This document shows, one piece after another, positions 1-35,868 of a DNA stretch of 35,868 nucleotides. How positions within the stretch are numbered: the stretch's first letter is position 1; every line of letters begins with the position of its first letter. Under the pieces are notes generated by a model. The model was given only the letters and a program-made list of their open reading frames with translations. It did no database searches and was not told the DNA's origin. The position numbers and the translations under genes are program-made. The stretch comes from a virus: positions 1 to 35,868 of IMG/VR virus record IMGVR_UViG_3300025120_000214; one strand, given 5' to 3'.

Positions 1-107
1 GTATCATATCTTGTCTCACTACTGATTGCTGAAGAGGTAATAGCCGACTGCAGCCATAGCAAGCAGAGTAGAACCACCAACGATCCAACCAAGTAGTTTA
101 AAATCAT
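1..107 (-). CDS. Small membrane protein, partial (left allele of the 82-aa gene)
   Basis: The start codon ATG is at 107-105 and the frame stays open to the window edge, giving about 35 residues beginning MILNYLVGSLVVLLCLLWLQ. This is one strongly hydrophobic membrane-spanning or signal-anchor helix. The frame lies inside the 3' end of the 160-aa gene (19-501), and the complete copy at 32790-33038 has the same nested arrangement. The rest of this allele is cut off. Function is unknown. Nested short membrane genes beside a holin and endolysin are often lysis accessories, but no spanin signature is clear here. Confidence 0.4.
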   Translation of the reverse strand, partial: MILNYLVGSLVVLLCLLWLQSAITSSAISSETRYD

Positions 108-501
108 TAATCATTTCTTTCCGTCGTTTTGACTTGGCTGCCAATCGTTTCTTTTCTGCGTCAGCATAATCTTTGATGCGTTTCTTTCGCTCGTCTTGTA
201 TCCCCTTGAAAGTGCCATGCCCAAACCTTTGATCTATAAGTACAGAAACTGTGTAGAGTTCTTCTTCAGCAAGTTTTGCATCTATGGTATCGGACGCAAT
301 TGAACTTATAGAAAAACTACCTGGTGCAGCTTTCTTTGTCTTTGCACTGTCGATCCTTGCCTTGCCATCCAATAGCTGATCGATACTTGATGCAATATCT
401 CGCACACTATTCGCAGTACCAATGCCACTTTTAATAGCATCGACCGCACTCTTGAATGCACTCGCAGCCATGATTGCTTCACCAACCCCAAAACCAAGCA
501 T
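19..501 (-). CDS. Late membrane protein with C-terminal TM helix (left allele, 160 aa)
   Basis: This 160-aa protein begins MLGFGVGEAIMAAS. Its small-residue N-terminus is followed by charged, probably coiled-coil helix around residues 75-130 (KRIKDYADAEKKRLAAKSKR). It ends with one clear membrane helix at about 136-157 (LLGWIVGGSTLLAMAAVGYYLF). The allele at 32950-33441 has the same two ends with a diverged middle. Families like this occur in marine phages next to lysis or tail genes and have no established function. The position between tail-appendage and lysis genes on the circular map fits a membrane-acting accessory or an anchored virion protein. The gene is real because it is conserved in two diverged copies. 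Confidence 0.8.
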   Translation of the reverse strand: MLGFGVGEAIMAASAFKSAVDAIKSGIGTANSVRDIASSIDQLLDGKARIDSAKTKKAAPGSFSISSIASDTIDAKLAEEELYTVSVLIDQRFGHGTFKGIQDERKKRIKDYADAEKKRLAAKSKRRKEMINDFKLLGWIVGGSTLLAMAAVGYYLFSNQ

Positions 502-520
502 GGTTCCCCCTAGTCGTTTA

Positions 521-682
521 CTAATTTATTTGAAATAATACTCCAATGAGCATTGTGATGACGGCTCCCATTCCAATATAAAGAATGGCTTCCAATCTCT
601 TTAAGCGAAAGAACAGCTCCTTAAACTGAATGTTTACCTCTGTCTCCAGTTTTGTAACACGTTGATCTAATGCTTTGGTCAT
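521..682 (-). CDS. XhlA-like small coiled-coil/TM protein (left allele, 53 aa)
   Basis: The frame from ATG at 682 to TAG at 521 encodes 53 residues beginning MTKALDQRVTKLETE. The N-terminal half is a heptad-like charged helix. The C-terminal half is one membrane helix (YIGMGAVITMLIGVLFQIN). This layout matches the haemolysin XhlA-like family often found in phage lysis cassettes; the match is by architecture only. Its ATG overlaps the stop of the 137-aa gene (TAATG), so translation is probably coupled. The right copy at 33461-33622 has identical gene ends and a diverged centre, which supports real coding. Confidence 0.7.
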   Translation of the reverse strand: MTKALDQRVTKLETEVNIQFKELFFRLKRLEAILYIGMGAVITMLIGVLFQIN

Positions 683-1095
683 TAGCTAGGCTTAGTAGGG
701 AATGTAACAGAAGACATATCTAGCGACCCATCGGCTGATAGCTTTGGTGATGCACTTGCTGGCAAGTCACGCAATGATTGTCTATAGGTCTTCCAGTTAT
801 CGGCAAGAGTTACATCAGAGTTTGCCATCCAATCACACTCAGCTAATAGCCTATCTCGCTCAACTCTAAGCAATCGCATAGGCTCTGCATTTGTAAGCTC
901 TGTCTTTTTGTCAGATACAGCTTTCCAAGTTGTGCCAAAGTCACTAGGCGTTGAGCTTTCAATCGCACTTCCATTGCTGTCTGCTCCAGTTACTTTACGA
1001 AACATAGCGTTGAACTCTGCTTCACTTGTAGGCTCACCCCTGAGTACCCACTCTTTGATACCTAATGCTGATATTGCTTGTGATATTGTTGTCAT
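682..1095 (-). CDS. Tail assembly chaperone-like protein (left allele, 137 aa)
   Basis: The C-terminal half carries the pattern RDRLLAECDW...NWKTYRQSLRDLP. This is typical of the Phage_tail_APC family, small tail-assembly chaperones found beside tail-fibre genes. The N-terminal half (GIKEWVLRGEPTSEAEFNAM) is conserved in the right allele at 35249-35662, while the segment just after the chaperone core motif differs. The ATG overlaps the stop of the upstream 169-aa gene by ATGA. It probably helps fold or attach the small appendage proteins encoded directly upstream. The family call rests on the motif and the neighbours. Confidence 0.7.
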   Translation of the reverse strand: MTTISQAISALGIKEWVLRGEPTSEAEFNAMFRKVTGADSNGSAIESSTPSDFGTTWKAVSDKKTELTNAEPMRLLRVERDRLLAECDWMANSDVTLADNWKTYRQSLRDLPASASPKLSADGSLDMSSVTFPTKPS

Positions 1096-1601
1096 TGTTT
1101 TATCTCCTTTAAGGTAATAGTCGTTCCTTGCCTACAATCTTCACTAGACCTATCGCCTAAAAATAAAGTATTTGAAGTATTTGACCTTATTTGCAATTTG
1201 TATACTGTAGCTGAAGTTGTTCCTGGGCTGTCAAGAAACTCAATATGTAATTGGTGCAACTCATCTGCTGAACTATTATACAATGTCCTTGTTGATGATT
1301 GAGCTTTTGCACTCGTTGGCTGTCCGATATTTGTTGAACCTCTTACAATATTAAATGAAGCTATTCTTGAGCCTGTATTCATTCCATAGGCACCACTAAC
1401 AGTAACAAGAACTTTGCTCGTTGAAAATTTTGGTGAAATAGTTAAGGTTACTCCAGTTACATCGACAAAGCTCGTTGACGCTGATTGAAAATGGTCATCA
1501 ACTTTAGTAGTGCTTAGAACTTGCACCACATGACCAGCTGGCATAGCCACAGTTCCAGACGTTGTCTTACCCTGAATTGTATCGACTTTTAACGTAGACA
1601 T
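1092..1601 (-). CDS. Small tail appendage / putative receptor-binding protein (169 aa)
   Basis: The N-terminus MSTLKVDTIQGKTTSGTVAM is a recurrent start in marine phage fibre-like proteins (M-x-TLK-x-x-T-x-x-G). Residues after about 22 (GHVVQVLSTTKVDD, then STSFVDVTGVTLTISPKF) are beta-rich and paralogous to the gene at 1630-2157. Both end in a similar E-I-x-Q. A Ser/Thr/Gly-rich composition fits an exposed trimeric beta-structure. The right allele lacks this gene: there the chaperone abuts the 175-aa-type gene directly. It is therefore a mobile cassette in the appendage locus. Receptor binding is inferred. Confidence 0.6.
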   Translation of the reverse strand: MSTLKVDTIQGKTTSGTVAMPAGHVVQVLSTTKVDDHFQSASTSFVDVTGVTLTISPKFSTSKVLVTVSGAYGMNTGSRIASFNIVRGSTNIGQPTSAKAQSSTRTLYNSSADELHQLHIEFLDSPGTTSATVYKLQIRSNTSNTLFLGDRSSEDCRQGTTITLKEIKQ

Positions 1602-1629
1602 AGTGACCTCATAATTTTGTTATCAATAC

Positions 1630-2157
1630 TCATTGGGCTATCTCCTCTACTTTTATTGAACTGGTATAATTAGAGCCATCATTAATTCTAAATCCCCCAC
1701 TATCTGAGCTAGTAAAATTTTGCATTTGTAGTTTTATTGTTTTTGCGTTTGTGTTTGAAGCACTTACAGTTACTAGTTTATGCAATCTTGCAAAAATAGC
1801 TATTGATGATGAACCACCAATCGCAATCATCATTTCCCTATTATCTCCTGATGCTGAAATATTAGAACCATCAACATTTATGTCCACAGAACCACCATTA
1901 TCATCACTACTTCTAAAACTATAGGCATGAACACTATAGCTAATATGTAAAACACTTGATGCAAGTTTTGGTGTAAATGTAAATGAAGAACCACCAACAT
2001 CAACGTAAGAAGTGCTTGTTGTATTTGTTAGTGTAGTGAAACTATGGAACTGTGTTTGAATAACATGACCTACACTTGCAAACGTGCCATCAGTACTAAC
2101 AGTCGCAGAAGCAGTACCATTCGTATGCTTTATATTTTGTACTAGAAGATTGCTCAT
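1630..2157 (-). CDS. Small tail appendage / putative receptor-binding protein (175 aa, left allele)
   Basis: The best start is ATG at 2157 (MSNLLVQNIKHTNGTASATV), which overlaps the stop of the 63-aa gene as ATGA; a longer start at 2169 is possible. The rest is beta-rich (GHVIQTQFHSF, then TSTSYVDVGGSSFTFTPKL) and paralogous to the 169-aa neighbour. The protein ends in EEIAQ. The 3' part is repeated almost identically at 35659-35868. The locus, composition and paralogy suggest a virion surface protein attached near the short fibre. The host ligand is unknown. Confidence 0.6.
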   Translation of the reverse strand: MSNLLVQNIKHTNGTASATVSTDGTFASVGHVIQTQFHSFTTLTNTTSTSYVDVGGSSFTFTPKLASSVLHISYSVHAYSFRSSDDNGGSVDINVDGSNISASGDNREMMIAIGGSSSIAIFARLHKLVTVSASNTNAKTIKLQMQNFTSSDSGGFRINDGSNYTSSIKVEEIAQ

Positions 2158-2345
2158 ACTATCACCCAATTTCCACCAGAACTTATTGTGACTGTCACTC
2201 CTGATGCTACTGTGATTGTACCAGCTGACATGGCATTATTAGTGCCATCTATAGTCAAAGAATTAGTCACTGTTTGCTCATGCTGTCGAATAACTGGCTC
2301 ATAGCTTGTATTCTCGCCTATCTTTCCTAAATCATATTCTGACAT
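2154..2345 (-). CDS. Small tail-associated protein (63 aa)
   Basis: This is a 63-aa protein with the C-terminal pattern NAMSAGTITVASGVTVTI followed by GGNWVIV. Short proteins with this ending are common beside tail-fibre genes in marine phages; the role is not established. The ATG at 2345 overlaps the TAA of the upstream gene (TAATG), and its stop overlaps the next ATG. It therefore sits in a coupled string of tail genes. It could be a fibre-tip cap or a small adaptor; that is inference. Confidence 0.6.
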   Translation of the reverse strand: MSEYDLGKIGENTSYEPVIRQHEQTVTNSLTIDGTNNAMSAGTITVASGVTVTISSGGNWVIV

Positions 2346-2704
2346 TATGTAATTTCCATTATGCTCATGGTAACGCTTAGCTTATCAGCGACGCTACAGT
2401 CAATTTCTATCTGGTCCGTCGTTTCTAAAACAACCTTACCACCTGCTAGTACGTTTGTGCTTTGCCCTGTGGCTATAGGAATATCTTTTGCTAAGAAAGT
2501 AGTTGTATTAGTAGCTGTTCGACCACCCCCTGACGTATCAGACACAAGTTTAACACTCGCTGTGACTTGTGCTGTGTGAATATTACACAACATCAATCCA
2601 ATAACGACTGTGGTTGTACTTCCCGGGGTAGTATATAAGTCTTCTGGCGTACCAGCAGACGCTGGCATTACATCATGACTAACTAATTTAAAATTATTTG
2701 CCAA
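2345..2704 (-). CDS. Small virion-associated protein, TTG start (119 aa)
   Basis: The start is TTG at 2704, placed correctly after AAAGGAG, and no ATG occurs early in the frame. The protein is beta-rich and Thr/Val-rich (TPGSTTTVVIGLMLCNI) and ends KLSVTMSIMEIT. Similar small proteins lie just downstream of fibre genes in marine podoviruses and are thought to be structural. The gene lies 12 bases downstream of the fibre gene and overlaps the following 63-aa gene. No enzyme motif is visible. Confidence 0.6.
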   Translation of the reverse strand: MANNFKLVSHDVMPASAGTPEDLYTTPGSTTTVVIGLMLCNIHTAQVTASVKLVSDTSGGGRTATNTTTFLAKDIPIATGQSTNVLAGGKVVLETTDQIEIDCSVADKLSVTMSIMEIT

Positions 2705-2716
2705 ATTATTTCTCCT

Positions 2717-4378
2717 TTATCCCAAAGCTATAGCTAATGCAACCGAATTTGCTTCTGCCGTTGCTTCTGTTGTTGCACCAATATCACTCACTACTTCTGA
2801 TGCACTTCTACCCTCAATCGATGTACCATTTACTCTTAGAAAATCATCGTCAGCAATCCCACTTGTTGCGACCAAAACATTGCCATTTGATATACCAGTT
2901 GATAGTGTTGCCGTTGTTGTAATGGCAGTACTATTTAATGTCATAGCATCAGCTTCTAATGTTCCGTCAATATCTACGTTTCCAGATATATCAAGACTAG
3001 CTGCTGCAATCTCACCACTAGCCGTTAATGAGGTTATATTAGGATTTGCACCCGACCCTGCTAAACTTGCCATATCAGCAATAACAGAACTTGTAGCAAG
3101 TAAGTTCATGTCTGCAACGATGTCACTTGTGGCAAGAGTATTGAGGTCACTAACGATATCTGATGTCGCTAGGGTATTGATGTCTGAAACGATATCGGAT
3201 GTTGCTAGGGTATTAAGGTCACTAACAATATCACTTGTTGCTAGTGTATTCATATCTGAAATTACATCACTTGTTGCTAGTAATGCCATATCAGCTATTA
3301 CATCAGCATTTCCTAATAAAGCCATATCAGCAACAACATCAGCAGTTCCTAACAAAGCCATGTCTGTAATCACGGCACTTGCAGCAAGGGCAGAAATATT
3401 TGAGTTTGCACTTGCTACCGTGTTGATATTTGTTTGTTCAGAACTTGTTGGCTTAACATCTATCCAAGCCGATCCGTTATAGACCTTCATGCCTGTACCA
3501 TCGGTCTTAAAATATAAGTCACCAGCGTCTAAATTTGACGATGGATCAGAACTAGCTGCGCCATGATATTGACCTGTGAAGGTTGATAAAGATGTTGCTG
3601 CTGCGGTTGCGCTGCTTGCCGCTGCCGTTGCACTACTGGCTGCCGCTGTTTGTGCCGTGGTTGATGATGCAGCATCCACGATTAAAGACCATTTCGCGCT
3701 ATCTGTATTGGTGGTCAGAGGTTGCGATCCAGAACTTGTGTGAGCCGTGATACATATAAAGATATTATTTGTGCTAGTATCTTTCACCAGGTCACGAACA
3801 ACGTAACTGGTACTAGCTCCCCAATTGCCTTTGAGCGTTCCAATCTCTTGTGTAACCGCAAGCTCTCCAGACCCATTAAAAGACAATAACTTGTTTGCTC
3901 GATCTGTTGATGAGGTAGTAAACTCTGTTGAGGTCATCGTGTTAGTACGACTAATCTTTATAGATCTATTCAACTCTTCGTCGTGCTGTTGTATCATGCG
4001 CACCACTTTGTCGAAATTTGTTTCAAGCGTTTCAGCTGGGAACGGATCATTAGCAACTAGATTTAATGCCTGTGTGTTTGCTAGCTCCGATCTTATAACA
4101 ACTGTTTCGCCGGACGCCGGTCTAAAATCACTTGATGAATAATGAGCATCACTTGTGGTTCCAGTATTGAATTTAAATAAAACTGTGCCGCCGCTCGATA
4201 CTCCAGCACCAGTAACGACATAATGCGTATCTAATGTTTTAACTGTCTCCGACCCTGTTGATGACCGAATGATAACTGTCAGATCTGCATTTGCGAAAAT
4301 TGGGAAATCATAGGCAAAAGAATGAGTCGATCCGTTTCCCGAATAGCTTTTCGAGATTGTAGTAGTGCTAATTGTCAT
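2717..4378 (-). CDS. Tail fibre with T7-type N-terminal attachment domain (553 aa)
   Basis: Residues 1 to about 150 match the T7 tail-fibre N-terminal domain, which joins the fibre to the tail: YSGNGSTHSFAYDFPIF near the start, then FPAETLETNFDKVVRMIQQH. An Ala/Ser-rich stalk (about 235-265) and a common fibre segment (LDAGDLYFKTDGTGMKVYNG) follow. Then come eight 12-residue repeats (340-435) with consensus LNTLATSDIVSD. The C-terminus is short (ending VALAIALG), with no obvious receptor-binding tip or chaperone domain. Host recognition may therefore be delegated to the small appendage proteins encoded downstream. SD GAGG precedes the ATG. Confidence 0.88.
   Translation of the reverse strand: MTISTTTISKSYSGNGSTHSFAYDFPIFANADLTVIIRSSTGSETVKTLDTHYVVTGAGVSSGGTVLFKFNTGTTSDAHYSSSDFRPASGETVVIRSELANTQALNLVANDPFPAETLETNFDKVVRMIQQHDEELNRSIKISRTNTMTSTEFTTSSTDRANKLLSFNGSGELAVTQEIGTLKGNWGASTSYVVRDLVKDTSTNNIFICITAHTSSGSQPLTTNTDSAKWSLIVDAASSTTAQTAAASSATAAASSATAAATSLSTFTGQYHGAASSDPSSNLDAGDLYFKTDGTGMKVYNGSAWIDVKPTSSEQTNINTVASANSNISALAASAVITDMALLGTADVVADMALLGNADVIADMALLATSDVISDMNTLATSDIVSDLNTLATSDIVSDINTLATSDIVSDLNTLATSDIVADMNLLATSSVIADMASLAGSGANPNITSLTASGEIAAASLDISGNVDIDGTLEADAMTLNSTAITTTATLSTGISNGNVLVATSGIADDDFLRVNGTSIEGRSASEVVSDIGATTEATAEANSVALAIALG
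3074..3361 (-). repeat. 36-bp tandem repeats encoding a 12-residue fibre repeat
   Basis: Eight 36-bp units encode successive copies of a 12-aa motif, from MALLGTADVVAD to MNLLATSSVIAD. The units are not identical: the central four are close copies (LNTLATSDIVSD type) and the outer ones have drifted. The fixed spacing of Leu, Asp and Val/Ile fits a regular fibrous stalk. Repeats like this change length easily by slippage or recombination. Confidence 0.85.
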
Positions 4379-4382
4379 GTAT

Positions 4383-6848
4383 TTACCTCGTTAGATTATC
4401 AAATCTTGGTGCGCGTCGTGGCTCTGTTTTTCCCTGTTGCCACCAATAACTATTGCCATAGTTGGTTCTTTGCTGTTTCTCAAGACGACGCCATTTGCTT
4501 TTCATCTTTGGATCCGTCATGTCTGATAGCTGATCCCAAACCATCCGCTCCATTCCTAGTCGTGCATACCACATCGAAGAACCTGGCATATATCGCTTTA
4601 TAAAATTAACTGTTTCTGCGGCTGCGTTAGTGTCCTCGCCTTGTGCCAGTTGAAACATATTTCCAATTGTTAGCTTTCGAACATCATCAAGAAATCCTAC
4701 CGCTGGGCCAGCAACAGCAACGCCTAAACCCTGACCAAAGCGATTTACATCTGAAAACAGAAAGTCACCATATAATCCAAAACCACCAGATGCCATCAAT
4801 GCTTGACCCCAAAACTTAGGATCGTCCATTGGTCTAGGATCCCGGCCTTTTGCAAGTTCTTTCATTTGCAAACCAAAGGCAGCTAATATTGTTCCTCCAA
4901 TAATAAACTGTGATAAGTATCCAGCTTTACCATTATTCTTTAATTCTGTGACACCTCTAATAACGTGCGTATTCATTATGGTAACACCGAAATTTTTATA
5001 CATCGCAAACGATCGTAGAATTTCACCGCCAACTGTTCCTGGCGCTGTACCAGCTAAAAGCGTTTGCCTGGATCTAAGCGATCCGGTAGGAACAGCAAAT
5101 TCCGTTTCCGTATTAACCATCTCTAGGATCCGTGTACCAAGTCTTTCCGCATCCGCACCATCAATATCAGTTCGATCAATAAGGTTTTGTACGCTAAAAA
5201 ATGATGCGCCACTTTCATCAAGCAAATCTGTCTGGCGAATTATCTCCCAATCTCTTGACGAAAACCCATATCTTTCAAACGCTCCTTTTAATCCTTCGTC
5301 TAATTGATCGAATGTCTTACCAACATTATCAGCAAGAGTTCCCATAAATTGCTGACCAAACGCCCATCGACCAGCTTGTGTCCAGGGCGAAAGTAAAGAG
5401 GCACGCATAACAAAGTCACTTATGCGCCGGGTAATCTCTGGCCCACTAATTTCTCCAATGTAGCGCATTTGCGCTGACGCAACACTAGTCCAACCATCAG
5501 AAATTAATCCTAGTCTTGTTGCTAATTTACCGCGTTCCTTTGCTCCAAGCGGTTCCATGAATTTTAAAACCTGGCCCAATGTTTTTACTTGAGGCAATCC
5601 ATTGAATTTTCTCGCCAAAGCCTGGCTGTTTAAATCCGTTACTGCTGTAAAGAATGTCGTACCTAACTGAGCAGACGTTAGTATATTTCTTAGACCGGCA
5701 AAGGTATTCGCAAAAAAGCCGTTTATTGGCGAATTGAGAGTCCCCATATGTGCCCTGTATAATGTATCCATCTTGACGCCAGCTGCCCTGGCTTTATCTG
5801 CACCAACACCAGTTTTTGCTGCTTTTGCGTTTAAAGAGGCTTTCATCGCATTCATTGTTGTTACTGGATTAGGCCCAAGAACCTCCATCATCCCTATATC
5901 GCGTGACATACTAGAGATATGCGACATCATTGTGTCGAATACGTTTACGTTTCCAAATTCCTCCTGGTAGGCCATCCACGCATCAGCGTTTTTAAATTTA
6001 AGAAAACGATGATCAAGCCGCCGGTTAGCCATCGATCGGCCTTGCAGCACACCTCCAGATTTTAGTTTGTTATATCCCTCTTGCGTTATCGTATCGTACA
6101 CATCGTTTAAGACTGCTTTCAATCGCACTTCATTAAAAGCCAATCCAGTTTGCTCATCGATCATGCCATCAACATCGAGTTTGCTAAAAATCTTAGCTAC
6201 CCACTCTTCTTTTGGCGCTTTCCTAATTCGTAAATTGTCATGGACTTGAGGAAATCCATAGTTTCTTAGCTTTGCTATAGCGCCTCCGGCAGCATTAAAA
6301 CGCTTTCTTAGCATCTCATGCGCTGCATACCAAGCTGACGACATCTCTCTTGCAGCGGTATCACCAGTATTTTCGCCAAACGCTTCTTTTATCATGTTCT
6401 TTTGTGTTGCTTTATTCTGCGTTTCACCAAACACATTTCTTTTAAAAGAGGCCAGGACTTCAGACATTCGACTATGAGCAAGGTTTCTAACAGCGTTTGC
6501 CCTACTTTCTACAGACGAAAACTTTTGATCACGAACATGGCCGAGCATATCAACAGCGGCAGCATTAGGATCCAGATTACCAAACACTGTTCTATGTGTG
6601 TCCAGGATCCCTTCGATCTCACGCCAGCTTTTTGCCTGGAGTAATTTCTTGCGTCTTGTTTCAAACTTTTGTCGGCGAATTGCATCTAACGTATCAGCGG
6701 CGGCCCTAGCTGCTGCCGGTGCGTTTGCCATATTCCCTCGATACTCACCTTCCAGCTGATCAAACATAGTGTTAATCTCATTGGCATCCTCTTCACGGAT
6801 AAGACCTTCATTAACGCCATCATTAATACATTCTCTAAAACCGGTCAT
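4383..6848 (-). CDS. Large internal virion / ejection protein (821 aa)
   Basis: This 821-aa, mainly alpha-helical protein is encoded between the ParB/RelA-like gene and the tail fibre, where T7-like phages encode the last internal virion protein. The ATG overlaps the previous stop (ATGA). The N-terminal 200 residues are charged helices. The middle (GLRNILTSAQLGTTFFTAVTD) and C-terminal parts contain Gly/Ala-rich hydrophobic stretches (IIGGTILAAFGLQM) that could insert into membranes. It resembles C-terminal segments of large polyvalent phage proteins of the LPD38 type. No lytic transglycosylase motif was found. A role in DNA ejection is inferred from size, order and composition. Confidence 0.65.
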   Translation of the reverse strand: MTGFRECINDGVNEGLIREEDANEINTMFDQLEGEYRGNMANAPAAARAAADTLDAIRRQKFETRRKKLLQAKSWREIEGILDTHRTVFGNLDPNAAAVDMLGHVRDQKFSSVESRANAVRNLAHSRMSEVLASFKRNVFGETQNKATQKNMIKEAFGENTGDTAAREMSSAWYAAHEMLRKRFNAAGGAIAKLRNYGFPQVHDNLRIRKAPKEEWVAKIFSKLDVDGMIDEQTGLAFNEVRLKAVLNDVYDTITQEGYNKLKSGGVLQGRSMANRRLDHRFLKFKNADAWMAYQEEFGNVNVFDTMMSHISSMSRDIGMMEVLGPNPVTTMNAMKASLNAKAAKTGVGADKARAAGVKMDTLYRAHMGTLNSPINGFFANTFAGLRNILTSAQLGTTFFTAVTDLNSQALARKFNGLPQVKTLGQVLKFMEPLGAKERGKLATRLGLISDGWTSVASAQMRYIGEISGPEITRRISDFVMRASLLSPWTQAGRWAFGQQFMGTLADNVGKTFDQLDEGLKGAFERYGFSSRDWEIIRQTDLLDESGASFFSVQNLIDRTDIDGADAERLGTRILEMVNTETEFAVPTGSLRSRQTLLAGTAPGTVGGEILRSFAMYKNFGVTIMNTHVIRGVTELKNNGKAGYLSQFIIGGTILAAFGLQMKELAKGRDPRPMDDPKFWGQALMASGGFGLYGDFLFSDVNRFGQGLGVAVAGPAVGFLDDVRKLTIGNMFQLAQGEDTNAAAETVNFIKRYMPGSSMWYARLGMERMVWDQLSDMTDPKMKSKWRRLEKQQRTNYGNSYWWQQGKTEPRRAPRFDNLTR

Positions 6849-9800
6849 TTAAGACAAAACCCCATTCGCTCGATCATACTATTCTCATAGTCAATTTCTT
6901 CTTTAATCTGTCGCATTGTTTGATTGACAACTGTAACTTCACCAGTTGCTGCGTCTACCGACTGCCCTACTGGAATTTCAATATCTAATTCTGCTTCTGT
7001 GTTGACGTTTTGCGCTCCTTCACCTATACTTTTAGTAGGAGAACTACTAATGGCCAAATCATCCGTTTCGTTTTGTAATTGGGATTTCAGACCAGCGCTG
7101 CTGTCTGAGGATCCTCTTGAGGCTGTTGCCGTTGTTAAGCCTGGTGGATCTTGGGAGGAGGTCGATGCCCTTGACGTTTTCCACTCCGCTAGCCTTGTTG
7201 CTGACGAGGCCTCATTCAAATCAATGTTTGAGAGTACCTTTGGCCCACTATCAATACCAGCTAATTTTCCTTCTGAGGCTTGAATATCCTTTTTCAAAGC
7301 ATCTCTATAAAGAACTTTTTGTTCCTCACTTAACCTTGATATTTCTGCTGGATCTTTTGATGATCGAGCCTTTGTATAAAGTTCTGTACCTTTTCCAAAC
7401 TTTGCAGCTTTAACCTCCGGTGTCCACATTTGGATCTCTGCAATAATGCCGTTTGGTGTCCTAACCAACAATTTTCTGTCCGAGTAACCCTCCGGATAGA
7501 CTTGCCAACCGGTATCGAGAACATCGGCAACCTTTGAAAATTCTTCCGATACCTTATTTGCTTGATCTAAACTCTTAACAATAAAACCACCTCTAGCAAT
7601 ATCCGTCATCTGCTGCGCTGTTTTGTATTTCTTACGGATCATCTTTTCATTAGCGGTTTTTCGCTTTTTCAGACCAGGATCGTCAAATTTTACTCCTAAT
7701 TCTGCTTCTAATCTTTTTCCGGTTCCAGCTAACCACTCTTGGGAGGCTGGTGCTAGTTCATAAATATTGTCAACTGTTTCTATTGGCTGCGCTAATTTTA
7801 ATTTAGTTTCGGCAACCTCTGGCTCTAACCCCTCTCGTAAAGGCGGAAACATATCCGTTTCCATCTGATTCATCTGTTTTTGCGATCCTAATCCAGCTGG
7901 ATTGTCGAAATCCTCTAAACTTTTTTCAACTGATCTTGTCGGTATTTCGCCGTTTTGCGGCGGAGCATCGATAGTGAGTCCTGGATCATGTAAGATTTCC
8001 CCATTGAAATCGCCTCGATCAACTGCTCCTCTGACAGAGTCGACAAAGCTCTCTGTAGCCTTGTTGTACTGTCCGTCGCTTTGTTTTGCGATCCTTGCGG
8101 CAGCTGTGAGATCGTCGCTGAGTTGTCCTCGTCTGTTGGCGAGCGTTTGGATAAGCTGGATTGCTTGTCCGTCTTTTTGGATTTTTTGCTCATTTGCGCT
8201 CCTTGCTAGCTGGTTTCCCTCGCTCTCAAATTTCGTTTGGTTTTTTACTATAGTATTAAATGCCGATTTATCACGTTGCAAAACCTTAACAGCATTATCT
8301 AAAATTTTTGCTCTTTCAAAATAAAGCGACTCTTCTTCCAGGGCATTACCAAATAAACTCTCCTGGTTAACTTTTTCTGTGCCGCTATCCATTACTTGCC
8401 GGATAATAGACTCTGCCTGGAGATCATTTTCCGGCTTTGCCTTTGCTAAAACATTCATAGCTGCGCGCTGCATCGTCGCATCTTCTGGAATCATCCGACC
8501 AACTAATGCCGTTTGTTGTGGAGAAACTAATCCATTAACAAACAAACCATAAGCCTCATTGTCATTAATCTTAACAATACTTCTGGCTTGTTTTACTAAG
8601 GCTGATCTTGGCGGTAATGTTTTAAATTTTTGCGGATCGCCTCTAAGTATTTTGACAGCATCGAGAACAGTACCGGTTCCCTCCCCAATGTTTTTAACAG
8701 CTGCTCTCACCATTGCATTTTCGACAGAAATTCCGTCTTTTTCTCTCAACGTAATACCTAAAAGAAAAATATCTTGATTTGGATCTTTCTCTTTTATTCT
8801 TTTAGCTAGCGCTAATCTTTGGTGTCCATCAGCAATAAACAGTTTTCCATCTGCTCGTTCATGTACTAAAACAACTCCAGATTGTTCCTGGTTCCATTGC
8901 ACTTCGCCTCGTAACTGCTCTGTTACACCAAACTCGTCGCTGCCCTCTTTAAACTGATAGCTCTGGGCATCCACGTTTAATTCTTCTATCTCATATCTTG
9001 CGTAAATATCATTAATAGTTGCTCTTGGTTTTACTTTAGGTTGCGCCTCTAGCTGCACCTCTAAATCTTTTTTCTGTTTGTTTAAGGATTGTAGAAGATC
9101 CGTTGCGTCATTTAGGTTTTTCTTTGATTCAAGGTTATCAATGATTTCGTAAGCGGTTGCAAAATCATCATTTGTAAGTTCTCTCTTTTCCCCTTCCTTC
9201 ATTAATTCGTTCATTATACCACGTTCAGTTGACTCAAATTCCTCAGAAAATTCGTCCTTTGCCTTTGAAACCGCTGCAATATCTAAATTGATTTTATCTA
9301 AATCTGACCCCAACTGGCCAGGATTAGCTTGATTATTTATTTGTGCATTTGTTGGTGCGCTTATCGGTTCATCCGGCATATTTGGCGCTTGCCCATTGTT
9401 GATCGACTCTTCAGCAGCATCGACACGCTGAAAGTGCTCATCTGCATTTCTTATTGGAGGCGTACCAATTGTAGACTCAATTGTATCTAATAACGATTCA
9501 GCTGCTTGCGCATCATTTGAAACCCTCTGACCCAGCCTGGCTGACGCCGTTTTTATAGCGTTATAGCCTTTCTTTGCCTGGCCTACTGTGAGTTTAATTG
9601 CGTCACCACCAACCTTAAAGGACAAAGGAAACGCAGCACTAAGAGCACCGGCGGCTCCAACATTTACAGCAAAATCTTGAATGGTGTAAGGAAGATCTAA
9701 TTCTTTATACCAATCCGCCACTTCTTTCTGTATAAAAATTTCCGTACCAGCGCCAATCATAGCCTCTCTGAGCATGATGCCACCAATTGTTCGTGTACCA

Positions 9801-10354
9801 TTAACCAAAGCACCAAGGCCAGCTGTTGCCGCTATTACGTCTTGTTGAACCGGATCATCAAACGTGCCAACAACCTCACCAAAAAATCGTGCCGCTCCAT
9901 TAACCCAGCTGCCAGATCTTTCTGCGACTTCCTCATGTTGTTCGCTTTCGTGTTTTGCAATTTGAATTGCATTGTTAATAATATAATCATGGTTTAACTT
10001 GGCCATATCTGGGCCAAATGTTTCTTCATTACTTTGCAAAAAATCGATAATGTTTGTGACCGCACCATTGTATTCTCGCCGTGTATCAGATGGCGCTAGA
10101 TACGTTCCAAACACTCCTCGGCGTAATTTAAGCGCTGGGTTCTCAAATTTTGTATCGGACTTAGTATTTATTTCGTCGATAAATGGTTGCCAGGCATCTT
10201 GTAAACTGCGCGCCTTAGAACTTGTATTACTTAAATAAATAGGGCGTCTGCGACCAGCACCAAAGTTTTCACTGAATGTAGATTGGCTTGTGTCAACGCC
10301 ATCATACATGTCTAGGTACGATTTATTAATCGTTTTTTGAAATATTGCACTCAT
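6845..10354 (-). CDS. Giant internal/polyvalent protein with ParB-like and RelA/SpoT-like domains (1169 aa)
   Basis: This is the largest protein of the window. Residues 150-300 are helical with hydrophobic Gly/Ala-rich patches. A ParB/sulfiredoxin-type domain lies at about 445-570, centred on LFIADGHQRLALAKR (509-519). A long helical linker follows. A RelA/SpoT-like nucleotidyltransferase region spans about 880-1020, with TDIARGGFIV (917-926) and YSDRKLLVRTPNGIIAEIQM (957-976), resembling the D-x-x-G-R and G-Y-R...E-I-Q motifs. Polyvalent proteins delivered with phage DNA are known to fuse such effector domains. The gene position (internal virion block) suggests this one is packaged and ejected. 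Catalytic competence is unproven. Confidence 0.7.
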   Translation of the reverse strand: MSAIFQKTINKSYLDMYDGVDTSQSTFSENFGAGRRRPIYLSNTSSKARSLQDAWQPFIDEINTKSDTKFENPALKLRRGVFGTYLAPSDTRREYNGAVTNIIDFLQSNEETFGPDMAKLNHDYIINNAIQIAKHESEQHEEVAERSGSWVNGAARFFGEVVGTFDDPVQQDVIAATAGLGALVNGTRTIGGIMLREAMIGAGTEIFIQKEVADWYKELDLPYTIQDFAVNVGAAGALSAAFPLSFKVGGDAIKLTVGQAKKGYNAIKTASARLGQRVSNDAQAAESLLDTIESTIGTPPIRNADEHFQRVDAAEESINNGQAPNMPDEPISAPTNAQINNQANPGQLGSDLDKINLDIAAVSKAKDEFSEEFESTERGIMNELMKEGEKRELTNDDFATAYEIIDNLESKKNLNDATDLLQSLNKQKKDLEVQLEAQPKVKPRATINDIYARYEIEELNVDAQSYQFKEGSDEFGVTEQLRGEVQWNQEQSGVVLVHERADGKLFIADGHQRLALAKRIKEKDPNQDIFLLGITLREKDGISVENAMVRAAVKNIGEGTGTVLDAVKILRGDPQKFKTLPPRSALVKQARSIVKINDNEAYGLFVNGLVSPQQTALVGRMIPEDATMQRAAMNVLAKAKPENDLQAESIIRQVMDSGTEKVNQESLFGNALEEESLYFERAKILDNAVKVLQRDKSAFNTIVKNQTKFESEGNQLARSANEQKIQKDGQAIQLIQTLANRRGQLSDDLTAAARIAKQSDGQYNKATESFVDSVRGAVDRGDFNGEILHDPGLTIDAPPQNGEIPTRSVEKSLEDFDNPAGLGSQKQMNQMETDMFPPLREGLEPEVAETKLKLAQPIETVDNIYELAPASQEWLAGTGKRLEAELGVKFDDPGLKKRKTANEKMIRKKYKTAQQMTDIARGGFIVKSLDQANKVSEEFSKVADVLDTGWQVYPEGYSDRKLLVRTPNGIIAEIQMWTPEVKAAKFGKGTELYTKARSSKDPAEISRLSEEQKVLYRDALKKDIQASEGKLAGIDSGPKVLSNIDLNEASSATRLAEWKTSRASTSSQDPPGLTTATASRGSSDSSAGLKSQLQNETDDLAISSSPTKSIGEGAQNVNTEAELDIEIPVGQSVDAATGEVTVVNQTMRQIKEEIDYENSMIERMGFCLK

Positions 10355-10356
10355 AA

Positions 10357-12669
10357 TTAATTCGTTATTCCGGAAAAGTCAGGCGGTATTACTGGCTTTG
10401 TCGGGTTGTTGCGTTGTTGAACTATCGCTGGAAAACTGTCGAGAAGTAAGTTTAAGTCAATAATGACCTTTTCTAAATATTCTGGGTTGCCCTCAGGATC
10501 TAGCTCAGGTGGATACGACACCACTTTGTTACGAGCCGTATCAAAGATAAAATAGTTTGTGCCTCCAATATACCTTAGAACATAGTCAGAATTGTTATTG
10601 ATATCCATCAAAAGATCTCTGTCTATGGTACGGCCAGCCGGATCTCCACCAACATCCATTTCCATAAATCTAAGATGAAAGTTCGCTAAATTGTCTAGTA
10701 CATTTTCAGCCATGATTGGTGTGAAATTCTGCGGTAAAATAACCGGCTCACCATTAACATCTTGTATTCCACCCTTGTCACCATCGCGGCCTAGCGCTGC
10801 CTGGTAAGACTCTATCCATCTTTCTTCGTCATACTCCACATATCCTTTACCCAAATAATGCGCTGTCGCTAACTCAACAGTAACTGCCTTATCTTCTGGG
10901 CGCATATTCATTAGAATATCTTTATTATCGGATCCTGTTGTTATGTTCTCTAAGGCGGTTTTTAAATTGGCAGAGGTTTCATTTATCGTTTCACCAGCAT
11001 TAACTTTATCCATTCCAAAAAGAATTAGCTTTGCTGTCTCAAAATTTCCACCATTTACCAAGGATCCCAACGCTGATTGTGTTACAGCATTTTTTATTTC
11101 CATTTGCAAAAAAACATCTTTGGCATTTTTACCCCATGCCTGGACAAAATTTTGGAGATAAGCCAACCTAGTTTCCGGCGCTATCTCCTTTTTATTTAGA
11201 TATTGTCCAAACTCCTTTACCTCATTTTTTGTTAAAAATTGCGTGGCTGGCAATCCATAATAATCCTGTACTGTTTCAGCTTGTACTTTTCTAAGTTCAA
11301 CAAAACTTTGATTAAAGGTTCCATCTTCATTCACCAATTTAGCTGACTCAGGTGGTTCTGGTATTAGACCATTATCCGTTGCCCATTGAATGGCATCTTC
11401 TTTTAATGCGACTTCCATCTTATCACGCCGACTTTCCAGAAACTTCAGCGTTTTTTGTTCCGCCTCCGTATCCATCCCCTTGCCACCGAGCATTTTTCCA
11501 TCTTTAAAATCTGAAATAATCGCGTCCATATTTGTAACTGAGGCTTTTTGAGAAATAATAGAAAATTCATTTATCAAATTTAGTTCGTCACGTTTGCTGA
11601 TAACGTCAGCGCTTACATTTGGATTGTCGTTTATATGCTTATTAAACGCACCAAGTAGATCCGCTACCTTTGTTGCATCAGCCTTTTCTAATTCCATTTG
11701 AGAAAGCAGCGTATCGGCACTACTTTTTAGATATGTTGATGTTGCTTTTAGCTGGGATCCTCGCGCTCTTTCTTCAAATCCTGGGCCATATATTGTAGCA
11801 ATATCACCGGATGTTGTATTGATTATTGAGGCGAGTTCATCATCATCAAACGCAATCAATCTCTCATAAAGGTTTTCCCCACCAACTAAAGGTGCTGGTA
11901 ATGTCTGTGATCCAGATGGGCCTTCAAGCGTTTCACCATTGCGCCCATTTCTTAAAGCCTCTCTCATTGCCGTTAATGTTGTAATTTCTTTACCAGGCTG
12001 CTCAGAAATATATCTCGTTAAAGCTGCTCTTGCCGCATTAATCTCCATCGCTTTTATTGTCGCCTTAACCTTCTCTGGATTTGCTTTTGTTTGATTAATA
12101 TATGTGCCAGTGAAAACATTGATGGGTCGTGTAATAGCATCTCGCGCTTTTTTATCTAAACGCCAATCACTCAACTCCGACTCGCCCTTAACCAGTTTCT
12201 TTGAATAGTTGCCCTGGCTAGCAATTTTTATTTGTCGATCAACTTCAGAGCGCAGCTGAAACCGATGCTTTAATTCATTCTGACCAAAACGTAAGTTAAA
12301 TTGTTTCTGGCTAAAATCATCCTTTCCAACTTTGCCCAGCAATTCAGTTTTAATAGCGTCCGTGCCACTTTTCCATGTAGGATTTTCGCCATCAAGGATG
12401 GTATTGTAATTGCCAGACTTTTCAAGTTTTCGCGCCAATTCAAACATTGACTCGTCCATTGCCAGATCCGCTTCATTAAGCAGATTGTTTCGAACAACCT
12501 TAAATCGCTCTAAGCTAAATTTAGACACTTCATCAGCAAACGCCGAGAATGGTGCAGCCTTGGCTAATTCACTTTGCGCTGCGGCTTGTACGTTTTTTCT
12601 CGCTGTAATCGATCTTCCAGGCGCTTCCGACGTTGCTCTGGATTGCGCTGTATATAAAGGAATACGCAT
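10357..12669 (-). CDS. Large helical internal virion protein (770 aa)
   Basis: This 770-aa protein is very rich in charged helical sequence with few aromatic clusters, and no catalytic motif was recognised. It sits between the gp14-like gene and the 1169-aa ejection-type gene, the slot of T7 gp15-like internal core proteins. It starts at ATG 12669 (MRIPLYTAQSRATSEAPGRS). The stop is 3 bases before the next gene. Internal core or ejection function follows from order, length and composition only. Confidence 0.6.
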   Translation of the reverse strand: MRIPLYTAQSRATSEAPGRSITARKNVQAAAQSELAKAAPFSAFADEVSKFSLERFKVVRNNLLNEADLAMDESMFELARKLEKSGNYNTILDGENPTWKSGTDAIKTELLGKVGKDDFSQKQFNLRFGQNELKHRFQLRSEVDRQIKIASQGNYSKKLVKGESELSDWRLDKKARDAITRPINVFTGTYINQTKANPEKVKATIKAMEINAARAALTRYISEQPGKEITTLTAMREALRNGRNGETLEGPSGSQTLPAPLVGGENLYERLIAFDDDELASIINTTSGDIATIYGPGFEERARGSQLKATSTYLKSSADTLLSQMELEKADATKVADLLGAFNKHINDNPNVSADVISKRDELNLINEFSIISQKASVTNMDAIISDFKDGKMLGGKGMDTEAEQKTLKFLESRRDKMEVALKEDAIQWATDNGLIPEPPESAKLVNEDGTFNQSFVELRKVQAETVQDYYGLPATQFLTKNEVKEFGQYLNKKEIAPETRLAYLQNFVQAWGKNAKDVFLQMEIKNAVTQSALGSLVNGGNFETAKLILFGMDKVNAGETINETSANLKTALENITTGSDNKDILMNMRPEDKAVTVELATAHYLGKGYVEYDEERWIESYQAALGRDGDKGGIQDVNGEPVILPQNFTPIMAENVLDNLANFHLRFMEMDVGGDPAGRTIDRDLLMDINNNSDYVLRYIGGTNYFIFDTARNKVVSYPPELDPEGNPEYLEKVIIDLNLLLDSFPAIVQQRNNPTKPVIPPDFSGITN

Positions 12670-12676
12670 CTATCAC

Positions 12677-13192
12677 CTATGAATAAAGAGTTCTGGCAGC
12701 CGTACCGACACTTTGAATTAAACTTTTTGTTCCTTGCGCCCTTAATGATGCCGCTGCACTACCGCCCTCCATACGCGCCAACTGAGCGTTTAATTTTGCA
12801 TCCTCTTGAGCGTCGTCAATCTGCATATTCGTTACATCGTTATTAAACGTGTCCGTATCAAGTTCAAACTGCATTTCTCTGGCATTTGTGCGAAGAACAT
12901 CTATTGGCGTTCCTTCTGATACATCAATCCCAGCGTAGGCATAATTGGCCTTAACTTCACCTTGAACAGCGGTAAATCCTTGTTTCTTTCGATCGTTTGA
13001 AACATTGTAATTTTCATTAACAAACCGGCGTTGCTTTTCCAAAAGATCAACATCGCGTTCTATAAGATCCGCATTAAAGTTAGAGGCCTCTTGCGCGGCA
13101 GCCGCTGCATTATCGGCAGCTTGCTTTTCATTGATACCGCCTAACAACGATGATCCGGCAGATATCAAACTTAAAATTTGTAAGAATTCCAA
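12677..13192 (-). CDS. Internal virion protein, gp14-like, TTG start (171 aa)
   Basis: The start is TTG at 13192 after an AGGGTAAGCAA spacer; no ATG occurs early. The N-terminus (MEFLQILSLISAGSSLLGG) is a hydrophobic helix followed by an Ala-rich helix and a charged coiled coil (about 40-75). This is the architecture of T7 gp14-type proteins, which line or extend the ejection channel in the outer membrane. Its position just after tail tube B supports this. It starts 9 bases after the tail tube B stop. Confidence 0.65.
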   Translation of the reverse strand: MEFLQILSLISAGSSLLGGINEKQAADNAAAAAQEASNFNADLIERDVDLLEKQRRFVNENYNVSNDRKKQGFTAVQGEVKANYAYAGIDVSEGTPIDVLRTNAREMQFELDTDTFNNDVTNMQIDDAQEDAKLNAQLARMEGGSAAASLRAQGTKSLIQSVGTAARTLYS

Positions 13193-13201
13193 TTGCTTAC
13201 C

Positions 13202-15208
13202 CTATATATCAAAAGTATTCATGCGTGCATATAAAGCAAGAACAGTAAGCGGTAATGGCTGCGATTGCCTTACATAGATCCGCTCATCTTCCTCAAATCC
13301 ACCAGAAAACTCTATATCCTTATCTCCGGTAAAGAGCGAAACAGCTTGATCCATTGCCATGCTGCTGTCTCTAAACGGCACTCGATCGATATCATCTGAC
13401 GATGATCCAACCTCTAATCCTACAGTTCTAAATAAGCGTAGCGTTATGTGATGAATACGTTTAGGTTTTCCCTGGCTTGTGCCATCCACTGATCCGCTTT
13501 CAAGTCTAAGTGTCTGTAAATTAGATGTATAACCTAATCCAATCGCCGCTGTTGTTGCAGATATATCCAAAGATACAGCACCGCTGCTAACCGATTTGTC
13601 TGCATGTGATCCTCCGTTGCCCAATATAGAAACAGTTGCGCCCTCTAAATGATATATACCGCCCAAAGACGTGACCGCACTTCCAGAGTAGGACAAACCA
13701 CTATCGACAAAGAAAGAGCCGGTAGCCGCCGTACCGAAATCAAATACATTTAGCTTTTCAACATAGCGTTTTGTTTGTGAGTTGATCGTTCTTTTTACAA
13801 TCATATACAACTCATCTTCACCAGTATCCGTTGGCAATGTCGCAATGCTTTCTACAATAGCACTGCCCGATCCAAAAGCACCGCCAATTGTGTGCTTGTG
13901 CCAGGCTACAACTTGCTCCTCACGGCGGTAGGTCATGCCTAATAAAACGCCATCACTGCGCAACGCCCATACCACGCTATCGGGTTCTTGTTGGTACGCA
14001 AATTCTGTAATACCACCCTCGGTAATATGCTCGGCTAAGATCGTCATATCTGGCGCGGTGTACCCACTCGCATCAATATCCCCGACATAACGAAACTCTC
14101 TTACTTTTCGATTACCGCGCTGCACAAACAGCGTAACATCAGCAACTTGCACCGGATCGATCTGAGCCGTGCCATAGTTACTGTATTTTCGTATCAGCGT
14201 CGTTGTCGGCGTTATAGGGCCATCGTTGGTTGTACTAACGACAAATTCCCCTCCAGCGGTTCCAATGGTCATCACACGCGTTGCTGTGAGAAAACGTATT
14301 GCGTTAACCTGATTACTGGCAATTGTGTAAATAAGCGCATCATCCGCATTTGTGCCAGTTGTAAAATTATTATAATCCGCTGTTTTCGAAAACCATATAG
14401 TCTGCGGATTGTTGTTTGTGTTTGCGAATACCAGACGTTGTTCAAAGAACGTAACAACACTTGGATAATTATTACTCGCATTATTTAGATTTGGACTTGG
14501 TGATCCGGAGATCGATGGCGTCGCAAAACTCCAAGCCGTATGACTAGATCGTGTCAATGTTCGTATCGCATAACTTGGATGAACGATATACATTGTGTCA
14601 GCGCTTTGCGCAAATCGCAGTTCTGTTAATACTCCTTCTGGATACGGCGTCGCTATCTCTAAAATTTCATTTACTGAACCACCGCTTGTATAGGTTGTAA
14701 ACGCTGTTGTATTTATCGCTACACCAAATAAATCAGTTAGCGTAAACGTATGAGTTGTGACATTCGCTACTCTATAATTACGGCTATTTAATTCTGTCAT
14801 ACCGCCAACAGAATCAATGAAAACTTCATCACCATTAGAATAGCCATGAGATGTCGCTGTTATAACGCCTGGACTAGCTTTTGTTGCCGCCGATATAGTC
14901 TTGGTTGTACCGGATAAAACTTGCTCGCCATTACGATACACACGCATGATTTGCTCACCAAACTCCAGAATATAAGTATCCGTCGTTTTAAACTGAAAAG
15001 GAATAAGTTTGCATTTTACGCTGCTTGTTTTTACCTCCCCAAGATACTTCGTGCCTGGTCTACGCGCTACACCGCCATGAGGCATCGATACCATATTCGT
15101 TAGATCCGATAGTCCTTCCCGGTATTTATCGATAGAAACACGACCCTCTAGCCTGGGCGATATCTCTCCGGCTACAAAGGATTGTATAGCTGGTGCTGAT
15201 CGTGCCAT
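13202..15208 (-). CDS. Tail tubular protein B (nozzle), gp12-like (668 aa)
   Basis: The N-terminus has the strong family pattern SFVAGEISPRLEGR, then YREGLSDLTNMVSMPHGGVA and RRPGTKYLG. This is the nozzle protein of short-tailed phages, forming the distal tail tube. The length is slightly below T7 gp12. The rest is beta-rich. The ATG at 15208 overlaps the stop of the tail tube A gene. It should assemble on tail tube A and support the fibres. Confidence 0.88.
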   Translation of the reverse strand: MARSAPAIQSFVAGEISPRLEGRVSIDKYREGLSDLTNMVSMPHGGVARRPGTKYLGEVKTSSVKCKLIPFQFKTTDTYILEFGEQIMRVYRNGEQVLSGTTKTISAATKASPGVITATSHGYSNGDEVFIDSVGGMTELNSRNYRVANVTTHTFTLTDLFGVAINTTAFTTYTSGGSVNEILEIATPYPEGVLTELRFAQSADTMYIVHPSYAIRTLTRSSHTAWSFATPSISGSPSPNLNNASNNYPSVVTFFEQRLVFANTNNNPQTIWFSKTADYNNFTTGTNADDALIYTIASNQVNAIRFLTATRVMTIGTAGGEFVVSTTNDGPITPTTTLIRKYSNYGTAQIDPVQVADVTLFVQRGNRKVREFRYVGDIDASGYTAPDMTILAEHITEGGITEFAYQQEPDSVVWALRSDGVLLGMTYRREEQVVAWHKHTIGGAFGSGSAIVESIATLPTDTGEDELYMIVKRTINSQTKRYVEKLNVFDFGTAATGSFFVDSGLSYSGSAVTSLGGIYHLEGATVSILGNGGSHADKSVSSGAVSLDISATTAAIGLGYTSNLQTLRLESGSVDGTSQGKPKRIHHITLRLFRTVGLEVGSSSDDIDRVPFRDSSMAMDQAVSLFTGDKDIEFSGGFEEDERIYVRQSQPLPLTVLALYARMNTFDI

Positions 15209-15813
15209 TACAACCTCGATTCAATTAGATCACTTGCCTCAATCCGTTGTGGTGCGCCCTCTGTTGCATCAATAAATCTTGCCTCTCTTAGTCTTTCGTC
15301 GAAAAGCGCCTTTTGCAATTGAACAACTGTTGTCGAACCGGTCAGCGCATACGCAATGGTATAGGCTAAACGAGCCGATAACGTGCCAATTAATCCGGCG
15401 TCATATTCGTTTGGATCCTCTGCACGCGACACATACTTAATCTTTGCTGTTGTCTCGTCCGTTAATAACTTACGACCCTCAATAACAAATACACTTCCGC
15501 CAGAATTACTTGTTAGATTATCAAATGGATAGGTTAATGAACCATTCGAATACTCAAGGACTCTTAGGCAATAAGGATCCGTCGGCAGGGTATACGAATG
15601 GGTATATCCATAGGCCGGCCCTGCAGCGTCTTGGGCCAAATCAGCCCTTTTAATTAAGCAGTTCCAGGGATGAGCACGAAACACTTCGTTGCGGACATTG
15701 GCGTACACCTGGTTAATAACACGCGCTGCCTTAGAGTTTTCATCCATACTAGTAATGTTTGTCGCTCCAATGGCATTTAACGCGTTATTAGAAATTTCCA
15801 CAACACTTGGCAT
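15208..15813 (-). CDS. Tail tubular protein A (adaptor), gp11-like (201 aa)
   Basis: The protein starts MPSVVEISNNALNAIGATNI, has NEVFRAHPWNCLIKRADLA at about 58-76, and later YTIAYALTGSTTVVQLQ. These are hallmarks of the T7 gp11-like tail adaptor that connects the portal ring to the nozzle. Length (about 200 aa) is normal. It lies between a small capsid-associated gene and tail tube B, in standard T7 order. Confidence 0.88.
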   Translation of the reverse strand: MPSVVEISNNALNAIGATNITSMDENSKAARVINQVYANVRNEVFRAHPWNCLIKRADLAQDAAGPAYGYTHSYTLPTDPYCLRVLEYSNGSLTYPFDNLTSNSGGSVFVIEGRKLLTDETTAKIKYVSRAEDPNEYDAGLIGTLSARLAYTIAYALTGSTTVVQLQKALFDERLREARFIDATEGAPQRIEASDLIESRL

Positions 15814-15832
15814 TGCTCACCCCTGGTTAATT

Positions 15833-16336
15833 TTAAGTTACGACGTATTCAATCATAAATGATAGATCGCCGGCTTGGTCGCCGGCTGCATCAAAAAGCA
15901 ATCCAATATAGTATTTTCCGCCTGGATCCGATGATTGACCTGCATCTTGCCACACTTTTTGACCCATCAAATTGATGTTACGCGCTTCAAAAGCCACCTC
16001 TGTGCCAGTTATAACAGCAGCGCGTAGATCTGTGATCGCACTTGCGTAACAATCATCATCTATCGCTGTGACGTTACCATCAGCTGAAAATAAACCAACA
16101 TCGCAGGTATTCGTACTTCCACTATCTAAGTCGTCGTTAAATAGCTTGATACTTGTTACACTTGCATTTGTCGGGATAGGCGCCAACATAACTGTGTCAG
16201 TAGCACTCAAATCACCGGCGGCCAACGCAATCGTGCCTTGCATAATACGCTTGACACCGTGCATTTGATGTGCCGGATTCATTACTTGAGGCGAGGCTTC
16301 AAAATTGGTTACTAATGTAGTATTAACATTTGCCAT
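15833..16336 (-). CDS. Small head-associated structural protein (167 aa)
   Basis: The 167-aa protein follows the major capsid gene and precedes the tail adaptor. It is Ala/Thr/Asp-rich and beta-like: TIALAAGDLSATDTVML, then TNASVTSIKLFNDDLDSG, ending DLSFMIEYVVT. Proteins of this kind in marine podoviruses are usually virion components, possibly capsid decoration. A good SD (GGAGGATTGAACA) precedes the ATG. No specific family was recognised. Confidence 0.6.
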   Translation of the reverse strand: MANVNTTLVTNFEASPQVMNPAHQMHGVKRIMQGTIALAAGDLSATDTVMLAPIPTNASVTSIKLFNDDLDSGSTNTCDVGLFSADGNVTAIDDDCYASAITDLRAAVITGTEVAFEARNINLMGQKVWQDAGQSSDPGGKYYIGLLFDAAGDQAGDLSFMIEYVVT

Positions 16337-16349
16337 TGTTCAATCCTCC

Positions 16350-17207
16350 TTACTCGTTACACGCAATTTCGACCACCATTTCTTCCTCAAGACGGCTGCT
16401 GCCAAAGGAAGAACAGTAATAGATCTGCGTGCTGTATGATTTATCTGATCGCTCGTCAATTCTGGCAGTGGGTTCCTTACCCATTCCCAAAACCATCCCC
16501 TCGCGTGCATATGCGTAGCATAGCCTAGAAGTTCCGTTATCTTTCAAACGATTAGATGTTATGAATTTAAAGCCGAGAAAAGTATCAACCTCACCTTGCA
16601 CAAGCGCTTTTACCGTATTGAAATCGGCGCTTTGTACCGCAGTGGTGTTTAATAGATCTTCAATCTGCTCTGGTGAAACAACAATATATCTCTCTATTGA
16701 GGGATCGACGCTGTTTTGATCCATGACTTTTTTCGCGCTGACCAATTTCGCAATCGTGAGGCCGGCACTACCATGAGCGATCTTTTGCCCTGCCGGTAAC
16801 GCTGTGGACGTTCCACCACTTACACCAGTTTTAGCTGTACCGCCTAAAGCAGCGATGATTTCATCATCCATTGCTCTACCGATAGCCGCTGCCGCTGCCT
16901 TTGCGTATGTTGACTCAGGCGATATTAACATTCTGATTTTGTCTTGATCGTCAACCAAATCAGCATATTCGTAATCCGTCATAGTCACCATTCGCCTAGC
17001 GTGCGGTGTATCCATTAATGGCGTATCCGAATGACGGCTTGATTTAGCTTGCGCTACACCAGAACCAATCTGCTCGAAAAACCCCTTTTCTCCGTTAACC
17101 GACTCAGTTCGCACAGTATTACGCAGTAATGAACCCATTTGCTGCGATAATAATGATACGTTTTGAGAATACTGATTAACGAAAGCAGTCGTAATCTGTG
17201 TACTCAT
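16350..17207 (-). CDS. Major capsid protein (285 aa)
   Basis: The sequence matches the capsid type common in marine podoviruses: VNGEKGFFEQIGSG, then DTPHARRMVTMTDYEYADLV (about 64-83), ALGGTAKTG in the middle, and a conserved late part YIVVSPEQIEDLL. The gene is preceded by a strong SD (GGAGGTACTTTAA). It lies just after the scaffold gene, as expected for capsid assembly. The HK97 fold is expected from the family, not seen directly. Confidence 0.88.
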   Translation of the reverse strand: MSTQITTAFVNQYSQNVSLLSQQMGSLLRNTVRTESVNGEKGFFEQIGSGVAQAKSSRHSDTPLMDTPHARRMVTMTDYEYADLVDDQDKIRMLISPESTYAKAAAAAIGRAMDDEIIAALGGTAKTGVSGGTSTALPAGQKIAHGSAGLTIAKLVSAKKVMDQNSVDPSIERYIVVSPEQIEDLLNTTAVQSADFNTVKALVQGEVDTFLGFKFITSNRLKDNGTSRLCYAYAREGMVLGMGKEPTARIDERSDKSYSTQIYYCSSFGSSRLEEEMVVEIACNE

Positions 17208-17296
17208 TTAAAGTACCTCCGTTAAATAAAGTTAAAATTGAGGTGGGTTATCTCGTAAAAGGCCCAAAATAGTTTTTACCTTGAGGGATCCAAGGA

Positions 17297-18118
17297 TTAC
17301 CCCTCTGGTTCTGGAAATAACTGCTCATTGATCCTTAAAACACGTTGTATGTATTTATCGTGATCTGGGTGCATGTTGCTCCAATATGGCGTGCCAGGTT
17401 GCGTGAGTTCTCGCTTTTCGCGCTCAAGCTCATCCGGCGTGCTAATTTGCTCACTTGTCGGGCCGCCCAGGGTATCTTCACTTATCTGGTCAGCTAAAGC
17501 AGCAAACATTCTTATTACTTGCGGATTATCTCCTAAATAGGTTCCATCCTTCAGTTGTAATTCTCCAAAAATATCATCGGATCCTAGTAACTGAACAGCC
17601 GCGCCACGCGCTCTCTCTAGCTTTTGATCCAGGGCGTTACCCCATTCGCTTTGTAATTCGGCTCTGTTATCCGCGACAATCTGCGTAGCCGATTGTTCGT
17701 TTTGTACCGACGCCTGGTTAAAGGTTTCACTTAGAAAATCAACAACCTTAGAGGCTTGATTACCATTAAGGCCAACTGATAACGCTGTTTCTTTAAACGC
17801 ACGTTGCTCATCATCGGTAAACGTATCAGGAAATTTTACCTCATACCCATCGATATTCGCCGGTGCGCCCAGCTTTTGATAGACCTCTAGCCTTTCTGCG
17901 TCCGTTGCGTGCTTACCTGGTATCGCTACTTTATCCGCACCTATCATACGTTGCGCGTGCATATAGGATTTTGCTAAACCATTTACGTCTTGAAAATTTT
18001 TAAATATAGGGTTGCCTTGAAACTCCTCGCCAAGCGTATCCGCAAAAGCAGCCGGTGTTTCTTGTGGTTGTGTTTCCTGAGATTGAGTTGGCTCAATTAC
18101 CTCTGCTGTTTCATTCAC
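17297..18118 (-). CDS. Scaffolding protein, GTG start (273 aa)
   Basis: The start is GTG at 18118 (GTGAATGAAACAG), which overlaps the end of the 73-aa gene by 8 bases; AAGGATCT lies upstream. The N-terminus is acidic and Gln/Pro/Thr-rich. YMHAQRMIGADKVAIPGKHA and GYEVKFPDTF follow, a pattern typical of podovirus scaffold proteins. The C-terminus (PYWSNMHPDHDKYIQRVLRI) is conserved in this family and may bind capsid. It should direct procapsid assembly and leave before packaging. Confidence 0.8.
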   Translation of the reverse strand: MNETAEVIEPTQSQETQPQETPAAFADTLGEEFQGNPIFKNFQDVNGLAKSYMHAQRMIGADKVAIPGKHATDAERLEVYQKLGAPANIDGYEVKFPDTFTDDEQRAFKETALSVGLNGNQASKVVDFLSETFNQASVQNEQSATQIVADNRAELQSEWGNALDQKLERARGAAVQLLGSDDIFGELQLKDGTYLGDNPQVIRMFAALADQISEDTLGGPTSEQISTPDELEREKRELTQPGTPYWSNMHPDHDKYIQRVLRINEQLFPEPEG

Positions 18119-18332
18119 TATTTAGATCCTTTCTTTTTTCTTCCATCATTCTTAAAATTAATAGAACAGCGTTGCGCTGCCCTTCGAAAAACGCACTTTC
18201 ATGGGGATCCCCTGGAACATGCGTGGTTTGTTGAAAGCCAAACCTAGCTTTCAAATCGTCCAATACTCTCTTGCCCTCATTTGAGGAAAACACTTCTCTA
18301 TATATACGCTGTAAATCTTCGACACCCATCAT
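18111..18332 (-). CDS. Bbp19-like small head protein (73 aa)
   Basis: This small helical protein has the pattern GKRVLDDLKARFGF and then FFEGQRNAVLLILRMM, which matches the Phage_Bbp19-like family found between portal and scaffold genes in short-tailed phages. Its ATG overlaps the portal stop (TGATG). The precise role is unknown. Gene order suggests head assembly. Confidence 0.7.
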   Translation of the reverse strand: MMGVEDLQRIYREVFSSNEGKRVLDDLKARFGFQQTTHVPGDPHESAFFEGQRNAVLLILRMMEEKRKDLNSE

Positions 18333-19942
18333 TCAGCCGAGCCTTGTCCACTCTGCAAGGCTTGCAATAATGGCGCGACGTTGCGCGCTTGCTCAGAGTT
18401 TTGCATTTCCTGTTCTTGCGATTGCTGCGCTGCCGCTGCTTCCTGTTGCTGTTTTCTCATCTCAGCGACTTCCTGATCCGATCGAACAACTCTTGCTGGC
18501 ATGCCGGTGACTTCAACAAGATATTTCACCAAACCATCATTATCGATGTAATCCGTGATGCCTGGGATAACCTCGGCCAGCTGCGTCATTATCTCCACAC
18601 CACGAACAAGATTTTGAAGATCACCAATTTTTTGTGCTTTCGCTAGTGGCGATACATATTCGATATCAATATCCTGACCTTGCAATTCGTCAGGAGCCGG
18701 TGGCAAAATGCCCTGGGATAGCAACAGTTCGAAAGTTCTTGATATGAGTGGTTGCAATAACTCTGATTGTAACCGGCCTAGCACTGGCCCTAACATGCGC
18801 AATCGTTCTTCTTGCATTTGCAGCGTTTGTGTCGCTGTCATTGTTTTGTTGGTTGATGCCAATAATTGATCGACATAAAAGATACGGCGTATTTGTTCTT
18901 GCCGCCTTTCCTCAACATTCAGCTGTAAAAGATTATTCGCGTCTGTTTTTAAAGGCTCTATTCTATCTCTGGATCCAGATCGATAAAAATTTAAGGCGCC
19001 TGGTGTTGTTCGTACCGGCAAAACATACCCATCATCAGGAACCATAAGCGGTGGATCCAGCTGCTTTTGTGCTGCTCGGATGCCTATTTCACCCATTTTC
19101 GATACCATCATTGTGTCAGCTAACGCTGTATGCGCCGGAGAATGCCCATAAACACTCGATGAATCTTTGGTAAACCTGGGCGTTGCCAAAACCATTGAGT
19201 CATAACCGCTCTCTTGCATTAGATATTTTGTATCAAAACAATAGTGAATAGACGCAAAAGGTTTATCTTTTGCCGTGGTTTTACCGGTGTCTCCTCGCGG
19301 ATAAATAACATTAATGATGTTGTGTTTATCCAAGGGATTGGAGTCCAACGACTTTTTTATCCTGGGCGATAGGTTTTCTTTACCAAATTTCTGCTCGGCC
19401 TGGCGTGCGGTCAGTTCATACTTTCGAAAAACAGTATCAACTCTACCTTCATGGTTCTCTGCTATGTAGATCTCAGCAATATGACGCGCCGAGAACCGCA
19501 GTTCTTGACCTAGTTCCTTCTCAATTGCCAGTGCTCCAGTACCAAAAACAACTAAATCATAGTATAATTCATGGATTTCTTGCTGAAAATTGGATCGTTC
19601 AAGCGATTGATACATCTGCGCCGTGCAGATCTCAAGCCATTCATTTAATTTATCCTCCTGTTGGAGCGCTTTATCCCGAAATCGCATGGCGAACCAGGGA
19701 ACACTTGGAGAGGTAAGCGTTCCGTGTAGGTTCGCCGCTAGCAATTCGACCGCATGTTGCGCCGTGGAGTCGAATATCTTTTGATCTTTTCGCTGACCAG
19801 CAGCACGTTTTCGCACAATATCCGCTTTTCTGGGTAGAAAATAATCAGCCACCTCTTGCCAGCGCTGCTCGATATTGCTTCTTTGCGTCTGAAGAGACTC
19901 AAATCTTTTATGCAATGTTGTGACTAATTGGTTGGTTTCCAT
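18329..19942 (-). CDS. Portal (head-tail connector) protein (537 aa)
   Basis: The N-terminus (SLQTQRSNIEQRWQEVADYF, then LPRKADI) is a clear T7-like head-tail connector signature, and the 537-aa length is normal. A Gln/Glu-rich C-terminal tail (about 495-525) is typical of this portal family. The dodecameric portal is the packaging and ejection channel. It is downstream of the large terminase and upstream of scaffold and capsid genes, as expected. The ATG is at 19942, adjoining the 96-aa gene. Confidence 0.93.
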   Translation of the reverse strand: METNQLVTTLHKRFESLQTQRSNIEQRWQEVADYFLPRKADIVRKRAAGQRKDQKIFDSTAQHAVELLAANLHGTLTSPSVPWFAMRFRDKALQQEDKLNEWLEICTAQMYQSLERSNFQQEIHELYYDLVVFGTGALAIEKELGQELRFSARHIAEIYIAENHEGRVDTVFRKYELTARQAEQKFGKENLSPRIKKSLDSNPLDKHNIINVIYPRGDTGKTTAKDKPFASIHYCFDTKYLMQESGYDSMVLATPRFTKDSSSVYGHSPAHTALADTMMVSKMGEIGIRAAQKQLDPPLMVPDDGYVLPVRTTPGALNFYRSGSRDRIEPLKTDANNLLQLNVEERRQEQIRRIFYVDQLLASTNKTMTATQTLQMQEERLRMLGPVLGRLQSELLQPLISRTFELLLSQGILPPAPDELQGQDIDIEYVSPLAKAQKIGDLQNLVRGVEIMTQLAEVIPGITDYIDNDGLVKYLVEVTGMPARVVRSDQEVAEMRKQQQEAAAAQQSQEQEMQNSEQARNVAPLLQALQSGQGSAE

Positions 19943-20232
19943 TACGAACTCATCATGGTTTTTTTCTTTTTATTTCTATTGGCAAAGTTACGCGCTGCCT
20001 CAACGCTGCCAAATCCCCAGGCTTTCAAGGCCAACGCTTTTCTAGTTGGCTCGCCGTTTGGTTTCTTCATTGGGCCACGCATGCCGGCAAATCTGGCGGC
20101 AAAACTGACACGACGACCATCCGTTCCACTTTTCTGAGGACTCTTAAGATTGCTACCCTCCGTGCGTTTGAAGTAATCACGGCCCTTTTGGTTCAATCCG
20201 CCCTTGGGATTTTGGTATTTCTTCGCAACCAT
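19942..20232 (-). CDS. Basic DUF6321-like protein (96 aa)
   Basis: The pattern GGLNQKGRDYFKRTEG...RRVSFAARFAGMRGP...RKALALKAWGFG is characteristic of the small basic DUF6321-type proteins in marine phages. The protein is Lys/Arg-rich with a polylysine stretch near the C-terminus (NRNKKKKTMMSS). Function is not established; DNA binding or a head role fits the charge and context. The next gene upstream ends on the same bases as this start (TAATG-type overlap). Confidence 0.65.
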   Translation of the reverse strand: MVAKKYQNPKGGLNQKGRDYFKRTEGSNLKSPQKSGTDGRRVSFAARFAGMRGPMKKPNGEPTRKALALKAWGFGSVEAARNFANRNKKKKTMMSS

Positions 20233-20375
20233 TAGGATTTCTTTGGCTTAAAGCCGCCCTTTTTCTCACTCATCATCGTGTAAACCTTAGGTTTTATCGT
20301 TGATTTCGCCTTACTTCTGGACGTACCGGCCGCTTTTCTCTTGTTCATGTTGGAATATAAGCCTGGTTTTGCCAT
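20232..20375 (-). CDS. Very small basic protein (47 aa)
   Basis: A frame from ATG 20375 to TAA 20232 encodes MAKPGLYSNMNKRKAAGTSR followed by more basic sequence ending GGFKPKKS. Tiny proteins beginning MAKPGLYxN are widespread in marine phage head gene blocks. A good SD (GGAGGTTACTG) precedes it, and it overlaps both neighbours by one base. It is shorter than the usual ORF cut-off but is well supported. Function unknown; the strong positive charge suggests nucleic-acid contact. Confidence 0.65.
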   Translation of the reverse strand: MAKPGLYSNMNKRKAAGTSRSKAKSTIKPKVYTMMSEKKGGFKPKKS

Positions 20376-20560
20376 CAGTAACCTCCCTGCATCATGGTTT
20401 TTTTCTTCTTTGAGCGCTTACCGCCCTTTAATCGACCATCAAAACGCTGCATCATGCGCTCCATCGGGTCTATATTCATGGACATAGACATGCCAGTTAT
20501 CGGTTGTGTGGCTATTTTGCCCATCAATCCGGCTGCATTTTTAGGTTTGCGAGCCCTCAT
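20375..20560 (-). CDS. Small Met/Lys-rich protein (61 aa)
   Basis: This 61-aa protein begins MRARKPKNAAGLMGKIATQP and ends KRSKKKKTMMQGGY. Its C-terminal KKKKTMM motif is shared with the 96-aa protein two genes downstream (KKKKTMMSS), which suggests a common binding partner or short internal homology. It is in a tightly packed string between the large terminase and portal genes. No family was recognised. A head-associated role is inferred from position. Confidence 0.55.
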   Translation of the reverse strand: MRARKPKNAAGLMGKIATQPITGMSMSMNIDPMERMMQRFDGRLKGGKRSKKKKTMMQGGY

Positions 20561-21102
20561 GTAATCAATCCCTTGAGTCGTCTAGCGCCACGCGTCGGCG
20601 CCTCAGTTAATAACCCTTGCGCGCTTGTTAAAATTGTACTTGATCGACCCTTTTTCTTTGTGCCAAGTGCCTCATCTTCTAAATCACCACTGCTTGTTGG
20701 ATCTTCCGCCACTGTTTTTGGCGCTGCCGGTGGCTTTGGTTCTGTTTTTGTCGCTGCCGCTGGTGTAGAAGAGGTTGTGACCATAGTTTTTTGTGTGCCG
20801 CCAGCTGTCCTGTTGTTCTCTGAATCCGATTTTGTCTCATATCCCCTAGTTTCTCTAACGGATCGACCGGTATCTGGATCGGTTCGCTCACCACCTGGAT
20901 CACGCATGTCCGCCATTGCGTTCATGGCGTTTTGCATATCAGCGGATCTGTCCGCTGCCGATCTCATATTCGACTGACCACCTAACAAAAAGTTATCAAC
21001 CTTAGTATTTTCCTTATAAATTGGCGTGTTAGCGCGCGCAAAACTATCAAAACTCTGCGCTCCACTTGATAACGCCTCAATAAAGCTAGTGAAAAACCCC
21101 AT
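20557..21102 (-). CDS. Virion-type protein with conserved GRSSTILTS ending (181 aa)
   Basis: The N-terminus (MGFFTSFIEALSSGAQSFDS) is amphipathic. The middle is a low-complexity Ser/Thr/Pro/Ala linker (about 100-140). The C-terminal motif KKKGRSSTILTSAQGLL is a recurrent feature of podovirus proteins encoded next to terminase or portal genes. Disorder plus two conserved ends suggests an assembly or packaging adaptor. The experimental function is unknown to me. Confidence 0.6.
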   Translation of the reverse strand: MGFFTSFIEALSSGAQSFDSFARANTPIYKENTKVDNFLLGGQSNMRSAADRSADMQNAMNAMADMRDPGGERTDPDTGRSVRETRGYETKSDSENNRTAGGTQKTMVTTSSTPAAATKTEPKPPAAPKTVAEDPTSSGDLEDEALGTKKKGRSSTILTSAQGLLTEAPTRGARRLKGLIT

Positions 21103-21111
21103 GCTGCTCTC

Positions 21112-22380
21112 CTAGAATACGCGATAATCATTCACCGCTGTTTGCTGCGGCGCTTGAAATTGACGCTTGTTTTCTCTTAAACCGACTGCCGCGTATCGCA
21201 AAGCATCGGCGCTATGCGATGACCAATCGTGTTTTATTGTTTTAGAAAATGATCGTGTTCGCTCGTTATACGCTCTGTGATATTGCCTTAGTGCCTCCAG
21301 GCCATGCTTGCAGTTGTCGCGATCAAACCAGGTTCTTCCTATTAACAGCTGCGCTGCATGGATCCCATCATCAATCGGCAGCTTGGGAACCACTCTAAAA
21401 TTTATTCCCAGATCCCAGGCAACCTCACGCCTACTCTTGCCGGATCCTAATTCTCTAACCTCGATATCGTGCGGCGCATAATGGGTATCATAGAGATACT
21501 CACGTTCTTGCAGCACCCGGGCGTAGTGCGGCAATCCCTCACCTCTCGCCTCGTAATAATCGATGAAATGTACCGCTCGTCCTACTGTTTGGACAAACCA
21601 AATCGCTGTGCTATCGCCGACACCCAGATCCCAAAAGGTATCGACACGGACAGAGGCATCATAGGGAACCTTTGTGATCCTATTATCTTGAAAACACTTC
21701 TGCAATTCCTTGCCAAAGATTGATCCCGGAACATTCGCCACCCAGGAACATTCGTATTCCTGATTGTATTGGTCTTCGGACATCCCAATCCGCGCTGAAT
21801 CAAGTTCGGATTTAGGTAATATCCCTGTTTCACTCGCCTTATAGGTCGCTGAAAACCAGTCATCGGCCGCTGTTGCCGCCTCGTAGAGTTCGAAAAAAGC
21901 ATTGTGTCCTCTTGGTGTACCAATAAATAAGGCTTTTCCTTCCCGATCTGACAGCGCTGGTCGTATAACTTCCGGAAATAAGTTCTCCGGCATGTCCGCC
22001 ATCTCGTCCAAAACCGCCATATCTAAATATATTCCACGCAAACTCGCTGGATTTTCGGATCCTAACAGCTGTATTCTTGCGCCGTTGGGTAGATCACAGC
22101 GCAATTCCGTTTCGTGAAACCTCGCCATCGGTATATTTATGGCAAATTGTTTTAAATAATCCCATGCCACTTGCTTGGCCTGACGATACGTTGGCGCAAT
22201 ATAGGCATAACGTGGACTTTTTTGCTGGCACAAAACCGCTTCCCTAAGAAGATGATTGATCGCCATCACTGTCTTTCCGGCCCTCCGGTGCATCACCACT
22301 ACCGCCCACCGGTGCTTGTCCAGCTGTTCGTGTAGCTCCTTTTGCACCTTTCGCGGCGCGTAGGGTATCTTTATTTCCAT
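21112..22380 (-). CDS. terL: Terminase large subunit (422 aa)
   Basis: The ATPase domain shows Walker A HRRAGKTVMA (RRAGKT 32-37), Walker B VLDEMADMP (123-131) and IGTPRGHNAFFELY (coupling motif region). The nuclease domain has FWDLGVGDSTAIWF with Asp at about 251 and a late SSHSADALRY acidic site. It drives ATP-dependent packaging and cuts concatemers. Length is at the short end for the family but domains are complete. It lies downstream of the DUF3310 gene across a 127-base gap. Confidence 0.93.
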   Translation of the reverse strand: MEIKIPYAPRKVQKELHEQLDKHRWAVVVMHRRAGKTVMAINHLLREAVLCQQKSPRYAYIAPTYRQAKQVAWDYLKQFAINIPMARFHETELRCDLPNGARIQLLGSENPASLRGIYLDMAVLDEMADMPENLFPEVIRPALSDREGKALFIGTPRGHNAFFELYEAATAADDWFSATYKASETGILPKSELDSARIGMSEDQYNQEYECSWVANVPGSIFGKELQKCFQDNRITKVPYDASVRVDTFWDLGVGDSTAIWFVQTVGRAVHFIDYYEARGEGLPHYARVLQEREYLYDTHYAPHDIEVRELGSGKSRREVAWDLGINFRVVPKLPIDDGIHAAQLLIGRTWFDRDNCKHGLEALRQYHRAYNERTRSFSKTIKHDWSSHSADALRYAAVGLRENKRQFQAPQQTAVNDYRVF

Positions 22381-22507
22381 GTTTAAACTCTCGCCGCATT
22401 TGCCGCAGCATGAAATCTCTATGCAGCCTTTTGTTGCGTTGTTGCTTGTCGAGTGAAATTAGGTTTTTTTCTTCATCTTTGATGAAACGATCTTGTTCTG
22501 TATCTCC

Positions 22508-22831
22508 TTAGGGAGCGTCTTTTGCGCTGAAGTCAATATCGTCTTTTTCTTTCCAGGCATTGCCGCCTTGGATTTTCCGTATCGTCCTGGCATGTGTCTC
22601 CTCCTCAAATTTAATTAACGCTTTTAAATACCACTCGGCTTTCTTGAGATCCTCGACGCCATTCTTATCCTGATAACGCCACATATACTTTGCAATCGTG
22701 CCTTTACAATACGACCCAAAGCCATCACCCAATAACTCCTTTATCGAGTCAATACACTCCGTCTTGCCTTGCGTATAATGCACCGGCTTATTCACCGCAT
22801 CATGCGGAATTAAACGCTCTATCTTTTTCAT
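22508..22831 (-). CDS. DUF3310 family protein (107 aa)
   Basis: The start chosen is ATG at 22831 (MKKIERLIPHDAVNKPVHYT). It overlaps the methyltransferase stop as ATGA and is preceded by AGGACGAAT. The core NKPVHYTQGKTECID, IAKYMWRYQDKNGVEDLKKA and WYLKALI is the DUF3310 signature, common in phages and sometimes loosely called nucleotide kinase. Function is not established. Right after the stop is a strong SD-like AAGGAG with no good start codon. Confidence 0.85.
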   Translation of the reverse strand: MKKIERLIPHDAVNKPVHYTQGKTECIDSIKELLGDGFGSYCKGTIAKYMWRYQDKNGVEDLKKAEWYLKALIKFEEETHARTIRKIQGGNAWKEKDDIDFSAKDAP

Positions 22832-23364
22832 ATTCGTCCTATAAATCGCGTTTCCGTAGTCTGGGTATATTTGGAGAAGAAATACCAACAAACATTATCC
22901 TTACCGGTGTGTTTACTATCTGGGATCCACTTCACGCGACCAACAGACACTATCTTCCGGCAATACTTAATCAACTCCGAGGCTTGCTTGGTGTGCATCC
23001 AATCCGCATCAAATAGCAGCCATGTAGGTTTTAAAGATATAAAATACTCAATCATAGGATGCAGCAAATCACGGCGCCAAGGAGGGTTCGTAATTATCGC
23101 ATCAGCCTCTAAGATCTTCATCTCATCCAACTCCAGTGCATCTACTCGATACACATCCTGTCTACGCGGCTCTATATCACTCGCATAGCAGCATATAACA
23201 CCAGCCAGGGCTAACATGTCCACCAACTGCCCATTGCCAGCACACGGCTCACAAAACAGCTTTATCGATGGCGTATCCAAATGATACAGCAGCGGCTTTA
23301 CCGCCTCCGGTGGTGTCGGATAATAATCGCGCTCAACACGATCGAAACTACTTCTTTTACCCAT
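22828..23364 (-). CDS. DNA adenine N6-methyltransferase-like protein (178 aa)
   Basis: The protein has a YPTPPEAV start region (15-22), the SAM-binding motif CEPCAGNGQLVD (38-49) and the catalytic-type NPPW (93-96). These define class I amino-methyltransferases that methylate adenine N6. At 178 aa it lacks a clear target-recognition domain, so it is a small solitary phage enzyme. It may protect phage DNA from restriction or mark packaging sites. SD GAGG precedes ATG 23364. It is the first gene after a 248-base non-coding gap downstream of terS. Confidence 0.78.
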   Translation of the reverse strand: MGKRSSFDRVERDYYPTPPEAVKPLLYHLDTPSIKLFCEPCAGNGQLVDMLALAGVICCYASDIEPRRQDVYRVDALELDEMKILEADAIITNPPWRRDLLHPMIEYFISLKPTWLLFDADWMHTKQASELIKYCRKIVSVGRVKWIPDSKHTGKDNVCWYFFSKYTQTTETRFIGRI

Positions 23365-23612
23365 GTGACCTCAATGACAATACATGTGTCCCGATAGGGT
23401 TATATATATGTATAATGCGCGCGCGTGCGATCCCGGGGGTAGGGTCAGGCGGTATTCATACAAAAACACCAGCGTAAGAGCTACCATCCCCCATGCTTTC
23501 CAATAAAATAAGATAGATCAGAGACTTTTGCCACAAGATTGCCACAAACACAGCGAAATGCCCAGGCCTCGCGCGTGCGACTGCCAGCAGTTACAGTAAT
23601 GCCGAACCGAAA
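23365..23612. other. Repeat-rich non-coding gap beside terS
   Basis: This gap holds two direct copies of CGCGCGTGCGA exactly 150 bases apart (23420-23430 and 23570-23580), an AT-rich TATATATATGTATAATG stretch, and a tandem TTGCCACAAGA-type element (23528-23549). The last element is a 22-base inverted copy of the element at 31678-31699 near attP. No gene is supported here. The gap lies between the methyltransferase and small terminase genes, so promoter, packaging-site or recombinase-site functions are all possible. Confidence 0.5.
23528..23549 (-). repeat. Distant copy of the attP arm-type tandem element
   Basis: On the minus strand this reads as two adjacent TTGTGGCAA-type units. Over 22 bases it is identical to 31678-31699, which lies beside the attP core in opposite orientation, about 8.1 kb away. 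Chance identity of this length is unlikely. It could be an integrase arm site, a scar of rearrangement, or the site of another DNA-binding protein. Confidence 0.7.
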
Positions 23613-24029
23613 TCAGCCAGTCTTAACATCTACATCGCCTTTCTCCCAGGACAACGTGATCATCCCCGACACGCCTGGTGCTGTTACATCCTCTGCCTTA
23701 TTCCGTATGCCTTTCGGCTGTAGCTGTGTGTGCCTCTTCTGCAATGTATCAACCTTTAGTCGCCTCATTTGCACGTCAGCCATCATTTGTTTCGGATCAT
23801 TAGGCATTGGTGCACTGAGCACCTCATCGATCTCATCCTGGATGCGTTCACCCTGGATAGCTTTTGCTCGGATGTACATCTCATGCGCTTGGTCGTTCTT
23901 CTGCACATAACGATACACTGTGTCGTCGCTTGGATATCCTGGTAGCTTTGCTATCTGTCGCATCGAGTTCCCCTCGATCAGCTTACGGCAAATATCCGTC
24001 ATTAACTTTATGCTCATAATTCTTGACAT
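23613..24029 (-). CDS. terS: Small terminase subunit-like protein (138 aa)
   Basis: I chose ATG 24029 (MSRIMSIKLMTDICRKLIEG) because AGGAAG precedes it; the longer frame to 24176 has an unconvincing N-terminus and no support. The N-terminal half is an HTH-like region (NSMRQIAKLPGYPSDDTVYR). The middle (YIRAKAIQGERIQDEIDEVL, then RRLKVDTLQKRHTQLQPK) is the helical oligomerisation part typical of phage small terminases. It should recognise the packaging site. The large terminase is three genes downstream. Confidence 0.78.
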   Translation of the reverse strand: MSRIMSIKLMTDICRKLIEGNSMRQIAKLPGYPSDDTVYRYVQKNDQAHEMYIRAKAIQGERIQDEIDEVLSAPMPNDPKQMMADVQMRRLKVDTLQKRHTQLQPKGIRNKAEDVTAPGVSGMITLSWEKGDVDVKTG

Positions 24030-24043
24030 TGATCTTCCTAATG

Positions 24044-24078
24044 ACCAGGCACAAGCGGTGGAGCGCTTAATGCCTGGT
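24044..24078. promoter_or_regulatory. Strong 13-bp hairpin just upstream of the terS ribosome-binding site
   Basis: ACCAGGCA (24044-24051) pairs with TGCCTGGT (24071-24078). Inside, AAGCG (24053-24057) pairs with CGCTT (24064-24068), leaving a 6-base loop. There is no following U-run, so it is not a standard terminator. It ends about 15 bases before the terS start, in the 5' leader. It could regulate terS translation or serve as a packaging/DNA-binding site. Confidence 0.55.
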
Positions 24079-24216
24079 AAGTTTTCAGAAAAAATATGAA
24101 AAAAAGACCCCCAAAACCTTGTACTCTGGCAGAGCATTCGATCAATATTTGCAGTATAACCGCAAGATCTTGGCAATCTTACCTGAAAAGGTACTACATT
24201 TTGCGCATTCGTGCAA

Positions 24217-24681
24217 TCACTTTATCACCAATTTTTGCGTCAATCTTTCCGGCTGCAACTTAATTCGATACGCCATGCGAACAATTGCATCGATGTAATC
24301 ACGCTTGACACTCTTTGCTGAGATCCGCTGATTACTTGCTTTGCTGACCTTTTCCCAGGATGGGCCGCGTTCCCTGGGATAACCATTCTTAAGGACAGCT
24401 GAGTAATTCACCGCCCAAATAAGTTTCCGATCATAGACCGCTGCATAACAAAGGCCAAGATCGAGCGCCAGAAAATACCGGTCAATCTCTTGTGGTGAGG
24501 ACTTAGGCGCCTTTGGTGTGAATGCTGTTGAATTATACGCATGCCAAGATTGTTCATACTCTGGCCAGCTGGCTAACTTTCTTTTAACAATCGCCGGTGG
24601 AAGTCGCCGTTCTGTGCATGCAGCTTCCAAAAATAGATTCTCTAAATACTCGACATCATACGGAATTTCTGTGTACTGCAT
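24217..24681 (-). CDS. Unknown protein with HTH-like C-terminal part (154 aa)
   Basis: This 154-aa protein has an acidic N-terminus and a C-terminal segment SWEKVSKASNQRISAKSVKR that looks like a helix-turn-helix. It weakly resembles DUF6362-type phage proteins (W-x-x-V...R-x-S...V-K-R). It sits between the early Cro/VRR-NUC operon and terS. A control role for the switch to late expression is attractive but unproven. The ATG follows directly after a tiny open frame (TAAATG). Confidence 0.6.
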   Translation of the reverse strand: MQYTEIPYDVEYLENLFLEAACTERRLPPAIVKRKLASWPEYEQSWHAYNSTAFTPKAPKSSPQEIDRYFLALDLGLCYAAVYDRKLIWAVNYSAVLKNGYPRERGPSWEKVSKASNQRISAKSVKRDYIDAIVRMAYRIKLQPERLTQKLVIK

Positions 24682-24771
24682 TTAACGTGTAGCTACATGT
24701 AGTAGAAATAAGTAGTATAACGTGTAGCTCCGGGTTGCGGTGTAGCTACCGAGGGTATCCAATTTTTTCAT
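24682..24771 (-). CDS. Possible tiny leader gene (29 aa)
   Basis: ATG 24771 to TAA 24682 encodes MKKLDTLGSYTATRSYTLYY plus nine more residues. The start overlaps the stop of the 39-aa frame (ATGA) and its TAA touches the next ATG, which fits translational coupling. However, the frame lies over three GTGTAGCT repeats, so the DNA may instead be a protein-binding region. The coding call is weak. Confidence 0.2.
   Translation of the reverse strand: MKKLDTLGSYTATRSYTLYYLFLLHVATR
24687..24747. repeat. Three GTGTAGCT repeats
   Basis: GTGTAGCT occurs at 24687-24694, 24722-24729 and 24740-24747, and the first is extended by the palindrome CTACATGTAG. Short spaced direct repeats before a gene are typical of operators or replication iterons. 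The spacing (35 and 18) is irregular. Which protein binds is unknown. Confidence 0.4.
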
Positions 24772-24887
24772 TTTGTAAACACCTTTCTTATCCGTATAAA
24801 AAAACGCTGCACTATCGTGGCATTTCTCAGCGCAAGCAGCTGGCCAAATTTACCGGTAAAATGTTTATCGATATCTGATCTGGTCAT
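24768..24887 (-). CDS. Possible small basic protein (39 aa)
   Basis: ATG 24887 to TGA 24768 encodes MTRSDIDKHFTGKFGQLLAL and a basic tail ending RIRKVFTK. The SD GCGAGGTATC lies just before the start, inside the end of the 66-aa gene. The stop overlaps the next small frame by ATGA. Coupling and SD argue for real translation. There is no family match. Confidence 0.35.
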   Translation of the reverse strand: MTRSDIDKHFTGKFGQLLALRNATIVQRFFIRIRKVFTK

Positions 24888-25065
24888 GATACCTCGCTAG
24901 CCAATCTATTATTTGTGGTTCCGTGTAGCAGCTTTCGTAAACAGCTGGGATCCTGTGAAGTTGCGCGATCCGCAGCAACCCCCACCCCTGGCTGATCCGG
25001 TAGTGAAAATACTCCCTGGCAATTTCCCAATTTAATTTCTGTTTCTTATGATAATAGGTATCCAT
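24865..25065 (-). CDS. Small early protein of unknown function (66 aa)
   Basis: The 66-aa protein begins MDTYYHKKQKLNWEIAREYF and is Tyr/His/Arg-rich with a possible helix-turn-helix (GLLRIAQLHRIPAVYES). It directly follows the VRR-NUC gene (ATG at 25065, stop at 25066), so the two are co-transcribed in the Cro operon. No family was recognised. A DNA-binding accessory role is possible. Confidence 0.5.
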   Translation of the reverse strand: MDTYYHKKQKLNWEIAREYFHYRISQGWGLLRIAQLHRIPAVYESCYTEPQIIDWLARYHDQIRYR

Positions 25066-25416
25066 TCACATAGTCCTTTCTTTAAGTTTCACAATCTTTT
25101 CGATTACAGCGCGCACCTCATCGAGCGTCTTACAAACAGCTGTGACGCAACCGCATGAGGCTAAAGCATTCAATGTTTTGTTTTGATCCGGTGTGATTCT
25201 ATTTTTCCCTACTTTCAACTCGATAAAAATGGGCTGAACGCCTGGGCAAAAGATCTCCAGATCAGGCCAGCCAGTGCGCATTCCAGCTTTTTTTTGCTTT
25301 ATTCTCCACGCAATGTGCGCTTTTCCCTCGTTGGGTGAGTGGTGAAATATGGAGCCATCCGGCAAGGATACATGCAAGTAATCTGCAACTAATTTTTGCA
25401 GCTGCGCCTCTGTCAT
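25066..25416 (-). CDS. VRR-NUC nuclease (116 aa)
   Basis: The VRR-NUC fold is shown by a starting helix, GMRTGWPDLEIF (Pro51-Asp52) and the catalytic strand PIFIELKVGK (Glu66-x-Lys68), followed by QNKTLNALASCGC. These PD-(D/E)XK enzymes cut branched DNA; in phages they may act as resolvase-type nucleases during recombination or packaging. Length is standard for stand-alone phage copies. The ATG overlaps the Cro-like stop by ATGA. Activity on Holliday junctions is inferred from the family. Confidence 0.88.
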   Translation of the reverse strand: MTEAQLQKLVADYLHVSLPDGSIFHHSPNEGKAHIAWRIKQKKAGMRTGWPDLEIFCPGVQPIFIELKVGKNRITPDQNKTLNALASCGCVTAVCKTLDEVRAVIEKIVKLKERTM

Positions 25417-25625
25417 AGTAATCCCAGGAAGAAATCATTTGGCTGCACAGCACCATCTGTTGCGATCTTGATCCGGCGCATATATTCTACGCTGGGCCTT
25501 ACACGGCGCTTGTTTGAAAGAGGTAAGCACCATCGATGCACAACACCAGCGCCTGGCGCGTCAAGTTTTCTTGCCAAATCACGATAAGTGTAGCCCTTTT
25601 CTAAACGCCAATCTTCCAGTTTCAT
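25413..25625 (-). CDS. Cro-like HTH regulator (70 aa)
   Basis: The start chosen is ATG 25625 (MKLEDWRLEKGYTYRDLARK), because GGAGAGG lies just upstream; a start at 25646 lacks this. The frame shows an XRE-type helix-turn-helix: YTYRDLARKL, then GAGVVHRWCLP, then RPSVEYMRRIKIATDGAVQP. It is small, divergent from the larger repressor, and first in the minus-strand early operon, exactly the place of Cro. It should bind operators in 25626-25950 and favour lytic growth. Confidence 0.72.
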   Translation of the reverse strand: MKLEDWRLEKGYTYRDLARKLDAPGAGVVHRWCLPLSNKRRVRPSVEYMRRIKIATDGAVQPNDFFLGLL

Positions 25626-25786
25626 CGTACCCTCTCCAAAGTTCACATCAAGAACCTAATCAATGTCAGGATCAATAATAATGATTTAACAGATTAAGTT
25701 ACAATGTAAATTACTGCAATACTTTTTGTTTATATACGCAAAAACATTTGACAGCTAAATCATTTGCTATACGTTAAATGAACAAC

Positions 25787-25803
25787 GTAACTAATTTAGT
25801 TAC
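25787..25803. promoter_or_regulatory. Operator O1, perfect 17-bp palindrome
   Basis: GTAACTAATTTAGTTAC has two perfect 7-base arms around ATT. It lies just upstream of the repressor promoter and could also overlap the outgoing minus-strand promoter. Related sequences at 26735-26751 and 29075-29091 share GTAAC-N7-GTTAY, which supports a common binding protein. Confidence 0.7.
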
Positions 25804-25811
25804 ATGTATGA

Positions 25812-25840
25812 TTGACATTTAAAGGTTGGGAGATTATAAA
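25812..25840 (+). promoter_or_regulatory. Sigma-70-type promoter for the repressor
   Basis: TTGACA (25812-25817), 17-base spacer, TATAAA (25835-25840) is close to consensus. The start point would be near 25847, giving a leader of about 100 bases before the repressor ATG at 25951. O1 lies nine bases upstream of the -35 box, where a repressor could activate or compete. Confidence 0.7.
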
Positions 25841-25950
25841 ATGGCTCATATTTTAACATCGGCACTACGTAAACTATCGATAATAATACATAGTACACAT
25901 ACGACTTGGATAAACCTTCCATTTAGCCCACCGGCTGATCGGAGGGCAAC

Positions 25951-26691
25951 ATGAATGGACATTTTTATAAATGTAGATCGGAAGTATCACAAATGGCAGA
26001 AGTTCAAAGCGTTTCAAATTTGAAAGGCTTGGCTAGGAAAGCGAACCTATCAGGCGTGCAAATTGCGGAACTTATGGGGTTTCGACCGGAAACAGTAAGT
26101 CGACACCTCAACGGAAAACAAACTATTAGCATCGAGGATGCTATAAAATACGCAAAAATTTTAAGTTGCTCTGCGGAAGAAATATTATTCAAACGCAGTT
26201 TATGCCCTATCATCGGCGAAATGGATGGTGAAGGAGATCTCCAGTTATTTGGAGAAGATGAAAACAGAAAGATTTATTTAGCAGGGCCATATTCTTTTCA
26301 CGAGGATCACATAGCCTACACTATACCTAAATGGTTCAACAGAAAGACAACAGCTATTTGTATTCTTAACAAAAAACCTATGGATGGTAACTATGTTTCA
26401 GAGAATGGGATTGGTCACATTAGTCTATGTAAGACTACCGCTACGAACACGCAAAAAAGTGAAATCTTTGTCGGCTATCCCTTTGAGAACAGCGACATGG
26501 AAACCTACACAGTACGCCGGATAAAAAACTTAACAAACTCACAGCTAGGAAAAAGCGGCCCTATGAATATGACAGTGCTGGACAAGTCGGATGTTAAATA
26601 TTCAAAAGTCCACCTAGATTGGGTATGCCCAACGGAGTTGGCGTTGTATCGACCTGATTTATCTGGATTTGAAATTGTTAAGGATCATTAG
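25951..26691 (+). CDS. CI-like phage repressor (246 aa)
   Basis: Residues about 23-80 are an XRE-type HTH domain (LSGVQIAELMGFRPETVSRH, then LNGKQTISIEDAIKYAKIL). The C-terminal 160 residues probably dimerise, but I cannot see the LexA/CI cleavage site or the usual catalytic Ser/Lys context. Length and divergent location beside a Cro-like gene fit a prophage repressor. GGAGGGCAAC precedes the ATG. It should bind O1-O3. Induction may not use RecA-stimulated self-cleavage. Confidence 0.78.
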   Translation: MNGHFYKCRSEVSQMAEVQSVSNLKGLARKANLSGVQIAELMGFRPETVSRHLNGKQTISIEDAIKYAKILSCSAEEILFKRSLCPIIGEMDGEGDLQLFGEDENRKIYLAGPYSFHEDHIAYTIPKWFNRKTTAICILNKKPMDGNYVSENGIGHISLCKTTATNTQKSEIFVGYPFENSDMETYTVRRIKNLTNSQLGKSGPMNMTVLDKSDVKYSKVHLDWVCPTELALYRPDLSGFEIVKDH

Positions 26692-26724
26692 ATTGACAAA
26701 TGGATCAATACATTGATTTAGTTA

Positions 26725-26753
26725 TTGACCCCATGTAACTAAATTTGTTATCG
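26725..26753 (+). promoter_or_regulatory. Early operon promoter with embedded operator O2
   Basis: TTGACC (26725-26730), 17 bases, TTATCG (26748-26753) is a plausible sigma-70 promoter. The operator GTAACTAAATTTGTTAT (26735-26751) lies inside the spacer and touches the -10 box, so bound repressor would block RNA polymerase. It drives the exonuclease-annealase operon starting at 26824. Confidence 0.62.
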
Positions 26754-26823
26754 TCACTAACGCGCTAGGGAATCTGTCCCAAAAAATCCTTTAACCTTAG
26801 CGCGTACCAAGGAGATTGATAAC

Positions 26824-27729
26824 ATGCCACTACCACAGCTGACACCAGAATACGCATTACGATTTAATTACTATCATCACAGTAATCCGATCGGGTCACC
26901 TCGAGGAAAAAAACTTTGGGAAAAAATTGTACTGCGTCCACTACTTTCTGACCTCTTTTTGAAGGATAAAGAACAATGGGAACTATTAAACCCTAGTCGA
27001 GCAGTAGGCCCAAGCGCCATCGGTGGTGTCGCGGTACAAAAAGCCGTAGACAGCGTGTTAGGAATTGATGGATCAGAACCCATGAAACTTGATGAAGCCA
27101 TCTCCTGGGCCAAATCTGAAGGCCTTTTTTTTAAAAATCGTTACTTTTTAGGGGAAAACGTGGGTGATCAGGACGATATGCTGGTTGAAGTCTACAAACA
27201 GCTGATTGGTGACATTATAAAAAATTCAGTTCTTGGTTTAGAGAAAGCAATGGCCAGGGAAAACAAATATATTGGGGAAATCACTCTTGAGGACAAGTTG
27301 CCAGGGTGTGAACTACCACATCAGACTAGACCGGACTACGCAAGACGCGGTGATCTGAAAACTAAATGGAGCAGCTTAAAGAAAAGTTCCTCAGTTCCGA
27401 AAACATTAAACGGCATGTTTGAGAAAAGCTGGCTTTATCAGATTGCTGGTTTTTGGGCACTGAATGGACAGCAGCCGCCATTCCTCGTTTGTGCCAATCA
27501 TAAAGAATATAGAATTTTTGACCAGGATAACTCTCCAGAATTAAGTGATGAGAACCTTGATCGAATTGTGCAGCAGATGGCTAGACATCATCAAACTACC
27601 GAGCATTTATTAAAAAAGGCAGACAACCTGGATGATCTCTTTCGATCTCTCGATCCAGAGTGGGATCATATGTTTGCTTGGAACCTACAACCAGAACTTA
27701 TCGAACTAGCCAAAAGGAGTTTCAAATGA
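26824..27729 (+). CDS. PD-(D/E)XK recombination exonuclease (301 aa)
   Basis: The catalytic region is TRPDYARRGDLKTKWSSLKK: Asp171, Asp177 and Lys179 form the D...D-x-K pattern. YQIAGFWALNG follows, as in Cas4/RecB/lambda-exonuclease-type nucleases. The N-terminal AIGGVAVQKAVDSVL resembles the early conserved helix of these enzymes. SD AAGGAG lies 8 bases before ATG. It is directly upstream of a single-strand annealing protein, the classic exo-annealase pair for recombination. Processivity and polarity are not visible from sequence. Confidence 0.72.
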   Translation: MPLPQLTPEYALRFNYYHHSNPIGSPRGKKLWEKIVLRPLLSDLFLKDKEQWELLNPSRAVGPSAIGGVAVQKAVDSVLGIDGSEPMKLDEAISWAKSEGLFFKNRYFLGENVGDQDDMLVEVYKQLIGDIIKNSVLGLEKAMARENKYIGEITLEDKLPGCELPHQTRPDYARRGDLKTKWSSLKKSSSVPKTLNGMFEKSWLYQIAGFWALNGQQPPFLVCANHKEYRIFDQDNSPELSDENLDRIVQQMARHHQTTEHLLKKADNLDDLFRSLDPEWDHMFAWNLQPELIELAKRSFK

Positions 27730-28439
27730 AAGACCAGCTGACCGCTGCAATGAACGAGATAAAAGGATTGAATAAAGAAGGCGTCAAGATGCAAGGCGGT
27801 AAGAAATATACTACTGTTGCTGTACGCGTCGAGATATTTAGAAAATACTTTCCAGATTATTCTATCGTTACATCTACTAAAGTCGATGACGGAAAAAGAG
27901 TTGTTACCTATTGCGAGATATTTGGGCCAAACAATGAAAGACCTATTGCCACCGGAACAGCTGAAGAGATACGCGGCAGCAGCCACGTTAACAAAACGTC
28001 GGCTATGGAGGCTGGAGAAACTTCATCGATTGGCAGAGCCTTGGCCTCGCTAGGCTTGCATGGCGGTGAGTTTGCTAGTGAGTTTGAAATGTCTAACATT
28101 GAAACAAAGGCAAAGAATGTTGAGGAGCAGAAAAAGGCAGCTGACGTAAAACCCAAGGATGTGCCAAAAGTGGATCCACCAAAAGAAGATCCAGAGGACG
28201 CAGATATATTGGAAACATTGCGTGAAGAGACAGCAAATTTTAGTAAACAAAACGCAGTTGAAAGAAACGCACAATGGTTTATCGAAAGTTTCGAAAAGGC
28301 AAAGAGCGTGGAACGCATGAACATAATATTTAAGGAAAACCAAAAAAGCTACAGCGCTTTGAAGAAGTTGGATGAGTCAGCTGCGGAAAAGGTTAAGGCT
28401 TTTTATGAAATTAGAGAGGAGCAACTAGCACATGGATAA
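27726..28439 (+). CDS. Single-strand annealing protein, Rad52/ERF-like (237 aa)
   Basis: The start is ATG 27726, overlapping the exonuclease stop (ATGA) with AAAAGGAG upstream. The core segment GTAEEIRGSSHVNKTSAMEA then GETSSIGRALASLGLHGGEF is the conserved block of ERF/Rad52-like phage annealases (compare ETSA-x-GRAL). The C-terminal 110 residues are acidic, Lys-rich helices probably separate from the core. It should anneal ssDNA made by the exonuclease, allow recombination with related phages, and help form concatemers. Confidence 0.78.
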   Translation: MKDQLTAAMNEIKGLNKEGVKMQGGKKYTTVAVRVEIFRKYFPDYSIVTSTKVDDGKRVVTYCEIFGPNNERPIATGTAEEIRGSSHVNKTSAMEAGETSSIGRALASLGLHGGEFASEFEMSNIETKAKNVEEQKKAADVKPKDVPKVDPPKEDPEDADILETLREETANFSKQNAVERNAQWFIESFEKAKSVERMNIIFKENQKSYSALKKLDESAAEKVKAFYEIREEQLAHG

Positions 28440-28848
28440 AATTAAAATGCCAGGACAAAGGCCGCATTTCGGTAATGGAAGGTTCAAAATGCTTTCCGGA
28501 TTAAATGCAGACGTAGAATATCAAGCAGCTGCATGGCTGCAATTTAAGACAACAAGGAACCCAGAGGGAAAACCAATGCCGCAATCAGCTGAACAACGAA
28601 AAGCAATAGCTAACCTGGTTGATGCTATGCGAGAGGCAGCTGTATTACATGGTGACGATTGTCAGATGCAGCTGGGAATAAGTATTAAGGAAAAAGCTGG
28701 GCCAGGAGATCCTTGGACAGTGATCGAGCGCCCTCTCCTATTCCTAGACGTACCAGAGGAAATGAGAAATCAGAGTTTTGCAGACACACCTCCAGCATGG
28801 GATAAAGAAAATGAAAATAGTGGAAATGACAACAAACCCTCTTGGTAA
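28432..28848 (+). CDS. Unknown early recombination-operon protein (138 aa)
   Basis: The ATG overlaps the annealase stop by 8 bases (ATGGATAA), so the genes are coupled. Residues about 55-70 are Gln-rich helix and 75-110 beta-like (MQLGISIKEKAGPGDPWTVI). The last 20 residues are acidic/Asn-rich and end NDNKPSW. This loosely recalls an SSB-type acidic tail, but no OB-fold motif was recognised. An ssDNA-binding helper is one possibility from context. Confidence 0.55.
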   Translation: MDKIKMPGQRPHFGNGRFKMLSGLNADVEYQAAAWLQFKTTRNPEGKPMPQSAEQRKAIANLVDAMREAAVLHGDDCQMQLGISIKEKAGPGDPWTVIERPLLFLDVPEEMRNQSFADTPPAWDKENENSGNDNKPSW

Positions 28849-29026
28849 ATCGCTATTTACTGTGACCGAAGCTGGAAAGCTGCTGTTTCCTTATCTAAGC
28901 GAAAAAGCTGCTTACCAGAGGCTGCGCCGGATCCTGGCAAGCGGTGACTATGATACGCACAGTAGCGGACGAACAACCTACCTGGCTCGACATGAATTAA
29001 AACGATTGGGAGCCAATTTAAACTAA
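28811..29026 (+). CDS. Small excisionase/MerR-like HTH protein (71 aa)
   Basis: A start at 28811 (MKIVEMTTNPLGKSLFTVTE) or 28826 is likely; both overlap the 138-aa gene and have weak SDs. The core FTVTEAGKLLFPYLSEKAAY followed by RRILASGDYDTHSSGRTTYL then ARHELKRL is a winged-HTH of the excisionase/HTH_17 type: recognition helix, wing with Gly-Arg-Thr, final helix. It could be Xis for the integrase at 29976-31211 or a regulator. It is last in the early plus operon, followed by a terminator. Confidence 0.6.
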   Translation: MKIVEMTTNPLGKSLFTVTEAGKLLFPYLSEKAAYQRLRRILASGDYDTHSSGRTTYLARHELKRLGANLN

Positions 29027-29039
29027 TGACCTCCTAACT

Positions 29040-29065
29040 AACAGCGCTCCGGCGCTGTTCTTTTT
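29040..29065 (+). terminator. Rho-independent terminator of the early plus operon
   Basis: AACAGCGC (29040-29047) and GCGCTGTT (29052-29059) form an 8-bp stem with loop TCCG, followed by CTTTTT. It starts 13 bases after the HTH gene. The same GCGC-TCCG-GCGC centre is used in the second terminator at 29937. Confidence 0.88.
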
Positions 29066-29074
29066 AAGTTATTT

Positions 29075-29091
29075 GTAACACATTGTGTTAT
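29075..29091. promoter_or_regulatory. Operator O3 before the second plus operon
   Basis: GTAACACATTGTGTTAT has 7-base arms around ATT with one end mismatch and shares GTAAC-N7-GTTAY with O1 and O2. It lies right after the terminator and 97 bases before the gene at 29188. A promoter downstream (TTGCAA 29097-29102, then AATAAT about 18 bases later) is possible. A second inverted repeat ATTGAC...GTCAAT follows. Confidence 0.6.
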
Positions 29092-29187
29092 TTTACTTGC
29101 AATCATTGACGCGTTGAGTCAATAATAGTGAAGAACGGATCAAGTGATTCGAAACCAAATCCCAAAAACAAACAGAAAGGACACTAA

Positions 29188-29655
29188 ATGAGTGCATACT
29201 TAGTCGCGCCAGAACAAATTTCAGAGATGGTCAAGTGGGCCGTATCAAGACGACACAAATGCTACTATTACAATCTCTTCACAAAGAAAGAGATAGACAC
29301 CGATCCAGAAAATCTGGTTAAGATCTTAGCAAAAGCTAACGTAGACAGTATCAACGCAAGGTACAACGAGCAAGACAACAGCGCAGATTTTGTTGCTGAT
29401 TGTTTAGCAGAACTTAACACTGGCCCAATATCTTTGGTCGGTAAAAGCTATGTGCCTAATCTTCACCTTACTGCTGCTGACATTTACAGAATGTGCAGCA
29501 ACTACGATTACCAGGCTTGCGAGGTCAACGATTGGATCCATCAAGATGCTTACTGGATTGTGCAAGCTATCAAACACAATGCTGCGGATGTTATGTCTGA
29601 CGTAGCGCAGCATAAGTGGGGATACAGCAAAAACAACAAGAAAGGAGTTGCTTAA
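29188..29655 (+). CDS. Conserved-type phage protein of unknown function (155 aa)
   Basis: SD AGAAAGGACACTAA precedes the ATG. The sequence (MSAYLVAPEQISEMVKWAVS; later IYRMCSNYDYQACEVNDWIH and WGYSKNNKKGVA) resembles a widespread phage and prophage family with the NYDYQACE pattern, whose function I do not know. It is mostly helical and soluble. Repressor-type O3 upstream suggests expression at induction or early after infection. Confidence 0.6.
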   Translation: MSAYLVAPEQISEMVKWAVSRRHKCYYYNLFTKKEIDTDPENLVKILAKANVDSINARYNEQDNSADFVADCLAELNTGPISLVGKSYVPNLHLTAADIYRMCSNYDYQACEVNDWIHQDAYWIVQAIKHNAADVMSDVAQHKWGYSKNNKKGVA

Positions 29656-29915
29656 TGGTGAAACCTCTAGCCAATGTACCTTGGACAGAAGAGAACATAA
29701 TTCTCTATGACAATGTAAGAAAAGATATCAAGGAGGCTTTGCAAATCACTAAGGATTATCTTGCAAAATATCTTAGCGCTGATAATAGCGGAGAGAATAA
29801 CATCTATAAAGATATAAGCGGTATGAGCGCTGCTCAAATCGATCAGATAGTAAAGATGTTAAGTTTTGCGCAGAAAGGCGCAGCAAGAAAAATTTGGGGA
29901 GATTGGATAATATAA
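29655..29915 (+). CDS. Small helical protein of unknown function (86 aa)
   Basis: ATG 29655 overlaps the previous stop (TAATG) after AAAGGAGTTGCT; the longer frame from 29616 is only upstream overlap. The protein begins MVKPLANVPWTEENIILYDN and is predicted fully helical. No motif was recognised. It is the last gene before the terminator at 29937 and converges with the integrase gene. Confidence 0.58.
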   Translation: MVKPLANVPWTEENIILYDNVRKDIKEALQITKDYLAKYLSADNSGENNIYKDISGMSAAQIDQIVKMLSFAQKGAARKIWGDWII

Positions 29916-29936
29916 ACTATTAAGGCCACGAAACTC

Positions 29937-29962
29937 AAGAGCGCTCCGGCGCTCTTTTTTTT
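29937..29962. terminator. Terminator between the second plus operon and int
   Basis: AAGAGCGC (29937-29944), TCCG loop, GCGCTCTT (29949-29956), followed by T's to 29962. It stops plus-strand transcripts. On the minus strand the preceding A/T context is weaker, so two-way action is uncertain. Confidence 0.88.
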
Positions 29963-29975
29963 ATCTAAGCTGACA

Positions 29976-31211
29976 TTAGTAGCGCAGCGCTGCTTGATCT
30001 TCTCTAGCTGTTTCCTCCGGATCCTCAGAGTAATCATCCAGCCAATGACCATAAGTTTTGGTTGTGATTGTTGTATCTGAGTGACCCAGCTGGTTCGATA
30101 CTTTCCAGATGCCATCCTTTGTGCTGCCTTTTAAGGCCAACTGAGCGGATGCAAAATAATGACGTAGTTCGTGCCAGGTAATGCGCGGAACACCAGCTGC
30201 TGTGGCTGCTCTGGTGATCTTCTTGATGAACATCGAGGGATTTACTGATCGACCTTTCTGACTCATCCAGATTAAATCTTCTTTTGGTGGTTTTCCCTGG
30301 CGCATATATTCTTCTTGTAGCGCCTTGATAACGACCGGTGGAAACCGCAATCGCCTATTCGATTTCTCTGTTTTTGTTTCCGCAACATTATGGTATCTAT
30401 CGATGCCTTTGTTAATCTCGATAATGCGAACATCAAAATTTACATCGTTCCAGGTTAGTGCTCTTTGCTCACCCTGGCGTATTCCGGTTTGCGCTGCAAC
30501 GAAAGCTGCTAGCCTCCAATTACATCTTTTGTATCCGCCAGGATCCATGTTGCTCGTATCAACCGGCAGATGCTCCAGGATCCCCTCGATAGTCGAGCGC
30601 TGGACGCGATCGATCTTTGCTTTCCTGGTAGATTTTTTTCCGCCACTCTTTGGTCGAGTTTCACGAAAAATATTTTGCTTTGTGAAACCAGCTCTAACAC
30701 AGAACGATCCGAAATCTGTGTAGTTTGCCCAATAGTTTTTAACAGTTTTCAGTACGCGACCTTTGATCGTTTCCGGATCAATAATTCTGAATACAATTGT
30801 GGGATCATCAAAGAAATTTTTTGCTGACATTTCACGAACTGAAGTGCCCTCAATTTTAATGTTGAGAAGGAAGTTAATATCGCGCATTGAGTTCTCAAAA
30901 CTATGATCTCGGATCACACCATGATCGATATCCATTTTTCTCGTTTTTGTGTAGCAACACTTCTTATTAGTCGGCTCACATTTACCGCAATTAAAAACTG
31001 TTCCCATCCTAACTTCAGCGCGCCCTTTCGAATGCAATAAGATATTTTCTGCTATGTGATCCGCATACTTTAAAGCCTCCTCTCTTGTAGCAAACCATTG
31101 TTGTAAAACACCATGCTTTCGGGCATCGACCACATACGGCTTTTTGGATCCTTTGCGCGCAGCACTTGGATAATATCTTACCAGGTTAATTGTTTCTTCT
31201 TTTGTTAGCAT
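29976..31211 (-). CDS. int: Tyrosine recombinase integrase (411 aa)
   Basis: The catalytic residues are visible: Arg245 (TGIRQGEQRALTW), likely Lys283, His347-x-x-Arg350 (TWHELRHYFAS), His377 (LGHSDTT) and Tyr387 (TKTYGHWL). The N-terminal 65 residues look like an AP2-type arm-binding domain (KKPYVVDARKHGVLQQWFAT). Unusually, a Cys-rich motif (75, 78, 85, 86: NCGKCEPTNKKCC) follows. SD AGGAGGGATCA is strong. attP is upstream at 31551-31573. The enzyme should integrate the phage into a tRNA gene. Confidence 0.93.
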   Translation of the reverse strand: MLTKEETINLVRYYPSAARKGSKKPYVVDARKHGVLQQWFATREEALKYADHIAENILLHSKGRAEVRMGTVFNCGKCEPTNKKCCYTKTRKMDIDHGVIRDHSFENSMRDINFLLNIKIEGTSVREMSAKNFFDDPTIVFRIIDPETIKGRVLKTVKNYWANYTDFGSFCVRAGFTKQNIFRETRPKSGGKKSTRKAKIDRVQRSTIEGILEHLPVDTSNMDPGGYKRCNWRLAAFVAAQTGIRQGEQRALTWNDVNFDVRIIEINKGIDRYHNVAETKTEKSNRRLRFPPVVIKALQEEYMRQGKPPKEDLIWMSQKGRSVNPSMFIKKITRAATAAGVPRITWHELRHYFASAQLALKGSTKDGIWKVSNQLGHSDTTITTKTYGHWLDDYSEDPEETAREDQAALRY

Positions 31212-31220
31212 TGATCCCTC

Positions 31221-31403
31221 CTAGAAATAAATAGAGGGATCTGCATCAACAGCCTGGTTTAATCCTTGCCGGATCAAATGCAGCTGGTCAGCTGATAAAA
31301 CGATTTTCTGATTCTGTTTGGTATGTACGACCCAATTTGTTTCGGTTTCTGTTAGATCGTGTAACTGCTGTAACTGCTCTGACTTCTCAATAACTTTTTT
31401 CAT
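31221..31403 (-). CDS. Small protein upstream of int (60 aa)
   Basis: This 60-aa protein begins MKKVIEKSEQLQQLHDLTET and is Gln/Leu/Lys-rich. It starts after GGAGATCTAA, and its stop is 10 bases before the integrase start, so the two are co-transcribed. It lies between int and attP, where small excisionases or int regulators often occur. No HTH is clear, so a recombination-directionality role is only positional. Confidence 0.5.
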   Translation of the reverse strand: MKKVIEKSEQLQQLHDLTETETNWVVHTKQNQKIVLSADQLHLIRQGLNQAVDADPSIYF

Positions 31404-31483
31404 TTAGATCTCCACATCTGTTAATGAACATTGTTAATATTTTCAACGATAATGGAGAATGGAATCAAGAATGTCAAACATCT

Positions 31484-31507
31484 TTGTGGCAAAATCTGTG
31501 GCAAAAT
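31484..31507 (+). repeat. Arm-type tandem pair, left of attP core
   Basis: Two 12-base units, TTGTGGCAAAAT then CTGTGGCAAAAT, lie 44 bases left of the core. The matching pair at 31678 is right of the core in the same orientation, as expected for integrase arm sites. Confidence 0.6.
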
Positions 31508-31550
31508 AGGCTAAAAAATTGCTAAGTTATTGTATTTATTGGGGAATTTG

Positions 31551-31573
31551 TGGTGCGGGTGATAGGACTTGAA
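31551..31573 (-). other. attP core, 23 bp matching a tRNA 3' end
   Basis: On the minus strand this reads TTCAAGTCCTATCACCCGCA followed by CCA: the T-loop, T-stem 3' half, acceptor strand, discriminator and CCA of a tRNA. The T-stem 5' half (should be ATAGG) is not present, so it is only the att core. The acceptor (5' side GCGGGTG in the host tRNA) suggests a leucine-type tRNA, but this is inference. Integration would restore the host tRNA 3' end. Confidence 0.85.
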
Positions 31574-31590
31574 ACCCCATTCTACCCAAT

Positions 31591-31669
31591 AGTAGATGAT
31601 ATTTAATGATATTTAATGATATTTTATGACACTTAAACTGATTCTTAGTATCATCTATTATCATCTACT
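31591..31669. repeat. Inverted repeat and 10-bp repeats beside attP
   Basis: AGTAGATGATA at 31591-31601 and TATCATCTACT at 31659-31669 are a perfect 11-bp inverted repeat, within runs of 10-bp direct repeats (ATTTAATGAT and TATCATCTAN). It could bind Xis/Int/IHF-like proteins, or form the 3' hairpin of the lysis operon, which ends at 31700. Confidence 0.65.
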
Positions 31670-31677
31670 ATCATCTA

Positions 31678-31702
31678 GTTTGTGGCAATCTTGTGGCAAT
31701 CA
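31678..31702 (+). repeat. Arm-type tandem pair, right of attP core
   Basis: TTGTGGCAATC is present twice in tandem, and the pair overlaps the endolysin stop codon (31700-31702). Bases 31678-31699 are repeated exactly in inverse at 23528-23549. Confidence 0.65.
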
Positions 31703-32236
31703 AAGCATATCGAGAGCGGTATCTTTTACATGCTTATTTCGCCTCGTCCAGCCTCGACCATAGACACCGAATGTTGATAGACCCTCCAGGAAATTTTGCC
31801 TGGTATTGTGCATGGCCTCTACAATTTCTTTCTTATCTTTTTTCTCGACAGCTGCTAACGTCAGCTTCCCGATTGCGCCATCTCTTGTAACTGACACAAT
31901 TCCTTGCAGAGCCTTCGCTGCCCTAGACACTCCGCTGTTCACACAAAAATCCATGACCACCCAATCAACTCCAGAAGGTAATAAATCGAATTTTATTTTG
32001 TCAGCATAGAGCTCTTTATAGACCGGATAAACGTCTTCCTTTTTGAGCGCTTTCATTATCTCTCTAGTGGCCGGTTGACCGGTAAACTCAGCGAATACTT
32101 TTGCCGTGACTCCCCAATTTGTTGAGCCTGGATTTCCGTATCCATCAGACGAATTTCCACTATCCCGATTGTCCTCCTGATAGCCTCCTTCGTTCTCCAA
32201 TAACATCACCATACATTGCTCAAAATTCTCTTTCAT
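31700..32236 (-). CDS. Endolysin, GH108 N-acetylmuramidase (178 aa)
   Basis: The N-terminus MLLENEGGYQEDNRDSGN has the GH108 catalytic Glu in the ENEGGY motif (Glu16). TNWGVTAKVF follows. The C-terminal half has the peptidoglycan-binding domain typical of this family (VVMDFCVNSGVSRAAKALQG, ending FGVYGRGWTRRN). There is no signal peptide, so the holin must let it cross the membrane. The gene is last of the lysis cassette and is followed by the attP region. It cleaves peptidoglycan glycan strands. The 178-aa length is normal. Confidence 0.92.
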   Translation of the reverse strand: MKENFEQCMVMLLENEGGYQEDNRDSGNSSDGYGNPGSTNWGVTAKVFAEFTGQPATREIMKALKKEDVYPVYKELYADKIKFDLLPSGVDWVVMDFCVNSGVSRAAKALQGIVSVTRDGAIGKLTLAAVEKKDKKEIVEAMHNTRQNFLEGLSTFGVYGRGWTRRNKHVKDTALDML

Positions 32237-32595
32237 TTCTTCTTCCTCATATTGATAAATTTAGCAGCTGATCTGGTGGCAAAACTCGCGCTTACAATCA
32301 CACCAATTGTCAGCTGATACCACTCCGGCATTTCACTCAAAGCCTGGAACCCATCAGCTGCAATACCTCTTCCCCACTCGCCACAAAATGAAAGGATCAA
32401 AGGTATAGAAAAGATGATAACTAAATACTCGTCTTTCCAGGACGATTGACTAGCACGCATAGCTTGGAGATCCCAATCAATTTCACCGGTAGCCTCCTTC
32501 ATTTTAATCTGCGCGTTAGCTTTTTGAACAGCTGTCTTTCCCTCGATCCAACTAGACGCAAGACTCGATACGGCGGTTACAATGCTGCCAATCAT
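32233..32595 (-). CDS. Holin, 3TM GTA-type (120 aa)
   Basis: The start is ATG 32595 (MIGSIVTAVSSLASSWIEGK), overlapping the upstream stop as ATGA; the longer frame to 32703 is not real. IDWDLQAMRASQSSWKDEYL followed by a membrane helix (VIIFSIPLILSF) and a second one (YQLTIGVIVSASFATRSAA) is the Holin-of-3TMs / GTA-holin signature. It makes the membrane lesion for the endolysin, whose start overlaps its stop. Confidence 0.82.
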   Translation of the reverse strand: MIGSIVTAVSSLASSWIEGKTAVQKANAQIKMKEATGEIDWDLQAMRASQSSWKDEYLVIIFSIPLILSFCGEWGRGIAADGFQALSEMPEWYQLTIGVIVSASFATRSAAKFINMRKKK

Positions 32596-32789
32596 TTTGT
32601 TTCCTTGTTTAGAAATAATGCTAGTGATCCTGTCATGGCTCCAGTGACAACAGATATTAAACCGGCCTGTTGTGTTGATAATTCTGGCATACTCAGGGCC
32701 CACTCAATGCAGCGTATGTAAACGCCTGTCATAACGAGCATCATAAATCGAGGTAAGATCTGCCACTTGTTTAATGTTTCTGGAGTCAT
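32592..32789 (-). CDS. Second small holin-like protein (65 aa)
   Basis: This 65-aa protein has two membrane-type segments: PRFMMLVMTGVYIRCIEWAL and STQQAGLISVVTGAMTGSLA, with a charged end (NKETK). Similar small proteins with WKILPR-type starts and TQQA-x-x-S-x-V-x-GAMTG cores accompany phage holins. It could be an antiholin or a second pore protein. It is coupled to the genes on both sides (TAAATG upstream, ATGA downstream). Confidence 0.68.
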   Translation of the reverse strand: MTPETLNKWQILPRFMMLVMTGVYIRCIEWALSMPELSTQQAGLISVVTGAMTGSLALFLNKETK

Positions 32790-33038
32790 TTAGATTTCTT
32801 CCGGACACTCTTCTGTTTCGATTTTAATAGCTTTGGTTTTTCCATTTTCGGATATGTAGACGCAGTAGTATTCTTTAAGACTTCTTCCTGGGGATTTTTT
32901 CTTAACACGTTTAACCAGGCTATAATTCGGTGTATCATATCTTGCCTCACTACTGATTGCTGAAGAGGTAATAGCCGACTGCAGCCATAGCAAGCAGAGT
33001 AGAACCACCAACGATCCAACCAAGTAGTTTAAAATCAT
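32790..33038 (-). CDS. Small TM/secreted-type lysis-locus protein (82 aa)
   Basis: Residues 1-25 (MILNYLVGSLVVLLCLLWLQ onward) form a membrane or signal segment. The remainder is polar (YDTPNYSLVKRVKKKSPGRS, ending IKIETEECPEEI). The start is 89 bases inside the 3' end of the 163-aa gene, and the TAA is directly before the next ATG. The second allele is truncated at 1-107. A competing frame (32786-33019) looks less protein-like. Overlap plus lysis context recalls spanins, but no lipobox or coiled coil proves it. Confidence 0.5.
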   Translation of the reverse strand: MILNYLVGSLVVLLCLLWLQSAITSSAISSEARYDTPNYSLVKRVKKKSPGRSLKEYYCVYISENGKTKAIKIETEECPEEI

Positions 33039-33441
33039 TCATCATTTCTTTCCGACGTTTTGCCTTGATTGCAATTCGTTTCTTTTCAGCATCCGCGTAT
33101 TCTTTTATGCGCTTTTTTCGCTCGTCTAAAATGTCTTGGAAAGTTGAACTTCCAAATCTCAAATTTATTAAGGTTTTAATTTCTTGCAAATTTTCGTCTG
33201 CAATTCGTGCATCGATAGTGTCACTTGCAATCGATTTGAGAGAGAAGGAACCTGGTGCAGCCTTTTTATTTTTAGCTCTGTCTAATATCGACTTGCTATC
33301 AAGTAACGTATCTATTTGTGAAGCAATATCCCTAATATCATTTGCTGTAGATACACCGCTTTTTATCGCATCCACAGCGCCTTTAAATGCCTTGAAAGCC
33401 GTGGCAGCAGCCATGACTTCACCAACCCCAAAACCAAGCAT
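32950..33441 (-). CDS. Late membrane protein with C-terminal TM helix (right allele, 163 aa)
   Basis: It starts MLGFGVGEVMAAATAFKAFK and ends with the same TM helix as the left allele (LLGWIVGGSTLLAMAAVGYY). The middle differs (SKSILDRAKNKKAAPGSFSL). Charged helix with likely coiled coil precedes the TM. Keeping both ends while the middle varies suggests the middle contacts something variable, or that recombination happens at gene ends. Function unknown. Confidence 0.8.
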   Translation of the reverse strand: MLGFGVGEVMAAATAFKAFKGAVDAIKSGVSTANDIRDIASQIDTLLDSKSILDRAKNKKAAPGSFSLKSIASDTIDARIADENLQEIKTLINLRFGSSTFQDILDERKKRIKEYADAEKKRIAIKAKRRKEMMNDFKLLGWIVGGSTLLAMAAVGYYLFSNQ

Positions 33442-33460
33442 GGTTCCCCCTAGTCGTTTA

Positions 33461-33622
33461 CTAATTTATTTGAAATAATACTCCAATGAGCATTGTGATG
33501 ACGGCTCCCATACCGCCAATCAAAACCATCTCTAATCGTTTCAATCGATAAAAGATTTCCTTAAACTGGATGTGGTTCTCTGTCTCCAGTTTTGTAACAC
33601 GTTGATCTAATGCTTTGGTCAT
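33461..33622 (-). CDS. XhlA-like small coiled-coil/TM protein (right allele, 53 aa)
   Basis: ATG 33622 to TAG 33461 encodes MTKALDQRVTKLETENHIQF, a short coiled coil, and a TM helix (GGMGAVITMLIGVLFQIN). The first 15 and last 17 residues match the left allele, and only the central section differs. The ATG overlaps the stop of the 124-aa chaperone-like gene. Lysis-associated by architecture and location. Confidence 0.7.
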   Translation of the reverse strand: MTKALDQRVTKLETENHIQFKEIFYRLKRLEMVLIGGMGAVITMLIGVLFQIN

Positions 33623-33996
33623 TAGCTATAAGGACTTTCGCCTAGAGTGGACGTATCCCACGCTGCTTTCAGTTTTGCTATTGTATCTGCACTTGTTATA
33701 GCTGAATTAGCTGGTGCATCTCGCAATGCTTTTTTCTTTGCTACAGACGCAGTTTTAGCCGTAGCATCATCAGCCTCTAATGCCTTCATGTAGACTACAT
33801 CTTCAGCATCAAGTAAGGGCTTTCTGACTTCCCTGATTTTATCCTTAAAGAGTACTTTAGCAGCCGTCATGTCTTCAGCCATAACGCTACCACTTAGTTT
33901 CCAAGCATTTCTGAAATGCCTGTCAGAAGGTATAGTTGCTGTTGAAGCATCTATGCTTGCACCATCCTTGTCAGTTACAAAAGTCTTAGTTGCCAT
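33622..33996 (-). CDS. Tail-assembly-chaperone-like protein, second type (124 aa)
   Basis: The N-terminus (MATKTFVTDKDGASIDASTA) is followed by RHFRNAWKLSG, and later FKDKIREVRKPLLDAEDVVY and KKKALRDAP. The RKPLLDAED...ALRDAP pattern resembles the tail-assembly chaperone type common in cyanophage and other marine phages. It differs from the 137-aa chaperone that both alleles share. The right allele therefore encodes two chaperone-like proteins, perhaps one per appendage set. AGGAGG precedes the ATG. Confidence 0.6.
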   Translation of the reverse strand: MATKTFVTDKDGASIDASTATIPSDRHFRNAWKLSGSVMAEDMTAAKVLFKDKIREVRKPLLDAEDVVYMKALEADDATAKTASVAKKKALRDAPANSAITSADTIAKLKAAWDTSTLGESPYS

Positions 33997-34012
33997 GTTA
34001 GTTCCTCCTATA

Positions 34013-34462
34013 TTAAGCAGCTATTTTCCAAGCATTTCGCCATGTTCGTTGTTCTGGCAGTTGCTCTTTCTTACAGATTACAAGTCTAGGTTTATTAGAC
34101 TTCTCATATTCTCTCCACAACTTCTCAGGTAAATCCTTCATAATTAAGAGCTCTATTGCTTCGCTTTCTGTTAGGGCATCAATAGGTTTTGTATCGTGAA
34201 GAAGATATCCTCTGGTATGCTTTACAAAGTCAGGCTTTGCTTCGTCCTTCTTGAGTTCCCAATACACCCACACAGGTGGTAGTATGCCACCATTCAATGC
34301 ACACGCCATCCAGTTAGGGTCAGGGTGTGTTACCTTTGCCGGTTCATCTAGGTTGTCAGGGTCTTCCCATACAATGCAGAACTCACTTCTAAATGGCTCT
34401 AGGTTTTGCTTTGCCCACCCTAGTCTATCCCATAAATGTGTTCCTTGAAATTCTGGTGTCAT
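34013..34462 (-). CDS. Unknown tail-locus protein (149 aa)
   Basis: This acidic, Trp-rich protein (FCIVWEDPDNLDEPAKVTHP, then PVWVYWELKKDEAKPDFVKH) ends with RTWRNAWKIAA, a motif like RHFRNAWKLSG in the following 124-aa gene. The shared N-A-W-K segment may bind a common target. Its ATG overlaps the stop of the 131-aa gene by ATGA. No family was recognised. It occurs only in the right allele. Confidence 0.5.
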   Translation of the reverse strand: MTPEFQGTHLWDRLGWAKQNLEPFRSEFCIVWEDPDNLDEPAKVTHPDPNWMACALNGGILPPVWVYWELKKDEAKPDFVKHTRGYLLHDTKPIDALTESEAIELLIMKDLPEKLWREYEKSNKPRLVICKKEQLPEQRTWRNAWKIAA

Positions 34463-34854
34463 GCTAAATCTCCTCCAAATGCTGCAGCGTGAACAGTATC
34501 AGATAAATTGTGGCTGTCGGTATAAGAAAATTGTGAACAGCCTGTAGTTGTTAAGTCTTGAGGAGCAATCACTGCATGACCATAGTTACCATCAATAGCA
34601 ATGGCTAAATAGTTATCATCAGCTATGTATGGATTGGCATGAGCGTAGTTAATTTTGCCTGTAGATGCGTCTGTTACACTACTCAGGTTAAGTGTATCTC
34701 CAGAAGTATTATCTGATTGTTTAAAAATAACACAAAATCCTTTTATCAAACCCTCTTGCACGTTCGTAGTGGTAACATTCCCTGCACCTGCAACAATAGT
34801 GATGCTGTTCTTTGCGTCTACTCCCTCTAGGGCATTTGTTCTTAGTGTACTCAT
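34459..34854 (-). CDS. Small appendage protein, MSTLRTN type (131 aa)
   Basis: The start MSTLRTNALEGVDAKNSITI matches the marine-phage appendage start (M-S-T-L-K/R-x-N/D). It is paralogous to the 129-aa neighbour (both have TTTN-x-Q-x-GL and T-x-ATG or ASTG segments) and both end in GDLA. The coding end GGAGATTTAGCATGA also contains the next gene's SD and start, and the same design recurs at the 129-aa gene. Surface virion role inferred. Confidence 0.55.
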   Translation of the reverse strand: MSTLRTNALEGVDAKNSITIVAGAGNVTTTNVQEGLIKGFCVIFKQSDNTSGDTLNLSSVTDASTGKINYAHANPYIADDNYLAIAIDGNYGHAVIAPQDLTTTGCSQFSYTDSHNLSDTVHAAAFGGDLA

Positions 34855-35240
34855 GCTAAATCTCCATGTACTATACCACTCTTAGTAGCACTGTCCTCTG
34901 CACTACCTCCGTTATTTATACTCATTAACTCAAAATTACCTGTTGTTTTCTGGTCACTATTGTCAACAGTTCCGTCTGACCTAGATGATGCTCCTACTGC
35001 AAAGTCATCATTGTTCATATTATTATTAATTGCTACTTGAGTTCTGCCTGTAGCTGTGTCTGTCAAACCTGAAACATTAAAACTATCCTTTGCCACAGTA
35101 GTTGATGTTCCTGTAATATTTACCCAACATTTAGCCAACCCCTGCTGTAAGTTGGTAGTTGTAGAGCCTGACTCTCCTGTGACGGCAATAGACCCTGCTG
35201 TTGATGTGCCTGTGAGTGTGTTTGTTTTGAGAGTTGCCAT
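34851..35240 (-). CDS. Small appendage protein, MATLKTN type (129 aa)
   Basis: This protein starts MATLKTNTLTGTSTAGSIAV and is paralogous to the 131-aa gene. It has TTTNLQQGLAKCWVNITGTS, then STTVAKDSFNVSGLTDTATG, and ends HGDLA. It is beta-rich and exposed-type, found between the 131-aa gene and the 137-aa chaperone, only in the right allele. Likely a gene duplicate supplying variable tail decorations. Confidence 0.55.
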   Translation of the reverse strand: MATLKTNTLTGTSTAGSIAVTGESGSTTTNLQQGLAKCWVNITGTSTTVAKDSFNVSGLTDTATGRTQVAINNNMNNDDFAVGASSRSDGTVDNSDQKTTGNFELMSINNGGSAEDSATKSGIVHGDLA

Positions 35241-35248
35241 TGTTTATC

Positions 35249-35662
35249 CTATGAAGGTTTTGTGGGGAATGTAACAGAAGACATATCTAACGACCCATCA
35301 CTTGATAGCTTTGGTGACGCACCACTTGGCAAGTCTCTTAGCTTAGTTCTATAACTTTTCATATCGCTTGATTGCGTAACATCACCTAACGCAGTAAAAT
35401 CTGTCTCTGCGAGAAGTCTATCTCGTTCTACACGAAGAAGACGCATTGGCTCTGCGTTCGCTAACTCTGTTTTTTTATCGCTGACAGCCTTCCAAGTTGT
35501 GCCAAAGTCACTAGGGGTTGAGCTTTCTATAGCAGTTCCATTATTGTTGCCTGTTATTTTACGAAACATAGCGTTAAACTCTGCTTCAGTTGTCGGCTCT
35601 CCTCTGAGTACCCATTCTTTAATTCCTAATGCAAACAGACCATCTGATATACCTATTGTCAT
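35249..35662 (-). CDS. Tail assembly chaperone-like protein (right allele, 137 aa)
   Basis: The N-terminus MTIGISDGLFALGIKEWVLR and the middle (GTTWKAVSDKKTELANAEPM) closely match the left allele. The chaperone core RDRLLAETDF...KSYRTKLRDLP is present with altered residues. Its ATG overlaps the stop of the upstream 175-aa-type gene by ATGA. In this allele nothing lies between the two, while the left allele has the 169-aa gene inserted. Confidence 0.7.
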   Translation of the reverse strand: MTIGISDGLFALGIKEWVLRGEPTTEAEFNAMFRKITGNNNGTAIESSTPSDFGTTWKAVSDKKTELANAEPMRLLRVERDRLLAETDFTALGDVTQSSDMKSYRTKLRDLPSGASPKLSSDGSLDMSSVTFPTKPS

Positions 35663-35868
35663 TGAGCTATCTCCTCTACTTTTATTGAACTGGTATAATT
35701 AGAGCCATCATTAATTCTAAATCCCCCACTATCTGAGCTAGTAAAATTTTGCATTTGTAGCTTTATTGTTTTTGCGTTTGTGTTTGAAGCACTTACAGTT
35801 ACTAGTTTATGCAATCTTGCAAAAATAGCTATTGATGATGAACCACCAATATCAATCATCATTTCCCT
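35659..35868 (-). CDS. Appendage protein, partial (right allele of the 175-aa gene)
   Basis: The C-terminal part ends EEIAQ and is cut by the window edge. The bases match 1630-1839 with only a few changes, including one codon change that makes an Asp in MMIDIGGSSSIAIF instead of Ala. The frame continues outside the window. Confidence 0.65.
   Translation of the reverse strand, partial: REMMIDIGGSSSIAIFARLHKLVTVSASNTNAKTIKLQMQNFTSSDSGGFRINDGSNYTSSIKVEEIAQ

Follow-up and report, generated by a model that had tools for sequence, protein, structure and literature searches.

A tRNA-Leu attP core in a marine phage and a matching arm-type repeat pair beside its terminase genes

Among described systems, the closest to the locus analysed here are phage attachment sites copied from the 3′ end of a tRNA gene, in whose T-loop class the core runs from the T-loop to the CCA, the tRNA is restored and the integrase gene adjoins the site. 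Two further systems serve as reference: the integrase and attP of lambda, whose core stands between arm pairs, and Cre/loxP of P1, where loxP lies near pac. The phage in question is IMG/VR record IMGVR_UViG_3300025120_000214, and the window referred to throughout is the whole analysed stretch of 35,868 nt. Its attP resembles the T-loop class in all three of these respects, the differences being that homology with the host extends 28 bp past the CCA and that int follows the restored tRNA downstream, reading the same way; on its own it is an ordinary example of tRNA targeting, of an already-known kind. With lambda it has in common the core with its flanking arm pairs, the catalytic residue set and a fold match to 1z1b, whereas a further arm pair here adjoins the terminase genes. 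Bases 1-4000 of lambda (cos, nu1 and A) hold no copy of AGTCACTAT, which we take to be lambda's arm motif, within one mismatch, and bases 27000-29500 hold two. As in P1, a recombinase-type site lies beside packaging genes; unlike in P1, the enzyme is an integration integrase, the site has arm repeats, and recombination at it is a proposal.

The nearest phages are pelagiphages of the HTVC010P type, which have a similar terminase neighbourhood: the large terminase subunit (TerL) shares 51-56% identity with its nearest matches among pelagiphage records, one of which is HTVC010P, and tail tubular protein B shares 50-57%. They differ in host, which here is the MED-G56 group and not Pelagibacter. 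Four pelagiphage records were compared; an integrase is present in HTVC028P, and none is annotated in HTVC010P, HTVC106P or HTVC203P. Titles and abstracts of the open-licence literature, and passages of PMC11288001 and PMC10111431, yielded no description of an integrase site beside terminase genes, and the terminase-side site is unreported as far as that literature shows.

The interpretation developed below, which we hold with good confidence, is that a 23-mer in the window constitutes the tRNA part of an attP core of about 51 bp that is used by a lambda-type integrase, and that the same enzyme very probably also binds a third arm pair. The features of the attP region are as follows.

31551..31573, minus strand: attP core, tRNA part (T54-A76 of tRNA-Leu(UAG)), from tRNA alignment and genome matches
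31523..31573, minus strand: entire region of homology between attP and attB (tRNA, 23 nt; 3′ trailer, 28 nt), 50/51 identical to empty site L034
31484..31504, plus strand: P-side arm-type pair, situated between core and int: TTGTGGCAA / CTGTGGCAA, with a 12-bp period
31680..31699, plus strand: P′-side arm-type pair, TTGTGGCAA twice, 11 bp apart
31589..31677, no strand assigned: two blocks of 10-bp repeats (31589-31628 and 31646-31677), mutually inverted, a second motif class
31221..31403, minus strand: 60-aa ORF between attP and int, no family match
29976..31211, minus strand: tyrosine integrase, 411 aa (PF00589, 3.7e-17; catalytic residues)

On the minus strand the 23-mer reads, in order, T-loop, 3′ T-stem, CACCCGC, discriminator A and CCA, as the first-pass annotation had proposed, and it is a single copy in the window, remaining so when up to three mismatches are allowed. 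The phage base preceding it is T where the tRNA has G53, so that the tRNA match ends exactly at T54. The annotation's statement that no full tRNA is present agrees with ARAGORN, which reports no tRNA gene in the window. The att homology is longer than the 23 bp first described, since it continues past the CCA into the trailer. That the 23-mer is a chance or relic match, with the true attP elsewhere, is exceedingly improbable. None of 100 shuffled sequences matched it, and a chance match was dropped on that result; an identical core occurs at 22 other IMG/VR loci, none with a tRNA, beside integrases that are, where in reach, 25-100% identical to that of the window; and the attR-type junction described below already refutes the chance reading for the relative that carries it. 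Such a range of integrase identity at one core indicates that several integrase lineages use it.

One scan of a species-genome collection placed the exact 23-mer at 20 loci, and at 17 of these it ends a complete tRNA-Leu (ARAGORN with flanks), with anticodon TAG (UAG) in 15 and CAG in two. The 5′ end is GCGGGTG in all 17, and the acceptor stem GCGGGTG/CACCCGC with discriminator A that had been deduced from the phage is thus present in real tRNA genes. The other three loci are a 3′ fragment away from that locus's tRNA (L041), a copy cut near the end of its stretch (L042) and a phage junction (L037). Because the 23-mer also ends tRNA-Leu genes in records of Clostridia and of the gammaproteobacterium Fluviicoccus, as well as of Hyphomicrobiales, it cannot alone name the host, and in this form the earlier claim that it would do so fails. 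The claim holds for the 28 bases past the CCA, which point to marine alphaproteobacteria of one genus-level group, MED-G56 among them. These 28 bases are common to the phage and to empty site L034 in the marine single-cell genome AG-918-C19; a second empty site (L038, in AG-435-J13) is 92% identical over the stretch 31523-31573. Both genomes, together with AG-414-C21 and the L031 genome MED-G56, whose record title is Rhodobacteraceae, belong to one genus-level group of 22 genomes, nine of which have the core within two mismatches. A 16S gene was not found in 11 of the 12 genomes examined, and the host name therefore rests on this grouping and on record titles; the taxonomy has no entry called MED-G56.

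Evidence of integration comes from AG-414-C21 (L037/L071). Before the core stands a phage P′-side arm, 94.9% identical to L012 over 351 bp with core and trailer included, and after it host DNA, 91% identical to L038 over 482 bp with the core included. Judged by these two flanks, the locus is a junction of attR type, left by a phage closely related to that of the window. Of the two core copies that the proposed duplication would place at the prophage borders, the one at the attR-type end is seen, and the far junction (attL) is not in the contig. Downstream of the junction are two further degenerate cores, with one and two mismatches, the first of which carries an arm 84% like that of phage L019; by their sequence these are older insertions at the same tRNA, and with the attR-type junction they indicate that tRNA-Leu(UAG) has been used repeatedly. 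In the orientation of L071 the three stacked att cores lie at 2003, 3587 and 4271, with decreasing fidelity. No integrase match at 1e-30 was obtained among 394 genomes drawn from the host family, and within the genus seven of 22 genomes gave matches, all of them weak, with no complete prophage; as no genome with a close relative of the integrase was found, the evidence for lysogeny consists of one end of one relative. An RNase_T-exonuclease ORF (L037 5507-7186, minus strand) adjoins the junction where the window has a lysozyme-like gene, and near the junction L037 matches only a last part of that gene. In the attP of several wider relatives (G432, G435, G438, G439 and G446-G448) an intrinsic-terminator-like hairpin with a T run stands directly after the tRNA CCA, and in these the phage seems to bring the terminator of the tRNA.

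The tyrosine integrase gene adjoining the core is a further agreement with the attP assignment. Residues R245, K280, R350, H377 and Y387 are invariant in 23 aligned integrases and H347 is present in at least 90%; we take these to be the catalytic residues of tyrosine integrases. The integrase model aligns with lambda Int (1z1b) over model residues 7-399, with a Z of 18.6 and an rmsd of 13.2. Residues 11-56 are predicted to adopt a β-β-β-α fold, which is known for arm-binding domains. No Pfam arm-domain match was found in the integrase, and the fold list covers mostly residues 64-399. The list also includes a tyrosine-recombinase fold named as a phage repressor, phi3T SroF (9rd5 and 9rgl). The small ORF between attP and int is represented by 17 aligned sequences, that of the window included, of 60 or 69 aa.

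Across the phages, each side of the core carries an arm pair made of 8-9-bp direct repeats 11-12 bp apart, and the distance of the P-side arm from C′, read in 16 phages, is 61-63 bp in 14 and 74-75 bp in the other two. The arm motif varies between phages and agrees across both sides of the core, L018 being the exception. Motifs were compared with integrase N-termini over 120 pairs from 16 integrases, four others (L008, L019, L020 and L021) having been dropped as too distant. For pairs with the same motif (n = 18) mean identity is 91% over the N-terminus and 92% over the body, against 58% and 76% for pairs with different motifs (n = 102). L017 and L018, whose arm motifs differ, are 99% identical in their bodies and 72% in their N-termini. 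L002 breaks the rule, its N-terminus being 97% identical to that of L003 and yet accompanied by another arm motif. By this comparison the arm motif tracks the integrase N-terminus, L002 and L018 excepted. L018 has different arm motifs on its two core sides and the arms of L002 misfit its integrase N-terminus; either these are hybrids of two prophages or they reflect misassembly. The 10-bp repeats between arm and core fall into the classes TATCAT, TTTGCAT, TAACG and TTACG (window and L002-L023), and the class changes in unison inside one phage and independently of the arm motif. That an excisionase reads them is a guess.

A search of the window for the arm motif located a further pair, referred to below as the distal pair, among the following features.

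23613..24176, minus strand: terminase small subunit (terS), phrog_1482
23365..23612: intergenic gap between terS and the methyltransferase-like ORF, containing the distal pair
23528..23547, minus strand: distal arm pair, TTGTGGCAA twice, 11 bp apart
22828..23364, minus strand: DNA methyltransferase-like ORF (phrog_799), between terS and terL
21112..22380, minus strand: terminase large subunit (terL)

The attP thus appears not to be the only integrase-type site in this phage. Across the phages the distal pair sits 8-11 kb from attP, in the terS-terL gap, and it is found in the same place at 13 of 13 further loci with TerL at least 91% identical and enough upstream DNA, some of these contigs having been counted already. 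The pattern extends to the wider family (TerL 72-76%), whose tRNA cores and motifs are different. When tandem 7-mers were scanned without a preset motif, nine of 23 contigs had one motif at three or more places, namely the two attP pairs and the terminase-gap pair, compared with none of 460 shuffled contigs; the scan misses less perfect pairs, and it passed over G423, G426, G446 and G443, which were read by their own motifs or in the gap alone. Each of the 20 integrase-bearing phages that possess the gap carries a pair there, perfect (8/8) in 18 and 7/8 in two, and in 18 of the 20 at most 3 of 100 shuffles were equally good. Among nine integrase-less relatives whose gap was read, one (G437) has a perfect tandem pair, with a lag of 10. 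The motifs at attP and in the gap match in 18 of the 19 phages that have both (the 20 minus G443, whose attP is not in hand) and in part only in G446, a count that covers 11 motif classes, inside which close relatives are not independent. In all 17 genomes compared, the distal pair runs opposite to the attP pairs, the other orientation occurring in none.

Relatives and other phages give a measure of how such repeats occur elsewhere. The integrase-less L122/G431 carries TCTTAGA repeats upstream of terS, outside the gap. Venkman, with no annotated integrase, has several tandem motifs that each occur at two places, and two places alone consequently prove little. In HTVC011P and HTVC019P, integrase-bearing phages of another family, no tandem motif is common to the int region and the terminase genes. 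HTVC028P is a cultured case, examined as a test once the pattern was already known. Its integrase is 15% identical to that of the window, and no other phage record matched it at 1e-5. TAGTGAAT occurs six times in the genome, four times in the attP gap beside int and twice in the gap beside TerL, and its 19-nt attP core, sought outside the attP gap, is matched best in the terminase gap, with four mismatches. Since the layout recurs beside a nearly unrelated integrase, the site would seem to be retained for the benefit of the phage and not to have been inherited with one integrase.

For the anatomy of the distal site, the 120 bp before the distal pair were searched in each phage for the half-sites of its own core, set 7 bp apart. 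Outside the window's clade a core-like element matching 8-10 of 12 bases is present in 10 phages, and in nine of them it lies 41-42 bp from the pair, which is the attP spacing minus about two helical turns; its overlap sequence differs from that of attP in the cases read. In these phages the distal site resembles an att site that has its own overlap. In the window's clade the element matches 6-7 of 12 bases in six of six phages, which is not above background.

What reads the distal motif can be approached by asking which proteins change with it. TerS is 100% identical in L111 and G424, whose motifs are different, and so TerS is not the reader. More generally, TerS and the methyltransferase are up to 99-100% identical across motif changes, and both were dropped as readers for being constant while the motif changes. 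Over the same changes the integrase N-terminus shifts and its body is 95-99% identical. The integrase very probably binds the distal pair, this being the simplest account because the motif follows its N-terminus while the other two proteins stay the same. That the repeats are read by another phage protein, the integrase not being the reader of the distal pair, is quite improbable; it draws on L002, which breaks the N-terminus rule, and on binding being deduced from sequence, and it has against it the constancy of TerS and the methyltransferase just described.

In the proposed mechanism, a lambda-type tyrosine integrase with two kinds of DNA site would recombine attP with the host's tRNA-Leu(UAG) gene at the 3′ end of that gene. 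The tRNA would be restored, since the phage carries a copy of this end together with the trailer. The catalytic part would act at the core and the N-terminal β-β-β-α domain would bind the arm pairs on both sides, with the integrase also binding the third, inverted pair in the terS-terL gap. The sequences show the core, the empty attB, the attR-type junction of a relative, the arm pairs and the covariation of motif and N-terminus; from these we infer that the integrase occupies the distal site in the cell and has a role there, most likely in choosing between integration and packaging.

How it would do so admits several readings, among which an operator or packaging mask and a lox-like recombination site rank about level, with a three-site complex less likely. 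As an operator, the distal site would let bound integrase lower terminase expression or mask a packaging site, favouring integration. This reading is tentative, if a serious contender: it accords with the fixed place of the pair in all 20 integrase-bearing phages, with a perfect pair in only one of nine integrase-less relatives, and with the repressor named in the fold list, but a spaced core-like element would be superfluous to an operator, and a scan for sigma-70-like promoters, the one type sought, found none in window positions 23300-23700. Such an element at a fixed 41-42 bp outside the window's clade, with an overlap unlike that of attP and beside terS, would suit a recombination site, two copies of which the integrase would recombine. 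Phage DNA would in this way be cyclised or resolved, in the manner of Cre acting on lox in P1. The copies would come from a dimer, a concatemer or terminally redundant ends, and the different 7-bp overlap would bar a reaction with attP or attB. Permuted DNA would also suit the scattered map positions at which the phage contigs end and the lack of terminal repeats seen in them; T4 gp17 is among the closest solved sequences to the window's TerL, and T4 packages its DNA by headful. Against recombination stand the single arm pair with no second side, the weak core-like element in the window's own clade, and the fact that no recombination junction was seen and neither pac nor cos located, and we regard both the reaction and this origin of its substrates as possible but doubtful.

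A third arm bridged to attP within the integration or excision complex, for instance as a check of circularity, would account for the constant inversion, the common motif and the same 11-12-bp period. It is nonetheless improbable, as the map distance to attP varies by kilobases and a core-like element of its own would be unnecessary. A broader picture, which we consider rather unlikely to hold in full, is that phages of the HTVC010P type with an integrase have one enzyme and two att sites that do not cross-react, so that a single protein would do the work of both lambda Int and P1 Cre: attP would serve the host tRNA, and the packaging-side att site, with its own overlap, would let the enzyme make phage DNA circular or resolve it. 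With many phages competing for one tRNA, the specificity of the arms would then diversify in step at all three places, insulating neighbouring prophages from each other's integrase.

The attP ties an uncultured marine phage group to a host genus and to a tRNA-Leu site that has been used more than once. If the integrase binds the terminase-side site, an integration enzyme would be coupled to the packaging of DNA across a widespread family of marine phages, and the matched integrase N-termini and arm motifs would form a natural series from which arm specificity could be learned. About 1314 bp upstream of TerL in L112 there is a distal pair with motif GGGCCACAA, which has no attP counterpart among the fetched cores and predicts an unseen class of integrase N-terminus. 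In the gap (window 23365-23612 and its counterpart in relatives), a possible cos, pac or origin is suggested by a TATATAyGTATA-like block with a G+C-rich block after it, seen near the distal pair in several relatives.

Follow-up and report, generated by a model that had tools for sequence, protein, structure and literature searches.

Gene content of the two locus copies

The window analysed here, i.e. the whole virus record IMGVR_UViG_3300025120_000214 (35,868 nt), encodes terminase, capsid, head-tail adaptor, tail proteins, integrase, repressor and endolysin; at both of its ends lies, on the minus strand, a copy of a locus positioned between tail-fibre genes and lysis genes. The copies form direct repeats of 77-96% identity, far beyond chance, and the distance from the left to the right copy round the window amounts to 32.9-34.0 kb; compared with the 35.9-kb record this means that the contig exceeds one genome and that its ends overlap. 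The best reading of this arrangement is that the window ends represent two alleles of one locus, the contig running once round a circular genome plus the overlap.

At the left end (all genes of both copies are on the minus strand) a 553-aa tail fibre gene (2717-4378), the product of which resembles tail proteins and fibres in its N-terminus, is followed by a conserved 119-aa gene upstream of the array (2345-2704) and a 63-aa gene (2154-2345) with resemblance to the C-termini of long tail fibres. The left allele comprises, in order of transcription, the genes of a slot-A tip protein (1630-2169; 179 aa from a TTG start, shorter from the ATG at 2157), a 169-aa slot-C tip protein of predicted TNF/C1q-like type (1092-1601), a 137-aa protein (682-1095), the 53-aa anchor protein (521-682) and a 160-aa protein (19-501). 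The order at the right end is 179, 137, 129, 131, 149, 124, 53 and 163 aa: the slot-A gene is cut by the contig end, its C-terminal part remaining as an open reading frame of 69+ aa (35659-35868), and is followed by the 137-aa gene (35249-35662), a 129-aa tip gene (34851-35240; phrog_11355 tail fibre, 1e-13), a 131-aa tip gene of the same family according to phrog_11355 and alignment (34459-34854; tag MSTLRTNALEG), the genes of a 149-aa protein (34013-34462) and its 124-aa partner (33622-33996), the 53-aa gene as the first gene downstream of the tip array (33461-33622) and a 163-aa homologue of the left 160-aa gene (32950-33441). Both the 129- and the 131-aa protein terminate in GDLA. The two 137-aa proteins score above the curated Pfam cut-off of PF16778 (48.2 bits at the left and 37.0 bits at the right versus 26.6) and are identified by this match as tail assembly chaperones. 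The open reading frame list thus bears out the gene-content difference noticed in the sequence-only reading, namely four genes (124, 149, 131 and 129 aa) that separate the 53- from the 137-aa gene at the right, with nothing in their place at the left, as well as a 169-aa gene upstream of the 137-aa gene at the left without counterpart at the right.

The 149-aa protein has a homologue in phage HMO-2011 at 70%. Its C-terminus (TWRNAWKIAA, 34013-34050) shares a motif with the N-terminal part of the 124-aa protein (HFRNAWKLSG, 33880-33930), possibly the trace of an old duplication or split. In the 53-aa anchor protein a membrane helix appears to follow a coiled coil, as it does in XhlA-type lysis proteins, and no Pfam match was obtained; by its shape the gene looks like a lysis gene.

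The slot-A gene is 98% identical in DNA between the alleles up to its stop codon, where similarity ends, and the 137-aa genes differ by approximately 25%. The difference continues past the 53-aa gene, a point missed in the sequence-only reading: the 53-aa and the 160/163-aa genes also form a mosaic, in which divergent DNA alternates with identical blocks of 51, 95 and 94 nt, and the exchanged stretch extends into the lysis genes. Such a mosaic fits better with recombination between relatives than with slow divergence. The divergent tract ends on the 32929 side of 32929-33441, and from 32,928 downward the identity of the backbone to an independent record, L027, is unbroken. This record carries the left allele (99.5% identity over window positions 1-1509) joined to the holin-endolysin-att-integrase region of the window with 1 mismatch in 7.1 kb. 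No record other than the window was seen to combine this backbone with the right allele, and a 33-mer spanning the 124/53 junction of that allele gave no match among other viral contigs. A role of the 53-aa gene as a DNA-level linker was considered and rejected, its synonymous sites varying normally among relatives.

The phage is best explained as temperate, marine and podovirus-like; a megablast search with 10 kb of its backbone gave no match among isolated phages. Between the endolysin and integrase genes lies an att-like tRNA 3' end (31551-31576, minus strand), for which the collection of bacterial and archaeal genomes contains a single exact match, located in the alphaproteobacterial genome AG-414-C21. 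The match (L285:5121-5474) adjoins the 3' end of a related endolysin gene (81% DNA identity over 355 nt) and is a probable prophage remnant; because both the tRNA 3' end and the endolysin end match this genome, the host is probably a marine alphaproteobacterium. Prophages with the 53-aa family were not found in the same collection (genome_contigs). Elsewhere in the window (22828-23364), a 178-aa DNA methyltransferase-like protein matches only positions 201-367 of the 458-position phrog_799, possibly a shortened gene.

Tags, tips and variation among relatives

The proteins of the locus begin with short slot-specific N-terminal tags (GDSMSKLQVETISHTNN in slot A, MASILKTDKIEGVTASGTVQMPAGHVVQ in slot B and MSTLKVDTIQGKTTAGTVAMPAGHVVQ in slot C; further tag classes are the 129-type and the 131-type), which are followed by variable tips. 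In the predicted model of the 169-aa protein the tag is of low and the tip mostly of good confidence; the tip resembles the TNF-like lectins PLTL (9ib7; Z 14.4, 122 residues, 2.1 Å) and BC2L-C (Z 13.3). The profile of the family aligns with the C-terminal end of the phage protein orf22 (PDB 9efk, E 6.8e-17; a literature search for this entry found no paper). A TNF/C1q-like lectin with jelly-roll fold is therefore predicted. For the 129-aa tip an H-type-lectin-like beta sandwich is tentatively predicted from modest values: tailspike receptor-binding domains were the best matches (Pam1, Z 8.8), H-type lectins and pyocin fibre tips the weaker ones (SLL-2, Z 6.8; Helix pomatia agglutinin, Z 5.6), and 71 of the 72 members of this tip family match a tail fibre family. 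Judged by fold and gene context, the proteins are putative receptor-binding tips, probably sugar-binding.

Two types of tip end predominate, GDLA and EIxQ, and they differ in the gene that follows. Downstream of EIxQ tips either a PF16778 chaperone (16) or another tip (15) was encountered, never the 149-aa gene, whereas GDLA tips preceded the 149-aa gene in 25 cases and a further tip in about 40, but never PF16778; the two groups were sampled differently, and the right allele of the window has both pairings in one locus. These associations suggest that the 149/124-aa pair comprises accessory proteins or chaperones of the GDLA tips.

The 53-aa gene is encoded by 68 records. Members of the near group agree in the upstream order fibre-119-63 and in what lies downstream of the 53-aa gene, and the stretch in between varies: automatic classification distinguished 14 arrangements among the 26 relatives in which the locus could be followed all the way from the fibre genes to the 53-aa gene. 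A fixed gene order in all relatives, which had been named as an argument against a swap, was thus not seen, and the modular, hypervariable character of the tail-tip locus stands. The exchange of tips may change attachment specificity or host range. In L031 and L034, which share the 53-aa anchor, the genes upstream of it are entirely different (~155-375 aa), and no tags can be recognised in them.

Other marine phages very often carry the 149- and 124-aa genes (at least 600 stretches each); the 149-aa gene is always paired with the 124-aa gene, the two being adjacent in 132 of 133 loci, nearly all of which are devoid of the 53-aa anchor. Occurrence of the right-hand cassettes in unrelated phages only, likewise named as contrary evidence, applies to most cases, yet L014, a member of the same clade, contains 131-149-124 together with the anchor. 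On a different backbone, L231 shows the order of the right allele (179-137-129-131-149-124). Since the 149/124 block is common in other phages, mostly without the anchor, and given the gene orders of L231 and L014, the right allele looks like the import of a gene block common elsewhere.

Exchange of whole genes at ATGA borders only, as originally envisaged, was not supported by the comparison: the clearest exchanges are sub-genic, near-identical tips being located behind different tags. When only the tips were compared, 671 of 1203 similar pairs were located behind different tag classes, nine of them with 78-98% identity (~7 events without redundant pairs). Among these are L010/L013 and L148/L155 (98% each), L013/L040 (95%), L162/L163 (94%), L159/L186 (88%) and L041/L233 (83%). 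In these six pairs the first 60 tag columns have a DNA identity of 27-57% and the tip mostly one of 87-100%; beyond the stop codon five of the six drop to ~60% or less (L041/L233 stays higher). As identity is low in the tag and high in the tip, tips and not only genes are exchanged, with a border that these alignments place in a hinge ~25-40 residues into the gene. As expected of an exchangeable C-terminal domain, identical N-terminal parts with unrelated C-terminal parts were observed, and the reverse.

The DNA of the 131-type tag (34735-34854) retains ~90% identity at fourfold sites, with the neighbouring 149-aa genes down to 57% there; either homogenising recombination or a constraint at the DNA level might account for this conservation. 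A general role of tag DNA as a homogenised recombination handle was not upheld: it applies to the 131-type only (fourfold identity ~0.9 whatever the divergence of the 149-aa gene), the 129-type being unclear.

Gene joints and embedded ribosome sites

According to the sequence-only reading, all joints consist of ATGA overlaps with built-in Shine-Dalgarno signals. About half of them do: five joints are ATGA with a 4-nt overlap (35659-35662, 34851-34854, 34459-34462, 1092-1095 and 2154-2157), two are TAATG with a 1-nt overlap (at 33622 and 682), and the remainder are gaps of 8-28 nt, namely 8 nt between the 137- and 129-aa genes, 16 nt between the 149- and 124-aa genes, 19 nt between the 53- and 160/163-aa genes and 28 nt between the 179- and 169-aa genes. 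The part of the claim that concerned the ribosome sites is retained, because these are embedded in tip ends such as GGAGATTTAGCATGA and GAGGAGATAGCCCAATGA, most of which encode GDLA or EIxQ.

GDLA has GGA as its Gly codon in 85 of 86 cases versus 382 of 1136 elsewhere in the same genes, the adjacent Asp codon varies (GAC 51, GAT 35), EIxQ has GAG as its Glu codon in 25 of 29 cases versus 19 of 110 elsewhere, and an ATGA overlap is present at 93 of the 116 tips with GDLA or EIxQ ends versus 2 of the 37 without. P values for these contrasts are indicative only, owing to the relatedness of the sequences. The codons are thus constrained, and the near-fixation of GGA while the neighbouring Asp codon varies points to a constraint acting on GGAG rather than to mere recent descent. 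The DNA of a tip end thus also provides the gene behind it with its ribosome site and start.

Exchange of tips and alternative explanations

Taken together, the locus is most plausibly an array of receptor-binding tips that are exchanged by recombination, two alleles of which occur on one backbone (probability roughly 0.78). Each small tip protein would combine a short constant tag, probably a docking peptide of its slot, with a hinge and a variable lectin-like tip, and each run of tips would have its own type of partner downstream, PF16778 in the case of TNF/C1q-like tips and the 149/124-aa pair in that of H-type-lectin-like ones. Co-infecting phages would swap single tips or whole runs of genes by recombination, presumably homologous, with the tags and hinges, the 3' ends of the tip genes and parts of the 53- and 160/163-aa genes as crossover blocks; the conserved 3' end of a tip gene would encode the last residues of the protein and in addition equip the following gene with ribosome site and start, and translation could survive the exchange for this reason. 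It is conceivable, at somewhat below even odds, that the locus goes further and constitutes an addressable cassette array that operates without dedicated recombinase, its slot tags, movable tips, hinges and ribosome-site/start blocks serving as protein parts and homology handles at the same time. If so, a pool of receptor-binding tips would be shared across marine phage lineages.

The right allele might instead have arisen by misassembly, the cassette of another phage having been joined to the backbone at a shared stretch of a phage that possesses the left allele only. The confinement of the right allele on this backbone to the window, with L027 showing the left one, would agree with such a join, and shared blocks of 94-95 nt would permit it; however, the end of the right 179-aa gene (98%) and the right 53- and 163-aa genes are those of this phage group, the alternation of identical (51-95 nt) and divergent blocks is not produced by a single misjoin, and L014 of the same clade has the 149/124 genes with the anchor, which renders this origin unlikely. 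Improbable to a higher degree is a tandem of related prophages in one chromosome, each with one allele, the window spanning the att site in between: two locus copies on one contig and the presence of integrase, repressor and att-like tRNA 3' end are in line with it, but host DNA and a complete tRNA are absent from the window, and the part beyond att is identical to the left-allele record L027 instead of representing a second, divergent phage.

The exchange itself could be disputed if the alleles had diverged by mutation and gene loss from an ancestor with all genes. A difference of ~25% between the 137-aa genes would be compatible with old divergence; the flanks of 98-100% identity around an unalignable locus, the alternation of identical and divergent blocks and the nearly identical tip DNA behind different tags make this explanation very improbable. 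Hardly any weight can be given to a dedicated diversification system (diversity-generating retroelement or site-specific inversion/shufflon), with which the locus has in common that tail proteins vary in their C-terminal parts: entire domains of unequal length are exchanged rather than individual adenine positions, all genes have the same orientation, the tip genes lack a flanking inverted repeat pair of at least 16 nt, and neither reverse transcriptase nor invertase was detected among the proteins scanned, a subset of the open reading frames.

An exchangeable tip array relates to several known systems. Mizuno et al. (2014, PMC3909814) describe metaviromic islands as host-recognition loci of marine phages that contain genes of tail fibre, C1q-like and lectin-like type, and the present locus is alike as a hypervariable host-recognition region in otherwise near-identical marine phage genomes: the difference is confined (left allele of L027, 1 mismatch in 7.1 kb), and recognition genes are present (tail fibre families, predicted lectin-like folds). 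Those islands were defined by read recruitment and gene content, whereas the locus of the window is resolved to tag, hinge, tip, movement between slots and embedded ribosome sites. Smug et al. (2023, PMC10684548) document shuffling of receptor-binding domains across families as well, mostly for large single fibres or spikes, in contrast to several small proteins with slot-specific tags in the window. The Alteromonas phages A5, V22 and P24 have shared modules in which a fibre and its cognate chaperone travel jointly between distant marine phages (PMC10579305); one large fibre and one chaperone are involved there, as opposed to small tips and two chaperone types in the array of the window. Metaviromic islands and tail-fibre mosaicism are known, and slot tags, tips moving between slots and embedded ribosome sites, which were not found in the available parts of these three sources, themselves a part of the literature, would tentatively appear to be new.

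The array offers a concrete sub-genic route by which the host-recognition islands of abundant ocean phages could change on a genome that is otherwise clonal, and the trading of tips between slots and unrelated viruses may allow a virus to change the cells it attaches to. The combination of slot tag, exchangeable lectin tip and coupled translation provides a testable rule that could mark tips in metagenomes, in which they are mostly hypothetical proteins at present. A cultured isolate, the Puniceispirillum phage HMO-2011 (GU557055.1), belongs to another lineage and differs from the window by its 55-kb genome, a higher number of slots and the absence of a known alternative allele; like the window it contains an array with tags, GDLA ends with embedded ribosome site (GGAGACCTAGCATGA), a C1q gene and the 149/124 pair, and the architecture is thus not an artefact of metagenome assembly.
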